Assembly (NCBI GenBank): GCA_017549765.1
Contig: JAFYNM010000008.1
Location: forward strand, 62,001-126,000
DNA length: 64,000 nt
Direction of reading: 5' to 3'
DNA from: Bacteroidales bacterium
Lineage (GTDB): Bacteria; Bacteroidota; Bacteroidia; Bacteroidales; WCHB1-69
In this document: piece after piece, positions 1-64,000 of the stretch
How the letters are laid out: each line of letters starts with the position of its first letter
Position numbering within the stretch: the first letter of the stretch is position 1
The notes under the pieces: generated by a model
Databases searched by the model: none
What the model saw: only the letters and a program-made list of their open reading frames with translations
Told to the model about the DNA's origin: nothing
Position numbers and translations under genes: made by a program

Positions 1-187
1 CCACCTCCACATCGCTGGCGTTGACGACCCGCACGTACGTGGGGTCTTCGTCGCCGGAGGCTTTCGGCATGACAAAGGTGACATCCACCCCGTTGAGGGA
101 CAGTCCCTTGGTGAGACCGTAGCAGGCGGTTCCCAGACCTCCGGAGATGTGAGGAGGAAATTCCCATCCAAACATTAAAACTCTCAT
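1..187 (-). CDS. Glycosyltransferase, glycogen/starch synthase-like (3' part outside window)
   Basis: Only the first 62 codons are present; the gene runs off the left edge. The N-terminus reads MRVLMFGWEFPPHISGGLGT, the donor-site signature of GT4/GT5 glycogen and starch synthases, in which a glycine-rich turn contacts the ADP- or UDP-glucose phosphates. It starts 29 bases downstream of the debranching enzyme stop on the same strand, so the two are probably co-transcribed and both act on glycogen. In Bacteroides this pair is commonly followed by a GH57 alpha-amylase-type gene; that would lie outside the window. The family is clear; donor sugar and exact product cannot be told from 62 residues. 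Confidence 0.85.
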   Translation of the reverse strand, partial: MRVLMFGWEFPPHISGGLGTACYGLTKGLSLNGVDVTFVMPKASGDEDPTYVRVVNASDVEV

Positions 188-216
188 ATTGTATTGTGTT
201 AATTCATTACATTAAA

Positions 217-2163
217 TTATTTTCTTGTGTGTTGTTCGATACGCCACTTGATATACAGCAGCGCAGCGACACTCCATGCCTGCGAGATACAGCCGTTGGG
301 CTTGAAGGGAGGGTCTCCGTCGGTGATCTCGGCGATAGTGGAGATGCCATAGTGGGTCATGCAACTGTCGAAACGATAGAGCACCTTTTCCAAGAAGGGG
401 ATGCAGGAGTCTTGATAGACAGCGAACATGCCATCTGTGAACGGGAAGAGTAACCATATCCAGCAAGTGCCCTGATGATAGGCGGCATCGCGCTCTGCTT
501 GGTTGCCGTAGTAATGACCCTTGTATTCCGAATCATTGGGAGAAAGGCTGCGGATACCCTTCTCGGTGAGCAGCTCTTCACAGGTGCGCTTCAAAATCAG
601 CTGGCGGATCTTCTCGCTGACAGGACAATAGGGCAGGGAGGCTGCAATCATCATATTGGGACGTACCTGGAAATTCTGGTAGTCACCATTGATGTAGTCG
701 GCCAGATATCCGATCTCTTTGGACCAGAAATGTTCTTTGAAGACAGCCGGAAAATCCTTGATGAGCTCTTCCCATTCTTTGACGAATTCTTTGTCCTTGG
801 CGCTTTGTGCAATCTCGAGGCTGAACTTGACGGCGTTGTACCAGAGAGCGTTGATCTCCACCTGGCAGCCTGTGCGCGGGGTCACGGGTCTGCCATCGAC
901 GATGGCGTCCATCCAGGTGAGGGCCAGTCCTTCGCCGCCGGCGTAGATCAACCCGTTGTCCAAACGATGGATGTGGTTGAGGGTGCCGTAGCGATAGGCG
1001 TTGAGAATCTTCTTCATCGTGTCGCCATACTCCTCCCATATCTTGCGTTTGCTGCGAGTCTTTTCAGCATACAACTGAAGAGTCCGGAAGAACCACAGAG
1101 GGGCATCCACGGAGTTGTAGGCAGCTGCGTCACCATTGCCGATATTGGGGAAGAGACCGTCGCTCATCTCGGCTATCATGTTGTCCATGATCTCTTTGCA
1201 GAGATCCGGCTTGTTGAGGGCCAGCGTCAGACCCGGCAGGGCGATAAAGGTGTCGCGCCCCCAGCGTCCGAACCAAGGATAGCCGGCGATGATCTCGGCA
1301 TGGCCGTTGCGCTTGACGATGAACTGCTCTGCCGCATTCTTCAGACAGTTGAAGAAGGAAGAACGGTTGGTGTGATAGGTGCTCTCTTGCTCGTAGAGCT
1401 CGGCGAGCTTCTTGGGGTCGGTGGGCTCTGTGCCAATGGTGATGTAGAACTCCTTGGCCGACACGCGCGCTGTCATACGGCCGGGCATGTACAGGTCCTC
1501 AAGACCTTCATAGCCGCGACGAAGCTCCTCTTCGTATTCCACATCATGGTACCATTGCGGCCCGTGCTCATAATAGATCGGCTCCGAACATTGGATAAAT
1601 ACGGGCGTGTAGTTGTCGTACAGACAATAGCCGATACCTTGATCCACCGTTTTATAGCCCGTATTCACAGCATCGTTGCAATGGGTGAGACTATGGATGG
1701 AACGGAAGGCGAGCAGCGGGTTGAAGATGAACGAGGCACTCTCGAAATCGTCCAGGATGGTGTATTTGATGATCAGTCTGTCGGCATTGTTGAGAAACAG
1801 AAGCTCTTTGGAGAAGTTGAATTTCCCCACACGGTACAGATATGACGGGATGTTGTCGGCCGTGAAATGCTGGAGGTATTTGTTCCCCTTGGGCTCGATG
1901 ATGCCACCTTTGTATTGGATGTTGCCGATGTGGAAATCCATGTTGTTGATGACGACTGTCTCGTTGAGGCTGGAGACCAGCAGGTGCCGGTCGCCGTTCA
2001 TCCGGTCTTGCGGCACGATGAAGAGGCCGTGATATTTCCGGGTGTTGAGGCCCACGAGGGTGGTGGTGGCGAAAGAACCTGTCCGGCTGCAACGAAGAAT
2101 CTCCCGCGATGTGGAGAAGTGCAGGTTGACGAGGTCGTTTTTGTCGAATTCAATATAACTCAT
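217..2163 (-). CDS. Amylo-alpha-1,6-glucosidase (glycogen debranching enzyme, archaeal/bacterial GDE type)
   Basis: 648 residues, the normal length for the single-activity GDE family. An N-terminal GDE_N beta-sandwich domain (about 1-230) is followed by an (alpha/alpha)6 barrel. Signature motifs are GRWGRDTFIALPGL near residue 296 and GIRSLSP with the downstream AYHQGTCWIW near 530-570, which carry the acidic catalytic residues of this family. It hydrolyses alpha-1,6 branch points of glycogen in the cytoplasm. It lies between an HdrA-like gene (21 bases upstream) and a glycosyltransferase (29 bases downstream), all on the minus strand, so it is likely mid-operon. No signal peptide, consistent with intracellular glycogen turnover. 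Confidence 0.93.
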   Translation of the reverse strand: MSYIEFDKNDLVNLHFSTSREILRCSRTGSFATTTLVGLNTRKYHGLFIVPQDRMNGDRHLLVSSLNETVVINNMDFHIGNIQYKGGIIEPKGNKYLQHFTADNIPSYLYRVGKFNFSKELLFLNNADRLIIKYTILDDFESASFIFNPLLAFRSIHSLTHCNDAVNTGYKTVDQGIGYCLYDNYTPVFIQCSEPIYYEHGPQWYHDVEYEEELRRGYEGLEDLYMPGRMTARVSAKEFYITIGTEPTDPKKLAELYEQESTYHTNRSSFFNCLKNAAEQFIVKRNGHAEIIAGYPWFGRWGRDTFIALPGLTLALNKPDLCKEIMDNMIAEMSDGLFPNIGNGDAAAYNSVDAPLWFFRTLQLYAEKTRSKRKIWEEYGDTMKKILNAYRYGTLNHIHRLDNGLIYAGGEGLALTWMDAIVDGRPVTPRTGCQVEINALWYNAVKFSLEIAQSAKDKEFVKEWEELIKDFPAVFKEHFWSKEIGYLADYINGDYQNFQVRPNMMIAASLPYCPVSEKIRQLILKRTCEELLTEKGIRSLSPNDSEYKGHYYGNQAERDAAYHQGTCWIWLLFPFTDGMFAVYQDSCIPFLEKVLYRFDSCMTHYGISTIAEITDGDPPFKPNGCISQAWSVAALLYIKWRIEQHTRK

Positions 2164-2184
2164 ATCGTAGAAAGGTTATGTTGT

Positions 2185-3192
2185 TTATGAAATTTTATCA
2201 AGAATGGTGATGGCGGCGGCGCGGGCGTCCTGGATGGTGTCGTTGACGGACATGGGACGCTTGCAGGCACCTGCCAGGAAGAGACCTTCCTGTCCTGTCA
2301 GGTTGTCGTTCAGATGCTCGGAAACGCTCTGGGCGAAGTTGTAACGCCCTGCTATGCCGGCGGCATTGGCCAGCTGGGCAGTCCCTGCGGAGGGGCACAT
2401 GCCCACCATCAGCACCAACAGGTCGGTGTTCATGTTGAGCGGTACTCCCATCAGCGTGTCCTCGGCTTTCAGTTGCACCCGCTGGTCGTAGGTGGCTGCG
2501 GCCTCCGAGATACGGCCTCTGACGAAGTTGATGCCGTACTGCTCCTGCGCGGTGCGGTACATCTCCTCAAACCCTTGACCCCACATGCGGAGGTCCATGT
2601 AGAAGACATAGACGGAGACATCGGGCATCATCTTGCGCAACTCGATGGCTTGCTTGACAGCTGTGACGCAACATACTTTGGAACAGTAGTGGTTGCCCGA
2701 CTTCTCATCGCGGGAGCCGACACACTGCAGGAAAGAGATGGACTTGGGCGTGTCGCCTATCGAGTTGGTGACCTTGCCGGCCTTGATCATCTTCTCCAGA
2801 TCCAGAGAGGTGATGATGCCCGGATAGATGCCGTAGCCCAGCTCCTCTTTCTTGTGAGCATCGAAGACCTCGTAGCCCGTGGCGAGAACCACGTAGCCGG
2901 CTTCGTAAGTGCCGCCCGTGGCATCGGCCAACTGCCAGCCGTCCTGGACTTTTCGCAGGCCGGTGATGGCGGTGCCGTAATGGGTCGTGATACGGGGATT
3001 CTTCAACTTCTCTTCCAACCGGTCGGCCAGCTCGTCCGCGGAGGTGAAGTCCGGAAACAACAAGGCTTTGTTGCGGATATTGCATAATGGGGTGGCCTCC
3101 TTCTCGAAGAGGTCGATGTCGTGCTGCTGAGACAAGATGGCAGCGACTTCAATGCCGGCGGCACCCGCTCCTATGATAGCTATTTTTGACAT
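2185..3192 (-). CDS. HdrA-like FAD-dependent oxidoreductase (heterodisulfide reductase subunit A family)
   Basis: 335 residues. A Rossmann dinucleotide-binding motif, GAGAAGIEVAA, lies at residues 8-18. A cysteine group near 157-178 (CVGSRDE then YCSKVCC) matches the Fe-S ligand region of HdrA flavoproteins. The C-terminus keeps the FAD-contact segment LFLAGACKRPMSV. It is shorter than methanogen HdrA and lacks the extra ferredoxin domains. It lies 33 bases downstream of an HdrB-like gene, so an HdrAB-type electron-transfer unit is implied; the physiological acceptor is unknown. HdrA-type flavoproteins are known from bacteria that do not make coenzyme M or B, so the name describes homology, not substrate. 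Confidence 0.85.
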   Translation of the reverse strand: MSKIAIIGAGAAGIEVAAILSQQHDIDLFEKEATPLCNIRNKALLFPDFTSADELADRLEEKLKNPRITTHYGTAITGLRKVQDGWQLADATGGTYEAGYVVLATGYEVFDAHKKEELGYGIYPGIITSLDLEKMIKAGKVTNSIGDTPKSISFLQCVGSRDEKSGNHYCSKVCCVTAVKQAIELRKMMPDVSVYVFYMDLRMWGQGFEEMYRTAQEQYGINFVRGRISEAAATYDQRVQLKAEDTLMGVPLNMNTDLLVLMVGMCPSAGTAQLANAAGIAGRYNFAQSVSEHLNDNLTGQEGLFLAGACKRPMSVNDTIQDARAAAITILDKIS

Positions 3193-3225
3193 GTCGTTAG
3201 TTTTTTTTCTGTGATTAGAGATTGT

Positions 3226-4281
3226 TTATACTTTGAGTACGGAGGGCTTGTTCGGCAACGGCAGAATCTTGCCGTCATAGCCTTTGTATTTGTCGTTGGG
3301 GTTGTATTCGATGCCGATTTTGTTCAACAGGCTCTCGCATTGCACCTGATGGAGCTGCAGCCCGAGCACCCAGGGGTCGTAACCCAGGAGGAGGGCCGCC
3401 ATCTCTTCATAGGTGAGCACGGGGATGCCGTAGCCTTCCTTGTCATAGGTCTTGTGCTCCATCTCGGCGATGGTGTATTGCCATTTGTCCAGAAACATGG
3501 CGCACCCCGGACAGTTGGCCACGATGAAGTCGGGCTCGTAAGGCTCCATGGACTCGAACTTCTTGCGGGAGTTGGCCACGGAGTAGCCTCTGTTCTCCTG
3601 GACCAGATACTGGCGGAAGCCGAAGCCGCAGCAGTGCCGTCTCTCGGGATAGTCCACCACCTCGCCGCCCCACGACTCGATCATGCCGGCCAGCACGTAG
3701 GGGAACTCGGCATTGCCGACACCGTGCTTGGGGAAGATCTTGGCATAATGACAGCCGATGTGCTCCACCACCCGAAGCGGCTTGCCTGTGAACCGGTTGA
3801 CCAGCTGGTATTTCATCTTCTCCTTCAACTCGTTGCGATATGAGAAGATGATGTCGGAAGGATGGGCGATATTCTTGGGCAGGTTGAAGGTGCGTCCGGT
3901 GGCTTTGTACAGCAGCTCGCGCGCCTGCTCCAACAATGCAGGGTCCTCCTCCCATTTCTCTAGTATCTCGGTGAACAGCCCGAAAGAGGTCACACACGAT
4001 GGCACATAGTTCTCGTAACCCTTCTCCGTCATTAAAGAAAAGAGACGGGCCACAATGGTCATGGTCGTCTCGAAAGGCACCACGTCGGAATGGTAGCCGA
4101 TGCCCGTACAGGTATGCTGGTGCGAGGAGTCGTAGATGTCAAGTCCGAGGTCGTTACGGATCATGTTGATGAAGGCAGCCTCGGAACCCGGGAAGAAAGT
4201 TTGCCGTATGCAACTGCGCTCGTAGAAGAAATGATCTCTTGCGATGTTCTTCTGATATTCGTTCCAGTAGCGTTTTCCCAT
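3226..4281 (-). CDS. HdrB-like CCG-domain protein (heterodisulfide reductase subunit B family)
   Basis: 351 residues. The C-terminal CCG domain is intact: HIGCHYAK near 178, HCCGFG near 217 and NCPGC near 255 give the C-x(n)-CC-x(n)-CxxC pattern that holds the non-cubane 4Fe-4S clusters of HdrB. The N-terminal copy is also recognisable (TCTGIGYHSD, PSCVTSFG) though its spacing is less regular. It is the first gene of the minus-strand unit, with its own promoter at 4310-4317. The usual small 4Fe-4S partner HdrC is not encoded next to it. Expected role: cytoplasmic thiol/disulfide electron transfer with the HdrA-like neighbour. Confidence 0.85.
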   Translation of the reverse strand: MGKRYWNEYQKNIARDHFFYERSCIRQTFFPGSEAAFINMIRNDLGLDIYDSSHQHTCTGIGYHSDVVPFETTMTIVARLFSLMTEKGYENYVPSCVTSFGLFTEILEKWEEDPALLEQARELLYKATGRTFNLPKNIAHPSDIIFSYRNELKEKMKYQLVNRFTGKPLRVVEHIGCHYAKIFPKHGVGNAEFPYVLAGMIESWGGEVVDYPERRHCCGFGFRQYLVQENRGYSVANSRKKFESMEPYEPDFIVANCPGCAMFLDKWQYTIAEMEHKTYDKEGYGIPVLTYEEMAALLLGYDPWVLGLQLHQVQCESLLNKIGIEYNPNDKYKGYDGKILPLPNKPSVLKV

Positions 4282-4309
4282 AGTGAATTTATATATAAAG
4301 AATAGGGTG

Positions 4310-4317
4310 CAAACATA
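4310..4317 (-). promoter_or_regulatory. -7 promoter element for the hdrB-hdrA-GDE-GT unit
   Basis: Minus strand reads TATGTTTG followed by CACCC, a match to the Bacteroidetes TAnnTTTG element. It lies 29 bases upstream of the HdrB-like start codon and 12 bases from the divergent promoter at 4330-4337. No clear TTTG at -33. Confidence 0.6.
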
Positions 4318-4329
4318 CGAAATATTTAT

Positions 4330-4337
4330 TATTTTTG
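4330..4337 (+). promoter_or_regulatory. -7 promoter element for the Na/Pi symporter gene
   Basis: TATTTTTG followed by CACG. Transcription should begin about 7 bases downstream, leaving a leader of roughly 10 bases before the ATG at 4353. This decides the start: an in-frame TTG at 4335 lies inside the promoter element itself and cannot be used. Confidence 0.7.
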
Positions 4338-4352
4338 CACGATTTTTTTTGT

Positions 4353-6038
4353 ATGAATATAACTATAATAGTATCAGCGCTTTTAACGCTTACTGCTGGT
4401 GTCGGTATCTTTTTGGTGGCTTGTCAGATGATGAGCTCGAATCTGGAATCGGCATCTTCCAATAAATTAAAAAGACTTTTTTCCAAAGCTTCCAAGAATA
4501 ACCTGATCGGAGTGGGAATCGGCACGGTCGGTACCGCCGCCATTCAGAGTTCCGGTGCCATCACCGTGATGACCATCGGTATGGTGAACGCGGGCATCAT
4601 CTCCCTGGTACAGGCGGCTACGATCATCTATGGAGCCAATATCGGTACGACGGTGACGGCGCAGATTGTGGCCCTGGGTATGTTCGGAGGTGCCAACGCC
4701 CTCACGATGGCGGTCATCTTTTCCTCTCTGGCCGGTATCGGCGCCTTTATCTCGATCTTTGCCAAACGAGATCTGTGGAAGCGTGTGGGTGGAATCTTGA
4801 CGGGCTTCGGCATGCTTTTTGTGGGTCTGGAGATGATGAGCGGCTCTATGGCCGACTTTGCAGCCCTTGACTCTGTGAAGCTCTTTCTCGCCGGCATCAG
4901 CAACCCTGTTGTTGTGGTGCTTATCGGTGTGCTGCTGACCGCTATTATCCAAAGCTCCTCCGTGATGACCTCCATAGCCCTTGCCATGGTGGTCTCCGGC
5001 CTGGTCTCCATAGACCAAGGCATCTTCCTGACGATGGGCTCCAATATCGGTTCCTGTGTGGTAGCTCTGGTGGCTGGCCTCACCAGCGGCGTGAATGCCA
5101 AACGCACCGCCCTGATACACCTCTTCTTCAATGTGGTGGGTGTGGTCATCTTCTTGTGCATAGAAGGCTTGATAAAAATCTTTACCGGCGCTACTTATGG
5201 GTCGATATTCACCCATATCTTCCCGAACGCGCCTCAGACACAGTTGGCTATGTTCCACACCTTCTTCAATGTCTTGACGGTGGTCATCTTCCTGCCATTG
5301 ACAACACTGCTGATCAAGTTGGTGTGCAAAATTGTCCCCGACAGCCAGAAAGAATCCGACCCCAATGCCCCGCATCTCTATTTTATCGATGAAAACATGT
5401 TGAAGACCCCTCCGATGGCGTTGGAGCAGACGAAGGCAGAAATTGTCAATATGGCCGATATCGCCATGGAGAATTTCAATCGTTCTCTCCGCATTATCAG
5501 TGAGATGAATTTTGATGAAAAAGATATCTTCGACCACCAGGAGGAAGAACTCAACTATCTCAATGTGGAAATCATCGACTTTGTGGTGCGCTTGGCAGAA
5601 GCAAGCCAGCTGAGCAAGAAAGACCATGTCTATCTCTCCACTACATTCCGCTCCGTCCGCGATTTGGAACGTATTGGCGACTATGCGGAGAATATTGTGG
5701 AATACGCGGAGAGCCTTCGTAATCTGCAACAGACATTCTCCGATACGGCACTCTCTGAGATCGAGAACCTGCGCACCCATATCAACAATCTTTACAAGGA
5801 AGTCAAAAATGCCTATGTAAATGAGGATGTTGAAGCCCTGGCTCGCGCCAACGTCATCGAAGAAGAGATTGACGATATCTCCAAGATGATGGAAGATAAC
5901 CATATCGTCCGCCTCGGCAAGGGAGTCTGTTCCGCAGAGGTGGGAGCCCAGTATCTCTCCCTTTCATCCAACGCGGAACGTGTGGCCGACCACCTCATCA
6001 ACGTGGCCAAGTCTATCCGGAGTTATCGCGACTTGTAA
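4353..6038 (+). CDS. Na/Pi cotransporter family protein with C-terminal PhoU-like domain
   Basis: 561 residues. Two inverted-topology Na_Pi_cotrans repeats are visible, each with the QSS signature: TAAIQSSGAITVM near residue 60 and TAIIQSSSVMTSI near 200. They are embedded in about eight hydrophobic segments. From about residue 345 a soluble helical PhoU-like domain follows, with ERIGDYAENIVEY and a second ERVADHLINVAKS, the two metal-binding repeats of PhoU. The protein should import phosphate with sodium across the inner membrane. The start is ATG 4353 because the upstream in-frame TTG lies within the promoter. It is followed by an S41 protease with its own promoter. Confidence 0.93.
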   Translation: MNITIIVSALLTLTAGVGIFLVACQMMSSNLESASSNKLKRLFSKASKNNLIGVGIGTVGTAAIQSSGAITVMTIGMVNAGIISLVQAATIIYGANIGTTVTAQIVALGMFGGANALTMAVIFSSLAGIGAFISIFAKRDLWKRVGGILTGFGMLFVGLEMMSGSMADFAALDSVKLFLAGISNPVVVVLIGVLLTAIIQSSSVMTSIALAMVVSGLVSIDQGIFLTMGSNIGSCVVALVAGLTSGVNAKRTALIHLFFNVVGVVIFLCIEGLIKIFTGATYGSIFTHIFPNAPQTQLAMFHTFFNVLTVVIFLPLTTLLIKLVCKIVPDSQKESDPNAPHLYFIDENMLKTPPMALEQTKAEIVNMADIAMENFNRSLRIISEMNFDEKDIFDHQEEELNYLNVEIIDFVVRLAEASQLSKKDHVYLSTTFRSVRDLERIGDYAENIVEYAESLRNLQQTFSDTALSEIENLRTHINNLYKEVKNAYVNEDVEALARANVIEEEIDDISKMMEDNHIVRLGKGVCSAEVGAQYLSLSSNAERVADHLINVAKSIRSYRDL

Positions 6039-6067
6039 TCCGTCATCCTGTACATTTCATTTTTTAT

Positions 6068-6075
6068 TATTTTTG
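6068..6075 (+). promoter_or_regulatory. -7 promoter element for the S41 protease gene
   Basis: TATTTTTG followed by CCGCC, 25 bases before the ATG at 6101, matching the Bacteroidetes TAnnTTTG consensus. It may also serve the O-antigen ligase-like gene downstream. Confidence 0.65.
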
Positions 6076-6100
6076 CCGCCTTTAATAGAAAAGAATCAAT

Positions 6101-7738
6101 ATGAAGAGAAAATGGCTGCTTTGGGTATTTGTGGCGTTCTTTGCGATGCCCGTATCCGCGCAAAATGATTTTGATATTGCCAAGAATGTGGATATCTTCG
6201 TCTCCATTCTGAAGGAGTTGAATGATAAATATGCCGATGAGATCTCTCCCGGCAAACTGACCGAGACGGCCATCGATGCCATGCTGGCCAGCCTCGATCC
6301 CTATACCGTTTATTTCAAGGAGTCCGAGATCGAAGATGTCCGTATGATGACGACGGGCCAGTATGGTGGCGTGGGTGCCCTCATCCAACAGAAGGGTGAC
6401 GACGTGGTCATCTCCGAGCCCTATGAGAACACTCCTTCCCAGAAGGCGGGTCTCCGTGCAGGCGACATCATCAAAAAGGTCAATGGACAGTCGCTGGTGG
6501 GCAAGAGCTCCGACGATGTGAGTGCCGCCATGAAGGGTCAGCCCGGTTCCACCATGACCATCGAGGTCTTCCGTCCTACCGAGAATAAAACGTTGACATT
6601 CACCATTGTGCGTGAGGAGATCAAGATGCCGAACATCCCATACTCCGGCATGCTGGGCGACGGTGTCGGCTATATCAAGCTGGACCAGTTCACCGACAAG
6701 GCCGGTGAAGAGGTGCGTAACGCGTTCCTCCAACTCAAGAAAGAGGGTATGCGCTATCTGATTCTCGACCTGCGCAACAACGGCGGCGGATTGCTCCACG
6801 AGGCCGTCAACATCATGAATATCTTTGTGGACCAGGGCGTGCAGATCGTCGAGACCAAAGGCAAGATTCCCGAGATGCAACGTGTGCATAAGACTGCCTC
6901 GGCAGCCACTGACAAGGAGATCCCCGTAGTGGTGCTCGTCAACGAACACAGTGCCTCCGCCTCCGAGATCGTGGCCGGCGCCTTCCAGGACCTTGACAGA
7001 GGCGTGATCGTGGGCAAGAAGACCTTCGGCAAAGGCTTGGTGCAGAATGTGCTGCCCCTCGACTTCAACACTTCCATGAAGATTACCGTGGCCAAATATT
7101 ATATTCCCTCCGGCCGCTGTGTCCAGAATATCGAGTATTTCGAAAAGGATACCACCCAGGGCGCTTATAAGATTCCGGACTCTTTGGCCGTGGCTTTCAA
7201 GACCAAGCACGGACGCACGGTCTATGACAAGGGCGGCGTGGAGCCCGATGTCATCACGGAGGACACGATCCTCAGCGATGTGCTCTATGCCCTGGTGATG
7301 CACAACCTGATCTTCGACTACGCCAACCAGTATCATGCCACCCACCCCTCAATCCCTCCCGCGGATAAGTTCAAGGTGGATGACGCCACCTATGCCGACT
7401 TCCTCCATTTCTTGAAAGACAAGGATTTTTCCTATGAAACGGAAATGGAAAAGGCTTTGGCTCTCTTCAAGAAGGATGCCGAGGAGGTGAAGGGGTTCGC
7501 CCAGATAGAAAAGGAGTACAATGCCCTCAAGAAGAAACTCGAAGAGGACAAGTCACGCGACCTGGAGACCTACAAGGACGAAATCAAGGAATATCTGAGT
7601 ACCGAGATTGTGGTTCGTTACTATTATCAACGCGGTCGTTATATGAATATGCTGGGCTTCGACCCCGATGTGAAAACAGCCAAGGAGGTCTTGCTTGACA
7701 CCCAGCGTTATCAGAAGATTCTCTCCCCTAAAAACTAA
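6101..7738 (+). CDS. S41 family C-terminal processing peptidase (CtpA/Prc type)
   Basis: 545 residues with a signal peptide (MKRKWLLWVFVAFFAMPVSA, cleavage before Q). A PDZ domain spans about 85-165, with GGVGALIQQ as carboxylate-binding loop. The protease core follows: LRNNGGGLL near 224, EHSASASE near 281 with the catalytic serine, and GKKTFGKG near 305 with the general-base lysine. A helical C-terminal extension runs from about 410. It should act in the periplasm on C-termini of exported proteins. The next gene begins 5 bases after its stop. Confidence 0.93.
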   Translation: MKRKWLLWVFVAFFAMPVSAQNDFDIAKNVDIFVSILKELNDKYADEISPGKLTETAIDAMLASLDPYTVYFKESEIEDVRMMTTGQYGGVGALIQQKGDDVVISEPYENTPSQKAGLRAGDIIKKVNGQSLVGKSSDDVSAAMKGQPGSTMTIEVFRPTENKTLTFTIVREEIKMPNIPYSGMLGDGVGYIKLDQFTDKAGEEVRNAFLQLKKEGMRYLILDLRNNGGGLLHEAVNIMNIFVDQGVQIVETKGKIPEMQRVHKTASAATDKEIPVVVLVNEHSASASEIVAGAFQDLDRGVIVGKKTFGKGLVQNVLPLDFNTSMKITVAKYYIPSGRCVQNIEYFEKDTTQGAYKIPDSLAVAFKTKHGRTVYDKGGVEPDVITEDTILSDVLYALVMHNLIFDYANQYHATHPSIPPADKFKVDDATYADFLHFLKDKDFSYETEMEKALALFKKDAEEVKGFAQIEKEYNALKKKLEEDKSRDLETYKDEIKEYLSTEIVVRYYYQRGRYMNMLGFDPDVKTAKEVLLDTQRYQKILSPKN

Positions 7739-7743
7739 CGCTC

Positions 7744-9276
7744 TTGAAACGTCACGACGTACATTATTATATCTATGTGCTGGGGCTGATCACATTGGTG
7801 GTCTCCCTGCCTCTGTCCCATTTTCTGATGGGCTTGTCGGTCTTTGTCCTTTTTTTGAACTGGGTGGCCGAGTGGGACTGGAAAGAAAAGTGGAAGCGTA
7901 TCTGTAGCCAGAAGGTGGGCTTTGTCTTTGCGGCCCTCTATCTGTTCCTCCTGATGGGCTTGCTGCGTACCGACAACTGGCATGCTGCGGGTCACGAGTT
8001 GCTGGCTCAACTCCCGCTCATCTTCCTGCCAGTGCTGTTGACGACCTCCCGCCCGCTCTCCCCGAAGGCTACCAGAATTTTCCTGCACAGCTTCATCATC
8101 AGCACCTTGTTCTGTTGCCTGACTTCGTGGATCTACTGGCTGGTGAAAGATGTGACGGAGATGCGGGAGATCTCCCTGTTCGTGGACCATATCCGATTCA
8201 GCCTCTGCGTGGTGCTGTCGTTCATTCTGTCAGCTGCCTATATGATCTCCAGCGATTCGGCCGGCACACAACGCTCTGTCTATGCCTTGCTGGCGCTGAT
8301 GTTCTTCGTTTATGTGCTGTTCTCCCACACGATGACTGGCATCGTCAGTATCTTGGTGCTCATTTTCTGCTATGCCCTCTGGCAACTGATCGTCGCCCCT
8401 GGGAAAAAGAAGTGGATGAGCGCTGTCGTCCTCCTGCTGATGCTCCTCCTCGGTACCTATCTGGTCATCATCTCGGTGCAGTTCTTTACCGACAAGGACC
8501 GGGTGGTTACGACCACGGAGACGGCGGCGGGAAACCTTTACACCTTTGATAAGAACACCCCGGTTGAAAACGGTCACCGGATAGGATATTATGTCTGCCA
8601 CGATGAACTTCAGAAAGCCTGGGCGCTGCGCTCCGACTCCGCCCTGACGGAACATCGGGAGAATGTGCTGATCCGATATCTGAATTCAAAAGGTCTGCAT
8701 AAGGACTACGAGGCACTCATGTCGTTAGAACATAAGGATATCCGTAACATCGAACGAGGTATTAGCAATTATTTGTATCCCAGAAACTTGGATTTTAGAA
8801 GTACCCTGTATCCGACCTATTTTTCCATTTCACTGTACAAGTGCTGCAACTATATTGAGAACTCTTCACTCTTGGAGCGACTGGAATTGTGGAAGACATC
8901 CTGGAAGATATTCTGTCAACATCCACTTTTAGGAGTAGGATTGGGAGATCAGAAAGATAGGATAGACGCACAGCTCGATGTGGACGGCTCCTCGATTGCG
9001 CATAAGAAACAAAGAGGCTGCCATAATCAGTTCCTGACCTTCGGATTGATGAGCGGCATTGTCATGATCCTCTATTTTATATTCATGATTGTCTATCCCT
9101 TTGTGCGGATGCGCAAACAGGTCAGCTATGTATATGTCGGATTCGTGATGCTGATGCTCATGTCCATGGTGGTGGAGGACACGCTGGAGGCGCAGACGGG
9201 TCGCGTGATGTTCTCACTGATGATGCCGTTGCTGTTGCTGTTTTGGCCTTCTAACGAGAAACCTATAGAAGGTTAA
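7744..9276 (+). CDS. O-antigen ligase family (Wzy_C/WaaL-like) membrane protein
   Basis: 510 residues with about ten hydrophobic segments and one large soluble loop (about 260-390). The signature LLGVGLGDQKD follows the loop at about residues 398-408, as in O-antigen ligases and Wzy polymerases. I use the TTG at 7744: it lies 5 bases after the previous stop, the first membrane segment begins directly behind it, and the next ATG would remove that segment. Expected role: joining or polymerising surface glycan at the periplasmic face. No glycosyltransferase cluster surrounds it, so the substrate is open. It overlaps the convergent TsaC-type gene by 14 bases. Confidence 0.8.
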   Translation: MKRHDVHYYIYVLGLITLVVSLPLSHFLMGLSVFVLFLNWVAEWDWKEKWKRICSQKVGFVFAALYLFLLMGLLRTDNWHAAGHELLAQLPLIFLPVLLTTSRPLSPKATRIFLHSFIISTLFCCLTSWIYWLVKDVTEMREISLFVDHIRFSLCVVLSFILSAAYMISSDSAGTQRSVYALLALMFFVYVLFSHTMTGIVSILVLIFCYALWQLIVAPGKKKWMSAVVLLLMLLLGTYLVIISVQFFTDKDRVVTTTETAAGNLYTFDKNTPVENGHRIGYYVCHDELQKAWALRSDSALTEHRENVLIRYLNSKGLHKDYEALMSLEHKDIRNIERGISNYLYPRNLDFRSTLYPTYFSISLYKCCNYIENSSLLERLELWKTSWKIFCQHPLLGVGLGDQKDRIDAQLDVDGSSIAHKKQRGCHNQFLTFGLMSGIVMILYFIFMIVYPFVRMRKQVSYVYVGFVMLMLMSMVVEDTLEAQTGRVMFSLMMPLLLLFWPSNEKPIEG

Positions 9277-9880
9277 CGTCCCCTTTCCCCTCACGGATGA
9301 TTTCAATCTCGCCGCTGGTGCAATCCACCACGGTGGAGGGTGTGTTGTCGCCATAACCGCCATCGATGACAATGTCCACCAAGTCCTCAAAACGCTCGTA
9401 AATGAGTTCGGGGTCTGTGGTGTATTCGATGATCTCATCCTCGTCTTTTACGGATGTGGAGAGGATGGGGTGCCCTAATTGTCTGACGATTTCCAAGATG
9501 ATGGGATTGTCGGGGATGCGGATGCCGATGGTCTTCTTTTTGCTCTGCAACAACTTGGGAACATTGTTGTTGGCCTCAAGGATGAAGGTGAATGGTCCGG
9601 GGAGCACCTTCTTCATGGCCTTGAAGATGTTGTTGGGGATGGGCTTGGTGTAGTTGGAAATGTCGCTGAGGTCGGCGCAGATGAAGGTCATGGAGTCTTT
9701 TTTCTTGCGATCCCCCAGTATCTCTGTGATGCGCTCGATGCTCTTCTGCTTGAAGATGTCGCACCCCATGCCGTAGATAGTGTCGGTGGGGTAGATGACA
9801 ATGCCGCCGTCCTGCAGACAGTCGATGACTCTGCTGACGTGGCGCTGGTTGGGATTCTCGGGGTATATCTTTAAGATCAT
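9263..9880 (-). CDS. L-threonylcarbamoyladenylate synthase (Sua5/YciO/YrdC/TsaC family)
   Basis: 205 residues with VIYPTDTIYGMGCD near 30-43, the substrate-binding signature of the YrdC fold, and TSVKDEDE near 141. TsaC-type enzymes make threonylcarbamoyl-AMP from threonine, bicarbonate and ATP for the t6A tRNA modification; the partner enzyme TsaD is encoded at 44024-45040. There is no C-terminal Sua5 domain, so this is the short type and a YciO paralogue cannot be fully excluded. Convergent with and overlapping the O-antigen ligase-like gene by 14 bases. The promoter is about 120 bases upstream. Confidence 0.82.
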   Translation of the reverse strand: MILKIYPENPNQRHVSRVIDCLQDGGIVIYPTDTIYGMGCDIFKQKSIERITEILGDRKKKDSMTFICADLSDISNYTKPIPNNIFKAMKKVLPGPFTFILEANNNVPKLLQSKKKTIGIRIPDNPIILEIVRQLGHPILSTSVKDEDEIIEYTTDPELIYERFEDLVDIVIDGGYGDNTPSTVVDCTSGEIEIIREGKGDVNLL

Positions 9881-9999
9881 AGGCTACATAAAAAAAGGGC
9901 AAGCTACTTATATCGCATCGCTACAACCAATGTACCCTTGCTACATTCCTGTCCTGGGGGAGTTAAAAGGGAGCAGATCGTACAAGACTTACCCGACCG

Positions 10000-10007
10000 C
10001 AAAAATA
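10000..10007 (-). promoter_or_regulatory. Probable -7 promoter element for the TsaC-type gene
   Basis: The minus strand reads TATTTTTG followed by CGG. It implies a leader of about 113 bases before the start at 9880. I see no obvious structure in that leader. Confidence 0.5.
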
Positions 10008-10028
10008 TAAAAAATATTGTATGGTTGG

Positions 10029-11444
10029 CTAGTATCCTAAAATTTTCAGCATCGACTTGTAACTCTGTTCTTTAGCAAATAGTTTGGTGGTGATTTCACC
10101 CTCTTCGTCACGGTCGATGATGATGTGTTTCGGCGCAGGAGTGAGACAATGCTGTATGCCGCCGTATCCGCCGAGGGCCTCTTGATACGCGCCGGTGTTG
10201 AAGAGTCCGATGTACTGGATATCGTCGCTGTCCTCCCCGCGGTAGTTGCAGGAGTCGATCTGAGGCAGGAAAACAGCGTTGAGGTTGGCTTCTGCATTGT
10301 AGTAGTCCATGCTGTCGCAGGTAAGGCCGCCCAAGAAGACTCGCTCGTATTCCCTATCCCAGTGGTTGATGGCCAAGATGATGAACTGCTGGTTGAGGGC
10401 CCAGGAGTCGGGTAGGGTGGTCATGAAGGAACTGTCGATCATGTTCCATAACTCCCTGTCGTTCTGGCGCTTCTGTTGAAGAATGGAATAGAGGACCGCG
10501 CTGGCCTCGCCGACGGTGTAGGAGCCGAACTCGGTAAAGATCTCAGGTTCCATGACGCCCTCGCGCGTGCAGATCTGCTTGATCTGTGACACGATCTCCT
10601 CGGCCATGTATTCGTAGTCATATTCAAAGGAGAGGGAAGTCTTGATGGGGAAGCCGCCGCCGATGTTCAAAGAGTCCAACTCCGGGGCGATCTTCTTGAG
10701 GTCGCAATACAAATTGACACACTTCGTCAACTCATTCCAATAGTAAGCAGTGTCGTGGATGCCCGTGTTGATGAAGAAATGCAGCATCTTCAACTTGAAG
10801 TTCGGATTTTTCTTGATGCGCTCTTGATAAAAGGGAATGATGTCATTGTATCGGATGCCTAGACGGGAGGTGTAAAACTCGAAACGTGGCTCTTCTTCTG
10901 ATGCAATGCGGATGCCGACCTGACATGGCGTTGTCACCTGCTTCTCAATCAGGTCGAACTCCCGCTTGCTGTCTAAAACAGGAATTGTATTCACATAACC
11001 TTTCTCCAACATCATCGCAATATTGTCGATGTATGCCTGTTTCTTGCATCCGTTGCATATAATGTAGTTGCTCTTGTCGAACTGACCCAATTCATTCAGG
11101 GTTTCAATCAAATTCAAATCAAAAGCCGACGAAGTCTCCAGGTGAACATCGTTTTTCAACACTTCGGATAATACGAATTCGAAATGAGAACTTTTGGTAC
11201 AATAGCAGTAATGGTACGAAGCCTGGTAGTCTGCTTTGGCGATGGCAACGTTGAAGTAACGTTTCGCTTTATGGATGTTTTCCGAGATCTTGGGCAGGTA
11301 GGTGATACGTAACGGGGTGCCATACTGCTTGATGACATCCATGAGTGGTACATTGTTGAATAACAATTCGTTATCTTCTACGCTGAAGCCCTCTTGGGGA
11401 AACTCGTAGGTCTGCTGGATGAGGTCGATGTACTTGGTTTTCAT
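10029..11444 (-). CDS. PLP-dependent fold-III decarboxylase, probable arginine decarboxylase
   Basis: 471 residues. The N-terminal alanine-racemase-like barrel carries the Schiff-base lysine in YCYCTKSSHFEFV near residue 64. NIGGGFPIKT near 257 binds the PLP phosphate. The C-terminal beta domain has LTCDSMDYY near 375, where the cysteine-aspartate pair matches the catalytic pair of ornithine/arginine decarboxylases. It is shorter than the roughly 630-residue SpeA of Enterobacteria. An in-frame ATG at 11504 lies upstream of the promoter at 11472-11479, so the start is 11444. Substrate (arginine versus ornithine, lysine or diaminopimelate) is inferred from overall resemblance. Likely role: first step of polyamine synthesis. 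Confidence 0.75.
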   Translation of the reverse strand: MKTKYIDLIQQTYEFPQEGFSVEDNELLFNNVPLMDVIKQYGTPLRITYLPKISENIHKAKRYFNVAIAKADYQASYHYCYCTKSSHFEFVLSEVLKNDVHLETSSAFDLNLIETLNELGQFDKSNYIICNGCKKQAYIDNIAMMLEKGYVNTIPVLDSKREFDLIEKQVTTPCQVGIRIASEEEPRFEFYTSRLGIRYNDIIPFYQERIKKNPNFKLKMLHFFINTGIHDTAYYWNELTKCVNLYCDLKKIAPELDSLNIGGGFPIKTSLSFEYDYEYMAEEIVSQIKQICTREGVMEPEIFTEFGSYTVGEASAVLYSILQQKRQNDRELWNMIDSSFMTTLPDSWALNQQFIILAINHWDREYERVFLGGLTCDSMDYYNAEANLNAVFLPQIDSCNYRGEDSDDIQYIGLFNTGAYQEALGGYGGIQHCLTPAPKHIIIDRDEEGEITTKLFAKEQSYKSMLKILGY

Positions 11445-11471
11445 ACTGCTTTGATTTGAAATACGACGCCG

Positions 11472-11505
11472 CAAAGATATACAATTATTGAATCGGATGA
11501 ACAAA
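11472..11505 (-). promoter_or_regulatory. Full -33/-7 promoter for the arginine decarboxylase-like gene
   Basis: Minus strand: TTTG (11502-11505), 22-base spacer, then TATCTTTG (11472-11479). This matches TTTG-N19-23-TAnnTTTG well and places transcription start about 20 bases before the ATG at 11444. Confidence 0.75.
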
Positions 11506-11554
11506 AAAATGTATATCCAAGTGCTTCGGATTGATTTTTTTTGACAAATGTAAA

Positions 11555-12178
11555 TCAGTTATGATCGCGTCTGTTTTCGCATTCGCAGATGTTGGTGAAG
11601 AGAATGTCTGTCTTTGGAAGTAGTTGTTCCATGGCTTCATATTCCCATTTGGTTAGTGGAATTTGTCGTAAATCTAGGGTTTTTAATGTGTTTTGTAGAT
11701 GTGTAATGCTTTCTGGTAGAACATACATGGGGTTGTCCCATGCATCAATTGTGTGCAGACTTTTCAATTTTGCAATGGAATCAGGCAGTATCTCGATCAT
11801 ATTGCGGCTGATGATGAGCATTTCCAACTCATTCAATTCGCCTATACTGTTTGGCAATCTAAGGAGTCTGTTCCTGTCCAGGTTCAGTAAACGAAGATGC
11901 TGCAGCTTGGAGATATTCTGGTTTAACAGGTTTAGTTTACATCCTTTGACTGTGAGTTCCCGCAGTTCGGTCAATTGGAATATTTCTTCTGGCAGCGAAT
12001 CCTTTTGTGGAAGTTTTGTCAGCTTGAGGCGATATACCTTTTCTTTTGTAGCTAATGCTTCCTCAATGCTGGTATAGACTGTTCCCTTGTCATCGGGCCC
12101 ATAAAGCAAAAGGGGATGTTTCTGTCCGTATCCCAGGCATCCTGTTAGCATAATTGTCAATAGAAGAAATTTTCTCAT
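11555..12178 (-). CDS. Leucine-rich-repeat lipoprotein
   Basis: 207 residues. The N-terminus MRKFLLLTIMLTGC is a lipoprotein signal with lipobox LTGC, so it should be lipid-anchored after cleavage before Cys14. From about residue 50 come five to six LRR units of about 23 residues (for example LRLLNLDRNRLLRLPNSIGE and LEMLIISRNMIEILPDSIAK), of the shorter-repeat type found in Bacteroidetes surface proteins. Such domains bind protein ligands; nothing here names the partner. It is single-gene, with its own promoter, next to the restriction locus but on the opposite strand. Confidence 0.8.
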   Translation of the reverse strand: MRKFLLLTIMLTGCLGYGQKHPLLLYGPDDKGTVYTSIEEALATKEKVYRLKLTKLPQKDSLPEEIFQLTELRELTVKGCKLNLLNQNISKLQHLRLLNLDRNRLLRLPNSIGELNELEMLIISRNMIEILPDSIAKLKSLHTIDAWDNPMYVLPESITHLQNTLKTLDLRQIPLTKWEYEAMEQLLPKTDILFTNICECENRRDHN

Positions 12179-12246
12179 GCAACTTAACTTTTTATGTGGT
12201 ACATCCTTTTTATTTGAAAATTATTTGTCCGATTGTCTTGTGGCTG

Positions 12247-12254
12247 CAAATGTA
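12247..12254 (-). promoter_or_regulatory. -7 promoter element for the LRR lipoprotein gene
   Basis: Minus strand TACATTTG, 68 bases upstream of the ATG at 12178. It fits TAnnTTTG; no clear -33 TTTG at the expected distance. The rest of the 232-base gap before hsdM is AT-rich with no other gene. Confidence 0.5.
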
Positions 12255-12379
12255 GCATTATTTTTGGAAAGGTAATGGGTTTGATAGAAAATGAAAAGAC
12301 GCCTAGACAATGATTAATGATAGTCTGAGTTTATTATCTTTTTAAAACGAATATGTCCAAGATGTTTTGATAAAAAATG

Positions 12380-12387
12380 TATATTTG
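12380..12387 (+). promoter_or_regulatory. -7 promoter element for the type I restriction-modification operon
   Basis: TATATTTG followed by CTC, 23 bases before the ATG of hsdM at 12411. It is the only strong match found ahead of the plus-strand locus 12411-23957, so the whole locus may depend on it. Confidence 0.6.
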
Positions 12388-12410
12388 CTCTCTATTTATA
12401 GTTTGTATAT

Positions 12411-14450
12411 ATGATAACGAAGCAAGCTCTTGGTAACGTACTTTTCGGCATGGCAGACATCCTTCGCGACAAGGTGGAGGACTATAAATCGTATATTCTC
12501 TCTCTTCTGTTTTTCAAACGATTATCCGATAATTACCAGTGGGAGATAGAAGATGCGACAGAGCATTTCAAAGTGGATTATGTGCGGGAACCTTCACCTC
12601 GCGAGTTGGAAGTCATCACCAAGAAAAAACATGATTTTCAGATTCCCGACGGTTGTTTCTGGGAAGATGTGCGTAAAGCACCCATTGATAAGAAAAACGC
12701 GACTTTGGATGCAGCGGTGAATGCTATCGCAGACCAGAATGTGGACCAAAACGGCAAATACATCTTGAAAGGTATCATCAATACGGTGCGGTGGAATGAA
12801 CCTGCCCCTGACGGCTCCGGCGGCAAGAAACTTGACCCCGAAGTGCTGACCAACCTCATCAACTACCTGAGCGCAGTGGATTTGAGCAACAAGAATGTGA
12901 CCGTGGATGTGCTGGGTGATGCATATGAATACCTGATCAAGCGGTTTGCCGACGAAAACAAGGGCGGCACCATGGCGGGACAGTTCTACACGCCGCAAGA
13001 GGTGGTGGACATCATTGTGCGCTACCTAAAACCGCAGAAAGGCGAGACGGTGTATGATCCCACTTGCGGTTCCGGCGGTTTCCTGCTGAATGCCGCTAAG
13101 TACGCCCGCGCCAGCTATGACACACAAAAGAGCATCCGACTTTTCGGACAGGAATTGGTGTGGAACACGTGGGCCATCTGCAACATCAACATGATTCTGC
13201 ATGGCTTGGATGCCCGCATTGAGCAGGGCGACACCATCCGCGACCCGAAATTCAAGGACGAAGAGAATGAGCTGGAACTGCGCACCTTCGACAAGGTTAT
13301 GGCCAATTTCCCTTTTTCGATGGAGAACTGGGCACAGAACGGAGAACCAAAAAAGGACAAAAATGGCAACACAAAACCGAAGAAGGACGGCACCCCGCAG
13401 ATTGAATACAAAAAGGAGTTTACGGATGCCTATAACCGTTTGATTTACGGCATTCCACCATATAGCAACGGCGACTTTGCCTTCTTGCAGCATATCATCG
13501 CTTCGTTGGATGAGAAAGGCAAGGCCGGTGTGGTGTGTCCGCAGGGTGTTTTGTTCCGCGGACAGCCCGAAAAGACCGAAGAGGAAGACGGCCAGAACCG
13601 CAAGGCTGATGTGGAATACCTGATTCGACGCGGTTTCCTGCAAGGAGTGGACTTCTCGCAGCATACCAACATCATTGATGCCATTGTGGTGCTGCCGGGC
13701 AACCTATTTTACGGTACGACCATCCCCGGTGCCATCATCTTTTTCGACAAAAACAAGCCCGAGGAGCGCAAAGACAAGGTGCTGATGGTGTATGCCGCCA
13801 AGAAGGGCTGGTGCCGCGAAGAGGCCAACATGAGCGTGTTGGAACCACAGGATGTGCTGCGCATCTCCACCATTTTGGAAAGTTGGGGCGATGTGGAAAA
13901 GGCCAAGCATTGGATCAAACTCCAGAAAAACCGGTTGCATATCCGCATTGAAGAGGAGTTGGATTTCCAGCTTTCCGAAATTGAAAACGATACCAAAGAA
14001 GAGATTGCCAAGCAAACCGATAAGTTGGCCAAAGCCCAATTGGCGGTACAAAACAAAGTGGATAATAACAAGAAGCCAACTGCCGGAGAGTTGAAGGCCG
14101 TGGAGGCTGCGCAGAAAGCGTTGGACAAATTGCTGGCCGACAAGACGGCACGAGAGAACGCCGCCAACGAAAAAGCCGTGAAGCAGCGCAAAGCCATTGC
14201 CGACGTGGAGGCGGAACTTTTGCAGATGCTGGCTGACCCCGAACTGCGCAAGCGTTATTTCTCCATCGTGGATATGGGCGAGATTGAGGAGAACGAGTTC
14301 AACCTCAACATCCCGCGCTATGTGGATACCTTCGAGCCGGAAGAGCAGATTGATTTGAAGCAAGCCATTGCCGATTTCAAGGCGGCGATGCAAGCGGAAA
14401 CAACGGTGGAGAAGGAGTTGGAGAAACTGTTGGAAACAATTGATAATTAA
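12411..14450 (+). CDS. hsdM: Type I restriction-modification DNA methyltransferase subunit HsdM
   Basis: 679 residues. A helical HsdM_N domain (about 5-165) is followed by the N6-adenine methyltransferase core: GQFYTPQEVVD near 188, the SAM-binding DPTCGSGGF near 216, and motif IV as NFPF near 298 in place of the common NPPF/Y. A long lysine/glutamate-rich coiled coil (about 500-610) forms the C-terminal contact with HsdS. With HsdS it methylates adenine in a bipartite target; with HsdR it forms the restriction complex. First gene of the locus, 12 bases before the AlbA_2 gene. Confidence 0.95.
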   Translation: MITKQALGNVLFGMADILRDKVEDYKSYILSLLFFKRLSDNYQWEIEDATEHFKVDYVREPSPRELEVITKKKHDFQIPDGCFWEDVRKAPIDKKNATLDAAVNAIADQNVDQNGKYILKGIINTVRWNEPAPDGSGGKKLDPEVLTNLINYLSAVDLSNKNVTVDVLGDAYEYLIKRFADENKGGTMAGQFYTPQEVVDIIVRYLKPQKGETVYDPTCGSGGFLLNAAKYARASYDTQKSIRLFGQELVWNTWAICNINMILHGLDARIEQGDTIRDPKFKDEENELELRTFDKVMANFPFSMENWAQNGEPKKDKNGNTKPKKDGTPQIEYKKEFTDAYNRLIYGIPPYSNGDFAFLQHIIASLDEKGKAGVVCPQGVLFRGQPEKTEEEDGQNRKADVEYLIRRGFLQGVDFSQHTNIIDAIVVLPGNLFYGTTIPGAIIFFDKNKPEERKDKVLMVYAAKKGWCREEANMSVLEPQDVLRISTILESWGDVEKAKHWIKLQKNRLHIRIEEELDFQLSEIENDTKEEIAKQTDKLAKAQLAVQNKVDNNKKPTAGELKAVEAAQKALDKLLADKTARENAANEKAVKQRKAIADVEAELLQMLADPELRKRYFSIVDMGEIEENEFNLNIPRYVDTFEPEEQIDLKQAIADFKAAMQAETTVEKELEKLLETIDN

Positions 14451-14462
14451 TAGTTTACGAGA

Positions 14463-16199
14463 ATGGGAGAATTCGACATACATACATTGCAACATCAGCC
14501 CGAAGGGCAGCAGTTCGACCGCAAGAGCTTTCGGATTGATGCAAAATCATTGGCGGTGATACTGGTTGCTTTTGCCAATGCCGATGGTGGCGATGTGGTG
14601 ATAGGCATAGAGGATGACGGCCGTATTACGGGCATCAACGGGAACGACGACCATCTGAATGAGTTGCTCAGAGCCCCTTTCGATTTCTGTGTCCCCTCGG
14701 TAAACGTTGAGGTGCATTTCATTGATTGCACTGATGCAAATGGAACTCCCAATCGGGTTTTAGTGATGCATGTTGAACCCAGCATGCAGGTGCATGCCAA
14801 CCAAGCCGACGACGCTTTCTATCGGGTTGGCGACAAGTCGAAAAAACTGAATTTTGAGATGCGTATGCAGTTGTTCTATGCCAAAGGCGGCCGCTATTAC
14901 GAAGACGAGCCTGTTTATGGAGCAACTATGGACGACTTAGACCTTGACTATGTTAAGGAGTTTTGCGACAAAATAGGTTATGCCAAAGATGCCGAGACTT
15001 ACCTGCGTACCAACAAAGGCTATGTTACCACTGCGAACGGAGCGGATAAAGTTTCCGGGGCGGCCATCTTGTTGTTCGGCAAGGACCCGCAGAAGTTTTT
15101 CCAACGTGCACGAATCCGCATTGTACGTTACGACGGCGATGAGGAACGTTTTGGACGGGAAATGAACGTGGTGAAAGATGTGTCGTTTGAGGGGCGCATT
15201 GTGGAGATGACGCAAAAGGCCATTGATTTTGTGGACACACAGATAAAGGAATACAGCTTTTTGGGCGAGGACGCCCGATTTGTCACCATTCCCCAGTATC
15301 CGCCTTTCTGCTGGACAGAGCTCATCGTGAATGCCGTGGCTCACCGCGACTACAGCATATTGGGCACGGACATCATAGTGAAAATTTTCGACCACCATTA
15401 TGTGGTGGAAAGTCCGGGCATATTGCCGGGCATGGTGCGCATCGACAATATACGGCAGATGCACTTCTCGCGCAATCCGAAAATTGTCCAGTTTATGCAG
15501 CAGTACAAGCTGGTGAAGGAGTTCGGCGAAGGCGTTGACCGTATGTTCCGCGAAATGGCCGAAGCCGGCAACCCTGCGCCGGAGTATAAGCAGATAGATT
15601 TTATGCTGAAGGTGAAACTCACCTCGGCAATGAGGGAAGAAAAAGATACCGCGAAAAAAAGTAACATGAAAAGTAACATGATACTCGAAAAAAGCAGCGT
15701 CAAAAACGAGCATCTTATCATAGAAACCATCAAGGCAAACCCTTCGGCTCCGATTCCTATTTTTCAGAAAATCACAGGATTGTCAAGAAGTGGTATTTGG
15801 AAGATTCTCAATAGGTTGCGCGAAAATGAAGTTGTCCGCCGCATCGGTTCCGACAGAGATGGTTACTGGGAAATTGTGGAGAAAAGCGAAATGGAAGGCG
15901 CATTGAAAAGCAAGAAAAAAAATAAAAATGGCATTGCAAATGACACTGTAAATAGCACTGAAAATGGCACTGAAAATGCCCTAGAAAATGACACTGTAAA
16001 CGACCGAATGGATAATGAAAAAAAGTTGTTGTTTGCAATTATAGAGCATCCCAACTATACATACGAGCAATATGCGGAACTGATTCATATTTCCAGAAGG
16101 ACAATTGCAAGGATGTTGAAGAATTTGCATGAAAACGGCATCATCCGCCGCGTGGGTCCCGATAAGGGTGGCCATTGGGAAGTAATTGGGAATGAATAA
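14463..16199 (+). CDS. AlbA_2 (Schlafen-like) / HATPase_c_4 protein with duplicated winged helix
   Basis: 578 residues. An AlbA_2 domain (about 10-130, with LVAFANADGGDVVIGIEDDG) precedes a RecG-like ATPase region with ELIVNAVAHRDYSI near 281 and VKEFGEGVDRMFREM near 350. Two winged-helix units follow: about 420-480 (SRSGIWKILNRLRENEVVRR) and about 515-577 (SRRTIARMLKNLHENGIIRR). Their matching order and matching ends (GYWEIVEK, GHWEVIGN) show a duplication. An Asn/Thr-rich linker joins them, encoded by six 12-base repeats. Such proteins often sit inside type I loci and are thought to be nucleic-acid-binding regulators or accessory defence factors. The role here is inferred from position only. 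Confidence 0.85.
   Translation: MGEFDIHTLQHQPEGQQFDRKSFRIDAKSLAVILVAFANADGGDVVIGIEDDGRITGINGNDDHLNELLRAPFDFCVPSVNVEVHFIDCTDANGTPNRVLVMHVEPSMQVHANQADDAFYRVGDKSKKLNFEMRMQLFYAKGGRYYEDEPVYGATMDDLDLDYVKEFCDKIGYAKDAETYLRTNKGYVTTANGADKVSGAAILLFGKDPQKFFQRARIRIVRYDGDEERFGREMNVVKDVSFEGRIVEMTQKAIDFVDTQIKEYSFLGEDARFVTIPQYPPFCWTELIVNAVAHRDYSILGTDIIVKIFDHHYVVESPGILPGMVRIDNIRQMHFSRNPKIVQFMQQYKLVKEFGEGVDRMFREMAEAGNPAPEYKQIDFMLKVKLTSAMREEKDTAKKSNMKSNMILEKSSVKNEHLIIETIKANPSAPIPIFQKITGLSRSGIWKILNRLRENEVVRRIGSDRDGYWEIVEKSEMEGALKSKKKNKNGIANDTVNSTENGTENALENDTVNDRMDNEKKLLFAIIEHPNYTYEQYAELIHISRRTIARMLKNLHENGIIRRVGPDKGGHWEVIGNE
15657..15680 (+). repeat. Two tandem 12-base units inside the AlbA_2 gene
   Basis: AAAAGTAACATG occurs twice, encoding KSNM twice at the border between the ATPase region and the first winged helix. 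The unit length is a multiple of three, so copy change would keep frame. Confidence 0.9.
15927..15998 (+). repeat. Six tandem 12-base units in the AlbA_2 gene linker
   Basis: Six consecutive 12-base units start with AATGGCATTGCA and end with AATGACACTGTA. Their consensus is AATGrCACTGwA. They encode four-residue blocks of the form N-(G/D/S)-T-x between the two winged helices. Units 2 and 6 are identical, the others differ by one to four bases. Confidence 0.92.
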
Positions 16200-16219
16200 T
16201 GTACAATTGACAATGAACA

Positions 16220-17458
16220 ATGATGGAGAAAATAGGCAAATACATAACCAACTATATAAAGGGTAAAACGCCGAAAGTTTTGTTCGACAGCGAATTGTTG
16301 GACACCTTGCCGTATTTGTCCCCTGACTATTTAAGAGGTGTTTCCAACCCAGAATTGTATGCAAAGCAAGATGCAAAAACTATTGTGATAGATGACGGTG
16401 AGGTGATTGTGTTGTGGGATGGCAGTAATGCTGGTGAAATATTGATTTCCAAGAAGGGGATTTTAGCATCAACAATGACGATGCTAAAATTTGATAAAAC
16501 AGAGATAAACAAAGCGTATTTCGGTTATTCTTTCCAGAACTTGGAGTATATTTTGAAAGCAAAAACGGCAGGTTCTGGCATTCCTCACGCAGACAAAGGC
16601 GTTATTAGCAAATTGGAATTTTACAAGCCCTCTCTTCCCGAACAGACCGCCATTGCCAATATTCTCTCGAAGGTGGACGAGGCGATAGCGGCGGTGCAGG
16701 GCAGCATTGCCGCCGCCGAGCGGCTGAAGAAGAGCCTGATGCAGAACCTCCTCACCGGCCGCATGAAACCCGACGGCACACTCCGCAAAGATGATGAGTT
16801 CTATATGGACGAGAAGTTCGGAAAAGTGCCGAAGGGGTGGGAAGTGAAAAGATTAAAAGACATTTGCTTAAATTCTGGTGATTATGGAGCCAATGCTTCA
16901 GCAATTGACTATGATGAAACCAAGCCACGTTTTATCAGAATTACAGATATTGACGATTTTGGTCAACTTTTGGAGGATGGGAAAGCTGGAATGGCTGGCG
17001 ACAACTATTCGAAATACCTGTTGGAAGAAGATGATTTTCTTTTCGCAAGAACAGGTGATACGGTTGGAAAGTCTCTTTTGTACAAAAAAGAAATGGGACT
17101 TGCAGTTTATGCAGGCTATTTAATAAAATTCTCGTTTGATAAGAGCAAGGTTTTGCCAGAGTATTTTGATTTGATTGCAAAATCGGAGTTCTTTGAAGCA
17201 TTTAAAATAGCGATGAAACGTGTTGGTGCAAAACCGAATATAAATTCGAGAGAATACTGTTCTTTTAGGTTCCTGTTGCCATCAGATACTGAAGAACAAA
17301 AAGAGATTTATAGAAAATTTGCTAATATAGATAAATCACAAAAGTCGAAACAACAAAAAATCACCACCCTTGAGCGGTTGAAGAAATCGCTGATGCAGAA
17401 TCTGCTGACGGGGAGGGTGAGAGTAAAAGAAAAAACATTTAAATATTATAACATATGA
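16220..17458 (+). CDS. hsdS: Type I restriction-modification specificity subunit HsdS
   Basis: 412 residues with the classical two-fold plan. Target-recognition domain 1 spans about 1-135 and the first conserved helical spacer about 140-185. TRD2 spans about 195-365 (opening with KVPKGWEVKRLKDI) and the second spacer about 370-405. The two spacers share RLKKSLMQNLLTGR, marking the internal duplication. The TRDs differ and should read the two halves of a bipartite site. TRD1 begins directly at KIGKYITNYIKGKTP without the W-x-x-x-x-L preamble of TRD2. No site-specific recombinase or second hsdS is present in the window. The last 4 bases overlap the kinase gene. Confidence 0.93.
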   Translation: MMEKIGKYITNYIKGKTPKVLFDSELLDTLPYLSPDYLRGVSNPELYAKQDAKTIVIDDGEVIVLWDGSNAGEILISKKGILASTMTMLKFDKTEINKAYFGYSFQNLEYILKAKTAGSGIPHADKGVISKLEFYKPSLPEQTAIANILSKVDEAIAAVQGSIAAAERLKKSLMQNLLTGRMKPDGTLRKDDEFYMDEKFGKVPKGWEVKRLKDICLNSGDYGANASAIDYDETKPRFIRITDIDDFGQLLEDGKAGMAGDNYSKYLLEEDDFLFARTGDTVGKSLLYKKEMGLAVYAGYLIKFSFDKSKVLPEYFDLIAKSEFFEAFKIAMKRVGAKPNINSREYCSFRFLLPSDTEEQKEIYRKFANIDKSQKSKQQKITTLERLKKSLMQNLLTGRVRVKEKTFKYYNI

Positions 17459-18519
17459 CAGATAGTGCAGCGAATAATTTGAAAGGAATAACCTTAAAAA
17501 CGGGTTGGACAGTTATTGAAAAAATCACTAAGGATGATAATTCTACAGGTTCCGTATTTTCAATTTGTTATAAGGTAAAGAAAAACGATAACATATGCTT
17601 TCTAAAAGCTTTTAATTTCACACCTTTTTTCCAATTATCTGAACAAAGTGGGCAAAACCGTTCTATTACTGATATCATTGGCGATATGATTAATGCTTAT
17701 AAATATGAAAGAGATCTTTCTAAACACTGTAAAATGGGACATGTGACCAAGGTCGCTTTCGTCATTGATTCTGGAGAAGAAATTATTCCAAACTTTTCTA
17801 TCAATATTGTTCCATATCTGATATTTGAGCTAGCTGACGGTGATGTCAGGCACAACCTTCAATATTCAGAAAGATTAGACCTTGCATGGAAATTGAATTC
17901 ATTACGTGAAGTTGCTACTGGGCTCAAACAATTACATAACGTAAATGTTTCGCATCAAGATTTGAAGCCATCAAATATTTTACTTTTTGACAAGGAGTCA
18001 AAAATTGGAGATCTAGGACGGTCTATGTGTAAAGATATTGAAAACCAATACAATAATCAAATATATTCTGGAGATTGGAATTATGCACCGCCAGAATTAA
18101 TGTATGGTTATTATGAACAAGATTGGGAAAAACGAGCTTACGCTACCGATTGTTATCTATTGGGGAGTATGGTTGTTTTTTATTTTGCAGGAATCAGCAT
18201 GTCTGCATTATTGCTAAAACATATTCCAAACGAATTTAGATGGGAGAATTATAGAGGTTCTTTTGATGAAGTAAAACCCTATTTGATCGCTGCCTTCGGT
18301 GATGCTATGACTGAATTTTCTAATTGTATTGAGTTGGAGTATTTTCGAAATGAGCTAAAACAAATAGTAGAATATCTTTGTTTCCCATTTCCGGAAAAAA
18401 GAGGACATCCCAAGAATATTGCAAGTGTTGGAAATAGTTATAGTCTTGAGCGATTTATTACAAAATTTGAATTATTAAGAAGAAAAGCAGAATTAAATAT
18501 AAAAACATGGCAGCAATAA
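17455..18519 (+). CDS. Serine/threonine protein kinase-like protein nested in the restriction operon
   Basis: 354 residues with a recognisable and apparently active eukaryotic-like kinase fold. The ATP lysine is in CFLKAF (K51) and the alpha-C glutamate probably in YKYERDL. The catalytic loop is HQDLKPSN (D169, K171, N174). DLG at 186-188 stands for DFG, APPE at 211-214 for APE, and DCYLLG at 232-237 is the F-helix aspartate. The glycine-rich loop (DDNSTGSV) is loose. There is no membrane segment or extra sensor domain. ATG overlaps the hsdS stop (ATGA), and its own end overlaps the TPR gene by 13 bases, so translation of the three is probably coupled. The DNA is much more AT-rich than hsdM or hsdR, a sign of separate acquisition. 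Confidence 0.85.
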   Translation: MTDSAANNLKGITLKTGWTVIEKITKDDNSTGSVFSICYKVKKNDNICFLKAFNFTPFFQLSEQSGQNRSITDIIGDMINAYKYERDLSKHCKMGHVTKVAFVIDSGEEIIPNFSINIVPYLIFELADGDVRHNLQYSERLDLAWKLNSLREVATGLKQLHNVNVSHQDLKPSNILLFDKESKIGDLGRSMCKDIENQYNNQIYSGDWNYAPPELMYGYYEQDWEKRAYATDCYLLGSMVVFYFAGISMSALLLKHIPNEFRWENYRGSFDEVKPYLIAAFGDAMTEFSNCIELEYFRNELKQIVEYLCFPFPEKRGHPKNIASVGNSYSLERFITKFELLRRKAELNIKTWQQ

Positions 18520-20054
18520 TTGAAGAAAAAGAACGCAGGGTTATTCCCAATTGGCGTTCATTTGAGATCACAGCTTCTTTAGGAGAATTAAATGCAAATA
18601 AATTAAAAAGCAAGGATTTTTCTAAATTATCTATTGATTCATACATACGAGATTTTCGGAACAATTCCAGTGTTCCATTTGCTGCCGATTTGATAAGTGC
18701 TGCTTTAGTAAATGGATTCGATGACAATAACAATGTTAAAGATGCAGCACAATTCTTGTTAAACAATAAACAAAAAATAACCACGTCGCAAGAAGAATTG
18801 GCATATAGAATACTTAATGGTCCAATTGGTTCACAGGATGTAATTGAGGGTATTACAATTAAACAATTAAACGATTGTATAACTAATCAAGACTTTATAA
18901 AAAGAATTAGAGTGTTAAAACAGCATCTTATCGAGTTCCCATATAATCCAATTGCATGGGTTGAGCTGTCTCGGTGTTATTCTATTCTTGGACAAGAGGG
19001 AAAAGCTATGCAGACCATGAAATATGCCGTGCAATTGTCTCCTGATAATAGATTCGTAATTAGAAGTGCCACGCGATTATTTACTCATTATGACGAACTT
19101 GATTTAGCACAATATGTGTTGCGTCATAGCGGAATGTTACGAAAAGATCCATGGTTGCTTTCTGCAGAAATATCTGTAAATACACTGAAAGGGAAAGTTT
19201 CAAATTTACTAAAACGAGGAATTGAAATCATCGATTCAAACAACTATTCTCCTTTTTCAACAACCGAATTAGCTGCATCTATTGGTACTGTTCATTTGTT
19301 GGCAGGAGATAGAAAGAAAAGCAGAAAATTGTTTACCCAATCACTTGTTTCCCCTAATGATAATTCAATTGCCCAAGTTGAATGGGTCTTGAATAGCAAA
19401 GACAAGAGTTTGTTTGATAAAGGCGCAATTAACATCAAAACGCAGTATAGTTATGAAGCTATGGCAATATATAATTTCTATAATAATAATCTAATAGATG
19501 CTTTGAATAATGCATGCCAATGGTTTTGTGACATGCCGTTTTCAAAAAGGCCAGTTATGATGGGAAGTTGTGTTGCTGATTTACTAAACAATAAAAATCT
19601 TGCAATAACTTTTTTAAAAAAAGGCCTAATGTCCAATTCCAATGATTGTCAATTATTGAACAATATTGCATACTACTATGCTTTGGAAAACAATCTTGAC
19701 GAAGCAAATAAATACATAGAACGAATTGATCACAAACTAGTTGGAGAGGTAGATGGTATTTGCATAACGGCAACAAAAGGACTGATCAAATTCCGTGAAA
19801 AAGATTATGAATGTGGTCGTGAATTATATCTCCGTGCAATTGATAGCACCACCATGTTAAGAAATAAAGAACTTAACTATAAAGCGATTTTGAATTATAC
19901 GAGAGAAGAAATTATGGCTAAGTCGGATCATATAGAACCTGCTATGAATTTAATAAGTGAAATGAAAGATATAGATAATATGAGTATTGAGATCAAAAAA
20001 ATTCATTCCGAAGTTGTTGAGTTATATCAAAAGAATAAAGAAAGTAATATTTGA
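18507..20054 (+). CDS. TPR-like helical-repeat protein paired with the kinase
   Basis: 515 residues, all-helical, soluble. TPR-like units are visible: PIAWVELSRCYSILGQEGKAM near 145, LLNNIAYYYALENNLDEANKY near 390, and a TKGLIKFREKDYECGRELYLRAI-type unit near 425. The first 130 residues have no family I recognise. It starts inside the last 13 bases of the kinase gene and shares its AT-rich composition, so the two look like one inherited unit. Kinase plus scaffold or substrate is a reasonable guess; an abortive-defence role is possible but unproven. It ends before a 194-base spacer leading to hsdR. Confidence 0.75.
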   Translation: MAAIIEEKERRVIPNWRSFEITASLGELNANKLKSKDFSKLSIDSYIRDFRNNSSVPFAADLISAALVNGFDDNNNVKDAAQFLLNNKQKITTSQEELAYRILNGPIGSQDVIEGITIKQLNDCITNQDFIKRIRVLKQHLIEFPYNPIAWVELSRCYSILGQEGKAMQTMKYAVQLSPDNRFVIRSATRLFTHYDELDLAQYVLRHSGMLRKDPWLLSAEISVNTLKGKVSNLLKRGIEIIDSNNYSPFSTTELAASIGTVHLLAGDRKKSRKLFTQSLVSPNDNSIAQVEWVLNSKDKSLFDKGAINIKTQYSYEAMAIYNFYNNNLIDALNNACQWFCDMPFSKRPVMMGSCVADLLNNKNLAITFLKKGLMSNSNDCQLLNNIAYYYALENNLDEANKYIERIDHKLVGEVDGICITATKGLIKFREKDYECGRELYLRAIDSTTMLRNKELNYKAILNYTREEIMAKSDHIEPAMNLISEMKDIDNMSIEIKKIHSEVVELYQKNKESNI

Positions 20055-20069
20055 TAATTGTCAATTGAA

Positions 20070-20207
20070 ATGAAAACTTCCATCCGCTTCTATAACGACC
20101 GCGAGGTGTCTTCGGTGCCTTCGACAAGCTCAGGCACCGTAATAGAAAAACAAACTTCCACACCGAGAAGACCGGTGGTTGAGCCTGTCGAAACCACCGC
20201 AGAATAA
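20070..20207 (+). pseudogene. Remnant of a Bro-N-type gene interrupted by a REP-like pair
   Basis: A 45-codon open frame starts MKTSIRFYNDREV. These 13 residues match, from memory, the start of Bro-N domain proteins that often accompany type I restriction genes (SIRFFNDREVRAVWD and onward). The match stops at codon 13. Everything after it is low-complexity translation of two hairpins (20113-20139, 20173-20199), ending in tandem TAA. The simplest reading is that most of the gene was lost and the palindromic element sits in its place. A genuine 45-residue peptide is the alternative. Confidence 0.5.
20113..20199 (+). repeat. Pair of inverted REP-like hairpins
   Basis: Hairpin A (20113-20139) has 8-bp arms CGGTGCCT/AGGCACCG around the 11-base loop TCGACAAGCTC. 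Hairpin B (20173-20199) has 8-bp arms CGGTGGTT/AACCACCG around GAGCCTGTCGA. Reverse-complemented, B reads CGGTGGTT-TCGACAGGCTC-AACCACCG. The loops then differ at one base, while three stem positions differ with compensating changes. A head-to-head pair with a 33-base spacer is the layout of BIME-type REP elements. The TTCGACAGGCTCA core is a dispersed repeat I recall from many bacterial genomes. Confidence 0.85.
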
Positions 20208-20248
20208 TAATTGTACATTGTACATTGTTAATTGTAAATTAAAAAGTT

Positions 20249-23200
20249 ATGTCAAAATTATCCGAAGCGAAATCCGTTGAAACAAAAGTCACCGAATGGC
20301 TGTCCCAGATTGGATGGGAATACCGTTCGGTGGAGGATTTGAAGCAATATAACCGTCTGCAAACTAATGTGGTGATTGAACCGATATTGGTGGAGAAGGT
20401 GATGGAGCTTAACGGCATCAGCCAGCAGGCGGCCAAGTCGGCGGTGGAGACGCTGCTCAACAACTTGCGCAATCCTATTCCCATCGAGGGCAACGAGAAG
20501 TTCCTCAACCAATTGTCGGAAGGCGTAACCATTACCATCGACCGGAAAGACCGCACTGTCCGTTTCATCGACTTTGAAGATATTTGGCAGAATTCGTTCA
20601 TCGTCACCAACCAATATGCGGTGCAGCAGGTGCGGGCAGACATTTGCCTGTTGGTGAATGGTATCCCGTTGGTGCCCATCGAAGCCAAGCAATGCGCACG
20701 GCGCGGCACCAACTGGCTCGAAGGTGTGCGTCAGTTCCAGACCTACGACCGCCGAAGCGACAAGCTGTTCATCAGTCACCTCTTTGGTGTGGCCTGCAAC
20801 GGACGGCTGAGCAAATACGGCATTCCGGGCGCATCGGCATCGTACTTCAACGAGTGGAAGGATTCGATTATCGCCAACAAGTACGACAATCCGCTACTGA
20901 AACCCGAAAACGACCTTTGCCGTGTTTACAAAGACGAGGATGACGGATTGATGCACTTCGATGTGGAACGGCTTCCAAACGGGCAATTGCTGGAGCAGAT
21001 GAAGTTCGGCATTATTGGCTTGCTACAGCCGGAGCGGGTGCTTGACATTTTACAACATTTCATCGTATTTGAGCGCGATGATGGCAGGATTATCAAGAAA
21101 GTGGCGCGTTACCAGCAGCTTCGGGCCGCCAACAAGATTGTAGATAGGGTGGTGCAGTCGGAAAAAGCTCAAGGCGTGATTTGGCACACGCAAGGTTCGG
21201 GCAAGTCACTCACCATGCTTTACACTGCCTATAAACTCCGTAAGACGGAAGCCCTTGCCGACCCGACCGTTTTCATTGTGGTCGATCGTAAGGATTTGAA
21301 AGACCAGATGGGCGATACCTTCTTTGATTGCGAGTTTCCCAACGCGCGCATCGTGCTGAGCGTGGGCGATTTGAAAAGCATTCTTCGCGACAAACCTGCA
21401 GGAGTATTTATTACCACCATACAGAAGTTCAGAGAGTTAGGCGAAGTCAAAGACGAGCGTGGCAATGTGGTGGTGCTCATTGACGAGGCACACCGCACCG
21501 AATATGGCGACTATCAGATGGAACTGCGGGCGGTGCTGCCCAACGCCAAACGCTTCGCCTTCACGGGAACGCCGATTCCGAAGACTCATCAGGAGTTCGG
21601 CACCAAAGACGAAAGTGGCAAAGTGGAGTATTATTTGGACAAGTACAGCGTCATTGATGCCATCAGCGATGGGGCTACCAAGCCCATACGCTACACCTTG
21701 GGACCATCGCAGTGGTTCTTGGACAAGGAGAACCTGAAGAAAGGTTACGAAGAGATTACCGCCGATTTGGAGGAAGATCAGAAACGGTTGGTGGAACAGC
21801 GTGTACAGCCGTGGAAAACCCTGATGAAGAAGCCCGAACGCATCAAGACTTTGGCCGCCGATATTGCCAATGATTTCCGCGAGCGTTTGGAACCGCAGGG
21901 CTTCAAGGCGCAGGTAGTGGCCGTTGACAAAGAGGCTTGCGTGTTGTATTACAATGAATTGTTGAACTATTTCGACCCATCGGAAATCCGTATCATCTTT
22001 TCCACGGGGCAATACGAAACAGGCGAGCGTTATGATCTCTTTTCACCTTTCTACATTGATGACAAAGAACGCAAACGTCTGATAGACAACTTTAAGAAAA
22101 GGATTACGGAAGAGGAAATCGCCAAAGGCAATAACTTGAAAATCTTCATTGTCTGCAACATGTTGCTTACGGGCTTCGATGCCCCGATTGAGCAGACCAT
22201 GTATTTAGACAGTCCGCTGCGTGATCACAACCTGTTGCAGGCGGTGGCCCGTACCAACCGCCCGTATGATTATGGCGAAGGGGAAATGAAACTTTCAAAG
22301 GAATTTGGCCGCATTGTGGATTATGTGGGTGTGTTTCAAAACTATAAGGAAGCCTTGAACTACGATCCTGCCGACATTGGCGAATTTGAGGATGTGGATG
22401 CGCTGTTAAAAGAGTTCCCTAAAGAATTGGATAAGGCCTTTGAGCCGTTTGCAGCAATCAAATTGGAAGACAGCTACGAATGCGAGATGGCCATCATCCG
22501 CAAGCTGAGCGAGATTGACCACGGTCAGTTTGAGAACCGTTTCCATGGGGTGGTGCAGTTGTGGGAAGCCATTTCTCCCAATCCGGGTTTGCGCCCATTC
22601 CGCAACCAATACCTGTGGTTGGTTACCATCTACGAACTGTATTTGGAAGAGTTCCGTCGTGTGAATTTCGATGCGGAGTTTTATGCCGCCCAAACGCGCA
22701 AATTGTTGGAAGAGAGCGCCACTTTGCTCAATTTCCGTGGCCATCTGCCCGAAATCACCATCGATGCGGATTATCTCACCAAATTGGAGGAAACCAGACT
22801 TTCGCCTTCCGACAAGGCCGAGAAAATCATCCGCGACATCGAGACGATGATTCGCACTAACCAGAATAACAGTGCCATTTACATTGAGTTTCAGGAGCGT
22901 TTGGATGCGTTGATTCAGATGAAAAACGCCAATGCACTTGAAATCGAAGGACTTCTTAAGAAACTCAGCGAACTTTACACCGAAGTGGATGAGGCGATTG
23001 AGATTCCCAAGAAGATGGGTTTTGCCGACAAAGGGACGTTTGAGATATTCCAGATCATCAAAAACGAACTGTCCGATTTCGACGAGCAGTTGGTGCGTGA
23101 GTTTTCCAACGAGCAGGCGCAACGGATACTATCCAAGATTTACATTGGTTGGCAGGAGGTACCGCAGGAATACAACCGTTTCAAAGCCGACATGGAACTG

Positions 23201-23302
23201 TTGGCCGCCAATCCGAAATACGAATCCTTGAATCTCGACTTTGACGGTCCGTTGGGCGATACTTTGATGAAATCCATCCTTCAGAATTTCAGCTTGAACT
23301 AA
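20249..23302 (+). CDS. hsdR: Type I restriction endonuclease subunit HsdR
   Basis: 1017 residues. The N-terminal nuclease has the PD-(D/E)xK half-motif PLVPIEAKQ near 142-150 with preceding acidic residue in ADICLLVNG. The translocase follows: Walker A HTQGSGKS near 312, DEAH near 412, FTGTPIP near 437, and motif VI QAVARTNRPYDYG near 670. A helical C-terminal region (about 780-1017) would bind the HsdM/HsdS methylase. It should cut unmethylated DNA after ATP-driven translocation. GC content returns to that of hsdM, unlike the kinase/TPR insert between. One base separates its stop from the metalloprotease start. Confidence 0.95.
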   Translation: MSKLSEAKSVETKVTEWLSQIGWEYRSVEDLKQYNRLQTNVVIEPILVEKVMELNGISQQAAKSAVETLLNNLRNPIPIEGNEKFLNQLSEGVTITIDRKDRTVRFIDFEDIWQNSFIVTNQYAVQQVRADICLLVNGIPLVPIEAKQCARRGTNWLEGVRQFQTYDRRSDKLFISHLFGVACNGRLSKYGIPGASASYFNEWKDSIIANKYDNPLLKPENDLCRVYKDEDDGLMHFDVERLPNGQLLEQMKFGIIGLLQPERVLDILQHFIVFERDDGRIIKKVARYQQLRAANKIVDRVVQSEKAQGVIWHTQGSGKSLTMLYTAYKLRKTEALADPTVFIVVDRKDLKDQMGDTFFDCEFPNARIVLSVGDLKSILRDKPAGVFITTIQKFRELGEVKDERGNVVVLIDEAHRTEYGDYQMELRAVLPNAKRFAFTGTPIPKTHQEFGTKDESGKVEYYLDKYSVIDAISDGATKPIRYTLGPSQWFLDKENLKKGYEEITADLEEDQKRLVEQRVQPWKTLMKKPERIKTLAADIANDFRERLEPQGFKAQVVAVDKEACVLYYNELLNYFDPSEIRIIFSTGQYETGERYDLFSPFYIDDKERKRLIDNFKKRITEEEIAKGNNLKIFIVCNMLLTGFDAPIEQTMYLDSPLRDHNLLQAVARTNRPYDYGEGEMKLSKEFGRIVDYVGVFQNYKEALNYDPADIGEFEDVDALLKEFPKELDKAFEPFAAIKLEDSYECEMAIIRKLSEIDHGQFENRFHGVVQLWEAISPNPGLRPFRNQYLWLVTIYELYLEEFRRVNFDAEFYAAQTRKLLEESATLLNFRGHLPEITIDADYLTKLEETRLSPSDKAEKIIRDIETMIRTNQNNSAIYIEFQERLDALIQMKNANALEIEGLLKKLSELYTEVDEAIEIPKKMGFADKGTFEIFQIIKNELSDFDEQLVREFSNEQAQRILSKIYIGWQEVPQEYNRFKADMELLAANPKYESLNLDFDGPLGDTLMKSILQNFSLN

Positions 23303-23303
23303 C

Positions 23304-23957
23304 ATGCTTCCAGATCATTATACCGTTTGTCGCCGAGAGGTCAAGAATGCCCGTCTGCGTGTCAACGAAGACGGCAGTGTTCGTCTGTTCGTACCTCTTT
23401 CTTTCACAGACGAGGACATCGAGAAACTACTTGAAAGAAAAAAAGGATGGATAGCGTCAAAACAGAAGTTCTTCCAACAGAAATCCAAAATCCAGCTCCG
23501 ACGCAATGAGCTCCTGCTTTTCGGCAATCGTTATGCATATTACTACTCTGCACAATACAAAAACAAAGTGGTAGTCAATCACGAAAGCAGGACCATCCAA
23601 GCGCAACGTGACCTGCTGGATTCAGCTGTTCAGGAAAAATGGCTGAAAAGTGTGGCTAAAAGACATATTACCGAACGAGTTGAAACCTTGTCTGAAGCCT
23701 GGCTCTTGCCTTACAACAAACTCTATATCCGGAGTCAGAAACGGAAATGGGGCAACTGCTCCTCCGAAAAAAACATCTCCTTCAACTGGCGGTTGATTAA
23801 AGCACCAACGTTTGTCCTGGATTATGTCATTATTCACGAATTGTGTCACACCATCATCATGAAACACAATTCCCATTTCTACACGATGCTTCGTTCTCAT
23901 TGTCCCGATTGTGAAGCGGCGCAGAAGTGGTTAGATAGGTTTGGGAATAGTTTGTAA
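23304..23957 (+). CDS. YgjP/SprT-like (DUF45) zinc metallopeptidase-type protein
   Basis: 217 residues. The zinc-binding helix HELCHTIIMKHNSHFY (about 179-194) gives the HExxH pair plus a downstream histidine, as in YgjP/DUF45 proteins. RKWGNCSS at about 149-156 is the second family signature. It starts one base after hsdR and is therefore probably the last gene of the restriction operon. DUF45 genes are common next to hsdR in many bacteria, but their biochemical role there is not established. No signal peptide. It ends 44 bases from a convergent gene. Confidence 0.88.
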   Translation: MLPDHYTVCRREVKNARLRVNEDGSVRLFVPLSFTDEDIEKLLERKKGWIASKQKFFQQKSKIQLRRNELLLFGNRYAYYYSAQYKNKVVVNHESRTIQAQRDLLDSAVQEKWLKSVAKRHITERVETLSEAWLLPYNKLYIRSQKRKWGNCSSEKNISFNWRLIKAPTFVLDYVIIHELCHTIIMKHNSHFYTMLRSHCPDCEAAQKWLDRFGNSL

Positions 23958-24001
23958 TGTCGCAAAATGCTACAGCATATACTCGTTAATATGTCCAATT
24001 G

Positions 24002-24568
24002 CTAAAACCTATGCTCATACCCGACGCGCAGCATGATCGTGTATCTCGGGTAGCCAAAGTCTAACTGGCCATTGTCGTTGACCTCTTCCCAGTTACAGAA
24101 TAGGGTGCCGTGTATGCCTATGGTCAGCTTGTCTTGATCTGTCAATTTGATGCGGCCACCCAAACCCAGGGTGCCGCCGAGGTCCAAAACCTCCTTCGCG
24201 TTTGCGGCGACGGGACTGTCGAAGCAGACTCCGAGCAGGATTCCTCCTTGTACATAGAAATGTGGCAGGTGAAATACCATTTCCACGGGAATGAGCATGC
24301 TGTTAATGTATTGGTCGCCGCTAATAAAGATATGCTCGTAGCGTAGCCCCGTGTGCACGCCCCAGTACGGATGGAAGTCATAGCGCATCCCTATGCCAAG
24401 GCCAAAGCCAGGAAAGACACCAGAGAAGATAATTGGCGATTTGTCAATGCCACCACTCACATCGGCTGTGATGTTGTAACCTTTTTGAAATTCCGGATTG
24501 GGATTTTGAGCCTCTGCTGGAAGCACGGTCCATAGGCATAAACATAAAAATGGAATAATCCTTTTCAT
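24002..24568 (-). CDS. Small outer-membrane beta-barrel-type protein
   Basis: 188 residues with a signal peptide (MKRIIPFLCLCLWTVLPAEA). Alternating hydrophobic beta strands follow, and the chain ends in ...LRVGYEHRF, with terminal phenylalanine as in outer-membrane barrels recognised by BamA. Strand segments such as GLGIGMRYDFHPYWGVHTGL are typical of the PorT/OmpW-like eight-strand families in Bacteroidetes. The start is 11 bases after the DUF4298 stop, so the two are probably co-transcribed. No specific ligand or function can be read from the sequence. Confidence 0.75.
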   Translation of the reverse strand: MKRIIPFLCLCLWTVLPAEAQNPNPEFQKGYNITADVSGGIDKSPIIFSGVFPGFGLGIGMRYDFHPYWGVHTGLRYEHIFISGDQYINSMLIPVEMVFHLPHFYVQGGILLGVCFDSPVAANAKEVLDLGGTLGLGGRIKLTDQDKLTIGIHGTLFCNWEEVNDNGQLDFGYPRYTIMLRVGYEHRF

Positions 24569-24579
24569 TGCGACTGGGT

Positions 24580-24900
24580 TTAGAGGATGTCTGTTTGATG
24601 TTTGTCGATATTTTCAAGCACCTCTTGCATCTGCTCCAGCGCTTCGTGGTGGCGTTCCAGCAGGTTCCAGATGCCGTCTTCGCTGAGCACGCCGCGCTGC
24701 AGGTCTTGGGGAAGCTGGTTCAGCTCGTCAGCGCGGCGATCGGCGTGCCATTCGGGGCTGCCGAGATAGGCATCCAATAGTCTCAGATCCTCCAGAAGGG
24801 CCTCATACTCGTCCATTGCTGCCTCCAGGCGTGTCAGAATCTCGTCGGCGTGGTTCAGCCGCTGCTCCATCGATTCTATTCTTTTGATATTCTCATCCAT
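24580..24900 (-). CDS. DUF4298 domain-containing protein
   Basis: 106 residues, almost entirely helical and acidic, with heptad-like spacing over residues 1-50 and 80-100. The segment YEALLEDLRLLDAYLGS followed by a short turn and EWHADRR is the recognisable core of DUF4298. Function unknown; no signal peptide, so cytoplasmic. It has its own promoter at 24922-24952, immediately behind the ribosomal-protein terminator, and is followed by the small barrel-protein gene. Confidence 0.8.
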   Translation of the reverse strand: MDENIKRIESMEQRLNHADEILTRLEAAMDEYEALLEDLRLLDAYLGSPEWHADRRADELNQLPQDLQRGVLSEDGIWNLLERHHEALEQMQEVLENIDKHQTDIL

Positions 24901-24921
24901 ATGTAATTGTCAAATTCTGTG

Positions 24922-24952
24922 CAAAAGTATAAAAGATTTCCGATAGGGCAAA
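24922..24952 (-). promoter_or_regulatory. Full -33/-7 promoter for the DUF4298 gene, overlapping a terminator tail
   Basis: Minus strand: TTTG (24949-24952), 19-base spacer, TACTTTTG (24922-24929). The -33 TTTG is the end of the T-run of the rpsS terminator at 24950-24982, so termination of one unit and initiation of the next share bases. Confidence 0.7.
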
Positions 24953-24982
24953 AAAATAACGCCTCGTTTATGGAGGCGTTAT
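24950..24982 (-). terminator. Intrinsic terminator after rpsS
   Basis: Arms 24956-24965 and 24973-24982 (ATAACGCCTC/GAGGCGTTAT) form a perfect 10-bp stem with a 7-base loop. On the minus strand this is followed by a run of T. It lies 59 bases after the rpsS stop and would end the ribosomal-protein transcript there. Confidence 0.88.
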
Positions 24983-25040
24983 GCATATAAAGAATGATAG
25001 GTATATCTAAGGAAGAATGCAGAGGTAAGGTTCTGTGATA

Positions 25041-25319
25041 TTATCTGGAACCTTTGTCTTTTTGTCCTGCGTGTCCTCTGAATATACGGGTGGGAGCGAA
25101 CTCGCCCAGTTTATGGCCGACCATGTTCTCCGTTACATAGACGGGGATGAACTTGTTGCCATTGTGAACGGCGATGGTAAGACCTACGAAATCCGGGGAG
25201 ATCATAGAGGAGCGGGACCAAGTTTTGATGGTGCTCTTCTTACCGGAGGCCTGAGCGTCGAGAACGCGTTGTTCCAGTTTGTAGTGTATATAGGGACCTT
25301 TTTTTAATGAACGACTCAT
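25041..25319 (-). CDS. rpsS: 30S ribosomal protein S19
   Basis: 92 residues, standard length. [19 protein letters not shown] opens it, and [18 protein letters not shown] near 69-86 is the conserved S19 signature. It binds the 3' domain of 16S rRNA with S13. It is the fifth and last gene of this cluster; rplV and rpsC, which normally follow, are absent and a terminator comes instead. Confidence 0.97.
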
Positions 25320-25337
25320 AGTATTAGGATTTTAAGA

Positions 25338-26162
25338 TTATTTCTTTCTTCTTTCAATGATATACTGGCTGGAGTTCTTCTTCGGGCGTCTGGTCTTATA
25401 ACCCTTAGCAGGCATACCGTTACGGGAACGAGGATGTCCACCGGAAGCACGACCTTCACCACCACCCATCGGGTGATCGACAGGGTTCATGACGACACCA
25501 CGGTTGCGAGGACGTCTGCCTAACCAGCGGCTTCTACCGGCCTTACCGGATACTTCGAGGCTGTGGTCAACGTTGGAGACGATGCCGATGGTAGCTTTGC
25601 AGGCGCAGAGGATCATACGGGTCTCGCCAGAGGGCAGTTTGATAACGGCGTAGCGGCCGTCGCGGGACATCAGCTGGGCGTAGGAGCCGGCGCTGCGGGC
25701 GATCTTGGCGCCCTGACCAGGTCTCATCTCGATATTGTGGATGATGGAGCCGAACGGGATCTCACCGATAGGAAGGCAGTTGCCCAGGTCCGGAGACACG
25801 CCGGAGCCGCTTTGGATCACTTGGCCGACCTTGATGCCGTGAGGAGCCACGATGTAGCGTTTCTCACCGTCTGCATAGAAGACCAAAGCGATACGGGCGG
25901 AGCGGTTCGGATCGTATTCGATCGTCTTGACCGTTGCGGGAACTCCGTCTTTCTCACGTTTGAAATCAATCATTCGGTACATCTTCTTGTGACCGCCTCC
26001 GCGGTACCGTACCGTCATCTTACCACTGTTGTTTCTTCCGCCTGTCTCATGTCTGGGACACAACAAACTCTTTTCCGGTTTGTTGGTGGTAATGTCATCA
26101 AATGCGCTGATCACTTTGAAGCGCTGACCCGGCGTTACTGGTTTGTACTTTTTTAATGCCAT
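25338..26162 (-). CDS. rplB: 50S ribosomal protein L2
   Basis: 274 residues. The C-terminal motif [20 protein letters not shown] (about 221-240), including the histidine near the peptidyl-transferase centre, identifies L2. Eighteen bases before rpsS and 5 bases after rplW, in the usual S10-operon order. Confidence 0.98.
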
Positions 26163-26167
26163 TGCTC

Positions 26168-26458
26168 TTAAATGTTACTGTAAAAATCAATTGTTTGTTC
26201 TTTGTCCACGAACACATAGGCCTTCTTGAAGTTGTTCTTCTGACCTGTGATGACGCCAGCTTTAGTGTTTCGGCTCGTGGCTTTTCCGCGCTGGATGAGC
26301 GTGTTCACGCGGACTACTTTTACTCCATAAACGGCTTCGATTTCCTTTTTGATTTCGGGCTTGGTGGCTGTGCGGGTCACCATGAAACCATAACGGTTGA
26401 ACTTTTCAGCCGCTTGCGTCATCTTTTCGCTGATGATGGGTTTTATTATGATACTCAT
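26168..26458 (-). CDS. rplW: 50S ribosomal protein L23
   Basis: 96 residues. It opens [20 protein letters not shown] and keeps the conserved N-terminal helix and hairpin of L23, which forms the docking site for trigger factor and SRP at the tunnel exit. Preceded by rplD (26 bases) and followed by rplB. Confidence 0.96.
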
Positions 26459-26484
26459 TGTTGTAATCTTTACGGGTTATTAAA

Positions 26485-27114
26485 TTATTCGCCTAACATT
26501 TTGTTCAGCTCGTTCAGACCGCTTTCGCAAATGATCAGGTGACCAGCGTTGAGCACGTGGTAGGTGTTCGCGTCCATGGCGCGCATCACGTTGGTGCGTT
26601 GCAGGTTGCGGCAGGACAAGAAGATGTTCTTGTCGTTGTTGGCTGTCAAGAGCAGCGTCTTCTGGCCTTCCAGTTTCAGGTTCTTGAGCATGGCTGCGTA
26701 AGCCTTGGTCTTGGGAGCCTCGAAGGAGAAGTCTTCCACCACGGTGATCTTGCCTTCCTGTTGTTTGTAGGTGAAGGCGGAGAAACGGGCCACTCTTTTC
26801 AGTTTCTTGTTCAACTTGAAGGAGTAGTCTCTCGGGTGAGGACCGAACACGGTGGCACCGCCACGGATGGTCGGGGATTTGATGCTACCGGCACGTGCGC
26901 CGCCAGTACCTTTCTGTCTTTTCAGCTTACGGGTACTACCGGAAACGGTGGAACGCTCCAAAGTGTCGTGCGTGCCTTGTCTCTGATTTGCCAAATATTG
27001 TTTCACATCAAGCCAGATGGCGTGATCGTTGGGTTCCACATTGAAGATCTTGTCATTCAAAGTGACCGTCTTGGCAGTTGCGCTGCCGTCTATATTATAA
27101 ACTGTTAACTCCAT
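26485..27114 (-). CDS. rplD: 50S ribosomal protein L4
   Basis: 209 residues. The tunnel loop is visible as [20 protein letters not shown] near 62-81, followed by [20 protein letters not shown]. It overlaps the 3' end of rplC by 10 bases, so translation is coupled. In Escherichia coli L4 represses the S10 operon through the leader RNA; whether that applies here is unknown, but a leader hairpin exists at 27773-27813. Confidence 0.97.
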
Positions 27115-27734
27115 CTCTCAATAATTATATAAGATCCATTAGCTCCGGGTACAGAACCTTTCACTAAAACTAAATTCTTTTCCTTCACAATCTTCAAAAT
27201 CTGAAGGTTGATGACTTTAACCTTGGCATTGCCCATCTGGCCTGCCATGCGCATACCCTTGAATACGCGGGAAGGGTAGGAGGAAGCACCCATGGAACCG
27301 GGGGCTCTCAGACGGTTGTGCTGACCGTGCGTGGCATCGCCGACACCGCCAAATCCATGACGCTTCACAACGCCCTGGAAACCTTTACCCTTGGAGATGC
27401 CGCTCACATCGACAAACTCTCCCTCAGAGAAGATGGTAACGTCCAACACCTCACCGAAACTTTTCTTGTGACCTTCCTCGAAACGAGTGAACTCGCGGAC
27501 GATCTTCTTCGGCGTGGTACCGGCCTTGGCGAAATGACCCTTCAGGGATTTCGTCGTGTTTTTCTCTTTCTTTTCGTCGTAACCCAATTGGATTGCACTG
27601 TAACCATCCTTTTCGATGGTCTTGACTTGCGTGACGACGCAAGGACCAGCCTCTAACACTGTGCACGGCACCATCTTGCCGGAGGCATCGTAGATGCTAG
27701 TCATCCCAATTTTCTTTCCTATTAATCCTGACAT
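27105..27734 (-). CDS. rplC: 50S ribosomal protein L3
   Basis: 209 residues. It opens [16 protein letters not shown] and carries [20 protein letters not shown] (about 114-133), the conserved L3 signature near the glutamine methylated in some bacteria. First gene of the cluster: rpsJ, normally directly upstream, is not there. Its promoter is at 27856-27863, with a leader of about 115 bases. Confidence 0.97.
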
Positions 27735-27772
27735 TTTTTTGTTAGTTTGTATAAATTATTAATTCATTCTGC

Positions 27773-27813
27773 ATTTTCAGTAATGCCATTCCTTGATTCA
27801 ATAAACTGAAAAT
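27773..27813 (-). promoter_or_regulatory. Hairpin in the rplC leader, candidate autoregulatory element
   Basis: Arms 27773-27781 and 27805-27813 (ATTTTCAGT/ACTGAAAAT) are perfectly complementary over 9 bp around a 23-base loop. The hairpin lies in the transcribed leader between the promoter and the rplC start, about 40 bases upstream of the ATG. There is no T-run directly after it, so it is not a simple terminator. Confidence 0.5.
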
Positions 27814-27855
27814 CAATCGTTTATTGTTCTTTTGCGGTATATACTAAAAAGCCTG

Positions 27856-27863
27856 CAAATATA
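27856..27863 (-). promoter_or_regulatory. -7 promoter element for the rplC-rpsS cluster
   Basis: Minus strand TATATTTG followed by CAGG. It lies 122 bases before the rplC start, giving an unusually long leader for this window. Confidence 0.6.
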
Positions 27864-27955
27864 CATTTTTTTCTATATCACAACACTTTGCGGATTTTTT
27901 TTTATCAACAATCCTGTTGTGCGCGCATAATGACACCCCATCCTCTCCATGTTTT

Positions 27956-27988
27956 TTTGCACACTATTCCAAAATTATTGTATTTTTG
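27956..27988 (+). promoter_or_regulatory. Full -33/-7 promoter for the TetR gene and efflux operon
   Basis: TTTG (27956-27959), 21-base spacer, TATTTTTG (27981-27988). The ATG at 28015 is about 20 bases behind the predicted transcription start. An in-frame upstream start at 27949 would lie before this promoter. Confidence 0.75.
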
Positions 27989-28014
27989 CACGCTTAAACG
28001 AAAAACGTGTAAAA

Positions 28015-28662
28015 ATGAACAAACTGAAGACTGACGAGGTGATACAGAAGGTGGCCGCCTTCCTCTTCCAGAAGTTCGGATTCGAGAAGACTTCCATGGA
28101 GGAGATCGCCCGCACAGCACATAAGTCGAAACGCTCCGTATATAACTACTTCCGCAACAAGGAGGATCTCTTCAGCTCGCTGGTCTCCTCCGAGATAGAG
28201 CACATCCGCCAGAGCCTCCAGCCCCTGACAGAGGATGAGAGCCAGCTGGTGCTGCCTCGCCTGCGCCAGTATCTGCTGCTGCGCGTGGAACTCATCGCCC
28301 GCGCCGAAAACCTTCGCGTGGCCCTGCGCGACAAGATGCTCAACGACCACGACGACCGCTTCCTGGATCTGAACAACGCCATGTCACAGTTCGAACAATG
28401 GGAGCATGGCGTCTTCAAGAAGGTCTGGTACGCCAAACCGACCGAGGACCTGTCTGGGACCGTGGAACTCCAAGCCTCCGCCTTCGCCGACATGCTCCAG
28501 GTGACTCTCAACGGTCTGACCCATACCTTCTTCGCCGAAGATAAATACGAGCAATACAAAACTTCCTATCAGATGCTGGTGGACCTTATCATCAACAGCA
28601 TCTTTTTCCAGTTTGCGGGACATCCGCTTCCCGAATACGACGGACTTCCAACATCGAATTAA
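28015..28662 (+). CDS. TetR/AcrR family transcriptional regulator
   Basis: 215 residues. The N-terminal helix-turn-helix (about 5-55) contains TSMEEIARTAHKSKRSVYNYFRNKEDLF, the standard TetR recognition region. The C-terminal ligand domain is not specifically classifiable. The start is ATG 28015, fixed by the promoter. It heads the operon TetR - lipoprotein - adaptor - RND pump - TolC, with 18 bases to the next gene. Most likely it represses the pump, being released by an efflux substrate. Confidence 0.9.
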   Translation: MNKLKTDEVIQKVAAFLFQKFGFEKTSMEEIARTAHKSKRSVYNYFRNKEDLFSSLVSSEIEHIRQSLQPLTEDESQLVLPRLRQYLLLRVELIARAENLRVALRDKMLNDHDDRFLDLNNAMSQFEQWEHGVFKKVWYAKPTEDLSGTVELQASAFADMLQVTLNGLTHTFFAEDKYEQYKTSYQMLVDLIINSIFFQFAGHPLPEYDGLPTSN

Positions 28663-28680
28663 CCATACAATATTATATAT

Positions 28681-29181
28681 ATGAAAAAACGTCATTTATT
28701 TTTGATCTCTTGTCTGTTGATCCTGTGTGTGGGATGCGAAACGTCCATGCATAAGGTTACAGGAGACTATAGCTACAAACAGTCTGGCCTGGTCGTGTTT
28801 GCGGACGCCGATGGCCAACAGGTCACCATCCTGGCTACCAAGCAAGGCCAGCTGAACATCCTGAAAGACCGGCAGAGCAAGGACGGCGACATCTTGGTGA
28901 CCTTCAACGAGATGGGTGGCGGCACCTATGTCTGCGACGGCAAAATCAAGGGCGACTCCATATTCCTGAGTCCTCACGAGTTCAGCACACGCTTCTCCAC
29001 GGCGGATTCGGTGGTGAACCTTACTCAACTGGGGAAGGTCTATACCGTGCAGTCCACGGGCCGCGGAGTCATCCGCGAGGATATGATCCTGATGGAAGAA
29101 AACTGGATCGGCCGACCGGAGGACGGAACGCTCATGCGGCTGCATGCCGACAAGATCACCCTGTTAGCAGAGAAAAACTAA
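28681..29181 (+). CDS. Lipoprotein of unknown function in the efflux operon
   Basis: 166 residues. MKKRHLFLISCLLILCVGC is a lipoprotein signal with lipobox CVGC. The mature part is predominantly beta strand with no family I recognise; it contains KVTGDYSYKQSG and MGGGTYVCDGKIKGDSIFLS. It lies between the TetR gene (18 bases) and the adaptor gene (7 bases), so it is co-transcribed with the pump and may be an accessory or sensor for it. This is inference from position only. Confidence 0.7.
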   Translation: MKKRHLFLISCLLILCVGCETSMHKVTGDYSYKQSGLVVFADADGQQVTILATKQGQLNILKDRQSKDGDILVTFNEMGGGTYVCDGKIKGDSIFLSPHEFSTRFSTADSVVNLTQLGKVYTVQSTGRGVIREDMILMEENWIGRPEDGTLMRLHADKITLLAEKN

Positions 29182-29188
29182 CCAGTAG

Positions 29189-30250
29189 ATGCCTATGAAA
29201 ACATCCATGATCATAAAGAGTCGGCTGTGGCTGGTTGCGAGCCTCTCCTTTGCCTTCATGGCGCTGTCGTGCAAACATCATGAGGAGGCGAAGGTCGAGA
29301 ATCCTGTAGAGGTATGTGTGATGACGGTGGACACGATGAGTGACGGGGTGCTCCGCTCCTATGTGGGGGAGGTCTCCGAGAATCTCTCCTTGGCTTTGGG
29401 CTTCCCGATGGGAGGCCGGGTGGAGAAGGTCTATGTGCACGAAGGCGACAAAGTCCGGGCGGGACAATTGCTGGCCTCCGTGGACAAGACGTCGGCTCGC
29501 AACGCGTACCAGTCGGCCAAGGCGACCCTTGACCAGGCCCAGGATGCTTATAACCGTCTGAAACAGGTCTATGAGCAGGGCAGTGTGGCGGAAGTCAAAT
29601 GGGTGGAGATGCAGACCAACCTGGACAAAGCCCGTTCTTTGGAACAGTTGGCCAAGAAGCAGCTGGAAGACTGCGACCTCTATGCCCCCGTCTCCGGCGT
29701 AGTGGAGCGTTGTGACGCCCAGGCAGGCGCCTCCCTTCTGCCGGGCATGCCAGCCGTCACCCTCCTGGACGTCCATACCCTGTCGGTCTCTTTCTCTGTG
29801 CCCGAAGATGACATCTCGTCCATCCGTGTCGGCGACACCGCGACGGTGCAGGTGCCGGCGCTGGATGACCGAATGCTCAAAGTGAAGATTACCGAGTGCG
29901 GGGTCTCCGCCTCCCGAGTGGTGCATAGCTATCAGGTCAAGGCGGTCTTTGTGCGCCCGCCGGCGGAACTCCTGCCGGGCATGGTCTGCAAGGTCAAAGT
30001 CGGCAAGCCCGTCACCTCTTTCCAAGGACTGGTGGTCCCGGCCAAGTGCGTGCAGACACATCCGCAAGGGCAGTGTGTGTGGCTCGTCCGCCAAGGCAAA
30101 GCACAGCGTGTCTTGGTGCAGGCCTCCGGCTTCGTGGCCAATGGCGTCCTCATCAGCGAGGGCCTCCAGCCTGGCGACACCCTGGTGACCGAGGGCATGC
30201 AGAAACTCTATCCCCAAGCTCCCGTCGTCATTCATCCCAATACCCGTTAA
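29189..30250 (+). CDS. RND efflux periplasmic adaptor (membrane fusion protein)
   Basis: 353 residues, lipoprotein signal ending MALSCKHH. A biotinyl-lipoyl half-motif, GGRVEKVYVHEGDKVRAGQL, lies near 75-94. An alpha-hairpin (about 100-160, with coiled-coil pattern) follows, then the second lipoyl half with DLYAPVSGVVERCDAQAG and the beta-barrel domain with VSFSVPEDD. This is the HlyD/AcrA-type adaptor that bridges the RND pump and TolC. The ATG at 29189 is followed by another at 29195; either could be used. Twelve bases before the pump gene. Confidence 0.93.
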   Translation: MPMKTSMIIKSRLWLVASLSFAFMALSCKHHEEAKVENPVEVCVMTVDTMSDGVLRSYVGEVSENLSLALGFPMGGRVEKVYVHEGDKVRAGQLLASVDKTSARNAYQSAKATLDQAQDAYNRLKQVYEQGSVAEVKWVEMQTNLDKARSLEQLAKKQLEDCDLYAPVSGVVERCDAQAGASLLPGMPAVTLLDVHTLSVSFSVPEDDISSIRVGDTATVQVPALDDRMLKVKITECGVSASRVVHSYQVKAVFVRPPAELLPGMVCKVKVGKPVTSFQGLVVPAKCVQTHPQGQCVWLVRQGKAQRVLVQASGFVANGVLISEGLQPGDTLVTEGMQKLYPQAPVVIHPNTR

Positions 30251-30262
30251 GATCCTGTTCCC

Positions 30263-33200
30263 ATGTCTAAGCCCAAGTCCAATCATATCCTTGCCGCTAT
30301 CCGCAGCCACAATATCATCTTTTTTATTGTGAGCTGTCTGGTGTTGTTCGGTATCTTCGGCTTGACGCAGATGAACAAGGATGAGTTCCCGCAGTTCACC
30401 ATCCGGCAGGGGGTGGTGGCGGCCATATACCCTGGGGCCTCCGCGCTCGAGGTTGAGGAACAGGTGACCAAACCCTTGGAACGCTTTCTTTTCACCTATG
30501 AGGAGGTCAATAAAGAGCTGACCTACTCCACGACCGAGAATGGAGCGGTGTATATCTATGTGGAACTGAACACCTCGGTTAAACACAAAGACGAGGTCTG
30601 GTCCAAGATCCGCCACGGCCTGCAGCTCTTCAAGAAGACCTCGTTACCTGCCGGTGTGCTGGAGGTGGTCGTGGTGGATGACTTCGGTAATACGGCCTCC
30701 ATGTTGTTGGCGGTGGAGTCTCCCGACCGTACCCCGCGCGAATTGGAGGAGTATGCCGGCCGTCTTTGCGACAACCTGCGCACGATACCCGAGATGGGCC
30801 GCATCAAGATCACAGGGCAACAAAACGAGGAGATCGCTGTTTTGGTGGACCAAGACCGTCTGGCCTCCTATGGCATCAGCCAGCGCTCCCTGCTGGTGGA
30901 GCTTGCCACGCAGGGGTTGCGCACCGTCAGTGGCAGTGTGGATAACGAGGCGGGCGAAGCGCTGGTCTTCCTGGACATGCCCTACCAGTCGGAATATGAG
31001 TTGGGAGAGCAGATCGTCTATGCCGACCCTTCCGGCAGCGTGGTGCGCCTTCGCGACATCGCCACTATCCAGCGCCGCTATGCCGAGCCCAAGAGCTGTA
31101 TCAAACATAATGGGGCACCTGCCGTGCTTATCTCCATGGAGATGAACCCCGGCAACAATATCGTCGCCTTCGGCAAGAAAGTCGAGAAGATCATCGAACA
31201 GACCCGCAAGGAGATCCCGCCCGATGTGGATATGCTGAGGATTACCAACCAGCCTAAGGTGGTGGACAAGTCGGTGATGTCTTTCTTGCGCGACCTGCTC
31301 TTCTCCATCGTGGTGGTCATCGCGGTCATGTTGCTGCTCTTTCCGTTGCGCACGGCTCTGGTCTCCAGCTCCAGTGTGCCCGTATGCACGGCCATCACGA
31401 TGGGCCTCATGTACATCTGCGGCATCGAAATGAACACGGTGACGCTGGCCGCCTTGATTGTCGTCCTCGGTATGATCGTGGACGACTCGGTGATCGTCAT
31501 CGATGGCTATTCGGACATGATCCAGGGAGGCCACTCCAACCTCTATGCGGCGGTGACGAGTACCAAGCAACTCTTTGTGCCGATGTCGCTGGCTACGCTG
31601 GCCATCTCGGGCATGTTCTTCCCGATGACGCGTATCATCACCGGGCCGTTGGGCGATTTTGTGCAGTTGTTTCCCTTTACGGTGGCCTTTGCGCTGGTCT
31701 GCTCCATCTTCTACGCGGTCTGGATCATCCCGTATATCGCCACCCGATATATCCATCGCCGGCGACCGGGAATGCAACTCGGCCGTTTCGCTGCTGCGCA
31801 GAACCGCTTCTTCGAACGACTGCAGACAATCTATGAGAAGGTGCTGTCCTGGTGCTTCCGGAATCCGGCCTTTGTCGTCTTGTTCGCCTTTTTTGCCATC
31901 GGTATGGGTGCCTTGATGTTCTCTCGTCTGCATATCCAGATGTTGCCGAAAGCCGACCGAGAGTGCTTTGCTGTGGAGATCCATCTCTCCCAAGGCAGCT
32001 CTTTGTCCCAGACCATGGCCGTTGCCGATAGCATGGAGCATATCTTGCGGGATGACCCAAGGGTTGTCTCGGTGACCTCTTTCATCGGATGTTCCTCGCC
32101 GCGTTTTCATGCCACCTATGCGCCGCAGATGGCCCACAAGAACTATGCCCAGTTTATCGTCAACACCAAGTCAGAACGAGATACCCGTCATGTGTTAAAG
32201 GATTATTCGGAAAAATATGCCCATCATTTCCCCAATGCCTATGTGCGTTTCAAACAGATCGACTATCAGGCGGTGAAGAATCCCGTGGAGGTACGGCTGA
32301 CAGGAGATGATCTTGAGACGCTGAAGCAGCTCTCGGATTCGTTGAAGAGCTTTATGAATACCCAACCATCGATGGCATGGGTGCACTCCGACATGGATGA
32401 GACCTCCCAAAACATCAGTGTGCGGCTGAAGGGCGACGAGGCTACCCGGCTGGGCGTCACCCAGAGCATGCTGTCGATATACCTCTCCTCGGCATTGGAC
32501 GGGCAGGCGCTGACCTCGGTGTGGGAGCATGACTACAAGGTGCCCGTCATGCTCTATACCGCCAGTGGTGGCAAAGATATGAGCTATCAAGATATGGAGG
32601 ACTTCCTCATCCCCACCTCCATCCCTTCAGTGTGGGTGCCCCTGCGACAGGTGGCGGATGTGCAGCCCGCCTGGAGCGAGGCGGTCATCGGCCATCGCAA
32701 CGGAATGCGCACCGTCACGGTGGGCGCCGACCTGCGCGACGGCTATAGCCAACCCGAGGTTATGAAGGTGATAGACCGATATGTGGATAATGATCTTTCC
32801 AAACATATTCCCCAGGATGTGACCCTCTCCTATGGCGGCCTTACCAGCGTCAACGGTCAGGTGATTCCGCAGATAGCGCTGAGCTTTGTCGCTGCTGTCC
32901 TGGTTCTTTTCGTTTTTCTGCTGTATCATTTTGCTAAAATAGATGTGGTTATGCTGACCCTCTCCGCCAGCCTCATCTGTATTTTCGGTGCCTCGTTGGG
33001 CCTCTTCATCTTCCGGCTCGACTTCAGCATCACCGCTGTGTTGGGAGTGGTGAGTCTCATAGGCATCATCGTCCGTAATGCCATCATCATGTTTGAATAT
33101 GCGGAGGTGCTGCGGACAGAGCAACACAAGTCGGCCAAAGAGGCGGGCTTCGAGGCGGGACGGCGCCGTATGCGCCCCATATTCTTGACATCCGCCACCA

Positions 33201-33358
33201 CGGCACTGGGCGTGATGCCCATGATCGTGGCCCACACCGCCCTCTGGATGCCCATGGGCGTGGTCATCTGCTTCGGCACTATCTTTTCACTACCGCTGGT
33301 CGTCACGGTGCTGCCCGTGGCCTACTGGCAGATTTTTAAAAAGGAGGATAAAAAATGA
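30263..33358 (+). CDS. RND family efflux transporter permease (AcrB/HAE1-like)
   Basis: 1031 residues, twelve membrane segments in two halves with two large periplasmic loops, the RND plan. The membrane segment near 400 reads VLGMIVDDSVIVIDGY, with the DD pair that carries protons. The second half has GIIVRNAIIMFEYAE near 935. FPQFTIRQGVVAAIYPGASA near 43-62 is a typical entry to the first porter domain. It exports small molecules using the proton gradient. Its last 4 bases overlap the TolC-type gene. The substrate range is not deducible; heavy-metal-type (CusA) signatures are lacking. Confidence 0.94.
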   Translation: MSKPKSNHILAAIRSHNIIFFIVSCLVLFGIFGLTQMNKDEFPQFTIRQGVVAAIYPGASALEVEEQVTKPLERFLFTYEEVNKELTYSTTENGAVYIYVELNTSVKHKDEVWSKIRHGLQLFKKTSLPAGVLEVVVVDDFGNTASMLLAVESPDRTPRELEEYAGRLCDNLRTIPEMGRIKITGQQNEEIAVLVDQDRLASYGISQRSLLVELATQGLRTVSGSVDNEAGEALVFLDMPYQSEYELGEQIVYADPSGSVVRLRDIATIQRRYAEPKSCIKHNGAPAVLISMEMNPGNNIVAFGKKVEKIIEQTRKEIPPDVDMLRITNQPKVVDKSVMSFLRDLLFSIVVVIAVMLLLFPLRTALVSSSSVPVCTAITMGLMYICGIEMNTVTLAALIVVLGMIVDDSVIVIDGYSDMIQGGHSNLYAAVTSTKQLFVPMSLATLAISGMFFPMTRIITGPLGDFVQLFPFTVAFALVCSIFYAVWIIPYIATRYIHRRRPGMQLGRFAAAQNRFFERLQTIYEKVLSWCFRNPAFVVLFAFFAIGMGALMFSRLHIQMLPKADRECFAVEIHLSQGSSLSQTMAVADSMEHILRDDPRVVSVTSFIGCSSPRFHATYAPQMAHKNYAQFIVNTKSERDTRHVLKDYSEKYAHHFPNAYVRFKQIDYQAVKNPVEVRLTGDDLETLKQLSDSLKSFMNTQPSMAWVHSDMDETSQNISVRLKGDEATRLGVTQSMLSIYLSSALDGQALTSVWEHDYKVPVMLYTASGGKDMSYQDMEDFLIPTSIPSVWVPLRQVADVQPAWSEAVIGHRNGMRTVTVGADLRDGYSQPEVMKVIDRYVDNDLSKHIPQDVTLSYGGLTSVNGQVIPQIALSFVAAVLVLFVFLLYHFAKIDVVMLTLSASLICIFGASLGLFIFRLDFSITAVLGVVSLIGIIVRNAIIMFEYAEVLRTEQHKSAKEAGFEAGRRRMRPIFLTSATTALGVMPMIVAHTALWMPMGVVICFGTIFSLPLVVTVLPVAYWQIFKKEDKK

Positions 33359-34707
33359 AGACATGGAGAAATTATGGGCTGCTTGTCATGCTCTGCATGC
33401 TCCTCTGCGGTGGACTCTGCGGACAGTCGCTCTCGTTGGACACCTGCCTGACTCTGGCCCTGCAACACGATGCCACTGTCTGTAATGCCCAGCTGAATGT
33501 CGAGACCGCCCGTTTGGTCAAAAAGCAGGCCTTCACCAAATACTTCCCCAATGTGAGCGGCGTGGCCCTCGGCTATTATGCTCTGCACCCATTGGTGGAG
33601 TATGGCATCGATGATATCGACAATGCGACGGCCCGGCAGTGGTTGCACAACTTCTATATGCAATATGGTCACGCCTTGGGAATACCGGAGTCGCTCTCTT
33701 TTGCTGAAAAAGGACTCTCCGTAGGAGCCACTCTCGTGCAGCCCCTCTTTATGGGCGGTCAGATTGCCAACGGCAACCAGCTTGCCAGGGTAGGGGTGGA
33801 GGCTGCCGAACTGCAATATGGCCTCCGTCAGCAGGAAGCCCTTCTGAAGACGGAACAAAGCTATTGGCTGGTGGTCTCCCTGAAGGCCAAACAACGGACC
33901 GTTCTGAGCGCATTGGACTTTCTGGATACCCTCTATCGGGATGCCCAGACGGCTCAGACAGCAGGACTGATAACGCGTAACGAGGTGCTCAAGGTTTCCC
34001 TGAAACGCACGGAGATGCAGTCCAATCTGCTGACCATACAGAATGGTATCCTCTTGGCGCAAAGAGCCTTGTGCCAGATGATCGGAGTTCCATATTCGGA
34101 TGAGATAGAACTTACCGACACACTCCCGGCTGTCGTGAACGACCCCAAGAACCTCTATGCGGATCCCGACGCAGCCGTCTCCCACAGGATGGAGAGCCGA
34201 CTGCTGAACCTGCAGGTGGAAGCGGCCCGGTTGCAACGGCGGATGACCCTCGGCGAAGCCTTGCCGCATCTGATGGTAGGGGCAGGCTTTGCATACGGCA
34301 ACCTCGTCTTTGACGACTACGCCGCCAATGGACTCGTCTTCGCCTCTTTGCAGGTGCCCTTGACAGGCTGGTGGGAGAATGCCTATAAGCAGAAGGAGGC
34401 CACCCTCAAGATGCAGGCTGCCCAACGCGACTATGTTGACCTGACAGAAAAGATGACCCTGGAGACCCGACAGGCTTGGAATAGTTTGGAGGAACGCTTT
34501 GCCCAGTTGGACCTCATGGAGAAGATGGTCGAGGAGGCTTACGCGAACCTGCAGACTACCCGGCAAAACTACGAGGCAGGTCTGGTGCCGCTCTCCGATC
34601 TTCTGGAGGCCCAGACCCTCTATTGCAACGCCTTGGACCAACAGGTGGATCGGCAGATAGACTTCAAGATGGCCGAAGCCCGCTATCTCCAGCTGACCCG
34701 TTTCTGA
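33355..34707 (+). CDS. TolC family outer membrane efflux protein
   Basis: 450 residues with signal peptide (ending GGLCGQS). The OEP repeats show as long amphipathic helices, with SLDTCLTLALQHDATVCNAQLN near the start and a second copy with RQNYEAGLVPLSDLLEAQTL near 403-422. It forms the outer-membrane channel of the tripartite pump. It overlaps the permease gene by 4 bases (ATGA), so the three pump genes are translationally linked. It is the last gene of this unit. Confidence 0.93.
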   Translation: MKTWRNYGLLVMLCMLLCGGLCGQSLSLDTCLTLALQHDATVCNAQLNVETARLVKKQAFTKYFPNVSGVALGYYALHPLVEYGIDDIDNATARQWLHNFYMQYGHALGIPESLSFAEKGLSVGATLVQPLFMGGQIANGNQLARVGVEAAELQYGLRQQEALLKTEQSYWLVVSLKAKQRTVLSALDFLDTLYRDAQTAQTAGLITRNEVLKVSLKRTEMQSNLLTIQNGILLAQRALCQMIGVPYSDEIELTDTLPAVVNDPKNLYADPDAAVSHRMESRLLNLQVEAARLQRRMTLGEALPHLMVGAGFAYGNLVFDDYAANGLVFASLQVPLTGWWENAYKQKEATLKMQAAQRDYVDLTEKMTLETRQAWNSLEERFAQLDLMEKMVEEAYANLQTTRQNYEAGLVPLSDLLEAQTLYCNALDQQVDRQIDFKMAEARYLQLTRF

Positions 34708-34757
34708 CCCGCTGTTTTAGGTGGGATTATTTTACATGGTGATGAACAAAAATTATG

Positions 34758-34765
34758 TATATTTG
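34758..34765 (+). promoter_or_regulatory. -7 promoter element for the M13 peptidase gene
   Basis: TATATTTG followed by CCC, 59 bases before the ATG at 34825. The 117-base gap holds no other feature I can support. Confidence 0.6.
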
Positions 34766-34824
34766 CCCTCCCTCGCAAAAAGGGGAAATATTATCTTAAT
34801 CACCTGTAAATTAGAAGTTTACTT

Positions 34825-36888
34825 ATGAAAAAGTTTGGAGCTCTAACACTGCTTTGCGCAGTTTGTTTTTTTGTTTTTTCCAGTTCTGCACCTATGATGA
34901 CGAAAGTGAAACCCAAAAAGAACAAATCAGGCGTTACTTTGTCGAATCTTGACAAATCTGTGAAACCGTCTGAGGATTTTTATCAATATGCTTGTGGCGG
35001 TTGGATGCAGCTCAACCCGCTGAAAGATGAATATGCCCGTTACGGCAGTTTCGACGTCTTGGCTGAAAACAACCAGAAACAACTGAAAGAATTGGTCGAG
35101 AATCTGGCCAAGAAGACGTATGCCAACGGCACTGTTGAGCAGAAGGTCGGTGACCTCTACAAGATAGGTATGAACACCGACAAGATAGAAGCGCAAGGTG
35201 CCGAGCCTATCCAGCAGGACCTGCGGAAGATTGCTGCCATCCAGCGTTCTGGCCTGACGGCTGCGTTGGCTGATATGGCCCTGAACGGAGGGTTCCCCTT
35301 CTTCGGGCTCTTCGGCTCTTCCGATCCCGACAACAGCGCCATGACGATGGCCTATTTCTGGCAGACGGGTCTGGGCATTGGCGACCGTGATTACTATCTG
35401 GATGCTGACCAGCAGAATATCCGTGATGAGTATGTGAAACTGCTGACCAAGATGTTCAACATCTCCGGTTACAGCGAGATGGCTGGATTCAAAGGAAGCG
35501 AGCAGGTGATGGCCAAGAAGGTGCTCGCCTTGGAGACTGCCATGGCCAACTTCTTCGTGGACAAGACCGTCTTGCGCGACCCCTATCAGACTATTCACAA
35601 GATGACACCGGCGGATTTCCAGAAGATGCTGCCCGCCGTGAATATCAACGAATATCTCCAAAAGCTGAATCTGAAACTGGATACCGTGAATGTGGGTCAG
35701 CCTTCCTACTTCCAAGGCTTGAACAGCCTGCTCACGATTGCCGATATGGATATCATCCGTGCCTACCTGGCCTGGAATGTCATCCGCAGTGCCGCTCCCT
35801 TCCTCAGTTCCGAGTTTGTGGATGCCAACTTCAACTTCTATGGCAAGACGCTCTCCGGCAAGGTGGAGAACAGCCAGCGCTGGAAACGCGTCATCAACAC
35901 CATTGATGGAACGCTGGGCGAGGCCCTGGGCCAGATGTATGTGAAGGCCTACTTCCCGGCAGAGGCCAAGGTCCGGATGGAACAGCTGGTCAAGAACCTG
36001 CAGTGGGCCCTTGGCGAGCGCATCAAGAACTCCACTTGGATGACGGAGGCTACCAAGAAGAACGCCCTGGACAAACTGGCTGCCTTCCGCGTGAAGATCG
36101 GCTACCCGGATGAGTGGCGCGACTACAGCGCATTGGAGATCAAGGACGACAGCTATTATGCCAACATCCAGCGTGCCTCCCGCTTCGAGATGGCTTATAA
36201 TCTCTCCAAGATCGGCAAACCCGTGGATCCGACCGAGTGGCAGATGACCCCGCAGACGGTGAATGCTTACTATGAGCCGAACACCAACGAGATCTGCTTC
36301 CCTGCCGGCATCCTGCAACCGCCCTTCTTTGATATGAATGCCGACGATGCCGCCAACTACGGTGCCATCGGCGTGGTGATCGGCCATGAGATGACGCACG
36401 GCTTCGACGATCAGGGCCGTAACTATGACCTCAAAGGAAACCTCACCGACTGGTGGACTCCCGAAGATGCCAAGGCCTTCACCGACCGCGCCCAACTGAT
36501 CGTGGATCACTTCAACTCCATCGAGGTGGCTCCCGGCGTATTTGCCAACGGTGCCTTTACCTTGGGAGAGAATATCGCCGACAATGGTGGTCTCAATGTC
36601 TCCTTCACCGCTATGAAGAAGGCCATGAAAGACGATCCCAAAGCCATCAAGCCGTTGATGGACGAGTTCACCCCTGAGCAACGCTTCTTCCTGGCCTACG
36701 CCGCCGTCTGGGCTGCCAACATCCGCCACGAGGAGATCCTGCGCCGCACTAAGACCGACCCGCACGCGTTGGGCCGCTGGCGCGTGAACGCCACACTCCG
36801 CCACATCGACGCTTTCTATGACGCCTTTAATATCAAACCTACCGATCCCATGTGGATGGCTCCTGAAAAACGCGCCCGCATCTGGTAG
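34825..36888 (+). CDS. M13 family metallopeptidase (PepO/neprilysin-like)
   Basis: 687 residues with signal peptide (MKKFGALTLLCAVCFFVFSSSA). Peptidase_M13_N spans about 40-430 and the catalytic M13 domain about 480-685. Zinc motif VIGHEMTHGFDDQGRNYD lies near 518-535, with the third ligand in LGENIADNGGL near 582, and CXXW-type ending RARIW. Such enzymes cut small peptides in the periplasm or at the surface. Its own promoter precedes it; carbamate kinase follows after 30 bases and may share the transcript. Confidence 0.95.
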   Translation: MKKFGALTLLCAVCFFVFSSSAPMMTKVKPKKNKSGVTLSNLDKSVKPSEDFYQYACGGWMQLNPLKDEYARYGSFDVLAENNQKQLKELVENLAKKTYANGTVEQKVGDLYKIGMNTDKIEAQGAEPIQQDLRKIAAIQRSGLTAALADMALNGGFPFFGLFGSSDPDNSAMTMAYFWQTGLGIGDRDYYLDADQQNIRDEYVKLLTKMFNISGYSEMAGFKGSEQVMAKKVLALETAMANFFVDKTVLRDPYQTIHKMTPADFQKMLPAVNINEYLQKLNLKLDTVNVGQPSYFQGLNSLLTIADMDIIRAYLAWNVIRSAAPFLSSEFVDANFNFYGKTLSGKVENSQRWKRVINTIDGTLGEALGQMYVKAYFPAEAKVRMEQLVKNLQWALGERIKNSTWMTEATKKNALDKLAAFRVKIGYPDEWRDYSALEIKDDSYYANIQRASRFEMAYNLSKIGKPVDPTEWQMTPQTVNAYYEPNTNEICFPAGILQPPFFDMNADDAANYGAIGVVIGHEMTHGFDDQGRNYDLKGNLTDWWTPEDAKAFTDRAQLIVDHFNSIEVAPGVFANGAFTLGENIADNGGLNVSFTAMKKAMKDDPKAIKPLMDEFTPEQRFFLAYAAVWAANIRHEEILRRTKTDPHALGRWRVNATLRHIDAFYDAFNIKPTDPMWMAPEKRARIW

Positions 36889-36918
36889 GTCTTTTGTGAA
36901 TCTAGAATATTTATTTGT

Positions 36919-37863
36919 ATGACAGAAAAGAAACTCGCAGTGATTGCCTTCGGAGGCAATGCACTCTTGAAAAGCAAACAAAGAGGAACCTATAAAGAAC
37001 AACTGGACAATGTGACAGAAACCTGCCGCTCCCTGATCCCGATGATCAAGGCAGGCTATAATATCGTTATCGGTCATGGCAACGGTCCCCAGGTGGGCAA
37101 CGTGATGCTGCAACACAAGGCGGGCAAGGCCACCTATGACGTGGAAGACATGCCCCTCAACTTCTGTGTGGCCGAGACGCAAGGATCTATCGGTGCCTTG
37201 ATTGAAGACGGTCTTCGTCATATCTTTGCAGAAGAGGGCTGGGACAAAGACACCGTGACCCTGCTGACCCATGTGGAGGTGGATGCCAACGATCCCCACT
37301 TCTGGAACCCCACCAAACCCGTGGGTCCCTATTGCTCCGCCGAAGAGGCTCAGGAGTACCATGAGGCTACCGGCGATGTCTATCATGAGGATCCCAAGGG
37401 CAACGGATGGCGCAAGGTGGTGGCTTCACCCAAACCTATCCGTATCCAGAATATCAAACTGATCCGTCAACTGGCCGACCAGGGCATCATCGTCATCACC
37501 GTGGGTGGCGGCGGCATCCCCGTGGCCATGAAAGACGGCTATCTGCAAGGCGTGGAGGCTGTCATCGACAAGGACCTCGCCTCTGCCCTGACCGCCACCC
37601 AGATCCAGGCCGACGAGTTCTATATCCTGACGGATGTGCCCAAGGTCTATATCAACTTCCGCAAGCCGAACGAGAAAGCGTTGGATGAGATCACCGTCAA
37701 GGAGGCCAAGAAGTATCTGCAGCAAGGTCAGTTCACAGAAGGCTCTATGGCTCCCAAAATCCGCGCTGCCATACTCTTCGTGGAGGCCACTGGCCATCCT
37801 TGTATCATCACAGAAGCCGGAAAACTGGGCGACGAGTCCTGCGGTACCCGTATCGTGAAGTAA
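36919..37863 (+). CDS. arcC: Carbamate kinase
   Basis: 314 residues, standard length. AFGGNALL near 10-17, HGNGPQVGN near 53-61, SPKPIRIQN near 168 and TVGGGGIPVAM near 194-204 are the amino-acid-kinase and carbamate-kinase signatures. The enzyme makes ATP from carbamoyl phosphate in arginine or citrulline breakdown. Ornithine carbamoyltransferase follows 62 bases downstream, so the pair turns citrulline and phosphate into ornithine, ammonia, CO2 and ATP. No arginine deiminase gene is in the window. Confidence 0.95.
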   Translation: MTEKKLAVIAFGGNALLKSKQRGTYKEQLDNVTETCRSLIPMIKAGYNIVIGHGNGPQVGNVMLQHKAGKATYDVEDMPLNFCVAETQGSIGALIEDGLRHIFAEEGWDKDTVTLLTHVEVDANDPHFWNPTKPVGPYCSAEEAQEYHEATGDVYHEDPKGNGWRKVVASPKPIRIQNIKLIRQLADQGIIVITVGGGGIPVAMKDGYLQGVEAVIDKDLASALTATQIQADEFYILTDVPKVYINFRKPNEKALDEITVKEAKKYLQQGQFTEGSMAPKIRAAILFVEATGHPCIITEAGKLGDESCGTRIVK

Positions 37864-37925
37864 TCGACAATTAAACAATTAAACAAATACACAATTAAAC
37901 AAATAAACAACTAAACACCATCATT
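37864..37925 (+). repeat. Short AT-rich direct repeats between carbamate kinase and OTC genes
   Basis: The spacer carries several copies of AATTAAACAA-like units in direct order, essentially free of G on the plus strand, so the RNA would be unstructured ahead of the OTC start. Confidence 0.7.
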
Positions 37926-38927
37926 ATGGCATTCAATTTAAGAAACAGAAGCTTTCTGAAACTGTTAGATTTCTCCCCGAGAGAGATCCAATTCTTCCTT
38001 GACCTGGCTCGCGACCTCAAACGCGCGAAATATGCCGGTACCGAGCAACAACGTCTCAAAGGCAAGAACATCGCCTTGATTTTCGAGAAGACCTCTACCC
38101 GTACCCGTTGTGCCTTTGAAGTGGCCGCTTACGACCAAGGTGCCCATGTGACCTATCTCGGACCTTCCGGTTCCCAGATCGGCATAAAGGAGTCTATGGC
38201 CGACACCGCCCGCGTGCTGGGTCCTATGTTCGACGGTATTGAGTATCGTGGCTTCGCCCAGGCAACTGTGGAAGACCTCGCCAAGTTCGCCGGCGTGCCC
38301 GTATGGAACGGTCTTACCAATGAGTTTCACCCGACCCAGGTGCTTGCCGACTTCCTGACGATGAGCGAGCATGTGGACAAACCCCTCAACCAAGTGACCT
38401 ACGCTTACCTCGGAGATGCCCGCTTCAACATGGGTAACTCTTTGATGGTCGGTGGCGCCAAGATGGGCATGGATGTCCGTATCGTGGCTCCCAAGGCTCT
38501 CCAGCCGAATCCTGAGCTCGTGAAGCAATGCAAGGCTATCGCCAAAGAGACCGGTGCCAAGGTGACTGTGACCGATGATGTCAAGAAAGGCGTCAAAGGC
38601 TGCGACTTCCTCTATACCGACGTGTGGGTGTCCATGGGCGAGCCCGCAGAAGTGTGGAAAGAGCGTATCAACCTGTTGAAACCTTACCAGGTGAACAAAG
38701 AGACCATGAAGCTTACCGGCAACCCGAAGTGCAAGTTCATGCACTGTCTGCCCGCTTACCATAACCTGGAGACCCAGGTGGGCCGCGATGTGCACAAACA
38801 ATTCGGCTTGGACGGTATCGAGGTGACAGAGGATGTTTTCGAATCTGAGAACTCTATCGTTTTCGATGAGGCTGAAAACCGTATGCACACCATCAAGGCT
38901 GTCATGGTGGCTACCCTCGGCGACTAG
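37926..38927 (+). CDS. argF/arcB: Ornithine carbamoyltransferase
   Basis: 333 residues. [19 protein letters not shown] near 54-72 is the carbamoyl-phosphate loop. FHPTQVLAD near 136 and [10 protein letters not shown] near 270 carry the remaining catalytic residues, and [12 protein letters not shown] near 231 is the ornithine-binding SMG loop that separates OTC from putrescine carbamoyltransferase. Pairing with carbamate kinase suggests the catabolic direction, but a role in arginine synthesis cannot be excluded. A strong terminator follows. Confidence 0.95.
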
Positions 38928-38950
38928 TCATTCGCCAAGGCATACTTAAT

Positions 38951-38987
38951 AAGCGGGGTACTTGCAAAAAGTGCCCCGCTTTTTTGT
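38951..38987 (+). terminator. Intrinsic terminator after the OTC gene
   Basis: AAGCGGGG...CCCCGCTT with further pairing toward the loop (TACTT/AAGTG) and a following run of six T. It lies about 25 bases after the stop codon and closes the pepO-type - arcC - OTC unit. Confidence 0.9.
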
Positions 38988-39007
38988 AAAATAATGAAGG
39001 GAAACGA

Positions 39008-39322
39008 CTATGCGACTGTGATGGCAGTGCCCGTGGCGATGACCATGAGCATGGAGTTTCCCACGACTTCAAAGTCTAAATCAATGCCGACAACAGCATT
39101 GGCACCTAACTTCTCTGCACGTGCCGTTAACTCTGCTAATGCATCTTCCTTGGCTGCGATAAGCTCCTTTTCGTAAGTCCGGGAACGTCCGCCAAAGAAA
39201 TCACGTAATCCAGCAAAAGCATCTTTGACAAAGTTAATACCGGCAATGACCTCTCCTGTGACAATGCCATGGTATTGTGTGATCTGTTTTCCTTCAATTT
39301 GGGGTGTTGTGGATAAAATCAT
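39008..39322 (-). CDS. YbjQ family (UPF0145) protein
   Basis: 104 residues, normal family length. [24 protein letters not shown] near 11-34 and [22 protein letters not shown] near 68-89 are the two conserved halves of YbjQ/UPF0145 proteins, which form pentamers. Function unproven; the family was once called heavy-metal-binding. It follows tamB on the same strand after 78 bases, without a clear promoter of its own. Confidence 0.9.
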
Positions 39323-39400
39323 AGTAGTAAGACTTAATGATATGATGATATGATGTGTTGTCGGATAAAGGCTTTTCAGGAAGCGATGATGCTCAACTTG

Positions 39401-42400
39401 TTATTGCCCATTGCGGTTTTCCTTTGTGTCCTTTGTGCCTTTGTGGTTCTTCTTCTTCACCCTCTTCTTAGGACTGTTGAAATCCTGCTTGAATGCCAAA
39501 GCAACCCCTGCGGTATAGTTGATCTGGTTGTCCACGAAATGGTACTCGTCGCGCTCCCCGATATAGGTGTAGGCTTTGAGCTTCCACGTCCCCTTGGGGT
39601 TGATGTTGTAGTTGACGATGAAGTCGCCATACATATTGTTCAGGGCGGAGGTGTTGCGGTCGTCGTAATAGCCGATGCTGGTCTCGAGGGATATCTTGTC
39701 CTTCAACAGGTTGGCACCCGCCGTGACTCCATATTCGGCGGAAGTCTTGTCGGTAGCCTGGTTGTAGGTGATGCCGAACGACCCCTTCTGGTTGGCCATC
39801 ATATTGCCCAATATGTTGTTGATCATATTGCTGAACAGGTTGAGTCCGCTGGCCCCCAAGTCGGTCTCGCCAGAGAACATGTCGTTGGGCATGAAGTTGT
39901 TGGTCATCAAGAAATAGGCGAACTGCTTGGTGAGGTTCTCTTTGTTGGTGGTGTCGATGGCGTTGTAGAACATGGTGCGCACCTCGTTGCTGCTGTTGGG
40001 CAACTCAAAACTGAAGGTGGGCTCTATCTGCCGCATCAGCTGGCCGTTCAAATGGATGTACGAGTTGACGTTCACATTGCCGCTCAAAGATTCCTGGGTG
40101 AGGATGTTGTTGAGCGATGTCTTGGAGGTTTTGTAGGCACTCACCTTGACAAGCATGTTCTCCAAAGGACCGTCAAAATGGATGTTTCCTCCCGGGACTA
40201 GTACAAAACGTGAGTTCACAACATTGTAAAGGGCAATCTTGAAGTCTCCAGAGTTGAGTCCTAAATTGCCATATAGGTTAAGTTCGTCGTTGGCATCGTT
40301 GTAAAGCAATTGGAAACGCCCCTCTGCCTTGGCATTCATGGTTCCTCCGATCGATTCCAAGATAAGGGTGACATCCGCATCATTGGTGACGTTGAAGGTG
40401 AAGTTGAAATCCAAGGCAGCACCGGAATGGGGCTCCATCAGCTCGGCAATCTCGTCGCTGTCCGTTTTCTTGGGTTTGAAGTAGATGACACTTGACTGGG
40501 AGGCAGAGTTCACTGAACTGACCTGTAGGGTGATGTGCGTTCCATCCAGTGTGGTCAGGTTGGGACCGAGGAATGAGAGTGTGTTCTCGTCGCCCTTGAT
40601 GCTAATATCCCCAGCCGCGTATGCCTTGCCGTAGAAGACACTGTTCACACTTCTCGGGGTGTTGAGCGCCATAATCCGATTTGTGTGGATGTTTAAGTCT
40701 ATCTTCATGTCTTTGAATAGATTATGGCGGATGATGCCACTCATATAGGCCGTATTCTTGTCAGGATCATGAATCAGCATCTTGTCAAAGACAATTCCCT
40801 CCTCGTTGAAGAGGATGTCTTGGTTGCGCACAATATAATTGGTGTTGAGTGCCGTGATGCCCATGTCGGCATCCAGGACATGCACCACCCCGTCGAAGTA
40901 CGATTTCTTGGGGTTGATGTAGATGGAAAGATCGCCGGACGCCTTGCCTCGGATGTGGTCGCTGAAACTGGACAGGAAAGGGGAGAGGAAACCGGCGTTC
41001 AGCGTGTCGAAATGAGTCTTGATGGTGAAGCTCTTTTGGTCGATCTTGTAGTCTCCGTTCAGCCGAGCCAGAAGATGCTTCTCCTGAAGGAACCCCCGGA
41101 AACTCTGATCCAACATTTTCTGGGAAGGAATGGTCAGGCTGTCACTGAAAATGCCTCCCGTAAATCCAATCTTGCCCATCGTGTCCAATAGAGCGGATAT
41201 AAACACCTGCCCGATAGGCTCCTCGTTGAAGGTGAAGTCGCCGGCAAAAGCCTTGCCGAGGACGATGGTCTTTCCTTTCCGGTTGCCGATATTGATTTTG
41301 GCAGACACATCACCATCTATCGAGATGCTGGGCAACAACGGGTTGACGAGTTCCAGGTCAACTTCGGAGAGGGACACCGTCAGCAAGTCGTTGGAATTTT
41401 TGGCATAGCTGCCGTTGACCTCTATGCTACTGCCCCGGTTGGCAAATTGCAAGTCATGGACAACCAGCCTGTCTTTCTGGATGTGAATTTCATTCTCATT
41501 GTTGAAGTTCCAGTCCAGATTATTCAGGAACACCTTGGAATTGCGGAGGCCAAGCACTATGTCGTCCGCGTTCTTCAGAGAAGCAATGCCAGAAAGGTTG
41601 CTGATATTAGTGGCAGAGTTGAAAGGATTGTGCCACTGGATGTCGTAGTTGATGGTGTCATGGACGGCATCGGCGGTGGCCGCCACATTGTCGAAGGTCA
41701 GTCGCGACTGGTTGACGAACACGATGGCGGAGTCGCTGGACAGGTTCAGCGCCAGCGTCTTTTCCGGACTGTCATAACCAGTGAGGGAGATGTTGTGGAC
41801 CATGACCTTGTTGCGTAATGCGAAAAAGGGCGAACTGGCGGAGATGGCGGTTCTGGACTCTTTGGCGTTGATGTCGACATCAACCATCGAGTTGGGCGCA
41901 ATGAACAGGTCGGGGAACAGAAACTTGGTGACGGAGTAGGTGCGGTATGTGTTCAGGTGAAACTTTACATAGCCATCTTGGATGGACTCCTCGGTGCTGG
42001 CCATGTCGGATTGCGCTGTCTGCTTCACCAAGCCAGGCACGACATGCTGTAACATGCCGACGAGAGAATCCTTGAGCGTCTTCATCTCGTAGTTGGTCTC
42101 CAATGAGGCGTTGGCAATGCCAGAGGAGAGGATGTATTTATGGATGTTATCCATGTTGATGGCCGTGAAACGGAGTCTCTCCCCTTGCACACTGTCGGTG
42201 GCGGTCTTGACACGGATGTTGTCGAAGGCTATGAAGCCGTTGGCATCGTTGAGATTGGTTCCGCGCATCATAATGACGAAGTTGTCGAATCCCACCTCGA
42301 AGTTAGGGTTCTGTTGCAAGGTGAGGAGCGCCTTCTGAAATCCTTTGGCAGTGGCGGAGTCTATCGGTGGCATGGCGGAGGCAATGGCCCCGGCATTCAG

Positions 42401-44011
42401 TTGCGACAGCTTGATGTTGCCTTGCAGGGAGGGGCGCTCCTCTGTCATGTCCAGCTGGGCCACCACATCTCCCTTGATGTTGGGATCCCGGGTGGTGAGT
42501 TCCAAATTGTATAGGCGGTTTTGATAGTCCCCCTCCACCTTGCTGTGGCGGATGTTGTACCCCATGAGCCGTATGTCGGAGATGTCGCCGTCCAGATGGG
42601 CGCGCAAGGAGCTGAAGTCTGCAGTGGTCCAGGTGGTTCCATCCATGGAGCCGTCCACGGTGAGGTCGGCATGGGTGGTGCCAACGAGGTTCCCTTTGCC
42701 TGTGAGCTTGGCCAAGTTGAGGCCGTTGGCTTTGACATTGCCCTTCAACTGCATCTTGCCATTGTCGGGCAGGGTGCTCAGATGTGCTTGCAACATCCCC
42801 GCAGAGGAGCTGGTGTTGAGGTTGGTGGTGAAGGTGTTGGGTGTGCCTACGAAGGAACCGTTCAACTGCACCGTGCCCAACTTCTGGGCCACTTTTGGTA
42901 ACGTGATACCCTTGCCACCCGGCAGCGTGAAGGCCACTAGCTCGGGCAGACTGCATGCTGCAGAGTCGATCTGCGCATTGATGCGCGCATTCCAGAAATT
43001 CGTGATATCTTTGAAGGAGAAATCACCCGCCAGCTTGGTGAACATGCCCCACCGCGCTTTCAGGTTGATGAGGCTGAAGTCGTTGACATAGCCCTGCACA
43101 CGGTCCGACTGGATGGTGAAGACATCCTCCATGCCCTTGATGGCCGGTGCCCAGCAGGCCACGTCACCCATCGCCAAGACGGTGGGACGGATGTTAGCCG
43201 TGATCAATACCGAGTCTAAAAACTCCCCGTAGGTCTTCCACTCAGGATAGGAGAATTTCAAGTCCAAGTCCAGATTGCTTCGGTCGGTGACGGCCTTGAA
43301 GTTCTTGAAGGTGAGCGAGGTGTCACAGATGTTGAACTGGCCGCTGCCGTTCTTCATCTTGAAGCCGCCATATTGCGTGAAGGCCATCTTCTGAAAGTCG
43401 GCGGAGACATTGGCGCCGACAAGCTTGAAGGGCTTCATGTCCCAGTTGATGTCCTTGAATTCCAGGTAGTAATAGTCGATGTCGGGATTGCCTTTGGTGT
43501 CATAGACGACCCGTTTGTTGTCGTTGATGAGCACAAAACGGGAATCGGTGAGATAGACATGGGAACCCTCCAGTTCAAAAGGCGCTTTCTTTTTCTCCTT
43601 GTGAAACTTTTTGGCCCATTGGGCAATGTTGATGGTCTCTTCGCCTTTGTAGGTGCGCAGCACGATGTTGGCCTTGGAGAGCTCCACGGTGCCGAACTTT
43701 AACTGGACGGGCTTGGTCTTGACCGAGAGAAGGCGACCCTTGACCTTGCCCACATAGATCATGTCGTTGTTGTGATGGTCGGCGATGCGCACCCCTTCGG
43801 CGGCAATCTTCAGCGATGGGGTGATGTGGATGCGGTCGATGGAGATCTCGGTGCCCCACTTTTCGCTGATTTTCTGCGTCACCTTGCTGACGGCGAAGGT
43901 CTGAACGGCAGGCACAAAGCAGAGGCCCACAATGAGCAGGTCCAGGGCGATGAGCCCCAGAAATACCCAGAGGAGTATCTTCCAAATTTTTTTTCTACTT
44001 TTGCCGCTCAC
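39401..44011 (-). CDS. TamB-type translocation and assembly module / AsmA-like protein (DUF490)
   Basis: 1536 residues. One N-terminal membrane anchor (about 9-33, ILLWVFLGLIALDLLIVGL) precedes long repetitive beta structure typical of TamB and other bridge-like lipid-transfer proteins. The DUF490 region lies at about 1050-1510 and ends near GVALAFKQDF. It should span the periplasm and help move lipid or outer-membrane protein; no TamA gene is nearby. The start is GTG at 44011, since no better in-frame start precedes the anchor. The last 20 residues (with NHKGTKDTKE) are encoded by a dispersed repeat and are probably not part of the fold. Confidence 0.88.
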   Translation of the reverse strand: MSGKSRKKIWKILLWVFLGLIALDLLIVGLCFVPAVQTFAVSKVTQKISEKWGTEISIDRIHITPSLKIAAEGVRIADHHNNDMIYVGKVKGRLLSVKTKPVQLKFGTVELSKANIVLRTYKGEETINIAQWAKKFHKEKKKAPFELEGSHVYLTDSRFVLINDNKRVVYDTKGNPDIDYYYLEFKDINWDMKPFKLVGANVSADFQKMAFTQYGGFKMKNGSGQFNICDTSLTFKNFKAVTDRSNLDLDLKFSYPEWKTYGEFLDSVLITANIRPTVLAMGDVACWAPAIKGMEDVFTIQSDRVQGYVNDFSLINLKARWGMFTKLAGDFSFKDITNFWNARINAQIDSAACSLPELVAFTLPGGKGITLPKVAQKLGTVQLNGSFVGTPNTFTTNLNTSSSAGMLQAHLSTLPDNGKMQLKGNVKANGLNLAKLTGKGNLVGTTHADLTVDGSMDGTTWTTADFSSLRAHLDGDISDIRLMGYNIRHSKVEGDYQNRLYNLELTTRDPNIKGDVVAQLDMTEERPSLQGNIKLSQLNAGAIASAMPPIDSATAKGFQKALLTLQQNPNFEVGFDNFVIMMRGTNLNDANGFIAFDNIRVKTATDSVQGERLRFTAINMDNIHKYILSSGIANASLETNYEMKTLKDSLVGMLQHVVPGLVKQTAQSDMASTEESIQDGYVKFHLNTYRTYSVTKFLFPDLFIAPNSMVDVDINAKESRTAISASSPFFALRNKVMVHNISLTGYDSPEKTLALNLSSDSAIVFVNQSRLTFDNVAATADAVHDTINYDIQWHNPFNSATNISNLSGIASLKNADDIVLGLRNSKVFLNNLDWNFNNENEIHIQKDRLVVHDLQFANRGSSIEVNGSYAKNSNDLLTVSLSEVDLELVNPLLPSISIDGDVSAKINIGNRKGKTIVLGKAFAGDFTFNEEPIGQVFISALLDTMGKIGFTGGIFSDSLTIPSQKMLDQSFRGFLQEKHLLARLNGDYKIDQKSFTIKTHFDTLNAGFLSPFLSSFSDHIRGKASGDLSIYINPKKSYFDGVVHVLDADMGITALNTNYIVRNQDILFNEEGIVFDKMLIHDPDKNTAYMSGIIRHNLFKDMKIDLNIHTNRIMALNTPRSVNSVFYGKAYAAGDISIKGDENTLSFLGPNLTTLDGTHITLQVSSVNSASQSSVIYFKPKKTDSDEIAELMEPHSGAALDFNFTFNVTNDADVTLILESIGGTMNAKAEGRFQLLYNDANDELNLYGNLGLNSGDFKIALYNVVNSRFVLVPGGNIHFDGPLENMLVKVSAYKTSKTSLNNILTQESLSGNVNVNSYIHLNGQLMRQIEPTFSFELPNSSNEVRTMFYNAIDTTNKENLTKQFAYFLMTNNFMPNDMFSGETDLGASGLNLFSNMINNILGNMMANQKGSFGITYNQATDKTSAEYGVTAGANLLKDKISLETSIGYYDDRNTSALNNMYGDFIVNYNINPKGTWKLKAYTYIGERDEYHFVDNQINYTAGVALAFKQDFNSPKKRVKKKNHKGTKDTKENRNGQ
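39421..39449 (-). repeat. CACAAAGG-type dispersed repeat forming the tamB 3' end
   Basis: On the minus strand, CACAAAGGC, then ACAAAGGAC, then ACAAAGG follow in tandem with a 9-base period. The block is translated as NHKGTKDTK, a tail I recall from unrelated proteins in other genomes that carry this repeat. Confidence 0.7.
43996..44003 (+). promoter_or_regulatory. -7 promoter element for tsaD, inside the tamB 5' end
   Basis: TACTTTTG followed by CCGC, 20 bases before the ATG at 44024. It overlaps codons 3-6 of the divergent tamB gene. It rules out the longer in-frame start at 43772. Confidence 0.65.
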
Positions 44012-44023
44012 AATATTAGGTCT

Positions 44024-45040
44024 ATGTCAGTATATATTTTGGGTATCGAATCCTCGTGCGATGACACTTCTGCAGCGGTCATCCAAGACACTACGATTCT
44101 TTCTAATGTCATTGCCAGCCAGAAGGTTCATGCAGAATATGGCGGGGTGGTGCCGGAGTTGGCGTCCCGTGCGCATCAGCAGAATATCATCCCCGTGATT
44201 GACACGGCATTAAAGCGTGCAAAAATACATAAAAATCAATTATCCGCCATCGCTTTCACAAATGGTCCCGGATTGCTCGGATCCCTGCTCGTAGGTAGCT
44301 CTTTCGCCAAGTCCATGGCCTATAGCCTGAACATCCCTTTGGTGGAGGTGGACCATCTGCAAGCCCATGTATTGGCCAATTTCCTGCAAAAACCTGAGGC
44401 ACAGAAACCTGTGCCCTCGTTCCCGTTCCTCTGCCTGACAGTCTCTGGCGGCCATACTCTGTTGCTGCAGGTCAACGACTATTTCGACATGCAGCGCCTC
44501 GGCGGCACCATCGACGACGCCGCGGGCGAGGCTTTCGACAAGGCGGCCAAGATCCTCGGATTACCCTATCCCGGCGGTCCCGTCATCGACAGATATGCCC
44601 AAGAGGGCGATCCCGACCGCTTTCAGTTCTCCATCTCCCATCTGCCCGGCCTCGACTACAGCTTCAGCGGCCTCAAGACCTCCTTCCTCTATTTCGTTCG
44701 GGATAACCTGCAGGAGAATCCGCACTTCATCGAGGAGAACATCCACGACCTGGCCGCTTCTATCCAGAAGGCCATTATCCAGTCGCTGATGAATAAGATG
44801 GAGAAGGCGGTGAAGCAGACCCGCTGCAAGGAGCTGGTCTTCGCGGGTGGTGTCTCCGCCAACTCGGCCCTGCGCGCCGCCGCCCAGAAGCTGGCCGACA
44901 AGTACCACTGCCACCTCTACCTGCCCTCGTTGGACCTTACCACCGACAACGCCGCCATGATCGCCGTGTGCGGGTATTTCAAATTCTTGAAAAAGGAGTT
45001 CGTCAATGTCGATGTGGTGCCGTATAGCAGCAGCCGGTAG
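44024..45040 (+). CDS. tsaD: tRNA N6-adenosine threonylcarbamoyltransferase TsaD
   Basis: 338 residues. ILGIESSCDDTSAA near 5-18 is the ASKHA nucleotide loop. ELASRAHQQNI near 45 provides metal-binding histidines and VSGGHT near 136 completes the Kae1/TsaD signature, with FAGGVSANSALR near 270. With TsaB, TsaE and threonylcarbamoyl-AMP from TsaC it makes t6A37 in ANN-decoding tRNAs. The divergent tamB gene starts 12 bases upstream. It ends 14 bases from the convergent YD-repeat gene. Confidence 0.96.
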   Translation: MSVYILGIESSCDDTSAAVIQDTTILSNVIASQKVHAEYGGVVPELASRAHQQNIIPVIDTALKRAKIHKNQLSAIAFTNGPGLLGSLLVGSSFAKSMAYSLNIPLVEVDHLQAHVLANFLQKPEAQKPVPSFPFLCLTVSGGHTLLLQVNDYFDMQRLGGTIDDAAGEAFDKAAKILGLPYPGGPVIDRYAQEGDPDRFQFSISHLPGLDYSFSGLKTSFLYFVRDNLQENPHFIEENIHDLAASIQKAIIQSLMNKMEKAVKQTRCKELVFAGGVSANSALRAAAQKLADKYHCHLYLPSLDLTTDNAAMIAVCGYFKFLKKEFVNVDVVPYSSSR

Positions 45041-45054
45041 TCACCTTTCAAGTC

Positions 45055-46155
45055 CTAATAATAGGTGATTACCCTCTCGTAGATGTTGTGTTGCACTCTT
45101 TTGTGCTTCAGATCTTCTGCATTTTCGATGGTCTCCACGGCGCGGATCCAGTTGCCGTACTCGTCGTATTCGTAGCTGCGTGTCCGCCGCGATTCGAGCA
45201 TTAACCCGAGATAACGGTCCGATTCGCCTTTCTTCTTGTGCTTGTAATAAAGACTTTCTACCACATTTCCGTGCTTGTCGTATCTTGTGACTTCCTTGCC
45301 ATATGAATCTTCTCTGGTTTCGTCTGTCAGCCTGCCGTCCGCATCATAGCGGTAGGTCATGATGCCTGCTGTCAGTTTCTCCAAAAAATCTGTCCCGCTC
45401 AGATGAAAGTAGATGGTCGTGTGGCGCATGTTGCTGTCCAACACAGTTCTTCCTGTCAAGATGCCGTCCCTGTAATCGCGTATCACGATGCTGTCACCCA
45501 TGAAAAAGTATTCGTGAGAGGTCACGACGGTGTCTTCGGCATCGTAAACCGTCGCGCTGATGAGATTTCCCACCTCATCATACTGATAGGTTCTGTGAAA
45601 GGCACACAAGGTGTCCCCATGCTCGTCCAATATCACGTTGTAAATCAGGTCGTTGTTTTGGTCAAACACCTGAATGTAGCGCCGCAGGTAGGGGAGGTAA
45701 TCCTTACACCAACTGCGTTGATCCTCCACGCGATTTCCTTGCTCATCGTAATATTCCGTAAAACTTTCGCCGTGGAAACGGGTGGTGTCGCGGGTGCACT
45801 TCTCCAAAAGATTCCCCTGCTTATTGTATTGTTCCGTGACGGTTTCCAATAGTTTTCCTTTGGTGATCTGCTTGGACCGCTTCTTCATCTTCGCTGCATA
45901 GCGGAACTGCTGGACCTTCTGCACCGGACCGTTGAGGGTGGCTCGGGACCAGTCCATTTCCGGCACTTTCACGGGAGCGGCCGTGGTGGTGTCGTGCGGC
46001 AAGGTGATCGGTTTGTAATAGCTGGTGTCGCACTCGGCGTTGAATATACAGGCCAGGAAGATTGTGAAGGCGAGCAGAAGCAATAGGAGCGTGAATCCGA
46101 TGATGAGCAACAGGCGCGTTGCTTTTATTTTTCTTTTGAAAATCCGGGGCGACAT
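45055..46155 (-). CDS. Membrane-anchored YD-repeat-containing protein of unknown function
   Basis: 366 residues. A short basic N-terminus precedes a single membrane helix (about 13-37), followed by a periplasmic or exposed part. From about residue 100 there are degenerate RHS/YD units, including YDEQGNRVED, YQYDEVGNLIS, YDADGRLTDE, YDKHGNVVES and YDEYGNWIRA. Bacteroidetes encode many such small YD-repeat proteins; none has an agreed function, and the toxin C-terminus of true RHS proteins is lacking here. I see no clear promoter directly upstream. Confidence 0.7.
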   Translation of the reverse strand: MSPRIFKRKIKATRLLLIIGFTLLLLLLAFTIFLACIFNAECDTSYYKPITLPHDTTTAAPVKVPEMDWSRATLNGPVQKVQQFRYAAKMKKRSKQITKGKLLETVTEQYNKQGNLLEKCTRDTTRFHGESFTEYYDEQGNRVEDQRSWCKDYLPYLRRYIQVFDQNNDLIYNVILDEHGDTLCAFHRTYQYDEVGNLISATVYDAEDTVVTSHEYFFMGDSIVIRDYRDGILTGRTVLDSNMRHTTIYFHLSGTDFLEKLTAGIMTYRYDADGRLTDETREDSYGKEVTRYDKHGNVVESLYYKHKKKGESDRYLGLMLESRRTRSYEYDEYGNWIRAVETIENAEDLKHKRVQHNIYERVITYY

Positions 46156-46202
46156 ATTTTAGGCTGAGGCTATAATGATAATGTGAGAGTAACGTAGGCC
46201 GG

Positions 46203-46236
46203 TTTGTGTTTATTGTTCAAATATTGTGTACATTTG
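46203..46236 (+). promoter_or_regulatory. Full -33/-7 promoter for the apbE gene
   Basis: TTTG (46203-46206), 22-base spacer, TACATTTG (46229-46236). It sets the start at ATG 46266, since the in-frame start at 46206 lies within the promoter. Confidence 0.72.
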
Positions 46237-46265
46237 CCCCCTCATTTTTTAAATCCAAAGTCCCT

Positions 46266-47264
46266 ATGCGTTCCCCTCTCATTTTCCTCCTGTCCCTCAC
46301 CTTTTTGCTGATCAGCTGCCATCAAGACAAACGGCAACAGATTGCCGGCACCTGCTTCGGCACGATGTACCATATCACCTATCTGGGCGATGAGGACAAG
46401 AACCTGCCCGCCCGCGTGGACTCCCTCCTCGCAGAACTCAATAGTACTTTCTCTATCTTCGACACCGCCTCGCTGATCTCCCATGTCAATGCAGGCAAAT
46501 CCAGTATTGTTAATGCGGACTTTGAGCATGTCCTGCGCTGCGCCACCGAGGTGGCTCGTCACACCGGCGGGGCCTTCGACTTCACCGTGCAACCGCTGGT
46601 GGAGCTCTGGGGCTTCGGGCGCAACAAGGAACCTCGACAGGTCGCCCTGGAACAGCTCGACTCGGTGCGACAGTTCGTCAACTATAAGCTGGTGGCGCTA
46701 CACGACAGTGTGCTCGTCCGGGTGGATCCCCGCACCCAGCTCAACTTCAACGCCATCGCCAAAGGATATGCCGTGGATAAGATGGCGCAATTCCTGCTCC
46801 AGCAAGGCTATGATAACTTTATCGTGGAGATTGGCGGTGAGGTGGTATGCCATGGCACCAAAGATGGCAAGCCGGGCGGCAAATCATGGGTGGTCGGCAT
46901 CCAGGTGCCCACCGCGACCAAGGATGGCGCCGTGGAGAGCAGCGTCCGCTTAGAGCCCGGGAAACGCGCCGTGGCCACCTCCGGCAACTACCGCAACTAC
47001 TTCGAGAAGGAGGGCAAACGCTATACCCATATTCTGGATCCCCGCACAGGCACACCTGAGGAGACCAACCTGCTCAGCGTCACCGTGCTGGCCCCCGACT
47101 GCATGACGGCCGATGCCTATGCCACCGCCTTCATGGTGCTGGGCGTGGAGCGCTCCATGGAGCTGCTGTCCCAACACCCTGAACTGGATGCCTACTTTAT
47201 CTACGATGAAAAAGGGGAGTATCAAACCATGTTCACTGATTTCTTTGCTTCAGAGCAGAATTAG
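46266..47264 (+). CDS. apbE: FAD:protein FMN transferase (ApbE family) lipoprotein
   Basis: 332 residues. MRSPLIFLLSLTFLLISC is a lipoprotein signal with lipobox LISC. GTCFGTMYHITYLGD near 26-40, FDFTVQPLVELWGFG near 105 and LNFNAIAKGYAVDKMA near 160 are ApbE signatures. The metal-binding SVTVLAPDCMTADAYATAFMV near 275 is intact. It attaches FMN covalently to threonine in proteins such as NqrB/C and RnfG; the targets are not in the window. Single gene with its own promoter. Confidence 0.95.
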   Translation: MRSPLIFLLSLTFLLISCHQDKRQQIAGTCFGTMYHITYLGDEDKNLPARVDSLLAELNSTFSIFDTASLISHVNAGKSSIVNADFEHVLRCATEVARHTGGAFDFTVQPLVELWGFGRNKEPRQVALEQLDSVRQFVNYKLVALHDSVLVRVDPRTQLNFNAIAKGYAVDKMAQFLLQQGYDNFIVEIGGEVVCHGTKDGKPGGKSWVVGIQVPTATKDGAVESSVRLEPGKRAVATSGNYRNYFEKEGKRYTHILDPRTGTPEETNLLSVTVLAPDCMTADAYATAFMVLGVERSMELLSQHPELDAYFIYDEKGEYQTMFTDFFASEQN

Positions 47265-47311
47265 TATGCATTTTATTTTGCATGGTCTCAATGTGATTTC
47301 TAGTTTTTTTA

Positions 47312-47319
47312 TACTTTTG
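47312..47319 (+). promoter_or_regulatory. -7 promoter element for the DUF5674 pair
   Basis: TACTTTTG followed by CAAAAA, 16 bases before the ATG at 47336, leaving a leader of about 10 bases. Confidence 0.65.
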
Positions 47320-47335
47320 CAAAAATCTTAAACAT

Positions 47336-47674
47336 ATGCAGATTCTTCAGGAGAAAATCTCAAGAGATAAACTTAAGGTGTTGGCAGCTAATATTTTTGT
47401 TGACATGATTAAAGGTGTTGCCGATGTGAAGCTTGGCCTATTGGCGGTCGATGCTGAATTGCATGCCGACTTGGAATCCATGCTGCTTGACAATGGTTCT
47501 GAACAGGAAAATCTTTGGGGATTCAACCTGTATCCAGATGAGACAGGTGATGACTTTATTGAATTTGATTCTTTGATCAATATTAGGGCTTGGCAAGGAA
47601 ATCGTAGCCGAGATGTAGAAGATGAAAATGTGCGCAAACAAATTAAAGACTTGATTTCCAAATATATTGAATAA
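47336..47674 (+). CDS. DUF5674 family protein
   Basis: 112 residues. IKGVADVKLGLLAVDAELHADLESMLLDNG (roughly 26-54) and LWGFNLYP near 62 with IEFDSLINIRAWQGNRSRDV near 75-94 form the recognisable core of DUF5674. Function unknown. Its stop overlaps the start of the next gene (TAATG), and both genes are somewhat more AT-rich than their surroundings. Two-gene operon with its own promoter. Confidence 0.8.
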   Translation: MQILQEKISRDKLKVLAANIFVDMIKGVADVKLGLLAVDAELHADLESMLLDNGSEQENLWGFNLYPDETGDDFIEFDSLINIRAWQGNRSRDVEDENVRKQIKDLISKYIE

Positions 47675-48003
47675 TGATGCAGCATGAGAACCTAGGAAAA
47701 GGCGCTTGGGCTGAAATGCCCTTGGCCCAGCAAATGGCGAATATTGGAAGTGAAAGTTTTCGCGCCACCAAATGGCTTATGAAAGGTCGTGCTGACAATG
47801 CCGATCGAGCCTTTGAGAGAATGCAGGAACTTGTTGATCTCAGCATCGCTTTCTGCCGCCGAAATACTCCAAATCGAATGGCATTTCTTAAAGAAATTTG
47901 CCGTTTTAGAGAATTGTTCTGTGAAGCATACCTTTCAGCTGATCTGGATGAGCTAAATGCTCTCAATAGTTATCTTGATCAGTTTGCTAAAGTTAAAAAA
48001 TAG
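47674..48003 (+). CDS. Small four-helix-type protein paired with DUF5674
   Basis: 109 residues, all helical, soluble. AWAEMPLAQQMANIGSESFRATKWLMKG (about 11-38) resembles a widespread bacterial family with consensus near W-x-x-M-x-L-A-E-Q-L-x-N-I-G-S-E that I know only as hypothetical. Later helices have RMQELVDLSIAF and FLKEICRFRELFCEAYL. It overlaps the DUF5674 gene by one base, so the two are translationally coupled. A toxin-antitoxin-like pair is possible; nothing in the sequence proves it. Confidence 0.65.
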   Translation: MMQHENLGKGAWAEMPLAQQMANIGSESFRATKWLMKGRADNADRAFERMQELVDLSIAFCRRNTPNRMAFLKEICRFRELFCEAYLSADLDELNALNSYLDQFAKVKK

Positions 48004-48012
48004 GCATTTATG

Positions 48013-48020
48013 TAGTTTTG
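48013..48020 (+). promoter_or_regulatory. -7 promoter element for rnr
   Basis: TAGTTTTG followed by CAGCC, 23 bases before the ATG at 48044. Confidence 0.6.
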
Positions 48021-48043
48021 CAGCCTGAATTATCATCAATACT

Positions 48044-50209
48044 ATGGAAGAACTTGGAAAGAAAATCATAGAGGCTCTCTCCACGGGCAAAACCGAGAAA
48101 CTGAACTATAAACAGATCGCCGCCAAGGTGGGCATCTTCGACAAGAAGGGTAGGGAGCAGGTGAAACAGCAGATCGACCGTCTGGTGGCCGCCAAACAGC
48201 TCCTCAAGTCAGGGCGCGGCAAGTATCGCATCAACTATAGACAGGTCAGCGGCAAAGACTCCCACCGTAACTATGTGGTGGGCCGCATCGAGATGAAACG
48301 CAGCGGCATGGCCTTCGTGGTGCCGCAGGACGAGCCCGTCAACAAGACAGACGAGTCGCTTTCCGACGACATCTTCATTGCCGATGGCAACCTGGGCACG
48401 GCCCTGCACAACGACATCGTCAAGGTGCTCGTCTTCCCGACCCGCCGCGGCAAGCGCCGTGAGGGCCAGGTGGTGGAGGTGGTGAGCCGCAGCAAGAAAC
48501 AGCTCGTGGGCACCATCAACATCTCCAAGGGGGTGGCCTACTTCATCCCCGACAACGCCTACTTCCGCCGCGATGTCATCATCCCCGGCCGTCTGCTCAA
48601 GAAAGCCAAGAGCGGCGATAAGGTGGTGGTGACCATCACCGACTGGGTGCAGGGCACGCGCAGCCCGCTGGGCGAGGTGCTCCACGTCCTCGGCAAGCCC
48701 GGCGGCAACGAGGTGGAGATGCTCTCCATCCTCGCCGAGAACGACTTCCCCCTCAAGTTTCCGAAAGCGGTGGAGGAGGCCGCCGAAGCCATCCCTAACG
48801 AGATCACGCCCGAAGAGCTCAAGAAACGCCGCGACTTCCGCAACGTGACGACCTTCACCATCGACCCGGAGGATGCCAAGGACTTTGACGATGCCCTCTC
48901 CTTCGAGAGGCTGGAAGAAGGCCTCTTCCGCGTGGGCATCCATATCGCCGATGTGTCGCACTATGTGAAGCCCGGCTCTGTCATCGATGCCGAGGCCTAC
49001 GAGCGCGGCACCTCCGTATATCTCGTGGACCGCACCATCCCGATGCTGCCGGAGGCACTGTCCAACAACCTCTGCTCGCTGCGCCCGCACGAGGACAAGC
49101 TCTGCTATAGCGCCGTCTTCGACATCGACGAGAACGCCAAGGTGCATAAGGAGTGGTTCGGCCATACTGTCATCAACTCCGACCGCCGCTTCAACTACGA
49201 GGAGGCGCAGGAGATCATCGAGACAGGCAAGGGCGACCTCGCCGAGGAGATGCTCCAGCTCCACAAGATTGCCCAGGTGCTCCGCCAAAAGCGCTTCGAT
49301 AATAACGGCATCAACTTCGAGACCGAAGAGGTAAAGTTCAAACTCGACGAGAACGCGCACCCCATCGGCGTCTATCTCAAGGTGCAGAAGGAGGCCAACT
49401 GGCTCATCGAGGAGTTCATGCTGCTCGCCAACCGCCGTGTGGCCGAGAAGGTCGGCAAGAAACGCGTAAACCAGAAACAACCCAACGTGTTCGTCTATCG
49501 TGTGCATGACAAGCCGCTGGACGAGAAACTCAACACCTTCAAGAACTTCGTCAAAAAGCTGGGCTTCGACCTGCGCACCTCTTCGGTGAAGACGCTCAAC
49601 GCTTCACTGAACTCGATGCTCGCCTCCGAGAAGGGCAAGCCGGACTACAATATGCTGAGCAAGCTCTCCATCCGCATCATGGCCCGCGCGGAGTACTCCA
49701 CCGACAATATCGGCCACTACGGACTCGCGTTCTCCCATTATACCCACTTCACCTCGCCCATCCGTCGTTACCCCGACCTGATGGTGCATCGGCTGCTGGA
49801 TCGCTATCTGTCTAATCAAGAGTCGGTTGACAAAGAAGAATACACCGAATACTGCAAACACTGTTCCCAGATGGAGCAGCAGGCTACCCAGGCGGAGCGC
49901 GACTCCGTCAAGTACAAACAGGCCGAGTATCTGGTGGACAAGGTGGGCGAAGTGTTCGATGCGACCATCTCCGGCATCTCCAAGTGGGGTGTCTATGCCG
50001 AACTCACTGAGTCGCACTGCGAGGGTATGATCCCGATGCGCGCTTTCGATGACGATTTCTACTACATCGATGAGGAGAACTACACGCTGGTGGGCCTCCA
50101 TAAGGGCCGCAACTTGCGCTTCGGCGACCCCGTCAAGGTGAAGGTCGTCTCCGTGGATCTGATCAAGAAACAGATGAATTTCGACATCATCTTTGAGGGT
50201 AGAAAATAA
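48044..50209 (+). CDS. rnr: Ribonuclease R
   Basis: 721 residues. An N-terminal winged helix (about 8-65) precedes two cold-shock domains (about 70-240), the RNB catalytic domain with DPEDAKDFDDALSFE near 277-291 that holds the metal-binding aspartates, and a C-terminal S1 domain (about 635-720). It degrades structured RNA 3' to 5'. RNB signature HYGLAFSHYTHFTSPIRRYPDL lies near 565-586. A hairpin follows at 50211-50240. Confidence 0.96.
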   Translation: MEELGKKIIEALSTGKTEKLNYKQIAAKVGIFDKKGREQVKQQIDRLVAAKQLLKSGRGKYRINYRQVSGKDSHRNYVVGRIEMKRSGMAFVVPQDEPVNKTDESLSDDIFIADGNLGTALHNDIVKVLVFPTRRGKRREGQVVEVVSRSKKQLVGTINISKGVAYFIPDNAYFRRDVIIPGRLLKKAKSGDKVVVTITDWVQGTRSPLGEVLHVLGKPGGNEVEMLSILAENDFPLKFPKAVEEAAEAIPNEITPEELKKRRDFRNVTTFTIDPEDAKDFDDALSFERLEEGLFRVGIHIADVSHYVKPGSVIDAEAYERGTSVYLVDRTIPMLPEALSNNLCSLRPHEDKLCYSAVFDIDENAKVHKEWFGHTVINSDRRFNYEEAQEIIETGKGDLAEEMLQLHKIAQVLRQKRFDNNGINFETEEVKFKLDENAHPIGVYLKVQKEANWLIEEFMLLANRRVAEKVGKKRVNQKQPNVFVYRVHDKPLDEKLNTFKNFVKKLGFDLRTSSVKTLNASLNSMLASEKGKPDYNMLSKLSIRIMARAEYSTDNIGHYGLAFSHYTHFTSPIRRYPDLMVHRLLDRYLSNQESVDKEEYTEYCKHCSQMEQQATQAERDSVKYKQAEYLVDKVGEVFDATISGISKWGVYAELTESHCEGMIPMRAFDDDFYYIDEENYTLVGLHKGRNLRFGDPVKVKVVSVDLIKKQMNFDIIFEGRK

Positions 50210-50210
50210 A

Positions 50211-50240
50211 AGTGGTTCCTGCCGTAAAGCAGAAACCACT
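50211..50240 (-). terminator. Intrinsic terminator after the TPR gene (possibly bidirectional)
   Basis: AGTGGTT-C-CTGC pairs with GCAG-A-AACCACT around a 6-base loop (one mismatch). On the minus strand it is followed by TTTTATTTT, suiting the large TPR gene that ends at 50270. It also lies directly after the rnr stop, but has no T-run in that direction. Confidence 0.7.
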
Positions 50241-50269
50241 ATGACTGAACCATGATGCTGTCAGCTTGA

Positions 50270-53200
50270 TTATCTGTTCGCCAGTTTGGCGAAGTATGCC
50301 AGCTTTTGCTTCAACACTTTGATCTCATTGGGGTCGGCGGTCGGGTCGTTCTCCAAAAGATCTATCATGGAACTGATGCTGACCACAGCCCAATGGGCTA
50401 CGCTTTGGGCATTCGTGGCATTGTCGGCAAACTTGACGGCATTGCTGTATAATTCCTTGGCTTTGTCGTAGTCCTCATCTTCTTCATAGATAGCACCGCG
50501 GAGCCAGTAGTTGCGGACGAGATCTTCTTCCACCGCACTGCGGTACTCTCCGTTATAAATCTTCAGCAAGATGGCGTCAGACTTGTCCAGCTTCTCCAAG
50601 CCCATATAGAGAAGCTCGGCCTGTGCATAGCAGAGGGCATTGCGATAATGCTGGAAGGAGAGCTTGTAGGCCATGTTGATGTCGTTGGTATCCATACGGC
50701 AGACCTGTTCCATCAATTCGGTCAGGGTGTCGCGGGTGTTGATGGCCTTGAGGAACCACTGTTTACGGTTGGCGGTGTCCACATCGGCCATTCCTTGGTA
50801 ACAGGCGGCCAAGGGGATGTCGATATCAATCAAGTTGCCACGCCATTTGGTGTAAGAGGTGTCTTTGAAAACAAGGTCGTTCATGCGGAGGCATTCTTCA
50901 TAATACGGGATAGCCTGCTCGGCGGAGTCAAGACCGCGATAAACCTCTGCAAGTGCATAGTTGGCCTGCATGTAGGGCACGTCCATGCCGTCTTTGTATT
51001 GGTTGAGCAAGGTTAGTGTCTCGATAAGCTCTTTTTCGTGGGCGATCTTCAAGTTGGGGTCGCTTTCCAAATTGGCGATTTTACGGGTACTCTCCGCATA
51101 GTTGGTCATGTAGTCGAGATCTTCGTGGGCAAACTGCTTGTAGTAGGCGGCCTTCTCTTTCTGGACTCTGAAGTATTGCGGGATGTCGTTCTGGTCCTTA
51201 TAGTACTCTTCCATGATCTGGAGTACGCTCTCATAACGGTCGGAAGGGGTCTCCAAGGGATACGTCCCGTAATACTCCTCCGACTGTCTGATAAGCTGAT
51301 AGGCTTTCTTCTCGTTACCCTGCTGGTAAGTGTTGATGCCTTTGGTGAAGTACATCTCGCCCAGACTCCGGAAGGTGGTGCTGTCGCCGGCAGCGATGGC
51401 TTTTCGCATCCATTTCTCCGCCGTCTTGTAACATTTCTCCGCTGCAGACAAGTTTTTCTGGGTGCGATATACGTCCCCCTCAAACCAATAGGCCGATCCC
51501 TTGAGATTTAAGTATTGAGGCATGATGTCGGATGGGATGTTGGGCTCCTCGGCCAGGATTTTTCGGTAGGAAGCAATTGCCTGGTCGTATTGCTCTGAAT
51601 AAAGGTAGGCATCGCCCATCTGGAGATAATTGGTCAGATAGGGAATCCACCAATGATGGTCTCTGGAAACCGCCTGCTTGAAATAGTCGTTGGCGAGTTG
51701 ATACTGCGACACGCCCTGTTCATACAATTCCCATTTGTAGAGCCGCTCGGCCACGTTGTTATAGTGCTTGGCTTTGGCAGCCTCAAACGGAATCTTCTCC
51801 TCCAGAGCTTGCATCTTCAACAATTCATTGGTGAAGTCGTTGAGTTCGTTCGAAGTCTTGAACTGGCCCGTGGCATTCATGTAGGCCTCCGTGACGTTGT
51901 TGAAACGCAGATAGTTCCTCAAAAAGGCAAGAGGATATAATTGTTGGATGATGTCGTGGGAGGCACGATAGTTCTGGAAGTACTGCTTCAAGACAGCTTC
52001 CCCTTCCTCCTCTGCACTCAAGCTACGCCAGTAGATATCGGACGAGATCTGCATGTTGGCGACAGAGAAATACTCTGGATATTTCTTGACCAAAATCTGT
52101 TGGATCTCATTCAGCTTCTTCTCTACCGAGAGGATGGAGTCGTGCTCGTCATTGATGGTCTGGAAAAGATTGTATAGATTGTACCCTGTGATACCATATA
52201 ACAACTGCGCCATGTCATTATCCGGATAGTTACGGTACAGATGCTCACATAGATTCATCAGGTCGAAGGAGATGTTGATGATCTTGTCGTTGTTGATGGG
52301 CATATAGGAGTCTGTCATCTGGAAAGTAGGGTAGAAGAGACTCCAGAATCCAACCACATCATTACGGAATACCCCTTGATTGTAGGTCTCCAGATAATGT
52401 TTGCGATAATACAACAGACTATCCATGCAGTCGGATGCCTTGAGGGAGTCTTCGATGGTATAGTAGGCATCGTAGAGTCCTTGATACTGGTTGCTGAGGA
52501 CGTTGCAGAAGTCGTTGTAGGTAAAATGTGGTGCCAATTCTTTGACCTTCTTCACACGATTTTCGGATGCTTGGACAAAACGTTCGTTGTCGATATTTTT
52601 ATTTTGGTAAGCTGGATCCTCGAAATAGACCTCCCAAACAGGAACTCTGTTGTTCTTGCGCTCCTTGTCGCTCACCTCTTTCCATTCATCGTACAGATTG
52701 TCGCTGCCGAGGGCATGCAGATGAGAGACAGTGCTGTTGAGGTTGAACTTCTGTTCGTAAAGAATCCGGGAGTAATCGCTGTATTTGCTGGTGTCTTCTG
52801 TGGAGGTGTAAAGTGTGCGGAGGTCCATATAACGGGCGATGCGGATCAGGTTCTCGTGGCTTCGGTCGTTCGGCACAATCTGCTCCCGCGCCATTGTGAC
52901 CGCCTCGTTGATCTTTCCGTCGAGCAGCAGTTCTTTCATCTCCGCAGGCATGGTGCGATCGTTGTAGGTAATGTTAGTGATATCCAACGCATCGCTCAGC
53001 AGGAAACCGGCGTCAGTGAACAAGGTGCCCTCCGTGTCAAACATCCGCTGGGCGAAGTCGTCCCGGCTGTCTGGATCGTCCTTGCTCTCTTGGAAAGCGT
53101 CTCGGATTTTGTCGGTCAACAAGTTGATATCTTTCCCGAAAAGCTTCATGAAAGCATTCGTAACCCCTTGTTCGTAGAGGGAGTCGGGAATCATGTAGGA

Positions 53201-53509
53201 GAACAGGGTGTCGCTGCTCTGCACATCACCCCATTGGTAACGGCCCATGTAGGTGAGGGCGGAGTATCCGTCAAGATACCACCAGTCGTGGGAGAGATAG
53301 GCACCTTTGAATTCATTTGGCAATACGGCGACAGCCACGCCCTTGGCGTTGGTCTGCAACTGCTGCCCGTTTAGGACTAACTTGGCGCCTGCCAGCGGCT
53401 TGCCGGTCACGGCGTCGGAGACCTTGAAGATTTGCTTTACTTGTGCCATGCCGGACAACATGCCGGCAACCAGCAACGTACATAACAGGAGGGGTCGAAA
53501 AGCTTTCAT
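50270..53509 (-). CDS. Large secreted TPR-repeat protein with N-terminal carboxypeptidase-regulatory-like domain
   Basis: 1079 residues, signal peptide MKAFRPLLLCTLLVAGMLSGMA. A CarboxypepD_reg-like beta domain (about 25-105, with VSDAVTGKPLAGAKLVLNGQ) is followed by a helical region. TPR units are visible from about 600 on (WIPYLTNYLQMGDAYLYSEQ, YDQAIASYRKILAEEPN, AEVYRGLDSAEQAIPYYEE). The start is 53509: the in-frame extension to 54226 would run through the promoter at 53542-53577 and antisense to mpl. Periplasmic or outer-membrane scaffold; no specific role can be named. Confidence 0.8.
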   Translation of the reverse strand: MKAFRPLLLCTLLVAGMLSGMAQVKQIFKVSDAVTGKPLAGAKLVLNGQQLQTNAKGVAVAVLPNEFKGAYLSHDWWYLDGYSALTYMGRYQWGDVQSSDTLFSYMIPDSLYEQGVTNAFMKLFGKDINLLTDKIRDAFQESKDDPDSRDDFAQRMFDTEGTLFTDAGFLLSDALDITNITYNDRTMPAEMKELLLDGKINEAVTMAREQIVPNDRSHENLIRIARYMDLRTLYTSTEDTSKYSDYSRILYEQKFNLNSTVSHLHALGSDNLYDEWKEVSDKERKNNRVPVWEVYFEDPAYQNKNIDNERFVQASENRVKKVKELAPHFTYNDFCNVLSNQYQGLYDAYYTIEDSLKASDCMDSLLYYRKHYLETYNQGVFRNDVVGFWSLFYPTFQMTDSYMPINNDKIINISFDLMNLCEHLYRNYPDNDMAQLLYGITGYNLYNLFQTINDEHDSILSVEKKLNEIQQILVKKYPEYFSVANMQISSDIYWRSLSAEEEGEAVLKQYFQNYRASHDIIQQLYPLAFLRNYLRFNNVTEAYMNATGQFKTSNELNDFTNELLKMQALEEKIPFEAAKAKHYNNVAERLYKWELYEQGVSQYQLANDYFKQAVSRDHHWWIPYLTNYLQMGDAYLYSEQYDQAIASYRKILAEEPNIPSDIMPQYLNLKGSAYWFEGDVYRTQKNLSAAEKCYKTAEKWMRKAIAAGDSTTFRSLGEMYFTKGINTYQQGNEKKAYQLIRQSEEYYGTYPLETPSDRYESVLQIMEEYYKDQNDIPQYFRVQKEKAAYYKQFAHEDLDYMTNYAESTRKIANLESDPNLKIAHEKELIETLTLLNQYKDGMDVPYMQANYALAEVYRGLDSAEQAIPYYEECLRMNDLVFKDTSYTKWRGNLIDIDIPLAACYQGMADVDTANRKQWFLKAINTRDTLTELMEQVCRMDTNDINMAYKLSFQHYRNALCYAQAELLYMGLEKLDKSDAILLKIYNGEYRSAVEEDLVRNYWLRGAIYEEDEDYDKAKELYSNAVKFADNATNAQSVAHWAVVSISSMIDLLENDPTADPNEIKVLKQKLAYFAKLANR

Positions 53510-53541
53510 ACGGATAATGATGATTGATTTGAATAATGCGG

Positions 53542-53577
53542 CAAAGATAATAACTTTATTTATTTTTAGGATGCAAA
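53542..53577 (-). promoter_or_regulatory. -33/-7 promoter for the large TPR gene
   Basis: Minus strand: TTTG (53574-53577), 24-base spacer (one longer than usual), TATCTTTG (53542-53549). Leader of about 25 bases to the ATG at 53509. Confidence 0.62.
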
Positions 53578-53666
53578 AAATACGAAAGGTTGCAGCCGTC
53601 ACTTTTTTATTTTGGTTGTAAAAAATCCACCCGATGTTTTTATGCCTCCATCCGCTGAAAATTGTG

Positions 53667-53674
53667 TATTTTTG
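53667..53674 (+). promoter_or_regulatory. -7 promoter element for mpl
   Basis: TATTTTTG followed by CCGTC, 27 bases before the ATG at 53702; divergent from the TPR promoter about 90 bases away. Confidence 0.68.
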
Positions 53675-53701
53675 CCGTCTTGTTGAAAAAATCATGACCC
53701 T

Positions 53702-55066
53702 ATGAAAGTCCATTTTATCGCTATCGGAGGCAGCGCCATGCACAACCTGGCCATTGCCCTCCACCTCAAAGGCTACGAGGTGACCGGCTCTGACGACGAG
53801 ATCTTCGAACCCGCCAAAGGCCGTCTGGCCAAATATGGTATCCTGCCTGACACCATCGGTTGGGATCCCGACAAACTGACTCCCGACCTTGACGCCGTCA
53901 TCCTGGGCATGCACGCCCGTATCGACAACCCCGAACTGATCAAAGCCAAAGAACTGGGTCTCAAGATCTATTCCTACCCAGAATACCTCTATGAGCAAAG
54001 CAAAGACAAAGTGCGCATCGTGGTGGGCGGAAGTCACGGCAAGACCACCATTACCTCTATGATCATCCATGTGCTGCAACAGAACCATATTGAATGCGAT
54101 TATATGGTGGGTGCCCTGCTCGACGGCTTCGAGGTGATGGTACGCCTCTCCGAGACGGCCAAAGTGATGGTCATCGAGGGCGACGAGTACCTGACATCCC
54201 CCATCGACCGCCGTCCCAAGTTCCATCTATACCAGCCTACCATCGGCATCATCAGCGGCATCGCCTGGGACCATGTCAATGTCTTTCCGACCTTCGACAT
54301 CTATGTGAAACAGTTCGAGATATTCGCCAATATGATCCCTTCCGACGGTCAGTTTATCTATTGCGAGGATGACAAGACTCTCTGCGAGGTGGCGGAAAAG
54401 ATACAACAGGCGCCTCGCCAGCCCTATGGCGTGCACCCCTATCATATCAAGGACAGCGTCACCTACCTCGACACCCCGTACGGCGAATTCCCGCTCCAGA
54501 TCTTCGGCAAGCATAACCTGACAAATCTCAACGCAGCGCGCTATGCCTGTATGGCCGCCGGCGTCTCCGAAGAAAACTTCTATAAAGCGATCTCCACGTT
54601 CAAGGGGGCTTCCAAACGCCTGGAACTGGTAGTCAAAAAAGACTCTTTCGTGATGTATAAAGACTTCGCCCATTCACCTTCCAAACTCAAAGCCACCGTC
54701 TCTGCCGTCCGGGAGCAATATCCCGACCATCATCTCATCGCCTGTATGGAACTCCATACCTTCAGCAGCCTGACGGAACAGTTCCTGACACAATATGCCG
54801 GCGCCATGGATGAAGCCGATGAGGCTATTGTCTATTTCTCCCCCGAAGCGATACGCCACAAACGTCTTCCTGAGTTGACCGAGGATATGGTTCTCCGCGC
54901 TTTCGGCCGCCCCGACCTGACTGTCATGACAGATTCCCAAGCCCTCCAAAATAAACTTCTCGCCATCCCGACAGTCAGTACCGTTCTCTTGATGATGTCG
55001 TCAGGAGATTTTAATGGAATTAATCTGAATAATCTAGGTGAAAAAATTATATCTTTGCCGCTCTAA
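53702..55066 (+). CDS. mpl: UDP-N-acetylmuramate:L-alanyl-gamma-D-glutamyl-meso-diaminopimelate ligase
   Basis: 454 residues, a Mur ligase. IAIGGSAMHNLAIALHLKGYEVTGSD (opening domain, with the GSD of Mpl/MurC) is followed by the ATP loop GGSHGKTTITSM near 109-120. EGDEYLTSPIDRRPKFH near 160-176 and KDFAHSPSKLKATV near 320 complete the family set. Mpl recycles the tripeptide released from peptidoglycan by joining it to UDP-MurNAc. MurC is the related alternative, but the EGDEY...DRRPKFH segment favours Mpl. The stop codon overlaps the promoter region of the next gene. Confidence 0.92.
   Translation: MKVHFIAIGGSAMHNLAIALHLKGYEVTGSDDEIFEPAKGRLAKYGILPDTIGWDPDKLTPDLDAVILGMHARIDNPELIKAKELGLKIYSYPEYLYEQSKDKVRIVVGGSHGKTTITSMIIHVLQQNHIECDYMVGALLDGFEVMVRLSETAKVMVIEGDEYLTSPIDRRPKFHLYQPTIGIISGIAWDHVNVFPTFDIYVKQFEIFANMIPSDGQFIYCEDDKTLCEVAEKIQQAPRQPYGVHPYHIKDSVTYLDTPYGEFPLQIFGKHNLTNLNAARYACMAAGVSEENFYKAISTFKGASKRLELVVKKDSFVMYKDFAHSPSKLKATVSAVREQYPDHHLIACMELHTFSSLTEQFLTQYAGAMDEADEAIVYFSPEAIRHKRLPELTEDMVLRAFGRPDLTVMTDSQALQNKLLAIPTVSTVLLMMSSGDFNGINLNNLGEKIISLPL
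55050..55057 (+). promoter_or_regulatory. -7 promoter element for the DUF1573 gene, within the mpl 3' end
   Basis: TATCTTTG followed by CCGCTC, ending 7 bases before the mpl stop triplet at 55064. The predicted transcription start falls at that stop codon. Confidence 0.65.
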
Positions 55067-55094
55067 ATTTTAAAGCTCAAAAATTAAAAACATA

Positions 55095-56189
55095 ATGAAA
55101 AAATTAACCTTATTTTTAGCATTGTTGGTGTCATTCTGTATGATGAATGCCCAGCCGGAGATCAAGTTTGACTCTCAAACGTATGACTTCGGTAAAATCA
55201 AAGAAGAGGGTGGTAAGGTCACCGGCCGTTTCGAGTTTACCAATGTGGGTAACGAAGACCTGATCCTTGTCAATGTGAAACCAGGCTGTGGCTGCACCGC
55301 CGCCAACTATTCCAAGGAACCGATTGCTCCCGGCAAGAAAGGCTATATCGAGGCTACCTATAACCCCTATAACCGTCCCGGCGCCTTCAACAAGAACATC
55401 CGCGTCACGACCAACGAACCCCGTTTCGAGCAAGAGAACGCCGTTCCGCACATGATCTTCATCAAAGGCGAAGTGCTGAAACGCCCCCCTACACAGTTTG
55501 AACAAGCCTATTATACCAATGGTAACGGCATGGCTCGTGTCAAAGTCGGCAGCGTGACCCATAATATGCTGAATACCGAGGTGGTGCGCGATACCTTCAA
55601 GGTTCGTAACTTCTGGGACAAGCCCGTCTCTTTCAAACTGGAACAAAAACAAGATTTCGTTACAGAAGTTTCCAGAAGCTTCGGCGAATCCCTGCAACCT
55701 GGCCAAGAAGGCTTTATTATCCTCCAATATGATGCTGGCAAACGTAACAGCTTCGGTCAGATGAAGGATATGGTGGTCTTTTTGACGAACGACTCTATCG
55801 AACCCAGAAAGAGCATCCATTATGCAGTCAACATCAAAGAAGACTTCTCCAAGTTGACGGACAAAGAACTGAAAATGGCACCTGCCGCCGTGTACAGCAC
55901 CATTTCCTATGCCTTTGGCGATGTGCAGAAGAATACACAAAGCGTAGCCAAAATCACCATCAAGAATACGGGCCGCTCTCCGCTGTTGATTCGTCAAGTG
56001 GTCGCCAACTCCGGCTATTTCAAAGCCTCTTCCGATGTGCGTGAGGTGCCTGTTAATGGTACCGCCACCGTGACGGTCACATTCAAGGCTAGCAACAGAC
56101 CCGGTATGCAGAAAGCGACTATCGAGGTGGTTACCAACGACCCTGCCAATCCTGTTCAGGTGATTGATGTGAATGCCAACATTCTGTAA
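55095..56189 (+). CDS. DUF1573 domain protein (secreted, immunoglobulin-like)
   Basis: 364 residues, signal peptide MKKLTLFLALLVSFCMMNA. Two or three Ig-like beta domains of the DUF1573 type. The first has YDFGKIKEEGGKVTGRFEFTNVG (about 28-50) and the cysteine motif VKPGCGCTAANYSKEPIAPG (about 61-80). Later copies are recognisable by IKNTGRSPLLIRQV and VTNDPANPVQ but lack the cysteines. Such proteins are abundant in Bacteroidetes and lie in the periplasm or on the surface; function not established. Terminator follows. Confidence 0.88.
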   Translation: MKKLTLFLALLVSFCMMNAQPEIKFDSQTYDFGKIKEEGGKVTGRFEFTNVGNEDLILVNVKPGCGCTAANYSKEPIAPGKKGYIEATYNPYNRPGAFNKNIRVTTNEPRFEQENAVPHMIFIKGEVLKRPPTQFEQAYYTNGNGMARVKVGSVTHNMLNTEVVRDTFKVRNFWDKPVSFKLEQKQDFVTEVSRSFGESLQPGQEGFIILQYDAGKRNSFGQMKDMVVFLTNDSIEPRKSIHYAVNIKEDFSKLTDKELKMAPAAVYSTISYAFGDVQKNTQSVAKITIKNTGRSPLLIRQVVANSGYFKASSDVREVPVNGTATVTVTFKASNRPGMQKATIEVVTNDPANPVQVIDVNANIL

Positions 56190-56209
56190 TAGAATTTTAG
56201 GATAAACAG

Positions 56210-56246
56210 AAAGAGAGACGTCATTTCGATGGCGTCTCTCTTTTTA
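56210..56246 (+). terminator. Bidirectional terminator between DUF1573 and hflX genes
   Basis: AAAGAGAGACG pairs with CGTCTCTCTTT (11 bp) around TCATTTCGATGG, followed by T-run on the plus strand. On the minus strand the same hairpin follows hflX, whose TAA stop (56244-56246) sits in the edge of the stem. Confidence 0.88.
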
Positions 56247-57431
56247 ATATAGGAAGTTGTTGTACGGATAGATCTGGATATGCAGTTTCTTGATCTCTTC
56301 GTACAAGACTGCTTTCATCTCCGCAATGTTTTCCTTTGTCTTGGCAGAGACGAAAAGGGCCGTCTGATTGTTCTTGGCCATCCAGGAGGATTTCAACTCC
56401 TCTAAAGTGATGTTCTCTCTCGTCTTGGGAGTCAGGTCCTCGGGATCCTTTTCAACCCAGGAATACTGATCTATCTTGTTGAAGATGATGATGGTGGGCT
56501 TGTTGGCCGCGTTGATCTCCGACAAGGTCTGGTTGACAACGGCAATCTGCTCTTCAAACTCCGGATGGCTGATGTCCACCACGTGCAACAACAGGTCCGT
56601 CTCGCGAATCTCGTCCAAGGTGGACTTGAACGACTCCACCAGTCCGTGCGGCAGCTTCCGGATGAAGCCTACCGTGTCAGACAGGAGGAAGGGCAGATTC
56701 TCGATGACCACCTTGCGGACGGTGGTGTCCAGCGTGGCGAAGAGCTTGTTCTCAGCGAAGACGTCGGAGTTGCTCAAGAGGTTCATCATCGTGGATTTGC
56801 CCACGTTGGTATAGCCTACCAGCGCTACCCGGACAAACTTGTCACGGTGCCCGCGCTGGGTGGTCTTCTGCTTGTCAATCTCTTTCAGACGCTTCTCCAG
56901 AAGTGATATTCTTTGCCGGATGATACGTCGGTCGGTCTCGATCTCCTTTTCACCTGGCCCGCGCATGCCGATACCACCGCGCTGCTTCTCCAAGTGCGTC
57001 CACATACCCGTCAGACGGGGCAACAGATATTTGTATTGAGCCAACTCCACTTGTGTCTTGGCGTGGGCTGTCTGCGCCCGTGTGGCAAAGATGTCCAGGA
57101 TAAGGTGCGTCCGGTCCATTACCTTGCAGCCCAACAGCTGCTCTATGTTGCGCTGCTGCGAAGGACTCAACTCGTCATCTATCACCACCATGTCCACGTG
57201 GTTCTCATGCACATAGTCGGCCACCTCCCGGATCTTGCCGGACCCTAAATAGGTGCGTGGGTCAGGGTGCGACAGGTTCTGCGTGAAGCGCTTGACCTCA
57301 CTGCCTCCCGCTGTCTCCACCAGGAATGCAAGCTCGTTGAGATACTCATGCGTCTTCTCTTCCCCTACGTTGGGCGTGCATACGGCTACCAATACCGCAC
57401 TCTCACTGGTGTCAACCACTTGGCTGTTCAT
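56244..57431 (-). CDS. hflX: GTPase HflX
   Basis: 395 residues. The N-terminal HflX domain contains YLGSGKIREV near 56 and GMRGPGEKEIETDRR near 150. The GTPase core follows: VALVGYTNVGKSTMMN (G1) near 201, DTVGFIRKLPHGLVESFKSTL (G3) near 247, and NKID (G4) near 315. HflX binds the 50S subunit and rescues stalled or heat-damaged ribosomes. Four bases after glmS, hence co-transcribed with it. Confidence 0.96.
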   Translation of the reverse strand: MNSQVVDTSESAVLVAVCTPNVGEEKTHEYLNELAFLVETAGGSEVKRFTQNLSHPDPRTYLGSGKIREVADYVHENHVDMVVIDDELSPSQQRNIEQLLGCKVMDRTHLILDIFATRAQTAHAKTQVELAQYKYLLPRLTGMWTHLEKQRGGIGMRGPGEKEIETDRRIIRQRISLLEKRLKEIDKQKTTQRGHRDKFVRVALVGYTNVGKSTMMNLLSNSDVFAENKLFATLDTTVRKVVIENLPFLLSDTVGFIRKLPHGLVESFKSTLDEIRETDLLLHVVDISHPEFEEQIAVVNQTLSEINAANKPTIIIFNKIDQYSWVEKDPEDLTPKTRENITLEELKSSWMAKNNQTALFVSAKTKENIAEMKAVLYEEIKKLHIQIYPYNNFLY

Positions 57432-57435
57432 AAGG

Positions 57436-59286
57436 CTATTCTACGGAGACGGATTTAGCTAAGTTTCTAGGCTTGTCCACGTCGCAACCACGAATCAAGG
57501 CGACGTGGTAGGCTAACAGCTGCAACGGCACAGAAGCCACCAGCGGGGTAAGCAACTCCTCGGTGCGTGGGATCTCAATGCAGAACTTCGACATCCCCTT
57601 GACGGTGGTGTCTCCCTCCGTGACGATGGAGATGATGGTGCCCTTGCGTGCAATGACCTCCTGGATGTTGCTGACAATCTTGTCGTAGGTGAGCTGCTCC
57701 GTGGCAATGACGATGAGCGGCATGTGCTCGTCGATGAGCGCAATGGGACCGTGCTTCATCTCCGCTGCCGGATAGCCTTCCGCATGGATGTAGGAGATCT
57801 CTTTCAACTTCAGAGCACCTTCCAAGGCGACGGGGTAGTTGATGCCTCGTCCCAAGAAGATGGCGTTCGGGCGGGTGGCCACAAACTGGGCTATCTTCTG
57901 GATATGTTGCTCTTTGGCTAAGATGCGCTCTATCTTCTCCGGGATGGACTCCAAGTCGTTGATCAGCTGGTGATACATGGACTTGGAGATGGTGCCTTTG
58001 CGCTGCGCCAGGCTCAAGGCCATCAGGGTCAATACCGTGACCTGTGCGGTGAAGGCTTTAGTGCTGGCCACACCGATCTCAGGTCCCGCGTGCGTGTAAG
58101 AGCCAGCCATGGTCTCCCGCGCCAGCGTGGAACCCACGACGTTACAAATGCCGATGACCGTGGCCCCATGACGCTTGGCTAACTCTACCGCCGCCAAGGT
58201 GTCGGCAGTCTCGCCAGACTGCGATATGGCGATCAAGACATCGTCTTCATATAGGATAGGATCGCGATAGCGGAATTCGGAGGCGTATTCCACCTCAACC
58301 GGTATGCGGACCAGACTCTCAATCAGGTATTCGGCTACCAGTCCTGCATGCCAAGAGGTGCCGCAGGCAGCAATGATGAACCGTTTGGCATTCATCATCT
58401 TCTGCTCATATTCAATCAAACCACCCAAGGAAACGACCTCTTTCTTCAGGTTGATACGTCCGCGCATACTGTCGCGGATGGACTTCGGCTGTTCGAAGAT
58501 CTCCTTGAGCATGTAGGTCTCAAAACCACCCTTCTCAATCTGGTCCAAAGTCATCTCCAATCGCTGATAGTGCGGATTCTTGAGCAACGCATGCTCGTCG
58601 CGGATGTTGCGGATGCGGAGCGGATTCTCCAAGGAGACTACCGCCACGTCGCCATCTTCCAGATAGACGACCTTGTTGGTGTACTCCACAATGGGCGCGC
58701 CGTCAGAACCGATGAAGTACTCATTGTCTCCGACACCAATCAGCAACGGACTGCCTTTCTTGGCCAGAATCAGCTGGTCAGGGTTGTCAACGGACAGGAT
58801 GGCCAACGCATAGGTGCCCTCCACCCGGGAGAGTGCCAGCATGACAGCCTCGTCCAAGGGGATGTTGTCCTTTTGCTGCACCTCTTTGATCAGGTGGACC
58901 AAGACTTCGGTGTCGGTGTCGCTCTGAAATACATAGCCGCGATTCTGGAGCTCTTTCTTCAAACTAAGATAGTTCTCGATGATGCCGTTGTGGATTAATG
59001 CCAGACTATGGTCTTCGGAGAGATGCGGGTGCGCGTTCTGCTCGTTGGGCTCCCCATGGGTGGCCCAGCGTGTGTGCGCTATGCCGGCATGCGCCGACGT
59101 GTCTTTGGTTAAACAATAATCTTCTAAGTCGGAAACCTTGCCGCGCTTCTTGTATAAGGTGATGCTGCCAGACTGCATCAAGGCTACTCCGGCACTGTCA
59201 TAACCGCGGTATTCCAGTCTGTGAAGACCTTTCATCAGGATGGGATAGGCTTCGTTGCTGCCTGTGTATGCCACAATTCCACACAT
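57436..59286 (-). CDS. glmS: Glutamine-fructose-6-phosphate aminotransferase (isomerizing)
   Basis: 616 residues. Starts MCGIVAYTGS; Cys2 becomes the N-terminal nucleophile of the glutaminase domain (about 2-240). Two SIS domains follow (about 290-430 and 460-600), with CGTSWHAG, SQSGETADT and GVASTKAFTAQ as sugar-phosphate motifs, and the conserved PRNLAKSVSVE end. It makes glucosamine-6-phosphate for peptidoglycan and LPS. No glmS ribozyme sequence is recognisable upstream. Fifty-eight bases behind the DUF4270 stop, in an arrangement known in Bacteroidetes. Confidence 0.97.
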   Translation of the reverse strand: MCGIVAYTGSNEAYPILMKGLHRLEYRGYDSAGVALMQSGSITLYKKRGKVSDLEDYCLTKDTSAHAGIAHTRWATHGEPNEQNAHPHLSEDHSLALIHNGIIENYLSLKKELQNRGYVFQSDTDTEVLVHLIKEVQQKDNIPLDEAVMLALSRVEGTYALAILSVDNPDQLILAKKGSPLLIGVGDNEYFIGSDGAPIVEYTNKVVYLEDGDVAVVSLENPLRIRNIRDEHALLKNPHYQRLEMTLDQIEKGGFETYMLKEIFEQPKSIRDSMRGRINLKKEVVSLGGLIEYEQKMMNAKRFIIAACGTSWHAGLVAEYLIESLVRIPVEVEYASEFRYRDPILYEDDVLIAISQSGETADTLAAVELAKRHGATVIGICNVVGSTLARETMAGSYTHAGPEIGVASTKAFTAQVTVLTLMALSLAQRKGTISKSMYHQLINDLESIPEKIERILAKEQHIQKIAQFVATRPNAIFLGRGINYPVALEGALKLKEISYIHAEGYPAAEMKHGPIALIDEHMPLIVIATEQLTYDKIVSNIQEVIARKGTIISIVTEGDTTVKGMSKFCIEIPRTEELLTPLVASVPLQLLAYHVALIRGCDVDKPRNLAKSVSVE

Positions 59287-59344
59287 GGTTCAATGGTGAT
59301 GTTTGAGTTATGAATCTTACAATAGAATGGTTAAAGGCTTGATT

Positions 59345-60652
59345 CTAATAGGTAGAATAAGAAATCTCTAGACGTAGTCGTTGGTCGTTGGAAAGCCCGG
59401 TGCCGCCAATGATGAGACGGTTGGATCTGACACCCGAACCACGCACGACAAGGTTGACGGAATTGGTGAGGGGACTGGTGCCAGACACTAACTGCTGCAC
59501 ATATTTGGTGATGCGAAAACGGTATTCATGTTTGGTCGCATCATAGGTGCCACCATAGTAACTGGCACTGGTGTAATAGTCGTCATCCGGCAGATAGGTG
59601 ATCTTGCCGTCCTGCTTGATGCCTTGCAAGGTCAGGTTGACAGGATGTACCAGGTATTGCTCGTCGGGAGAGAGGTCTTTGATAACCAACTCCGCCTTGT
59701 TGATGACAACCCGGTTGCCCAACGATTGGAAAGCATCTTGAAGATAAGGGAAGGTGATGACCGTCTTGACACCGCCCGAGCCTTGCACGTAGAGCGTGGA
59801 GGTGCCCTCGTTTTGGTCGCCTGCCACTACCTCCTGCAGGAAGGATGCACTCGTGGAGGCGTTGTAGTCATGACTGTAACGGGTGAAACGGACACCGTCG
59901 GAGCTGCACCCGATTTTGTATCGCAATCCCGTTTGGTCAGCATTGTGATAATATATCGTGATGCCGCTGAGCGAACTGGTCATACTGGTGAGCAAAGTAT
60001 AGCCTGTGGTGCCGGTATGAGAGACGGCCGTGATGCACAAACCCTTCAGAAAAGATGAAAAGTTGTGGTTCATCTCATATTGATGGTTGAGCAGATACTG
60101 CCCAAAAGAATTGCTGAGAGGGATGCGGATGTGTGGACTGTAAATGGCGGTGTCCACCACTACCTCTTGGTTGGGACGGATGGCATAGTCTGTCAGACTG
60201 TAGTTTAGCGGAGTGGGGTCGTAAGCCACCGTGTTGTTTTGATAATAGTTGTGTTCCTTCAATAAGGATTCCGTCAACTGATGGATACGGATGCCGACGC
60301 GGGCATTGGTGTCGCCATAATAGCTGGCCAGCTGCAAGGTGAAGATGCAGGAGTCGATGACCGGATTGGTACCGAAATTGACATTGTCGGCACTCATGGC
60401 GAGTTGCGTGTAGATGGAGGCCACTGTGGAACCGAAGACGGGGTCGTAAAGGTGCCCCACGATGTTGCCCGACAAATTTGTGGTGTTGATGGTGTCTTCT
60501 ATAATGGAATAGGCCGATACCGTAATGGTGTCCGTGAAGTCAGTGCCGATCTGGCTGATGTCGCCTAAACCTATCGGGGAGTTCTGATTGGTGCAGCTTG
60601 GGAGAAGAGTTGCGAAAAGTAACAATAAACCGAAAAGATGGAACTTGTTCAT
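59345..60652 (-). CDS. DUF4270 family lipoprotein
   Basis: 435 residues. MNKFHLFGLLLLFATLLPSC is a lipoprotein signal with lipobox LPSC. The beta-rich mature part starts NSPIGLGDISQIGTDFTDT, the usual DUF4270 opening, with VGHLYDPVFGSTVASIYTQ near 66-84. Its ATG follows the GT5 gene stop with no base between, so the two are coupled. Function is unknown, though the family is nearly always found between a GT5 protein and glmS. Confidence 0.88.
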   Translation of the reverse strand: MNKFHLFGLLLLFATLLPSCTNQNSPIGLGDISQIGTDFTDTITVSAYSIIEDTINTTNLSGNIVGHLYDPVFGSTVASIYTQLAMSADNVNFGTNPVIDSCIFTLQLASYYGDTNARVGIRIHQLTESLLKEHNYYQNNTVAYDPTPLNYSLTDYAIRPNQEVVVDTAIYSPHIRIPLSNSFGQYLLNHQYEMNHNFSSFLKGLCITAVSHTGTTGYTLLTSMTSSLSGITIYYHNADQTGLRYKIGCSSDGVRFTRYSHDYNASTSASFLQEVVAGDQNEGTSTLYVQGSGGVKTVITFPYLQDAFQSLGNRVVINKAELVIKDLSPDEQYLVHPVNLTLQGIKQDGKITYLPDDDYYTSASYYGGTYDATKHEYRFRITKYVQQLVSGTSPLTNSVNLVVRGSGVRSNRLIIGGTGLSNDQRLRLEISYSTY

Positions 60653-61474
60653 TTATTGGGCAGTTTTGTCGGATTCTATCAGTTGATCGTAAAATTCATC
60701 GTATAAATCCACATAATTGTCATCCTCAGGATGGAAAAGCGTCAATTTCTGCAGCTTCTCAATGTAGGTGCAAAGACGTTTGCCCGTGCCTGGCGTGACA
60801 CATACCGCATCGGAATAGTCTATGGCCGTCTGGATCAACTGGTCGTAGCCTGGATTGCGGAAATGGTTGAGGTTTGCCGTCGGGATGTTCGTCTGCTGCA
60901 ATTTTTTCTTGAAATTGGTCGGGAACTTCTCTGTGAAGGAGTCCGGCATGATGGAGTAAACCAACTTGCTGTTCTGGAAAAGAGGATCGTCTTTATATAC
61001 CGTCTTGATGAACAAGGGCACTAAGGCGGAAATCCAACCGATGCAATGGATGACATCGGGGTCCCAGCCTAGTTTGCGCACCGTCTCGATCACACCCTTG
61101 GCATAAAAGATGCTTCTCGAGTCGTTGTCTGCATAAAAGACCTGGTTCTCATCGTAATAGGTGCTCTTGCGCTTGAAAAAGTCTTCACTGTCAATGAAAT
61201 AAATCTGCATGCGCACGCTCTGCAACGAGGCTACCTTGATGATGAGCGGATGGTCGGTGTCCTCAATGATGATGTTCTGTCCCGACAACCGGATCACCTC
61301 ATGCAACATGTGCCGATGATCATTCACACACCCGAATTTAGGCATGAAAGTGCGGATCTCATTTTTGCGCTCTTGGATGCCCTGAGGGAGATAACGGCAT
61401 ATATTTGAAATGTAACCCTCTGGGAAATAGGGAAATATCTCGGAGGTCACATATAATATCTTTTTCTTCTCCAT
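60653..61474 (-). CDS. GT5-type starch-synthase catalytic-domain protein (short form)
   Basis: 273 residues, about half a glycogen synthase. ILYVTSEIFPYFPEGYISNI near 6-25 replaces the usual KxGGLGDV nucleotide loop with PEGYISN. DVIHCIGWISALVPLFIKTV near 145-164 corresponds to the HDWHTALVPLL site, with His and Asp altered. The C-terminal donor domain is missing. It is a complete gene of the short type seen in Bacteroidetes, not a truncation caused by frameshift. Catalysis as a glycogen synthase is doubtful. First gene of the unit with DUF4270, glmS and hflX. Confidence 0.8.
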   Translation of the reverse strand: MEKKKILYVTSEIFPYFPEGYISNICRYLPQGIQERKNEIRTFMPKFGCVNDHRHMLHEVIRLSGQNIIIEDTDHPLIIKVASLQSVRMQIYFIDSEDFFKRKSTYYDENQVFYADNDSRSIFYAKGVIETVRKLGWDPDVIHCIGWISALVPLFIKTVYKDDPLFQNSKLVYSIMPDSFTEKFPTNFKKKLQQTNIPTANLNHFRNPGYDQLIQTAIDYSDAVCVTPGTGKRLCTYIEKLQKLTLFHPEDDNYVDLYDEFYDQLIESDKTAQ

Positions 61475-61495
61475 AAGCTATATTTTTTTCAGCCG

Positions 61496-61503
61496 CAAAG
61501 ATA
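61496..61503 (-). promoter_or_regulatory. -7 promoter element for the GT5 - DUF4270 - glmS - hflX unit
   Basis: Minus strand TATCTTTG followed by CGGC, 21 bases before the ATG at 61474. It is divergent from the tRNA promoter 18 bases away. Confidence 0.65.
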
Positions 61504-61520
61504 GCATTTTTTTTTTATTT

Positions 61521-61554
61521 TTTGGTGGCTGGAATTAAAAAAAATGTATTTTTG
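61521..61554 (+). promoter_or_regulatory. Full -33/-7 promoter for tRNA-Leu
   Basis: TTTG (61521-61524), 22-base spacer, TATTTTTG (61547-61554). The tRNA begins 12 bases further on, so the primary transcript has only a few leader bases. Confidence 0.8.
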
Positions 61555-61566
61555 CCGACCCTTAAA

Positions 61567-61650
61567 GCCCAGGTGGTGGAATTGGTAGACACGCTACTTT
61601 GAGGGGGTAGTGGGAGTACTCCCGTGCAAGTTCGACTCTTGTCCTGGGCA
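61567..61650 (+). tRNA. tRNA-Leu (anticodon GAG)
   Basis: Acceptor stem GCCCAGG/CCTGGGC. The D-arm has GGAATTGGTAGACA and the anticodon stem-loop CTACT-TTGAGGG-GGTAG has GAG at 34-36. A long variable arm (GGGAGTACTCCC, class II as required for leucine) precedes the T-arm GTTCGACTC. Discriminator base is A; CCA is not encoded. Length 84. A terminator follows 6 bases later. Confidence 0.97.
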
Positions 61651-61656
61651 CATGAT

Positions 61657-61697
61657 AAAAGGCTCTTTATCTTGAAGATAGAGAGCCTTTTTTGTTG
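61657..61697 (+). terminator. Intrinsic terminator after tRNA-Leu
   Basis: AAGGCTCT-TTATCT pairs with AGATA-GAGAGCCTT around a short loop, followed by a run of six T. It limits the transcript to the single tRNA. Confidence 0.9.
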
Positions 61698-61762
61698 TAT
61701 GAGCCACGGGATATGAGCACGTGTTACCGCGCGGGGTCATGATGTGTCCGAGTGCGTTACGC

Positions 61763-63538
61763 TTAGCCGTTTTGCGCCAAATAGGCGATGAGGTCCGAAG
61801 CCCGCTTGGCACCAATCACCGCCGCCAAGGCTTCTACTGAGGCATTCTTGATGCCCGACAACGACCGGAACTCCTTGAGTAACCGCTTCTTAAGAACAGG
61901 ACCAATGCCCGGTGCGTGGTCCAATGCCGAAGTCATGCTGGTCTTCGACCTCCGTTTGCGGTGGTGGGTGATGCCGAAATGGTGTACCTCGTCACGCACC
62001 TCCTGCAGCAGCCGCTGCGCCTCCGAGCGTTTGTCAATATAGACGGGCAGGTCATCCCCTACCTTGTAGATGTCTTCCAGCCGCTTGGCAATGCCCACCA
62101 GCATCAGACGGTCTTCAATGTGTAATGCCTGGATGGCCTTGTAGGCCGCGTGCAGTTGCCCTTTCCCACCATCGATTACCACGAGGTCCGGCAAAGGCTT
62201 CTCCTCTTCCAACAAGCGATGGTAGCGCCGGAAGACGACCTCTTCCATGCTCGCGAAGTCGTCGGCCCCTACCACGGTCTTGATGTTGAAGTGCCGGTAC
62301 TCTTTCTTGGCTGGCTTGCCGTCGATAAAGCAGATCATGGCAGCCACCGGGTCTTCACCCTGGGTGTTGGAGTTGTCAAAACACTCGATGTGGCGCGGCA
62401 AGGTCTTCATGCCCAACGCTTCTTTCAGCGACTGCAATACCCGCTGGCTCCGTCTCTCCGGATTGACCAAATCCTGCCGCTTCTTCTTCTCTAACATGTA
62501 AAAATGTGCATTCCGGATGGCTAACTCCACCAGCTTTCTCTTCTCTCCACGCTGGGGCACCTGTATGTCCCACCCCTCTGGCACCAACTTTGGCATGAAA
62601 GGTACCAAAACGGTGTCAGACAATCCCTCCATGCGGGAGGAGATCTCCAGAATGCCATTCCATAGCGTCTCCTCGCTGTCCCGCTCTATGTTGTTGCTGA
62701 TCTCGATGATGTGCGCCTGCACAATGGCCCCGTCCACAATACGCAGGAAACTCACATACGCACAGTCCTCTTCCTCTTCGATGCCGAAGACGTCCATGTT
62801 GGTGAGGGATGCGCTGACTACAACCGATTTGCCGATGAACTGATGCAGGATCTCAATGCGCTGCTTCAGCTCGGCCGCTTTCTCGAATTCCCACTTCTCC
62901 GCATGCGCCATCATCTCTTCTTTCAATTCGCTGATGACCTCCTGTCGCTTGCCCTTGATGATGTCCGCTATCCGCGCGATATTGCGCTGATATTCTTCCT
63001 TGGAGATGAAACCGCTGCAGGGCGCTGAACAACGCTTCAGCTGGTACTGCATGCAGGGTCGGTCGCTCTGTACCAACCGGCGGCACGTGCGCAACGGAAA
63101 TATCTCCCGAATGGTGTCCAACAAGACATTCATCGACTTGACGGAGGAGTAGGGGCCAAATAACTGCATGGTGGCTGGGTCGGGACGCCGGGTGGAGAAG
63201 ACCCTCGGGAACTCCTCCTTGCTGATCGCGATCCAAGGGTAGGACTTGTCATCCTTCAGCATGATGTTGTATTTGGGCTTGAACTCCTTGATCATGCTGT
63301 TCTCCAATAACAAAGCCTCCCATTCGGAGTCTACCACGGTGGTCTGTATGTCGCGAATCTTGGTGACCAGCATCCGCACTTTGGCGGAGTCGTGCTCTTT
63401 GTTGAAATAGGAGGACACACGCCTCTTCAGCCGCTTGGCCTTCCCTACGTAGATGATGGTGCCTTTCTCGTCCAAAAAACGATAGACACCAGGCTTCTCG
63501 GGCAAGGATTTTAATATGAGACGTAGATTCTCCCGCAC
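61763..63538 (-). CDS. uvrC: Excinuclease ABC subunit C
   Basis: 591 residues, typical length. The GIY-YIG nuclease (about 12-95) reads PGVYRFLDEKGTIIYVGKAK. A UVR motif (about 197-232), the RNase H-like UvrC domain with ECFDNSNTQGEDPVA and VIDGGKGQLHAA, and paired HhH repeats at the C-terminus (ALDHAPGIGPVLKKRLLKEF) follow. It makes both incisions in UvrABC nucleotide excision repair. It ends 65 bases from the tRNA terminator and starts 4 bases after a beta-propeller gene stop, so the two are probably co-transcribed. Confidence 0.97.
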   Translation of the reverse strand: MRENLRLILKSLPEKPGVYRFLDEKGTIIYVGKAKRLKRRVSSYFNKEHDSAKVRMLVTKIRDIQTTVVDSEWEALLLENSMIKEFKPKYNIMLKDDKSYPWIAISKEEFPRVFSTRRPDPATMQLFGPYSSVKSMNVLLDTIREIFPLRTCRRLVQSDRPCMQYQLKRCSAPCSGFISKEEYQRNIARIADIIKGKRQEVISELKEEMMAHAEKWEFEKAAELKQRIEILHQFIGKSVVVSASLTNMDVFGIEEEEDCAYVSFLRIVDGAIVQAHIIEISNNIERDSEETLWNGILEISSRMEGLSDTVLVPFMPKLVPEGWDIQVPQRGEKRKLVELAIRNAHFYMLEKKKRQDLVNPERRSQRVLQSLKEALGMKTLPRHIECFDNSNTQGEDPVAAMICFIDGKPAKKEYRHFNIKTVVGADDFASMEEVVFRRYHRLLEEEKPLPDLVVIDGGKGQLHAAYKAIQALHIEDRLMLVGIAKRLEDIYKVGDDLPVYIDKRSEAQRLLQEVRDEVHHFGITHHRKRRSKTSMTSALDHAPGIGPVLKKRLLKEFRSLSGIKNASVEALAAVIGAKRASDLIAYLAQNG

Positions 63539-63542
63539 AATA

Positions 63543-64000
63543 TTAACGAAGTGTGATGTCCTCCACTGGAGTATTCAGTAACAAATGTCCTGGATTGATG
63601 CCAGTGGTGAAACTCTTCTTGAGCTTTCCGCCTTTGTCGAACCAGTAGATCTTTCCGCTAACGGAGAAACTTAAAGCGTCACTGATGAAGACGTCGCCGT
63701 TCAACGGATTGACACAGATGCCGTAAGGTGTCTCGATCTGGGTGCCGTCGGTGATGAAGTTTTCGGAGACAATCTCATCGGTGTTCAAATCCATTACCTT
63801 GATCCAGGAATCATACGTGTAGAAGTCGTAGTGATATATGTAGGCATAATGATCGTTGATGGTGAAGTTCAGCACGGCCATGTCGTATGTCTTGACAACC
63901 TCGTCGGTCTGGGCATCGATTTTCAGGAAGTTGTAAGGTACGTCGCCATAATCGCCACGGGTGACCAGATAGACATAATGGTCGCGATAACTCTGCAAAA
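63543..64000 (-). CDS. YncE-like / DUF5074 beta-propeller protein (5' part outside window)
   Basis: The last 152 codons of a gene that continues past the right edge. Repeating beta-propeller blades are visible, about 45 residues each: FLKIDAQTDEVVKTYDMAVLN, IKVMDLNTDEIVSENFITD, PYGICVNPLNGDVFISDAL. These match the YncE/DUF5074 surface propellers of Bacteroidetes, some of which bind vitamin B12 next to BtuB transporters. The missing N-terminus should carry a lipoprotein signal. The stop is 4 bases before uvrC. Confidence 0.7.
   Translation of the reverse strand, partial: LQSYRDHYVYLVTRGDYGDVPYNFLKIDAQTDEVVKTYDMAVLNFTINDHYAYIYHYDFYTYDSWIKVMDLNTDEIVSENFITDGTQIETPYGICVNPLNGDVFISDALSFSVSGKIYWFDKGGKLKKSFTTGINPGHLLLNTPVEDITLR

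Follow-up and report, generated by a model that had tools for sequence, protein, structure and literature searches.

The kinase gene and the TPR gene between hsdS and hsdR in the window (the whole 64,000-nucleotide stretch of Bacteroidales DNA analysed here) are probably a copy of the PADLOC candidate PDC-M71, a modular anti-phage system carried as exchangeable cargo by a type I restriction operon in its hsdS–hsdR slot. At the sequence level, the pair is a PDC-M71 member with close gene pairing and intact catalytic residues, orthologous operons hold varied cargo at the same position, and the pair recurs in unrelated restriction loci. The slot is a larger finding than the pair itself.

Organization of the hsd operon

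The operon lies on the forward strand, and its HsdM, HsdS and HsdR proteins all carry the domains of a type I restriction-modification system (Pfam, TIGR00348): the methyltransferase subunit gene hsdM (12411..14450, 679 aa; N6_Mtase 2e-77, HsdM_N 7e-19), the specificity subunit gene hsdS (16220..17458, 412 aa; Methylase_S 1.1e-23) and the restriction/translocase subunit gene hsdR (20249..23302, 1017 aa; HSDR_N 1.4e-30, TIGR00348 2e-162). Between hsdS and hsdR are the genes of a eukaryotic-type kinase (17455..18519, 354 aa) and a TPR solenoid protein (18507..20054, 515 aa), followed by a 54-bp Fic gene stump of the PDC-S04 family (20055..20108; leader and first codons, recognized by DNA similarity to relatives) and the remaining spacer (20109..20248), which contains two short palindromic repeats at 20120 and 20181. 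The kinase gene overlaps hsdS by 4 bp and the TPR gene overlaps the kinase gene by 13 bp, in agreement with an earlier note on this DNA. The 3' end alignment showed that the last codons of the window hsdS extend past the conserved ...LLTGRVRVK end. A promoter scan gave 31 consensus matches compared to 22.8 (sd 4.8) in shuffles, which is uninformative on the shared promoter suggested in the earlier note.

The hsdM–hsdS gap is a second variable position, filled in the window by a gene for a Schlafen AlbA_2/HATPase_c_4/winged-helix protein (14463..16199, 578 aa; Pfam). A 71% homologue of this protein was found in the orthologous operons L111 and L130, and a YhcG-type gene replaces it in L110, L112 and L113 (PADLOC PDC-S02, L110 alone being tested). 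On the 3' side of hsdR there is a YgjP-like metallopeptidase gene (23304..23957, 217 aa; PF01863 1.8e-49), which has homologues at the same place in L117 and L118 and whole or partial DNA similarity in L110–L114.

The kinase and TPR proteins match PDC-M71

The kinase matched PDC-M71A (PDLC04780) over residues 3–349 with 4.9e-153, and the adjoining TPR protein matched PDC-M71B (PDLC04781) over residues 1–510 with 1.7e-177; the Pfam matches were Pkinase (7.7e-16) and TPR_2 (2.3e-07). Both proteins thus match near full length and, like PDC-M71, are encoded by two neighbouring genes within a restriction system; we found no difference between the pair and PDC-M71. The earlier note knew of no named system of this kind, a statement that these matches overturn. 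A literature search on the term PDC-M71 found no experimental work, and we know of no tested phenotype for the family. As far as we found, the pair is a catalogued, so far apparently uncharacterised candidate. The PDC entries in PADLOC are reported to derive from 'guilt-by-embedding' (Payne et al., bioRxiv 2024.01.29.577857).

The window kinase contains the motifs HQDLKPSN, DLG and APPE, and with them the residues of an active kinase of the Pkinase clan as judged from sequence: K51, E85, D169, N174 and D186, which are the conserved catalytic positions. The complete catalytic set that had been claimed for it is therefore present. In the alignment, Asp169, Asn174 and Asp186 were retained in 55 of 58 kinase homologues, a set that still contains three near-copies (L065, L066, L075). 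The catalytic Asp, the Asn and the DFG-type Asp were missing in the other three (L046, L052, L055), indicating that catalysis is not essential everywhere, and at four loci (L054, L062, L071, L074) the kinase is broken into two pieces. AlphaFold2 predicted a kinase fold (pLDDT 92.6) and a helical repeat for the TPR protein (pLDDT 93.5); the predicted TPR fold is a common one and uninformative on which signal is sensed. No toxin domain was seen in the pair.

The hsdS–hsdR slot holds varied cargo in orthologous operons

HsdR matches were found in nine other genomes, of which G418 (partial, with a stop) was left unread. Each of the nine orthologous hsd operons read, window included (HsdR 63–100% identical, with five of the other operons at 88–97% to the window; the contig of L130 from G400 holds just the first 317 HsdR residues), has extra genes in the hsdS–hsdR gap, and together they carry eight different cargo sets. 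The cargo comprises the kinase–TPR pair, an AriA (PARIS)-like ATPase in one operon (1.3e-26), a NACHT-associated protein with RelA/SpoT, Fic, McrBC and others. Six of the eight sets, the window's included, had a PADLOC match; the two without one were those of L114 and L117. A seventh set was McrBC-like by Pfam.

Both the kinase and TPR genes have a GC content of 32.8%, compared to 50.6% for hsdM and 49.6% for hsdR, so the AT-richness noted earlier is real. As a special sign of the pair it did not hold: in the five closest operons, 11 of 16 cargo genes have 28–34% GC, and low GC is therefore a feature not peculiar to the kinase–TPR pair.

The 54-bp stump directly 3' of the TPR gene is 98% identical to L112 and 96% to L111 and L130, and in these three relatives an intact Fic gene occupies the slot, which suggests cargo turnover. 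The last 48 bp of the cargo–hsdR spacer are common to the window and L110. We considered whether the stump is a slot-specific recombination element. Among 103 family genomes, 7 contained its pattern, at nine sites in all, and the reversed pattern used as a control gave 0. At five sites a Fic reading frame begins, and for two of them (G475, G413) the stretches read contained no hsd gene; the recombination element was rejected for this reason. Among the four sites lacking a Fic frame, three are in the slot (G000 and two in G482) and the fourth (G413) lies close to where its contig ends, at a distance of 0.3 kb. The stump is the start of a Fic gene and no dedicated junction site.

The gap might be a dedicated 'guardian slot', whose swappable cargo shares its transcription with the restriction enzyme and goes off once the enzyme is inhibited or evaded; we regard this as unlikely. 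If it were true, each operon would combine a single restriction specificity with a single exchangeable system, acting by suicide or as a second line.

The kinase and TPR genes form a two-gene unit

Of 57 homologous loci, which come from many phyla, 54 have a kinase match immediately 5' of the TPR gene and on its strand (6 of the 63 loci L033–L095, namely L033, L035, L065, L066, L075 and L093, were removed as copies). Two of the three loci lacking an upstream kinase match are cut at a contig end and one is decayed. By reading of the loci, this order holds mostly outside restriction operons, so the two genes form a unit. The pair was also found on plasmids of Arthrobacter, Rhizobium and Deinococcus, and occurred in only 2 of 104 family genomes, making it accessory. 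These results bear out the suggestion that it was acquired as a unit, and it is no core gene; its defence setting was likewise supported.

A class-wide search gave matches in 24 of 395 genomes at E <= 0.001, and E fell below 1e-100 only in the window's own genome and G087; the remaining 22 matches (E 7.8e-8 or weaker) were taken as a group for generic TPR proteins and left out of the counts. A search of the phage collection gave no kinase–TPR match. A contig scan with one protein as query found no relatives, and an alignment-based scan succeeded. G521 has a distant kinase–TPR neighbour pair (3.8e-17). An 864-aa open reading frame of Methylobacterium (L072, L076) was considered as a kinase–TPR fusion and rejected: its N-terminal part gives no match to the kinase model and resembles an extension read out of frame, and a separate kinase was found.

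Tightly packed two-gene units, on plasmids too and beside mobility genes, are also what a toxin–antitoxin type addiction pair would look like, in which growth arrest by a kinase toxin would be countered by the TPR protein, and defence would be incidental or lacking. Toxin upstream of antitoxin is the less usual gene order, however, and the kinase is upstream in all 54 linked loci; moreover, pseudokinases retain their TPR partner in three loci. We consider an addiction pair quite unlikely.

Linkage of the pair to restriction systems

By reading of the loci, the pair lies in a restriction operon in only 8 of 53 tree rows, and most copies stand alone, their neighbours being only partly classified. 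The linked loci are type I of at least two families, AlwI, EcoRV-type and IIG-like, and eight copies in loci of such unrelated kinds would need several separate moves. In the nearest supported clade of the window pair, 7 of 11 members are in restriction operons of several types. The order S–kinase–TPR–R of the window recurs in L099, whose HsdM and HsdR share only 29% identity with those of the window. With duplicate or partial loci left out, a methylase domain was within 5 kb of the pair in at least 5 of 53 genomes compared to 0.37 expected (P 4e-5), and in at least 4 of 52 with the window left out (P 5e-4). In this set, 7 of 53 genomes had no N6_Mtase among the matches listed at the limits used, and 13 of 53 had no HSDR_N match at these limits; many are MAGs and perhaps incomplete. 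L059 includes M and S genes of type I, yet its genome gave no HSDR_N match. L026 adjoins an apparent branched-chain amino-acid transporter cluster, judged by eye.

One explanation is that the pair guards the restriction enzyme and that the kinase halts the cell once HsdR or HsdMS has been disabled by an anti-restriction protein of a phage. The clade with 7 of 11 members in restriction operons fits this, as do the precedent of PrrC, which lies within the prr type IC operon, is silenced by it and freed by T4 Stp, and the AriA-like ATPase in the same slot of one orthologous operon; a review groups PrrC and PARIS as guardians of restriction-modification. Against it, most copies by reading of the loci have no linked restriction operon, some genomes had no N6_Mtase or HSDR_N match as given above, and the linked enzymes are unrelated, so that one contact surface common to all of them is difficult to envisage. 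We judge a guardian role rather unlikely. The back-up response on restriction failure that the earlier note raised amounts to this reading, with PrrC as its precedent.

Alternatively, the kinase might regulate restriction: phosphorylation of HsdR, HsdM or HsdS would dampen or permit cleavage, a form of restriction alleviation. Its 4-bp overlap with hsdS and the same position in L099 agree with this, but orthologous hsd operons hold other genes there and most pairs, by reading of loci, have no hsd neighbour. Kinase control of restriction, also raised earlier, is unlikely as a general role given only 8 of 53 rows in restriction operons, and overall we hold it very improbable.

Discussion

For a PDC-M71 copy acting as a modular anti-phage system, we propose that the TPR protein would recognise a sign of infection and/or bind the kinase, its effector partner. 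Once switched on, the kinase would phosphorylate proteins of the host or the phage, and this would bring growth or phage production to a halt. Several results weigh against this reading: most copies lie outside restriction operons by reading of the loci, L026 has transporter-like neighbours, three kinases have lost the catalytic residues and four are split, the cargo of L114 and L117 gave no PADLOC match, and neither a toxin domain nor an experiment on PDC-M71 was found. The restriction operon would be a source of transcription and a vehicle for transfer, and the module would presumably work with no need of the window's HsdMSR. Nine orthologous operons with eight insert sets, one with the stump of a probable earlier insert, form a natural series that makes an old question directly testable: whether restriction-embedded genes are guards of the enzyme or mere passengers. 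Proteins of 556, 714 and 263 aa with no strong family match are new defence candidates by position.

Among known systems, the PADLOC kinase defence proteins PD-T4-6, Stk2 and MAD6 have a kinase domain in common with the window kinase, but their matches reach only about 38–50 bits versus 507.6 for PDC-M71A. The single-gene kinases Stk2 and PD-T4-6 gave 38.3 and 49.7 bits, and at curated cut-offs MADS was not recognized (MAD6 36.6 bits versus 460; MAD2 61.3 versus 720).

The EPEC RRDM island has DarTG2 between hsdS and hsdR, and its authors suggest a potential recombination hotspot (PMC12255303). It resembles the window in having cargo in the hsdS–hsdR slot, with a metallopeptidase gene (M48 in the island, YgjP-like in the window) farther downstream, and differs in its ADP-ribosyl toxin–antitoxin cargo and RptR regulator (PMC12255303). 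A DNA search of E. coli genomes with the window's hsdR gave no match.

The EcoprrI operon has the gene order hsdM–hsdS–prrC–hsdR. PrrC, an ABC-ATPase anticodon nuclease, is reported to be always linked to type IC systems, silent within the EcoprrI operon and released by T4 Stp. No PrrC was among the matches listed for the window, whose cargo is a kinase and a TPR protein. Both operons embed an effector gene in a type I hsd operon; PrrC is one protein linked to restriction-modification, whereas the window has two proteins of a family mostly not so linked. If the guardian slot were true, the kinase–TPR pair would be a phosphorylation-based analogue of PrrC.

The kinase and TPR protein genes belong to the candidate family PDC-M71

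The kinase gene (17455-18519) and the TPR protein gene (18507-20054) lie between hsdS (16220-17458) and hsdR (20249-23302) of a type I restriction operon, which also contains hsdM (12411-14450) and, between hsdM and hsdS, a Schlafen/AlbA_2 gene (14463-16199), and beside which lies a YgjP metallopeptidase gene (23304-23957), all on the forward strand. On re-reading, the coordinates, overlaps and motifs that the earlier note gave for the kinase and TPR genes were right. Its remark that it knew of no named defence system with exactly this order was not borne out, because the kinase matched the PADLOC model PDC-M71A (4.9e-153) and the TPR protein matched PDC-M71B (1.7e-177), both nearly end to end, which makes the pair the PADLOC candidate PDC-M71. 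The PDC candidates were defined in a "guilt-by-embedding" screen (Payne et al., bioRxiv 2024, as cited in passages of PMC12255303 and PMC12988326), and a literature search for "PDC-M71" found no paper. The pair is classed here as a new copy of this already catalogued candidate family.

A genome-wide scan with the TPR alignment returned 58 loci from many phyla, and a scan of viral contigs returned 5. After 6 copies were dropped, 57 loci were counted. At 54 of them the TPR gene is immediately preceded, on its own strand, by a kinase match; the kinase is in two pieces at four of these (L054, L062, L071 and L074) and present as fragments only at L089. Of the other three loci, L042 and L082 run into a contig end, while L090 is decayed. 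On this sequence evidence, the kinase and TPR genes are a two-gene unit. The pair is also present on three plasmids, and no match was found in the phage collection scanned. It is rare in the family of the window (2 of 104 genomes), and in the phylum sample it was found in 4 of 395 genomes at E <= 1e-15, one of these distant. At a locus of genome G521 (L101, 7899-10757), a 350-aa frame is followed by a 597-aa TPR frame, possibly a sister family; a shorter locus with the same two frames (L098) gave weak profile matches (kinase 8e-09, TPR 6e-15).

Conserved residues and predicted structures

Across 58 full-length kinases Lys51 is invariant, Glu85 is conserved in 57, and Asp169, Asn174 and Asp186 are conserved in 55. 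The three kinases that lack these last residues, from uncultured Bacteroidales/Bacteroidia (L046 8919-9974, L052 5020-6063 and L055 8718-9764), form a small clade with the motifs HNIT and A-L-H, and look like pseudokinases. The gene directly upstream of the L046 kinase matches DUF2971 (1.1e-4), and by eye those upstream of the other two resemble it. AlphaFold2 modelled both proteins confidently, one as a kinase (pLDDT 92.6) and the other as a TPR solenoid (pLDDT 93.5).

The gap between hsdS and hsdR holds different genes in orthologous operons

Within the family, seven further genomes carry a close homologue of the window's HsdR, as do two more genomes of the class; the hsdS-hsdR gap was read in all of these nine but G418. 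Counting the window's own, this gave nine operons, and in none was the gap empty. The inserted genes (cargo) are the kinase and TPR pair in the window; a 556-aa protein, an AriA-like ATPase and proteins of 263 and 119 aa in L110; dGTPase, Fic and Schlafen in L111 and, by gene lengths and sequence starts, in L130; 714 aa (weak HATPase), 316, 112 and 306 aa (weak Mrr), Fic and GIY-YIG in L112; a metallophosphoesterase in L113; a NACHT-associated (NA-iREase2) protein of 698 aa and RelA/SpoT in L114; an AAA_5 ATPase and a McrC-like protein in L117; and, in L118, a RecD-like PDC-S68 with DUF2971 (PDC-S31), the family that the genes upstream of the pseudokinase-like copies match or resemble. Six of eight cargo sets had a PADLOC match at 1e-5 or better; none was found in the L114 set (at 1e-5) or the L117 set (at 1e-8). 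The 556-, 263- and 714-aa proteins (L110 7293-8960 and 10141-10929; L112 5813-7954), without solid Pfam or PADLOC matches, are defence candidates only by their position. With L130 left out, the sole cargo homology between the operons compared was Fic in L111 and L112. In the operons compared, identity to the window's proteins is 68-96% for HsdM, 63-97% for HsdR and only 37-47%, over the aligned part, for HsdS. In L118, hsdM is apparently split into two reading frames (10704-12722), and its restriction system may be inactive while the cargo frames stay open.

A second variable position lies between hsdM and hsdS: the window, L111 and L130 carry a Schlafen gene there, L110, L112 and L113 carry one of YhcG type, and L114, L117 and L118 have no gene. 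In the Schlafen gene of the window, the linker joining its two winged-helix regions contains a 12-bp tandem repeat (15925-16000), seen as five 28-nt copies that overlap at a spacing of 12 nt, where the gene may vary in length.

The GC content of the kinase and TPR genes is 32.8%, compared with 40.4% for hsdS, 49.6% for hsdR, 50.6% for hsdM and a window mean of 50.5%. Low GC had been read as a special sign of the pair; in the five closest operons compared (window, L110-L113), 11 of the 16 genes of the cargo fall at 28-34% and five at 38-48%, so that low GC marks much cargo of close relatives and does not single out this pair. L114 cargo has 30%, cargo of L117 and L118 does not differ from hsdR, and at L099 the pair has 49-51% vs 56%.

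Adjoining the TPR stop codon, window 20055-20108 matches the leader and initial codons of the L112 Fic gene at 98% identity and the Fic starts of L111 and L130 at 96%; the L110 gap has two stumps of this sequence, both shorter. Read most simply, the window gap once held a Fic gene that was lost when the cargo changed. A dedicated junction was considered and rejected, because genes of this Fic family are also present outside hsd surroundings. The spacer before hsdR contains two short palindromic repeats, at 20120 and 20181, of types GCCTTCGACAAGCTCAGGC and GGTTGAGCCTGTCGAAACC; the L112 gap has several copies, some inside the GIY-YIG gene.

Association of the pair with restriction loci

By our own reading, with several subunits named by eye, eight copies lie in restriction operons: the window and L099 (both type I, arranged M-S-kinase-TPR-R), L036 (R-M-S-kinase-TPR), L037 (R-GNAT-MS-kinase-TPR), L059 (kinase-TPR-S-M, in a genome without an HSDR_N match), L032 (AlwI with GmrSD), L038 (EcoRV-type) and L034 (a IIG-like fragment at a contig end). 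L058 (next gene HmaB-like) and L047 (by eye, followed at roughly 2 kb by an apparent type III system) were left out. By the same reading, 45 of the 53 rows of the tree lie outside any restriction operon. The restriction label takes six changes on this tree, five forced by well-supported branches. The supported clade with the window has 11 rows (10 Bacteroidota and one Gammaproteobacteria MAG), seven of them housed in restriction operons of different kinds.

In 5 of 53 genomes a methylase domain was found no more than 5 kb from the pair, where 0.37 would be expected (P 4e-5); leaving the window out gives 4 of 52 (P 5e-4). This result fits a restriction link and general clustering of defence genes alike. 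For the 95 genes closest to the pairs, not counting the window's, Pfam gave Methylase_S 4, phage integrase 4 and N6_Mtase 2. PADLOC gave 259 matching models for these genes and 8 for 66 genes lying beyond 6.5 kb, counts of models and not genes, a contrast overstated because one HsdS matches many models; 22 of 25 models shown for near genes are type I specificity models. At L026 (2852-12088), the pair is followed by an apparent branched-chain amino-acid ABC transporter cluster (by eye), in which a radical SAM protein, a methyltransferase and a 486-aa protein that matched no Pfam family are encoded as well. These surroundings are odd for a defence pair and, like the 45 tree rows outside restriction operons, count against a simple restriction picture. 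Upstream of hsdM in L099 (15632-17486), a 287-aa nucleotidyltransferase-like gene and a 342-aa gene look, by eye, like an AbiE-type toxin-antitoxin pair.

Proposed mechanism and comparison with known systems

The sequences show intact catalytic residues in the kinase, a near-constant TPR partner, occurrence of the pair in settings unrelated to one another, and a position at which relatives have defence-like genes. In the proposed mechanism, the TPR protein would bind the kinase and a trigger, and the kinase would then phosphorylate host or phage proteins so that infection is stopped. Since most copies have no adjoining restriction operon, the pair should work without HsdMSR. Alternatively, the pair could watch the restriction enzyme, with the kinase stopping the cell once a phage disables it; we consider this unlikely, although PrrC offers a precedent (in the parts consulted of PMC2610378, PMC12707154 and PMC3874165) and the L110 cargo is AriA-like, a label that refers to the ATPase alone (1.3e-26; PtuA and other ATPase models match too), its 263-aa neighbour having no family match.

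We found no paper on an exchangeable hsdS-hsdR slot in a search that was not aimed at Bacteroidota and did not reach preprints and most subscription journals. Two precedents for the slot idea are prrC, from a 1990 title, and DarTG2 in EPEC, for which the authors, in the part consulted of PMC12255303, suggest a potential recombination hotspot.
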